Made by a program: the position numbers and the translations under genes. The notes under the pieces were generated by a model. That model was not told the origin of the DNA and did no database searches. It worked only from the letters and a program-made list of their open reading frames with translations. A DNA stretch of 17,155 nucleotides from Hydrogenophaga sp. Its GTDB lineage: Bacteria; Pseudomonadota; Gammaproteobacteria; Burkholderiales; Burkholderiaceae_C. This document shows positions 1 to 17,155 of this stretch, in pieces (the stretch's first letter is position 1; each line of letters begins with the position of its first letter). The stretch spans positions 1 to 17,155 of the forward strand of contig JAUXXN010000612.1 of NCBI GenBank assembly GCA_030684755.1, read 5' to 3'.

Positions 1-3000
1 ATGGCAAACGCGGGCAGGTGGCCAATGTGGAACGGCCGCCAAAACCCGCGCACCGCATCGCCACCCGCCGGGATGGCGGGGTGGATTCGGGGTGCGTGAT
101 CGTGCCCATCGTTCCAGCGCCACTGGTAGGCCAATGTGGCCTCAAAGCCGTTGAGAAAAGTGGGGTCGGTCTCGGGGCTGGTGCTTCCGTTCCAGTTGTC
201 GACGTATTCGTGGTCATCTACCACGGTATAGGTGGGTAGGCGGGCCAAAAGTGCTCGGGTGTGCGGGCCGCCCCAGGCATCGCGGTAGGACTGGGCCAAG
301 CGTTCGTCGCCTTCTTGCACATCATACTGGTTGGCGGTGGCGTCGGCGTAAATCTGATCGCCCAGCAGCACGAGTGCCTGCACAGGTCGTGCGGGGTGGT
401 GGATGTGTTCTTGCATGTGCAGGGCCAGACCGTCAACGGCGTTGCGCTCGAAGGGCAAGCCAGGCCAGCGGCACGAACTGGCCAGCCAACTGATGGAAGG
501 TTGCGCAGAGCCCGACGCATTGAGCAACATGTGTCCGCTGTGCCAGCGGTGCCACCAAGGCAACCGGGACAGGTTCAGCGGGACTGCAGCCTGTGGCCAG
601 CCCCACACCAGCTCCAGCGCAGGCAGCCGCGCAAAAGGCAGCTTCTCGGTTTCGCGCAACCGCAGCACCCAGTAGCTGCCCGCACCTTCAAGCAGTGTTG
701 CTCGGCTGGCAACGGCTGGCCGTGGCTGGACCTGTGCATCGGCGCCACCGGTGGGGTGAATGGCCTGCAACTGGGTAACCTGCAGACCAGGCAGGTCATC
801 AGCCCCGCTCTCATCGGCACAAACCAACCGGGGCGGGTGGGCGGCCAGCCAGGGATCGTTGGGCAGTTCAACCCACACCACCAGTTCGCGCTGGCCTTGA
901 ACGCCCCAAGGGTCGGTCTGCCCATCGGCGGACGGTAAGCGGTTGAGCTGAAGCATGGGGCCGGTCAGCGGCTGGCGCTGCACGCTGGCCGAATGGTCTT
1001 GCCAGTGCCGGGGAATGCGTTGGTGGCTGGCCTCGGCCTCTGCGCTGCTCACGCTCCAGGTACTGTCAAAGCGGGCCGGATCGTCCATGAAACGCACCAG
1101 CGACGGATAAACATCGCGGTGGGCATCTTTGCCAAACAAAAAGTCCATGTGCCCATAGCCCTCGGGCATAAAAAGGCCCACTTGGCGCTGCGCCGGTTGA
1201 GGCTGCTCGGATTGAAGACGGCTGAGCTGCAACCACGAGCGCACCGCACTGCGGGGGTCGAACACGCGGTTTTGTGTGCCGTGGGCAAACAGCACCGGAA
1301 ACGACCAGTGGGCCTGGAAATTGGCCCGTGTCATGTAAACGCCTGCACCCTCACGGTCGGTCAGGCGCTGCCGAGTGATGATGTAGTACAGCTGACGGAA
1401 CACCTCGACACTGGCCGGCCCCACCAGCGTAGCCAGTTGGCGATGGGTGGCATCGGCCAGGTTGGCGTGCACCCATTCGCGGCCATAGAACAGCGTCATG
1501 CGGTTGCAGGTGGCGGTGCCGCCTTCGGGGTCTACCACATGGGCCAGGTGGGCGGCCTGTTCGGCTTGCGGCCAGGGCAGGCTGGCGGCCAGGCGGTCAA
1601 TGAGCTGGTCGATGGCCGCAGGTTTGCGTGGCGGCACAGGGTCGATGGCCAGATCGGCGGGCAGCCAGTCGCGGTAGAGCGCAGCCAGCTCGCCCGAGAG
1701 CTGGTTGGACACCGAGGGCACCACCCACGGATGGACGGCGTGGATGATGGCGGCCTTGACCCGGCTTTGGCCTGGACTCTCTTGCAGCCAGCCCCGCAAG
1801 GTGGCCATGGCAAATGCACCACCGCCCACACAGTGGGCCAGCACCCGGATGGGCTGGCCCGCTGTGCGGTACACATGGGCCACGGCAGCGGGAATGTCGA
1901 GCTGGGCCAGATCGTCCATGCTGTGCTGCTGTTTGGCATAACCCAGGCGGTTGGACAGGCGGTGGTCCAGCAGCCACACGGTGTAGCCTTGGGCCAGGAA
2001 GGCGGCGGCCATGTTGCGCCCGCCGGTGGTGTCGGTGCTGAACACGGTGGCCCCGTGCGCCAGGCCGTGGATCATCAGCAGGTGGCGGGCCGGGTCGCTG
2101 CCCTGCGCCGGGGTGTAGCGGGTGAGTTCCAGCGACAGGGTTTCGGCAGAAGCACCGCCCGCCTGTGCAAAAGGTGCATACCGGGGCACAGGCAACTTGG
2201 TCACCTCGGGTTGACAGGCTGGCCCCGGAAGAGTGGGGTACAGCGGGCCGTGCTTGGCAGGTGCACCGGTCTGCAAGCGGTCGTAGTCTTGCCCGCGCAG
2301 GCTCCAGAAATGGGTCTGAAACAGGGCACGCAGCCACAGACTGCCAAAACTGGCCAACCCGATGATGGCCGCCGGGGTATCGGGCGCGCTGGCCACTTGT
2401 AGCCGCTGGCGTCGCACCATGTCGATCAGGTCGACATTCAGCGCCAGCACCGCCGGGGGGTGGCCACTGCCGGGGGTCAGGTGCAAGTCGATACTGACCA
2501 GCGCTTCCCACGGGGTTTTTTGGAATGGTGCATAGGCCAGGCGTTTTTGCCCAGCGGCCTGCACCGGCGGTACGCCAGCGGTGGCGGCCTGGAGTTCAAA
2601 CGCGTAATTCAGGGTGCGGTACTGGGCGTGGTTGCCCGCTGCACGCCACAGGGCTTGTATTTTCTGGAACAGGTTTTTTTTGCTTTTGGTCGATTGGAAA
2701 TCGCTGAGCGGGCGGCGGGCTGCAAAGGTGGCCAGCGCCGCCAGCCTGCGCACCACGCCAGTCGGTCCGTCCGCAGGATCGCTGGCCAGCAGGGACACCC
2801 AGCCGGCGCCTTCCAGCCAAGGCTGGCCCTGGGTCAGTTCGGGGCGGATGGTGAGGTCGTGGGGAGTGGGGTTGTGGAAGATGCGCATGCGCGCGCCCTC
2901 CAGCCGCATGGAGGGGTTGCCCAGCCATTGGTCGAGGTTCAGATCGACATCCACCGCCACCACCCACTCGCGCAAGCGCTCGTCGTCGGTCCACTGCGGG

Positions 3001-5033
3001 TTGGCCGCCGGTGCCCAGTGTGGGCGCTCGGCTTGCCAGTGGCCTTGCAGGTGCTCCCTGAATTGCAGGCGCACCGGCTGTTCGACTGCAGCAGGCGGCC
3101 TTCCTACGCGGGCCTGTGCAACGGGTGCAGGCTCAAGCAAAGGCTCCACGGGCAAAGGCACCACGGGAGCGGGTCGGGCACGGGCTGCGTCTTGCGCATC
3201 CAACTGCTGGCGCATGGCGCGGGCGGCCACCAGGCTGAGGCCAGCAATGGTGACAAAGGGATTGACCCCGACTGCCGTGGGCAGCATGCCACCGTCCAAC
3301 ACATGCAGGCCTTCATACAGCGGGTTTCCCTGCCCGCCGTCGGCCCTGAACACCGTGCCCTGCCAGTTCACCGCGCCGTTGTCCGGACCATCTCCCATGG
3401 GGCAACCACCCAGCGGATGCACGGTCAAGCCCAGGGGGTTATCGACCCCGGCGGCCACGCCTTCGAAGTCATCGGGCAGTGGTTTCCACAACGGGCTGGG
3501 CAAGTAATCACCGCCCTGGAAACCACCTCGCTCACTGGCTTTGATCAGCCAGTCGTGAACGGCCTGGTAATAGGCGGAGCGGGGGCCGCTTTTTGGACCC
3601 GACCAGGTGATGTCCAGCGCATCGCGCCGGGCGGCGCCGTGGGCATCAGGCTGGCCCGGTTTGAAGCGGATGCGGCCATCGGCATCGTCCGGTCCCATGA
3701 CCAGCATCAGCAGGGCGTGCCTGTCAATATCGGGTGGGGTGGACAGCGGGTCGATGGATTCACCAGCAGCCTTGCGACTGGCATGGTAGTCCTGCAAACC
3801 ACTGCGGGTGTAGCGGTGGGGCAACGACAAAGTAGCACCCAGTGCCACCACCGCCTGCGTCAAGGCAGAAGGCACTGCGCCATCTTCCACCAACACCCGA
3901 CGCTGCTGTCCATCCACTTGCAAACTGGGTGCGAGCCGTCCAGTGATGGTGGGGCCAACGCGCTCGTTGGGTGCTTGCTCAGCTTCGTCGGCACGGGCCA
4001 TGCCGTTCACACGAACCCCCATGCCCCAGCCCAAAGCCAGCACGTCGCCATTGGTGGAAAACCGCTGGCCCAAACAAGGGGACAGCTTCAATGCACTGGA
4101 GCGTTGCAGAATTTCGGTGCTGCCCAGCGCGCCGGCAGACAGCACCACCGAGCGTGCCCGAACTTCCATCACTTGGCGTTCGCCAGTGGATGACAGATCG
4201 GCTGTCATGGCCATGCGCACGAGCCAGAGGTAAGGGGGCCCGCCATCGTCGGCCTTTGCATCCATGCCCTCGCAGGGGCGAATATCGAGCACTGTCAAGC
4301 CGGTGATCAGCTCGGCACCTGCACGAACGGCATCGGGCAGCACGTGCGTGAGCAAGGTATTTTTGGCGCCCACGTTGCAACCGGTGAAGCAGTTGCCACA
4401 GCGTGTACAAGCGGCCTGGGCCACGCCAGCGGTGCTGATTTGGTCTTCGCTGGCCACCGTGATGGGAACCGCCTCGGCCACTTCGCCCAACGACTGGCCC
4501 AGCGCCGACAGTGCCTGGTATTTGCGCAGTTCACTGGCTTGGGCAAACGGCCGGGCTTGAAGCACGGATTGCACTTCCTGCATGGCTTGCCAAAGTGCGT
4601 CTCGGTGTGCGGCGTGGTGGCGGTAGTGGGTCGGCCAGTGCGGGTTTTGGAGCAACGTCGGTTCGGGCAAAACAGCCACTCCCGCGTTGATCAACGAGCC
4701 GCCGCCCAAGCCGTTTCCGACAAGCACGGTCACATCGGTGTATTGACGGAAATCGAGCAATCCATCAGCATTACCTGTACCGTGCGAGTCAGCACCTTTC
4801 TGGAATCGGACATGGCCTGGCAAAGACCCGATACTTTCAGGAAAGCTGCCGAGAGCAAACTCCCGCCCTCGCTCCAGCAACCAGACCCGCCGCCCGGGCT
4901 TGGCCAATGTTTTGGCGGCAAAACTGCCGCCGTAGCCCGACCCGACAATCAGAACATCACAACTCGGGGCCTCATGGTGGTCGTGCCACCATGTTTGGGC
5001 AGAACGGGACCATGCCATGGCTTTTTCAGTCAT
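1..5033 (-). CDS. GMC oxidoreductase / alpha-beta hydrolase / PhoD-like phosphatase fusion (3' end outside window)
   Basis: One frame runs from ATG 5033 to the left edge without a stop (about 1,677 codons). An SD-like AGGGAGA lies at 5042-5048, 8 nt upstream. Domain 1 (about residues 20-610) is a GMC/cholesterol-oxidase-type flavoprotein: FAD motif VGSGYGG at 30-36, C-terminal HPLGGCPMG with His539, and the NPF Asn591, matching the His/Asn active-site pair of cholesterol oxidases. It also carries a CxxCxxCxxxC cluster (209, 212, 215, 219). A Pro/Ala-rich linker follows (about 615-645). Domain 2 (about 930-1330) is an alpha/beta hydrolase: oxyanion-type MIHG at His989, nucleophile elbow AHCVGG with Cys1068 in place of Ser, and GYGHMDF with His1295. 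Domain 3 (from about 1510) is PhoD-like: SCRWPG at Cys1521, LGDQIYAD with Asp1559, and [12 protein letters not shown] with Asp1606-Asp1607-His1608. There is no signal peptide, so it may be cytoplasmic. The substrate is unknown; a sterol, polyprenoid or other bulky lipid alcohol/ester is my inference. Codons around 2640-2700 and 3180-3200 were checked and stay in frame. Confidence 0.88.
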
Positions 5034-5069
5034 CCTTGTTTTCTCCCTGCTGATTCGTTAGTGATTATT
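5034..5069. promoter_or_regulatory. 36-bp divergent gene start region
   Basis: This short gap separates the start codons of the GMC fusion gene (minus) and the hybrid histidine kinase (plus). It is the most AT-rich spot nearby. Read on the minus strand, CATAAT at 5067-5072 resembles a sigma-70 -10 box and would place the fusion gene's promoter partly inside the kinase coding start. No convincing -35 was found on either strand, so this is a location for regulation rather than a defined promoter. Confidence 0.3.
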
Positions 5070-7232
5070 ATGCGCATCCACACGGCCTGGGGATTTTTGC
5101 CTCACCACACCACCAACACCGTAGCAGTGGGTACGGCCCGCGCCTCTCTGGAGCTGCGAGCGGGTCAGTCGATTGCCTCCAAATGGGTGATCTGGGCGGT
5201 GTGTGCGGTCACAGTATTCGTCCTGCCCGCCGATTTGCCCCTGTGGGTTCGCCTGTGTTGGGCTCTACCCGTGATGGGCATGGCCGAAGTCAATTGGCGG
5301 GTTTGCACGCACGTCATGGACGGTCTGGCACAGGCCAGCACCCAGGGCTTGCGGGTTCGGCAAATCTGGCTTTGGTGGATGACCGCCATCAACCAGGCCC
5401 TGATGGGCAGCACGGTGTGGTGGTTTGGTTACAGCGGCGACCTGACACTGGCTGCCGTGGGCACATCGCTGCAACTGATTTACCTGAGCGCGGCCATGAT
5501 CAATGCGGCCACCCACCCCACCACTTTCGTCAGCGGAGCCTGGATCAACCTGAGCTTGGCCATTCTTTACTGGGCAACGCACAGCTTGGTCAGCATTCCG
5601 TTGGTGCTGGCTTTGGCGGGCATGGGGCTGGTGTTGTCGCGTTTGTCGGTGCAAATGGCTCACAGCTTCGAAGAATCGATCGGCATGCGTTATGAAAATC
5701 AACGCCTGTTGGCCAAGCTGGAAGAAGAAAAGCAAGTGGCCACCGAGGCCACCCGATTCAAGTCGCAATTTCTGTCCAACATCAGCCATGAAATCCGCAC
5801 CCCCATCAGCGCCATCACCAGCATGAGCTACTTGGTGCTGAAGTCGGAACTGACGGCCAAGCAGCGCAAATACGTGGAAATGATCGACCAGTGCAGCCTG
5901 CACCTGCGCAAGCTCATCAACCAGGTCTTGGATCTCTCAAAAATGGATGCGGGAATGCTCCAGCTGGAACACAGAGAGTTCCGTCTGTCCCAGGCCCTCG
6001 ACAACGTATTGACCATGAACGAGGACGCGGCCACAGCCAAAGATATCGCGCTGAGCCTGCATGTGAAGCCGGGCACCCCTGAGCGTTTGTTGGGCGACGA
6101 ACTGCGCCTAACCGAGGTGCTGCTGAACTTTGTCAGCAATGCCATCAAGTTCACCGAACAAGGCAGTGTGCGTTTGGAAATTGCCCTCGTTGAACAAACA
6201 ACGGAGCGGGTACAACTCAAGTTCTCGGTACAAGACACCGGTATCGGGATTGAACCCGAACACTTTGACGCCCTTTTCAAAAGCTTCTCCCAGGCCGATT
6301 CATCCACTTCGCGCAAATACGGTGGCACCGGATTGGGCTTGGCCATTGCGAAAACGCTGGCCGAAATGATGGGTGGTGAGGTAGGTGTTCAAAGCGAACC
6401 TCGGGTGGGTTCTGTGTTTTGGTGCACGGCCTGGTTCGGTCGGCCAGAAACTGTTGCGGCTGATCTGGACAATGAGCCAATACCGTTGGATATACCGATC
6501 TGGCCCAGACTCGCCCAGCCCGATGCACCCGATCCTGCCATACCCCAGGCCCTCAGCGCTGCGCTGCCACGGCCAAACGATGACAGCCCAGAGGCTCTGC
6601 TGGGCCACCGCTTGGCTTGGCTGTCTGCCAACGACGACCCGGCGGCTGTTGATCTGATCGCCACCTACGCCGCCGAACTGAAAAACCGCCTGGGCGGTTC
6701 GTTTGAACGCATTCAGACAGCCTTGCGCCAGTACGACTTGCCCAAAGCCTACCGGCTTCTGGAGGCCATGGGTTACACCGATCCAGCCACCCTGGCACCC
6801 ACCCAAAAAACCGCTGGAGACCTTGCTTCCAGCATCTTGGTGGTGGACGACACACCCACCAACTTGGCTCTGATGTTTGACCTGCTCAAAGACGAATACC
6901 AGGTGCGGGTAGCCTCCAACGGAGAACGGGCTCTGGCGATTGCTTCAGGCTCTAACCCCCCCGATCTGATTCTGCTGGATGTGATGATGCCCGGCATGGA
7001 CGGCTTCGCCACCCTCACCCAGCTCCAGGCCAACCCTGCCAGCGCCCACATTCCTGTGGTTTTCTTGACGGCCAAAAACCAAATTGAGGACGAAGAAAAA
7101 GGCTTGCGCCTGGGCGCACTCGACTACATCACCAAGCCTGTCAATCCACCCATTGTTTTGCGACGCGTGCGTACCCAACTCATGCTCAAAAAAGCACACG
7201 ACTTTTTGCAAGACAAAGCCAACAACCTTTAA
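5070..7232 (+). CDS. Membrane-bound hybrid sensor histidine kinase
   Basis: This 720-aa protein autophosphorylates on His and has its own receiver. Six hydrophobic segments (roughly residues 38-54, 56-72, 99-119, 125-146, 153-170, 174-191) form an uncharacterised membrane sensor with short loops. A helical stretch (200-228) leads to the HisKA H-box [10 protein letters not shown] with His240. The HATPase has an N-box at Asn357, DTGIGI at Asp389 and GTGLGLAI. A roughly 130-residue helical linker follows, then a C-terminal receiver with LLLD-type phosphoacceptor Asp637 and TKP Lys689. There is no separate HPt domain. ATG 5070 was chosen because the frame upstream lies on top of the divergent gene; no good SD precedes it, and GTG 5127 is an alternative. 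It probably works with the response regulator 248 bp downstream. The stimulus is unknown. Confidence 0.93.
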
Positions 7233-7480
7233 CAAGCCGTGCCGTGGAGAACTACAAACAACAAGCCTACGCAACGGGTCACAGCGATGGTCAGGGCTGC
7301 TCCACCCCCTCCCTGTGCGTCTGGTTAGTGTGTTGACCGGTTGATAAACAGGTCGCGCGTCTGGTCGCGCCGTTCCACCGCTTGTGGCTTTTTGTCGATT
7401 CGAAACATCCAGACTGCAATGTCAGAACATAGAACCCTGTTGCGTCAGTTTGACGAACGTCTTGTTTTTTAAACTGAACC
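7233..7480. promoter_or_regulatory. Gene-free region upstream of the response regulator
   Basis: This 248-bp gap holds no supported gene. It contains a direct repeat GGTCGCGC (7351-7358 and 7363-7370, 12-bp period) and the inverted repeat CGTCA-GTT-TGACG at 7443-7455, about 25 bp before the start codon. A TTGACC at 7333 and TTGACG at 7450 resemble -35 boxes but lack good -10 partners. These are possible operator sites; the gap suggests the response regulator can be transcribed separately from the kinase. Confidence 0.3.
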
Positions 7481-8212
7481 ATGCGAACACTGATTGTTGA
7501 TGACCAGACCTTGTTTGGTCAGAGCCTGAAATTCCTTCTGGAAGACCTGCATCCCGGTATGGTCTGTGAAACCGCCAGCACCCTGGCTGGGGCATTGGCG
7601 AAGCCAGGACGCTTCGATCTGATCCTGCTGGACTACAGTTTTCCCAAAGAAAACAACTCAGCCAACAGCTTGGAGCGCATGCGAAAAGTCCACACTGACA
7701 CCACCATCATCATGGTGTCGGGCAACGACGACCCGCAACTGGTGCACCAACTCATTGCCCAGGGGGCGGCTGGCTTTGTGCCCAAAGCGGTGGATGTGGA
7801 CACCTTGCTCCACGCCTTGCGCACCATTCTGGCCGGAGGCATCTATGTGCCCACCTTCGCCCTCCAGTACGTGCCCCCACACACCCTGGTCAACGGGTGC
7901 AGCGTGGCCGCATTCAGCAGCGCAGATACCGATTTTCTGAACAGCAGACCCGTTACCACTGACGCTGTTGATAGCGAAACCGGGGCACCACTGCGCCAGT
8001 TGTCGAAACGCCAAATTGACTGCCTGCTGATGGCGGCACAGGGCAAATCGAACCGACTCATTGCCTCGGAACTGTTTCTGGCGGAAAGCACGGTCAAAAC
8101 GCATGTCATGGCGGCCTTCAAAATCCTGGACGTGAGAACACGGGCCGAGGCGGTGTTCAAGGCCGCATCGCTGGGCCTGCTGCCTTCCAGTGCCAGGCAC
8201 AACAACCTCTAA
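7481..8212 (+). CDS. NarL/LuxR-family response regulator
   Basis: This 243-aa two-domain transcription factor has an N-terminal receiver (1 to about 120) with acidic pair Asp7-Asp8, phosphoacceptor Asp51 in LILLDYSFP, the VSG switch Ser and the FVPK Lys. A variable linker follows (about 120-172). The C-terminal LuxR-type helix-turn-helix (about 173-235) carries LSKRQIDCLLMAAQGKSN, then IASELFLAESTVKTHV, the usual DNA-recognition helix signature. It follows the hybrid kinase on the same strand, which suggests a phosphorelay pair. No clear SD precedes the ATG, but the receiver begins right at MRTLIVDDQ, which supports this start. It may control the divergent fusion gene; that is inference. Confidence 0.94.
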   Translation: MRTLIVDDQTLFGQSLKFLLEDLHPGMVCETASTLAGALAKPGRFDLILLDYSFPKENNSANSLERMRKVHTDTTIIMVSGNDDPQLVHQLIAQGAAGFVPKAVDVDTLLHALRTILAGGIYVPTFALQYVPPHTLVNGCSVAAFSSADTDFLNSRPVTTDAVDSETGAPLRQLSKRQIDCLLMAAQGKSNRLIASELFLAESTVKTHVMAAFKILDVRTRAEAVFKAASLGLLPSSARHNNL

Positions 8213-8224
8213 CGGACAACCCCC

Positions 8225-8249
8225 GACATCCATAGACCCTTCGGATGTC
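8225..8249. terminator. Hairpin between convergent genes
   Basis: GACATCC at 8225-8231 pairs perfectly with GGATGTC at 8243-8249 across an 11-nt loop. It sits between the converging response regulator and lrgB and includes part of the lrgB stop codon. There is no T-run on either side, so an intrinsic, possibly bidirectional, terminator is only likely by position. Confidence 0.35.
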
Positions 8250-8997
8250 ATACCCAGCGCAGCAACAGCCCCGCCACCAAGGGTAAAGCGAGCGCGCTGA
8301 ACAACGCACTCAAGCCCATGGCCAAGCCGGCGAAGGCGCCCATTTCCTGGCTCACCTGAAACGCGCGCGCTGTGCCAATGCCATGGGCAGCGGTGCCCAG
8401 TGCGAAGCCGCGCACCGTAGGGTCGGTGATGCGCAAAGCATCAAACAAAAACCGGGCACTGGCCGCACCCACAATGCCAGTACACACCACCAACACGGCA
8501 GTAAGTGAAGGCAAACCGCCGATTTTTTCGGCAATGCCCATAGCCACCGGCGTGGTGACCGACTTGGGCGCCAGAGAGGCCAATGTGGCTTTGGAGGCAC
8601 CCAGCGCCCAGCCCAAGCCCATGGCAGTGACCGTGGCGGCCAGCGTGCCCACCACCAGCGCGCCCAGCATGGGCAGCCACAGGCGCTTGAGGCGCGCGAG
8701 CTGTTCAAACAGCGGCACCGCCAGCGCCACCGTGGCCGGGCCCAACAAAAAGTGAACGAATTGCGCGCCCTCGAAGTAGGTGGCATAGGGCGTGCCCGTG
8801 GCCCACAGCAAGGTGCCCAGTGCCACCACGGCCATAGCCACTGGGTTGGCCAGCGGGTGAAATCCGCTGCGCTGGTACAGCATGAAAGCGCCTTGGTAGA
8901 CCAGCAGCGTCACCGTCAGGCCCAGCAGCGGCGTGGTGGCCAGGTACACCCACACATCGGCCAAACGTTCGGCAGCGGCGGGCAACACCGGGTTCAT
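8248..8997 (-). CDS. lrgB: LrgB/CidB/YohK-family membrane protein
   Basis: This 249-aa, strongly hydrophobic protein carries the LrgB family blocks: FLLGPATVALAVPL, KSVTTPVAMGIAE followed by IGG.PSLTA, and the C-terminal GTAAHGIGTARA. Several TM helices are evident. Characterised relatives include B. subtilis PftB (pyruvate transport with PftA), holin-like CidB/LrgB, and the C-terminal half of plant PLGG1, a glycolate/glycerate carrier. Its ATG overlaps the lrgA stop by 4 nt (ATGA), so the pair is translationally coupled. Placement downstream of glcE-glcF favours a small 2-hydroxy-acid transport role over cell lysis; this is inference. Confidence 0.93.
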   Translation of the reverse strand: MNPVLPAAAERLADVWVYLATTPLLGLTVTLLVYQGAFMLYQRSGFHPLANPVAMAVVALGTLLWATGTPYATYFEGAQFVHFLLGPATVALAVPLFEQLARLKRLWLPMLGALVVGTLAATVTAMGLGWALGASKATLASLAPKSVTTPVAMGIAEKIGGLPSLTAVLVVCTGIVGAASARFLFDALRITDPTVRGFALGTAAHGIGTARAFQVSQEMGAFAGLAMGLSALFSALALPLVAGLLLRWV

Positions 8998-9368
8998 GGC
9001 GACTCCCCGTCAACGGCTGGAGGTTTGGGCACCATGCGCCTCATCAGCCAGTCCATGGTGAGCGCGGCACTGGCCAGCCCGACCAGCGTGCTCAGCACCA
9101 GCGCCACGCCAATGGCCAGCGCCTCGTCACCCAAGCGCTGCAGGTGCAGCATGACACCCACACCCGCCGGTACAAACAGCAGCGACAGGTGTTGCAGCAA
9201 GGTTTGCGCCGTGGGTTTGATGGCCTGCAGCCAAGCCGGGCGCAGCACCAGCACCAACAACAGCAGAGCCAAGCCAACCACAGGGCCAGGCACGGGTGCG
9301 GCGAGCGCAAACACCATCGCTTCCCCGAGCAGCTGAAAAACAAGCAGGGTCGCAAGCGCGGGGATCAT
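8994..9368 (-). CDS. lrgA: LrgA/CidA/YohJ-family membrane protein
   Basis: This 124-aa protein has about four TM segments. It carries the family motifs PVPGPVVG (first hairpin) and LLFVPAGVGVM (third helix). The length matches E. coli YohJ. It would form a complex with the LrgB encoded immediately after it. The start at MIPAL has no visible SD and lies 13 nt after the stop of the DUF3597 gene, which suggests translation by coupling within one transcript. Plant PLGG1 contains this domain as its N-terminal half. The exact solute is unknown. Confidence 0.9.
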   Translation of the reverse strand: MIPALATLLVFQLLGEAMVFALAAPVPGPVVGLALLLLVLVLRPAWLQAIKPTAQTLLQHLSLLFVPAGVGVMLHLQRLGDEALAIGVALVLSTLVGLASAALTMDWLMRRMVPKPPAVDGESP

Positions 9369-9381
9369 GAAACGGCACCGG

Positions 9382-9795
9382 TCAGAGCAGCTCTTTCGGA
9401 ATGTTGCCGCCGTTGGCGGCGATGTGGCCCAGCACCTGTTTGTGCAGCCACATGTTCATCTGGGCGGAGTCGGCCATTTTGTCGTCAGGGCAATACAGCT
9501 CCTTGGCCAGTTCCTTGCGCGCGGCCAGGCTGCTGTCCAGACCCAGCAGTTTGAGCAAGTCAACGATGGAGGTTTTCCAGTTGAGCTTTTCTGGATTTTT
9601 AGCCGCTTTGTCACTCAGCAGGGCGACCACGTCCACCATGGCAATGGGTTGCACCACTGGCTCAGCTGGGGCGGCAGCGACCACCGGAGCAGGCGTTGGT
9701 GCTGAAGCGGGCGCCGCTGGCGGTGGTTCGATCACCGGCGCTGCGGCCGCCTCTTTCATGCCCAGCTTCTCCAAAATATTGCTGAAAAAACCCAT
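9382..9795 (-). CDS. DUF3597 family protein
   Basis: This 137-aa protein has a short N-terminal segment (MGFFSNILEKLGMKEAAA), an Ala/Pro-rich linker (about 20-55), and a C-terminal globular domain. That domain carries the family hallmarks NWKTSIVDLLKLLGLDSS, ARKELAKELY and MNMWLHKQVLGHIAANGG. ATG 9795 was chosen because GGAGAG sits a few bases upstream and MGFFSNI fits the family start; a longer form from 9861 is less likely. Function is not known; the N-terminal helix plus flexible linker looks like a tether. It is encoded between glcF and lrgA on the same strand. Confidence 0.88.
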   Translation of the reverse strand: MGFFSNILEKLGMKEAAAAPVIEPPPAAPASAPTPAPVVAAAPAEPVVQPIAMVDVVALLSDKAAKNPEKLNWKTSIVDLLKLLGLDSSLAARKELAKELYCPDDKMADSAQMNMWLHKQVLGHIAANGGNIPKELL

Positions 9796-9855
9796 GTGAA
9801 CTCTCCATTGGCGTCGGGTACAGGAAGCGCGGGGCCTGACACCGGTGGCTCCGCT

Positions 9856-9875
9856 GGGCACAGCTTAGCGTGCCC
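9856..9875. repeat. Inverted repeat GGGCAC-N8-GTGCCC
   Basis: This perfect 6-bp-arm inverted repeat is in the 156-bp gap between glcF and the DUF3597 gene. It has no T-run in the minus direction, so it is not an obvious terminator. It could be an operator for a promoter driving DUF3597-lrgAB. Confidence 0.3.
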
Positions 9876-9951
9876 AAAAGTCAAAGCCGCCTAGCCAAGT
9901 GCACGGACACCGAGAAAACCGCACCGATGTGTGCACAAATCCCTCTGAATG

Positions 9952-11181
9952 TCAGGCCAGCGCATCGTCCAAGACTTCGATCCAATGCCGCACCGGCGTG
10001 TCGGTGCCGCTTTGTAAGTGGGTGATGCAGCCGATGTTGGCGCTGGTGATCACGGCGGGCTTGAGCTCGCTCAGATGCCCAAGCTTGCGGTCGCGCAACT
10101 GGTACGACAGCGTGGGGTTAAGCACCGAATAGGTGCCCGCCGAGCCGCAGCACAGGTGCGCCTCGTTTTTCGCCACCTGCACCGTGAAGCCCAGCGCAGC
10201 CAGGTGCTTTTCAACGCCACCCTTGAGCTGCTGGCCGTGCTGCAACGTGCAGGGCGGGTGAAAGCCGATCACCTTTTTCGCGTCGGGCTGCTGCGCCAGT
10301 TTGGGTTTCAGCACCGGCACCAAGGCGGGCAGCAGTTCGCTTAAGTCTTGGGTCAGTTCGCTGATGCGCGCCGCCTTCGCCGCATAGGCCGGGTCGTCGG
10401 CCAAGATGTGGCCGTATTCCTTCACCGTGACGCCGCAGCCCGAAGCGTTCATGACGATGGCCTCCACACCGCTCTCGATCAGCGGCCACCAGGCATCGAT
10501 GTTGGCGCGCATCTCGGCGCGACCACCGTCCTGGTCGTTCAGGTGGAATTTCACCGCCCCACAGCAACCGGCTTTGGGTGCGATGACGGTTTGCACACCG
10601 GCTGCGTCCAACACGCGTGCGGTCGCCGAGTTGATGTTGGGCATCATGGCCGGTTGCACGCAGCCCGCCAGCATGAGCACCCGGCGGGCATGGGTTTGGG
10701 TAGGCCAGCGCCCGGCATCTTGTTTGGCGGGCACTTTGTTCTTCAAGGTGCTTGGCAGCAGCCCGCGCACCATCTGGCCCATCTTCATGGCGGGGCCAAA
10801 CAGGGGCGATGGCAAGCCTTCTTTCAGCAACCAGCGCACCGCTTTTTCACCCGCTGGGCGCGGCACTTTTTCGTCCACCAGCTTGCGGCCAATGTCGATC
10901 AGGTGGCCGTAGTCCACACCGCTGGGGCAGGTGGTTTCGCAGTTGCGGCAGGTGAGGCAGCGGTCCAGGTGCATCTGGGTTTTGCGCGTGGGCTCGGCGC
11001 CCTCCAGCACCTGCTTCATCAGGTAGATGCGCCCACGCGGGCCGTCCAGCTCGTCGCCCAGCAGCTGGTAGGTGGGGCAGGTGGCGGTACAAAAACCACA
11101 GTGCACGCACTTGCGCAAAATCGCCTCGGCGGCGCGGCCGTCGGCACGGGCCTGGTATTCGGGGGTGAGGTTGGTTTGCAT
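9952..11181 (-). CDS. glcF: Glycolate oxidase iron-sulfur subunit GlcF
   Basis: This 409-aa subunit passes electrons from the flavin subunits of glycolate oxidase (glycolate to glyoxylate) towards the respiratory chain. Two ferredoxin-type 4Fe-4S motifs are visible: Cys25, 28, 31, 35 (CVHCGFCTATCP) and Cys75, 78, 81, 85 (CLTCRNCETTCP). The C-terminal part has the two Cys-rich (CCG) blocks AGCCGAVKFH and HLCCGSAGTYS, plus HPPCTLQH and a GCITHLQ segment, as in GlcF and LutA/GlpC relatives. The length matches E. coli GlcF. It starts 29 nt after glcE. All expected cysteines are present. Confidence 0.96.
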   Translation of the reverse strand: MQTNLTPEYQARADGRAAEAILRKCVHCGFCTATCPTYQLLGDELDGPRGRIYLMKQVLEGAEPTRKTQMHLDRCLTCRNCETTCPSGVDYGHLIDIGRKLVDEKVPRPAGEKAVRWLLKEGLPSPLFGPAMKMGQMVRGLLPSTLKNKVPAKQDAGRWPTQTHARRVLMLAGCVQPAMMPNINSATARVLDAAGVQTVIAPKAGCCGAVKFHLNDQDGGRAEMRANIDAWWPLIESGVEAIVMNASGCGVTVKEYGHILADDPAYAAKAARISELTQDLSELLPALVPVLKPKLAQQPDAKKVIGFHPPCTLQHGQQLKGGVEKHLAALGFTVQVAKNEAHLCCGSAGTYSVLNPTLSYQLRDRKLGHLSELKPAVITSANIGCITHLQSGTDTPVRHWIEVLDDALA

Positions 11182-11210
11182 GTGTGGTCAGCTCAATAAA
11201 GCCTGGAATC

Positions 11211-12341
11211 TCATGTTCTGCCGGGGTTGAAGATGCCTGCCGGGTCGAATTGCGCGCGCAGACGCTGGGTGATGGTTTCAATGGCTGGGCTTTGGCGGCT
11301 GAAGCGGGCCACACCGAGGGCGCCATCTGCGCCAGCCCGGAACAGGGTGGCGTGGCCGTTGACAGCCGCTGCAGCGGTGCGCAGTTCGGTGGCGGCGGAT
11401 GCGGGTGCCCACAGCCAGCGTTGTGCGCCTTGCCACTCCACCAACTGCGCATACGGCAAGGCCAGCACCGGAGCGGTTTGCGGCAGCGACAAGCGCCACA
11501 GGCAGAGGTCGGGCGACGGCGGGTTGAAGAACGGCAAAGTTTGGTCGCGGCAGGCAGACCAATCGCCAGCGGCTTGGGCGTTGTCCATGCGGCGCCCACC
11601 GGCTTCTTGGGTCATGCGGGTGCAGGCGGCTTCCACCGCAGCCACCGCGCCACGCAGGCGCACGAACAGCAGCTCGGGAGCGCCGGGCGCCGTGCCGTCT
11701 TTCACCCAACAGGAGGCGTTGATGGGCAAGGGCTGGCCGCCCCAGCGGTGGAGCTGCTCCAGCGCGTCGGCCTGGCCCCGTTCAAACACCAAGGTGGCTT
11801 CGGCCGGGGCCACCGGCAACACCTTCAGGCTGAGTTCGGTGAGCACCGCCAGGGTGCCCAGCGAACCGGCCATGACGCGGCTGACGTCGTAACCCGCCAC
11901 GTTTTTCATGACCTGGCCACCAAAGGTGAGCAACTCGCCACGACCATTGATGAATTGCGCGCCCAACACAAAGTCGCGCACGCTGCCCACGGCTGCGCGG
12001 GACGGGCCCGCCAATCCAGCGGCCACCATGCCGCCCACGGTGCCGCCCTGACCAAAGCGCGGCGGCTCAAACGGAAAACACTGGCCTTTTTCGGCCAGCA
12101 CGGCTTCCAGCTCGGCCAACGGGGTACCGGCTCGCACCGTCACCACCAGCTCGGTGGGCTCGAAGCTGACGATGCCCGACCAACCGCCCATGGACAGCGG
12201 GGTGCCCGTGGTGGGCTGGCCATAAAAGACCTTGGTGTCGCCACCAACAATGCGCAGCGGCTGGCGGCTGGCGGCGGCGGAGCGCACCTGGTCGATGAGG
12301 GCGCTGGGGTGTTCAGAAGGGTTGGAACTCATGGCCGCCAT
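11211..12341 (-). CDS. glcE: Glycolate oxidase FAD-binding subunit GlcE
   Basis: This 376-aa member of the FAD_binding_4 family is the second flavin subunit of glycolate oxidase. The FAD region contains VGGDTK, FGQGGTVGGMVAAGLAGPSR and SVRDFVLGAQFINGRGE, followed by VMKNVAGYD and AGSLGTLAVLTELSLKV. The C-terminus IFNPGRT is typical of the family. The size is close to E. coli GlcE. The first ATG (12341) is used; ATG 12332 (MSSN) is equally possible and shortens it by three residues. glcF follows directly, but glcD, normally upstream, is absent from the window. Confidence 0.95.
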   Translation of the reverse strand: MAAMSSNPSEHPSALIDQVRSAAASRQPLRIVGGDTKVFYGQPTTGTPLSMGGWSGIVSFEPTELVVTVRAGTPLAELEAVLAEKGQCFPFEPPRFGQGGTVGGMVAAGLAGPSRAAVGSVRDFVLGAQFINGRGELLTFGGQVMKNVAGYDVSRVMAGSLGTLAVLTELSLKVLPVAPAEATLVFERGQADALEQLHRWGGQPLPINASCWVKDGTAPGAPELLFVRLRGAVAAVEAACTRMTQEAGGRRMDNAQAAGDWSACRDQTLPFFNPPSPDLCLWRLSLPQTAPVLALPYAQLVEWQGAQRWLWAPASAATELRTAAAAVNGHATLFRAGADGALGVARFSRQSPAIETITQRLRAQFDPAGIFNPGRT

Positions 12342-12409
12342 GGTAGCGGCCAGGCTCTCAACCGGCTTTGAATTTTTTGCACGCCGGGCTGCAATTGCCG
12401 CCGCACCTG

Positions 12410-12425
12410 CACGGGTAAACCCGTG
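12410..12425. repeat. Palindromic hairpin CACGGG-TAAA-CCCGTG
   Basis: This perfect 6-bp stem with a 4-nt loop is in the 108-bp gap upstream of glcE and downstream of the small exported protein gene. It lacks a T-run in the minus direction. It may be an operator or a 5'-leader hairpin for glcE. Confidence 0.35.
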
Positions 12426-12449
12426 TTTGGCGGGTCTTTGGGGCCAGTT

Positions 12450-12692
12450 TCAGCGCGTGTGCCCCAGGCACATACCCGCATTGGGGCGGCCTTTGCACTC
12501 GCGCTTGAGCCGTTTGTTGCGCGCAGCAGGTGTTTCGCTCGAAGGTGCGTCGATGAAGGTGACCTTGGCCGGCTTGCGCGGGGCCTCGGTCGCGGCGGTG
12601 TTGCTGGTGGCCAGCACGGGCAGTGCGGCGCAACCAAGCGCCACGGTGATGCAGAAATGCCGACCCAACAGGGCACAGGATGCAAGAAACAT
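12450..12692 (-). CDS. Small exported protein of unknown function
   Basis: This 80-aa protein has an apparent Sec signal peptide: a hydrophobic stretch around residues 10-27 ending in PVLA, with cleavage likely after about residue 28. The mature part is about 50 residues, basic, and ends with KRLKRECKGRPNAGMCLGH. Two cysteines there could form a disulfide in the periplasm. ATG 12692 was chosen because it starts directly before the signal peptide and has a moderate AGAAAG upstream; the frame is open further upstream, but that part has no protein character. I do not recognise a named family. It lies between the diguanylate cyclase and glcE, same strand. Confidence 0.65.
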   Translation of the reverse strand: MFLASCALLGRHFCITVALGCAALPVLATSNTAATEAPRKPAKVTFIDAPSSETPAARNKRLKRECKGRPNAGMCLGHTR

Positions 12693-12814
12693 GGTGACTT
12701 TCTGCTGAGGGCCCCGATGTGGGCGTGTTGAGCGGGCGTGCGAAAGCACCATCTTAGTTTGCCCGGTTGCCATGGCATGCATCAAAAAAAGCCCGATTTT
12801 GCTTGTGCGCTTGC

Positions 12815-13783
12815 TCACTCCGTCCCGGCAGTCGCCACCCGGTTGCGACCGGCGCGTTTGGCGCGGTACAAGGCTGCGTCCACCCGCTCAACCAGGCGGT
12901 AGATAGCCTCAGATGGATTGGTTATGCCGGGTTCCAGTTCCGCGACACCCAGGCTGACAGTCACAGGAGAAGACAGCGGCGGTACCGTGGTGGTGGCGGA
13001 CAAGGCACGTATGCGCTCAGCCCATTCGGTGGCACTGGCCAGCCCGGTGTCGGGCATCAGCACCAGAAATTCTTCGCCACCAAAGCGGGCCACCACATCG
13101 CTGGCACGGGTGTTTTGGCGCAGTTGGGCACCAAAAGCGGCCAACACCGCGTCACCGGCCTGGTGACCATGGGTGTCGTTAACGGCCTTGAAGTGATCGA
13201 GGTCTGCCATCACGACCGACAGTGGCAGCCCGGTTTGCAAAGCACGGGTCACCTCTCTTTGCAAGGCGGCGTCAAGGTAGCGCCGGTTGCCCACGCCAGT
13301 CAGGGCATCGCTCTGTGACTGAGACACCACCTCAGCCTCGCGGCGGCGCAAATGTTTGTTGGTTACAGCCAAGGCTTGCTGGGTGAGTTGGTATTTCTCG
13401 TTGATGTCCAGCAAAACGGCACTCAGCCGCTCCAGATCTTCAATGTTGTGTTCGGCCAGCCACTGAAAGCGGCCCTGCACGCAACGCCAGTGGCCACGCA
13501 GGCTGCATGTGGTCCCGTTGGTGTCGCCCACCGTGAACAGGCCGGTGTAATCACCCGCAATCAACGTCTGAAATTTGGGTTGCACAAAAAACCGACCCAC
13601 AGGCTGGCCCATGAACTGCGTTCCAGGCGCGGGCAGCAGGTGCAAAAACCCCGCATTGGCCGCCAGCAGCACACCCTCTGCATCCAGCTCGGCGGCGGCC
13701 ACAGCCAACAACTTGTCCAGCACCGGGGGATACCAGGGCGCGGAACCTGCATCTGGCATGTGCTGGGGCAACTCAGAGGCCAT
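12815..13783 (-). CDS. PAS-like/GGDEF diguanylate cyclase
   Basis: This 322-aa protein should make c-di-GMP from GTP. The N-terminal 120 residues look like a PAS-type sensor fold, followed by a helical linker (about 125-155) and a GGDEF domain from about 158. That domain starts with DALTGVGNRR, contains ADLDHFKAVNDTHGH for metal and substrate binding, and has an intact active loop GGEEF at 235-239. An RxxD inhibitory site (Arg226-Asp229) lies exactly five residues before it, so product feedback is expected. No TM segment is seen, so it is probably cytoplasmic. Its ATG lies 11 nt inside the end of the B12-domain gene, which suggests coupled translation and a shared signal. Confidence 0.93.
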   Translation of the reverse strand: MASELPQHMPDAGSAPWYPPVLDKLLAVAAAELDAEGVLLAANAGFLHLLPAPGTQFMGQPVGRFFVQPKFQTLIAGDYTGLFTVGDTNGTTCSLRGHWRCVQGRFQWLAEHNIEDLERLSAVLLDINEKYQLTQQALAVTNKHLRRREAEVVSQSQSDALTGVGNRRYLDAALQREVTRALQTGLPLSVVMADLDHFKAVNDTHGHQAGDAVLAAFGAQLRQNTRASDVVARFGGEEFLVLMPDTGLASATEWAERIRALSATTTVPPLSSPVTVSLGVAELEPGITNPSEAIYRLVERVDAALYRAKRAGRNRVATAGTE

Positions 13784-14858
13784 GGGTCGGCGGTTGTTTC
13801 AGCAACTGTTGCGCCACATCCACGGCATCCAGTGCCGAAGCGGCGTGCCCCTCTGCGCCCAGCACGCCCGCCAGTGGCTGAAAACGGTTGACAGCCAAAC
13901 CGCCCACCAGCACGGGAGGTCGGGTATCGGGCAAGCGCTCGTTAAGCTGCGCAAGGATGTCACGCACCGTGCCGAGTTGCTGCGGGAACGACACCGACAA
14001 CCCCAGCAAATCGGGCTGTTCTGTGGTCACCATGTCCACCAGCGCACGGGTGGGCACATTGGCACCGAGGTAGGTCACGTCCCAGCCCTGCACCTCAAAA
14101 GCATCGGCCACCATGCGCAACCCCAGTGCGTGGTGGTTGCCCTCCACGCAGGCCAAGATGATGTGGTGTCCATTGGGCGGTGGCAGGCTTTGCTGCTCCA
14201 GGCTGGCTGTGATCACGGCATGGGCAATGGCGGTGGCCATGTGCTCTTGCGCCACGCTCACGCGGTTGGCCTGCCAGCCATCGCCAATGCGCACCATGGC
14301 GGGCTGCACCACATGGGCCTCGATGCTGACCAGGCTGTGCCCCTGCGCCAGACAGCGTTGCACCACCTGCTGTGCTTCGTTGCGATTTCCGCGCAGCAAG
14401 GCGTGCTCAAACTCACACACCTCGGGCCAGGCGGCTGCGGTGGGTGTGTCGGGCTGCGCAGGGCTGGCGGGCATCTGCTCGGCCTGCGCCAGCGCCTGCA
14501 ACACCCCATCCATCGCCGCCTGCACGGCGGCGGCATCGGGTGCGTCCAGGTGATCGGCGTAAAAATCGCCCAGCCAACGCAGCGACTGCGCCAGGTGGCC
14601 CGATGGGATGCCGCGTGCGTCCAACACCTCGCGCAGCCAAACCAGGTAGCTGACCATCGGTTGAACCAGACCAAACTCCAGCACAGGACGCAAAAATTCG
14701 ATGTGAAACCCGAGGTCTTCGCGGCAAGCCTCGCGCCCACGCGGCCCCCACTGTTGGTACACCGTGCCGTGGGTGGCATAAAACCGCTCGGTGACGCTGA
14801 CCACGGCATCGTGGCGCAGCTGCCAAAAACGTTGTAAGCCGGTGGTGGTGAGGGTCAT
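13773..14858 (-). CDS. Cobalamin-binding sensor-like protein (CarH-type B12 domains without HTH)
   Basis: This 361-aa protein has three parts. Residues 1 to about 100 are a helical region I do not recognise. About 140-215 is a B12 cap domain containing IGDGWQANRVSVAQEH: Trp195 with Glu205-His206 at the same spacing as CarH Trp131, Glu141, His142. About 220-345 is a Rossmann-like B12-binding domain with GNHHALGLRM, where His243 is the likely lower cobalt ligand, then YLGANVP and LVGGLAVN. Asn replaces Asp in the usual DxHxxG motif. There is no MerR helix-turn-helix, so it is not a direct DNA-binding CarH. ATG 14858 was chosen because earlier starts overlap the preceding gene and add unlikely sequence. 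The diguanylate cyclase overlaps its 3' end. Light or cobalamin sensing is inference. Confidence 0.88.
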   Translation of the reverse strand: MTLTTTGLQRFWQLRHDAVVSVTERFYATHGTVYQQWGPRGREACREDLGFHIEFLRPVLEFGLVQPMVSYLVWLREVLDARGIPSGHLAQSLRWLGDFYADHLDAPDAAAVQAAMDGVLQALAQAEQMPASPAQPDTPTAAAWPEVCEFEHALLRGNRNEAQQVVQRCLAQGHSLVSIEAHVVQPAMVRIGDGWQANRVSVAQEHMATAIAHAVITASLEQQSLPPPNGHHIILACVEGNHHALGLRMVADAFEVQGWDVTYLGANVPTRALVDMVTTEQPDLLGLSVSFPQQLGTVRDILAQLNERLPDTRPPVLVGGLAVNRFQPLAGVLGAEGHAASALDAVDVAQQLLKQPPTHGL

Positions 14859-14896
14859 GTCAGAAAAAGGGGTGCGTTGCAGCCGATGGCATGGCT

Positions 14897-15196
14897 TTAG
14901 GTGGCAAACACGTCCAGCAGATGCACACGGGCCGAACCGGGCACCAGCTTCAGCCCCTTGGGTATGCCCGCGTGCGACGCGTGGTATTCGTCGCTGCGGT
15001 GCCAAGCCGCATAGCTGGCCTGGTCACGCCAGCGTGTCAGCAGCCAAACTTCCTGCGCATTGTCGGTGGGGCTCATCACCTCCATGCTGACAAAGCCTGG
15101 AACCACATCCACCCGGTGCGGGCGCTGGGCAAAGGCCGTGCGCACCTCGGCGGACATGTCGTTGTCGATGGTGAAGCAACTGAGCGCGATGAACAT
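14897..15196 (-). CDS. ABM-fold (antibiotic biosynthesis monooxygenase-like) protein
   Basis: This 99-aa single-domain protein begins MFIALSCFTI and contains the ABM-type core VVPGFVSMEVMS, then VWLLTRWRDQASYAAWHRS and a trailing EYHASHAG. This matches the small dimeric ferredoxin-like fold shared by quinol monooxygenases and HmoA-like heme-degrading proteins. Its substrate cannot be told from the sequence. ATG 15196 was chosen because the beta strand begins there; a GTG at 15259 would add 21 residues. It is the first gene of the minus-strand run and is 38 nt upstream of the B12-domain gene. Confidence 0.82.
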   Translation of the reverse strand: MFIALSCFTIDNDMSAEVRTAFAQRPHRVDVVPGFVSMEVMSPTDNAQEVWLLTRWRDQASYAAWHRSDEYHASHAGIPKGLKLVPGSARVHLLDVFAT

Positions 15197-15374
15197 GGTG
15201 GGCAACGTCGGCAAGGTTGAGGATGGGTCAATGCGTCGAACGGCTCTATTTTCAGACACTGGGCAACATCAACCATCCTGTTTGAACCTACCCAGCGGGG
15301 TATTTTCAAGGCTCGCACCCATAACAGGCTTACTGGGACCATCCAGCCAAAGACAAAAAGGCTGGAAATACCCT

Positions 15375-15409
15375 AAAAAAAACCCGCGTGCCTTGCGGCA
15401 ACGCGGGTT
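15375..15409 (-). terminator. Intrinsic terminator of glnK-amtB
   Basis: Read on the minus strand, AACCCGCG (15402-15409) pairs with CGCGGGTT (15381-15388) and is followed by a run of eight T (15375-15382 as A on the plus strand). Stem, loop and T-run make a textbook rho-independent terminator about 78 nt beyond the amtB stop. Confidence 0.88.
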
Positions 15410-15438
15410 CAACATCCAAAGGAGACACTCAGGAACTT

Positions 15439-15476
15439 GGGGGTGACAACCTGCTGTGCAGCAGGCTGTCACCCCC
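15439..15476. repeat. Long perfect hairpin just after amtB
   Basis: GGGGGTGACA (15439-15448) pairs with TGTCACCCCC (15467-15476). After one mismatch, an inner stem CCTGCT/AGCAGG closes on a GTGC loop. It begins 10 nt beyond the amtB stop codon. No T-run follows in the minus direction, so it may stabilise the mRNA 3' end or act with the terminator downstream. Confidence 0.7.
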
Positions 15477-15486
15477 GGGAAAACAC

Positions 15487-16914
15487 TTAACGGTTGTAGG
15501 CGGTTTCGCCGTGCGAGGTGATGTCCAGACCTTCGCGTTCGGCTTCTTCCGACACACGCAAACCGACCATCATGTCCACAATTTTGTAGGACACAAAGGC
15601 CACCACAGCGGACCACACCATGGTGATGACCACGCCTTCGGCCTGAATGAACAGCTGGCTGGCGATAGAGAAGTCTTCGGCGCCCGTGCCACCCAGGCCA
15701 GGTGCTGCAAACACACCGACCAACAAGGCACCCACGATACCGCCCACGCCGTGCACACCGAACACGTCCAGCGAGTCGTCGGCACCCAGCATCTTCTTCA
15801 GGCCAGACACGCCCCACAGGCACAAGAAGCCAGAGATCAGACCGATGATGATGGCGCCCATGGGGCCCACCGAACCGCAAGCCGGGGTAATGGCCACCAG
15901 ACCAGCCACAGCACCCGAAGCGGCACCCAGCATAGACGCTTTGCCCTTGCCCAGCGCTTCACCCACGCACCATGCCAGCACCGCAGCCGCTGTGGCCACC
16001 AAAGTGTTGATGAAGGCCAGCGTGGCACCGCCGTTGGCTTCGAGGTTGGAACCGGCGTTGAAACCGAACCAACCCACCCACAGCAGCGAGGCACCGACCA
16101 TGGTCAGCGTCAGGCTGTGAGGCGCCATGGATTCCTTGCCGTAACCAATGCGCTTGCCCAGCATGTAGGCACCCACCAAACCAGCCATGGCAGCGTTGAT
16201 GTGCACCACGGTGCCGCCAGCGAAGTCCAGCGCGCCTTTGTCGAGCAAGTAACCGCCCTCACCCCACACCATGTGGGCGATCGGCAGGTAGCTGAAGGTG
16301 AACCAGATGGCCGAGAACAGCAGCACAGCGCTGAACTTCATGCGTTCGGCGAACGAACCCACGATCAGGGCGCAGGTAATACCGGCAAACGTGGCCTGGA
16401 AGGCAATGAAGATGTATTCGGGAATGGCCACACCGTCGGTGAAGGTGGCTGCCAGCGAATCCACGGTCACGCCCATCAGGAACGCTTTGTCGAAATTGCC
16501 GATGATCAGTCCTGCACCGCCAAACGCCAGGCTGTAGCCGTACATGGCCCACAGCACCGTGATCAGCGAGAACACCACCATCACCTGCATCAGCACCGAC
16601 AGCATGTTTTTGCTGCGCACCAGGCCACCGTAGAACAGGGCCAGGCCAGGCACAACCATCAGGACCACCAGAATGGTGGAGATCATCATCCAGGTCACAT
16701 CGCCTTTGTCGACGGTGGGCTTGGCTTCTTCAGCGGCGGGCGCTTCGGCCGCCACAGCGGCGGCGGGCGCCTCGACAGCAGGTGCCTCTGCGGCAGCAGG
16801 AGCGGCTTCGGTGGCTACAGCCGCAGCAGGCGCATCGGCGGTCTGGGCTACGGCGTTCAGGCCGCCAAAGGCCAGGCCGACGCCCAGCAGCAGGGTTGCA
16901 AGTAGTTTTTTCAT
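15487..16914 (-). CDS. amtB: Ammonium transporter AmtB
   Basis: This 475-aa Amt/Mep/Rh-family channel brings ammonium across the inner membrane. A signal peptide (MKKLLATLLLGVGLAFGG, cleavage near AVAQ at about residue 24) is followed by an Ala/Pro/Glu-rich segment to about residue 68, then the 11-TM core. The conserved pore His pair is present: His238 in GTVVHINA and His388 in FGVHGVGG. They are exactly 150 residues apart, as in E. coli AmtB (168/318). Other hallmarks are ALFYGGLVRSKN, GSFAERMKF and WFGFNAGS. It is about 47 residues longer than E. coli AmtB owing to the N-terminal extension. It starts 31 nt after glnK and would be blocked by GlnK when nitrogen is plentiful. Confidence 0.96.
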   Translation of the reverse strand: MKKLLATLLLGVGLAFGGLNAVAQTADAPAAAVATEAAPAAAEAPAVEAPAAAVAAEAPAAEEAKPTVDKGDVTWMMISTILVVLMVVPGLALFYGGLVRSKNMLSVLMQVMVVFSLITVLWAMYGYSLAFGGAGLIIGNFDKAFLMGVTVDSLAATFTDGVAIPEYIFIAFQATFAGITCALIVGSFAERMKFSAVLLFSAIWFTFSYLPIAHMVWGEGGYLLDKGALDFAGGTVVHINAAMAGLVGAYMLGKRIGYGKESMAPHSLTLTMVGASLLWVGWFGFNAGSNLEANGGATLAFINTLVATAAAVLAWCVGEALGKGKASMLGAASGAVAGLVAITPACGSVGPMGAIIIGLISGFLCLWGVSGLKKMLGADDSLDVFGVHGVGGIVGALLVGVFAAPGLGGTGAEDFSIASQLFIQAEGVVITMVWSAVVAFVSYKIVDMMVGLRVSEEAEREGLDITSHGETAYNR

Positions 16915-16945
16915 GTCCGTGATCTTTCTTGAACTGTGGCGGTGA

Positions 16946-17155
<210 letters not shown>

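Follow-up and report, generated by a model that had tools for sequence, protein, structure and literature searches.

Three consecutive genes on the minus strand of the window (the whole 17,155-nucleotide stretch of Hydrogenophaga sp. DNA analysed here) encode, in this order, an ABM-fold protein, a globin-B12 photoreceptor and a PAS-GGDEF protein. We read the locus, with a probability of roughly 60%, as a three-gene photocobilin light-signalling cassette in which the ABM protein makes the bilin or hands it over. The ABM gene lies upstream of the photocobilin gene with a spacing of 38 nt, and the photocobilin gene overlaps the cyclase gene by 11 nt, an overlap that a sequence-only reading of this DNA had already pointed out; the ABM gene did not figure in that reading. 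The coordinates of the features are collected in Table 1.

Table 1. Features of the cassette and its upstream border, with positions in the window
Feature	Position	Strand	Residues or details	Basis
Hairpin plus eight T, probable amtB terminator	15375..15410	-	between amtB and the cassette	fold, T run
ABM-fold protein, first cassette gene	14897..15196	-	99 aa	Pfam PF03992
Photocobilin-type photoreceptor	13773..14858	-	361 aa; globin domain first, B12 domain second	
Photoglobin (phycobiliprotein-like) domain	14475..14852	-	residues 3-128; Cys45, Asp48, Trp74	
Cys45-x-x-Asp48 codons	14715..14726	-		profile alignments to 8j2w and phycocyanin alpha
Cobalamin-binding domain	13803..14423	-	residues 146-352; GDGW195, EH205-206, GNHH243, GANVP	
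His243 codon, predicted lower axial cobalt ligand	14130..14132	-		conservation; aligned to SasPcob lower-ligand region
Photocobilin/cyclase gene overlap	13773..13783	-	11 nt	
PAS-GGDEF protein, predicted diguanylate cyclase, effector	12815..13783	-	322 aa	
PAS-like domain	13370..13726	-	residues 20-138; common to GGDEF and histidine-kinase effectors	
GGDEF domain	12839..13315	-	residues 157-315; RASD 226-229, GGEEF 235-239	

The photoreceptor matches the Pfam models B12-binding (E = 2e-19) and B12-binding_2 (E = 3e-15); these are the only two that pass their cut-offs, and no DNA-binding domain was found in the protein. The sequence-only reading, which had described a CarH-like B12 protein lacking such a domain, was accurate in this respect and in its list of pocket residues: Trp195, Val202, Glu205, His206 and His243 are all present, with the spacing that it gave relative to CarH. 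We aligned the window's protein with 29 sequences chosen among the matches listed (120 of 1245). Across these 30 sequences W195, E205, H206 and H243 do not vary, and conservation of V202 is 90% or higher; loss of His243 in homologues, which that reading had named as grounds for abandoning its proposal, was not seen in any of the 30. The window's protein contains the complete light signature of SignatureFinder, with its four elements GxxW, EH, GxxH (at the lower ligand) and GxxxP (PMC11796333). The W-(10)x-EH motif of photocobilins is also present (W195...E205-H206), while their E/DxH lower-ligand motif is replaced by N241-x-H243, in which N241 and H243 are invariant in 30/30. The top sequence and structure matches of the B12 domain are photocobilins, and the fusion of a B12 domain to a phycobiliprotein-like globin, by which photocobilins are recognised, is found here. 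Since the fold, the pocket and both domains fit although the strict E/DxH motif fails, we call the 361-aa protein a photocobilin-type variant, predicted to bind adenosylcobalamin (AdoCbl) and a bilin.

We also considered a corrinoid methyltransferase partner and rejected it, as the NCBIfam methyltransferase-corrinoid models scored far below cut-off and the gene context is that of signalling. The database names of relatives include 'methanogenic corrinoid protein MtbC1'. Within the window's own genus, 35 genomes were searched and gave 0 matches over the whole 361-aa protein; 34 of them gave partial matches, chiefly to the B12 domain, and one gave none.

The structure of the globin domain was predicted alone because a structure search with the whole model left the globin region uncovered. 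By profile alignment, Asp48 and Trp74 are the equivalents of SasPcob Asp270 and Trp296, the residues named as biliverdin contacts in the consulted part of PMC10979010. Cys45, which is Thr in SasPcob, aligns with the Cys of the phycocyanin CxRD motif (so named in the consulted part of PMC10151467). The description as a CarH-like B12 protein is therefore sound for the pocket and for the absent DNA-binding domain but incomplete, in that the protein is not a bare B12 domain and carries a second, bilin-type globin domain; a CarH-like light repressor without its DNA-binding domain, taken as the full story, is ruled out by the phycobiliprotein-like N-terminus. Among the photocobilins examined whose ABM status is clear, Asp48 is kept in 43/43 ABM-linked and 17/22 ABM-less proteins, the five losses coming from three genomes, and Trp74 is kept together with Asp48 in all 43 ABM-linked proteins.

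The effector matches the Pfam GGDEF model with E = 6e-43. Its DLDHFK stretch starts at residue 194, and the RASD I-site ends five residues before GGEEF. The GG(D/E)EF site, the metal/GTP motif and the RxxD I-site are thus all in place, as had been claimed for GGEEF and RxxD, and diguanylate cyclase activity is predicted. Pfam models recognise the PAS-like domain poorly, with a PAS_4 match in 7 of 28 members and no match to any model at 0.01 for the window's own domain. A search of 369 genomes returned the window's own domain and one marginal match (31.5 bits), a weak result because at most 11 candidates per genome were scored. The domain nevertheless recurs in the neighbours of relatives with differing outputs. 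In the best 80 of 294 relatives, a PAS-domain gene adjoins 52 of the 60 globin-bearing loci with at least 900 nt downstream (Pfam check on ten examples), with a GGDEF output in 29, a histidine kinase in 19, a short Cys-containing C-terminal region in 2 and no assigned output in 2; the sequence-only reading had advised checking whether the pair is conserved, and a PAS-domain neighbour is indeed kept in most of these loci. Because the PAS-like domain is common to such differing outputs, it is likely to be the contact surface with the photoreceptor. In the effectors of four loci (L027, L066, L069 and L143), a short, conserved C-terminal CxxC ... W ... SHG[YL]CPxC region replaces the GGDEF or kinase domain; in L027 and L069 this region has no Pfam name.

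The ABM protein scores 58.3 bits against PF03992 (cut-off 23.1) and has the IsdG-type ABM fold; the nearest NCBIfam model, HmuQ, reaches 41.8 bits, below its cut-off of 130. It resembles heme-degrading monooxygenases. Every IsdG-family enzyme whose function has been characterised is reported to need the Asn-Trp-His triad (consulted parts of PMC5557675 and PMC6018153), and the window's ABM has Ser6-Trp65-His75 at these positions. The linked ABMs scored at full length have Ser at the catalytic Asn site in 40/40, Trp65 in 40/40 and His75 in 39/40, a table that leaves out L026, L066 and, for their missing starts, L025 and L058, whereas the unlinked ABMs that we fetched have Asn, Trp and His in 26/26. 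Judged by these residues, the cassette ABMs are a diagnosable Ser-Trp-His subfamily.

The ABM gene follows the globin domain across relatives. Within the best 80 of 294 related stretches, a set biased to close relatives by that choice, an ABM gene adjoins 40 of 62 globin-bearing loci and 0 of 13 globin-less loci, that is, loci in which our own profile detected no globin domain (75 of the 80 loci, those with at least 400 nt upstream; Fisher p 1e-5, kinship ignored). Kinship may account for part of this contrast, as the relatives behind the 13 globin-less loci are more distant, and the count of 40 includes two doubtful rows, L026, which is cut up by frame, and L066, an atypical ABM that lies downstream and has the Ser but a Tyr for Trp65. 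The other 22 of the 62 globin-bearing loci in this set are without an ABM neighbour. Searching in the converse direction, we obtained an ABM match at E 1e-8 in 68 of 369 genomes of the class (69 matches) and fetched the loci for 30 of the 69. The four matches of at least 118 bits, one of which is the ABM of the window itself, are each next to a photocobilin gene, in one case in divergent orientation; after these the scores drop to 70.8 bits, and in the 26 fetched loci that rank next there is no photocobilin gene within about 1.5 kb. Mirror-tree rank correlations of 0.67-0.82 between the four domains in 34 cassettes, uncorrected for species history, fit co-inheritance of these domains.

One locus, L029 (about 5780-7270), has an apparently decayed cassette: part of the interior of the ABM frame is missing, the photoreceptor runs across two frames and the effector frame is short. 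A protein with 32-33% identity is encoded on large replicons in Azospirillum records (L173, A. thermophilum, and H1-H7). The annotated genes next to it in A. thermophilum encode a hypothetical protein and a histidine kinase, and the incomplete gene table lists no ABM within 5 kb.

A search for canonical heme oxygenase (PF01126) gave matches in 5 of 29 ABM-positive and 14 of 21 ABM-negative genomes (p 9e-4). The enzyme was undetected in the remaining 24 of the 29 ABM-positive genomes searched, mostly assemblies of unstated completeness and among them that of the window (82.6% complete), as well as in 7 of the 21 ABM-less genomes. To make up the ABM-positive set, the window's genome was joined by those belonging to 28 of the 40 loci, with L042 left out; L016 was counted as ABM-negative, L023, L048, L049, L051, L052 and L053 were omitted because their upstream regions are short or unclear, and the genome of the decayed cassette and four globin-less genomes, two of which have a heme oxygenase, were kept out of the comparison. 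A PF01126 match was present in 3 of 14 control genomes. Phytochromes (PHY) occur in 6 of 29 ABM-positive and 11 of 21 ABM-negative genomes, and in the genomes without PHY the heme oxygenase counts become 2/23 and 3/10 (p = 0.15). The contrast is confounded by phytochromes and may reflect them, which weakens the exclusion of heme oxygenase as a proof of ABM function. Three genomes (G428, G434 and G439, those of L005, L012 and L018) have PHY domains and a cassette ABM, with canonical heme oxygenase undetected; here the phytochromes might likewise draw on the ABM, or incomplete assemblies might account for the gap. Heme oxygenase beside ABM-less cassettes, as a local substitute for the ABM, was also considered and dropped, since an eight-sequence profile found it, within the 80 loci, only in three Nannocystis loci (L072, L073 and L079, about 5357-7361), where a heme oxygenase, a B12-binding protein and a globin encoded by a separate gene adjoin.

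Photochemistry and cyclase activation have been established by others in relatives of the photoreceptor, and on their model the cassette probably works as follows. The C-terminal domain would bind AdoCbl with His243 as the lower ligand, and the N-terminal globin domain would bind a bilin at Asp48. Light would cleave the Co-C bond directly or, as red light, via the bilin; the photoreceptor would then shift its assembly state and alter the contacted cyclase, probably through the PAS-like domain, and the c-di-GMP output would change. By analogy with AbDPcob and SasPcob, the AdoCbl-loaded photoreceptor would restrain the cyclase in the dark, and cyclase activity would rise in the light. The direction of this effect may be the opposite here, because SasPcob without biliverdin behaved oppositely (consulted part of PMC10979010). 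The sequence-only reading had proposed direct control of the cyclase by light or AdoCbl; protein contact is still the best reading, but we do not expect bis-His photochemistry of the CarH type, since Trp195 is followed by Gln196, as in SasPcob, where TtCarH has His132.

The ABM protein would most likely make the bilin from heme or hand it over, and we give about even odds to an enzyme and a carrier. More specifically, although we hold this version only tentatively and at less than even odds, a Ser-Trp-His ABM enzyme would convert heme to a bilin for a B12/bilin photoreceptor in place of canonical heme oxygenase, possibly attaching a new bilin to Cys45 or passing it on to that residue, and one family-specific PAS-like domain would be the plug that couples the sensor to cyclases and histidine kinases. 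If true, this would give IsdG-type bilins the part in light signalling that was at one time conjectured for them (consulted part of PMC5557675).

Alternatively, the ABM protein could be no enzyme but a carrier or sensor subunit that binds heme or a bilin and forms one complex with the other two cassette proteins; the bilin would then have another origin or be something other than biliverdin. We regard this as rather unlikely. It agrees with the replacement of the catalytic Asn by Ser in every full-length ABM scored, with Trp65 and His75 retained almost throughout, although Ser might still support chemistry. It also agrees with the fusions: in L063 the ABM is joined to GGDEF, L115/L143 (a single gene) combines it with a PAS-like stretch, and in L069 it carries another C-terminal region. 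These fusions sit on the effector, not on the photoreceptor, so that a pure supply role leaves them unexplained. With canonical heme oxygenase undetected in most ABM-positive genomes, however, a carrier-type ABM would need another bilin source. In L064, the GGDEF domain is fused to the globin-B12 protein.

That the B12 domain alone senses, with a structural globin domain and an ABM serving iron or heme metabolism alongside, seems improbable to us. Four loci in which the globin is undetected (L061, L062, L067 and L070) keep the PAS-GGDEF partner, and AbDPcob is activated by light at only about 20% biliverdin occupancy (consulted part of PMC10979010), both as this explanation would have it. But the same source gives AbDPcob a His in place of the biliverdin Asp, while the ABM-linked proteins keep Asp48 and Trp74 without exception, and the ABM tracks the globin domain in the set of 80. 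Less probable again is that the cassette senses AdoCbl or oxygen/redox, with cofactor occupancy rather than photolysis setting cyclase activity. Several cassette hosts (Nitrotoga, Denitromonas and Sedimenticola) are not known to be phototrophic, which would suit such a role. AdoCbl binding alone lowers the cyclase activity of AbDPcob relative to the apo form, which also favours occupancy sensing, but the two characterised relatives are light-driven (both in the consulted part of PMC10979010) and the light signature of the window's protein is complete.

The photocobilins form one of the newest families of photoreceptors. Where they obtain their bilin and how the stand-alone ones find their partners are questions for which the cassette offers natural test objects, namely the small ABM neighbour, the PAS-bearing cyclase that belongs to this sensor, and related cassettes in which a sensor of this kind adjoins a histidine kinase. 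Should the ABM indeed make the bilin, photoreceptor pigments would have a new biosynthetic route, and optogenetics a compact green/red module. The photoglobins of Schneider et al. 2022 are said to join a globin to a B12-binding light-sensor domain and signalling domains, and the cassette shares the globin, the light-sensor domain and the signalling output. The photoglobin motif is CXQD in the consulted part of PMC10151467, and the cassette proteins mostly have CR(E/Q)D.

The sensor type and the in trans control of a cyclase are already published, and the earlier description of the arrangement as little-described has to be withdrawn: Zhang et al. 2024 (PMC10979010, in the part consulted) show that photocobilins activate a diguanylate cyclase in light, both in cis and in trans, and also mention in trans regulation and photocobilin groups with the B12 domain at either end. 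As described there, SasPcob and AbDPcob (PDB 8J2W, 8J2X and 8J2Y) share with the window's protein the four-helix plus Rossmann B12 domain, the phycobilisome-like globin domain, W-10x-EH, the lower His, the Asp270/Trp296 equivalents and the diguanylate cyclase output. In the window the domain order is reversed, the cyclase is encoded separately and brings a PAS-like domain of its own, the phycobilin-attachment site holds Cys45, N-x-H stands in place of E/DxH, and an ABM gene adjoins. CarH shares the B12 fold and the adenosyl pocket (W, V, E, H and the lower H), although it has the MerR-type DNA-binding domain that the window's protein lacks. The IsdG-type heme oxygenases (IsdG, MhuD, HmoB and HmuQ) share the ABM fold and the Trp and His of the triad, with the Asn as the difference. 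In the BBAG-2/pre-PcyA three-gene cluster and the Myxococcales globin-B12 loci, pre-PcyA and in part heme oxygenase accompany a globin and a B12-binding protein (consulted part of PMC10151467). The three Nannocystis loci resemble these in their adjacent heme oxygenase, whereas in the window the ABM stands in for the bilin-synthesis genes, and globin and B12 domains are fused. The literature searched, which did not cover Schneider et al. 2022, yielded no paper that connects ABM proteins with photoglobins or B12 photoreceptors; within that scope, the ABM-photocobilin-PAS effector cassette, the Ser-Trp-His ABMs and their tie to the globin domain appear to be new.

The hairpin with eight T between amtB and the cassette suggests that the ABM, photocobilin and cyclase genes probably form a transcription unit of their own. 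The stretch 15380-15490 as a whole has a fold z of -7.7. A mechanical terminator scan, which gave 5 sites where 3.6 are expected, does not list this hairpin, and a sigma-70 scan found no consensus promoter site. Directly after the amtB stop and beside the probable terminator, there is another hairpin of 17 pairs, one of them G-U (15439-15476). On the plus strand, upstream of a hybrid kinase/LuxR regulator pair, two open frames of 469 and 577 aa (993-2402 and 2460-4193) have no Pfam match at 0.01 and are candidate genes only. The window's genome also contains a fragment of an adenosyltransferase gene.
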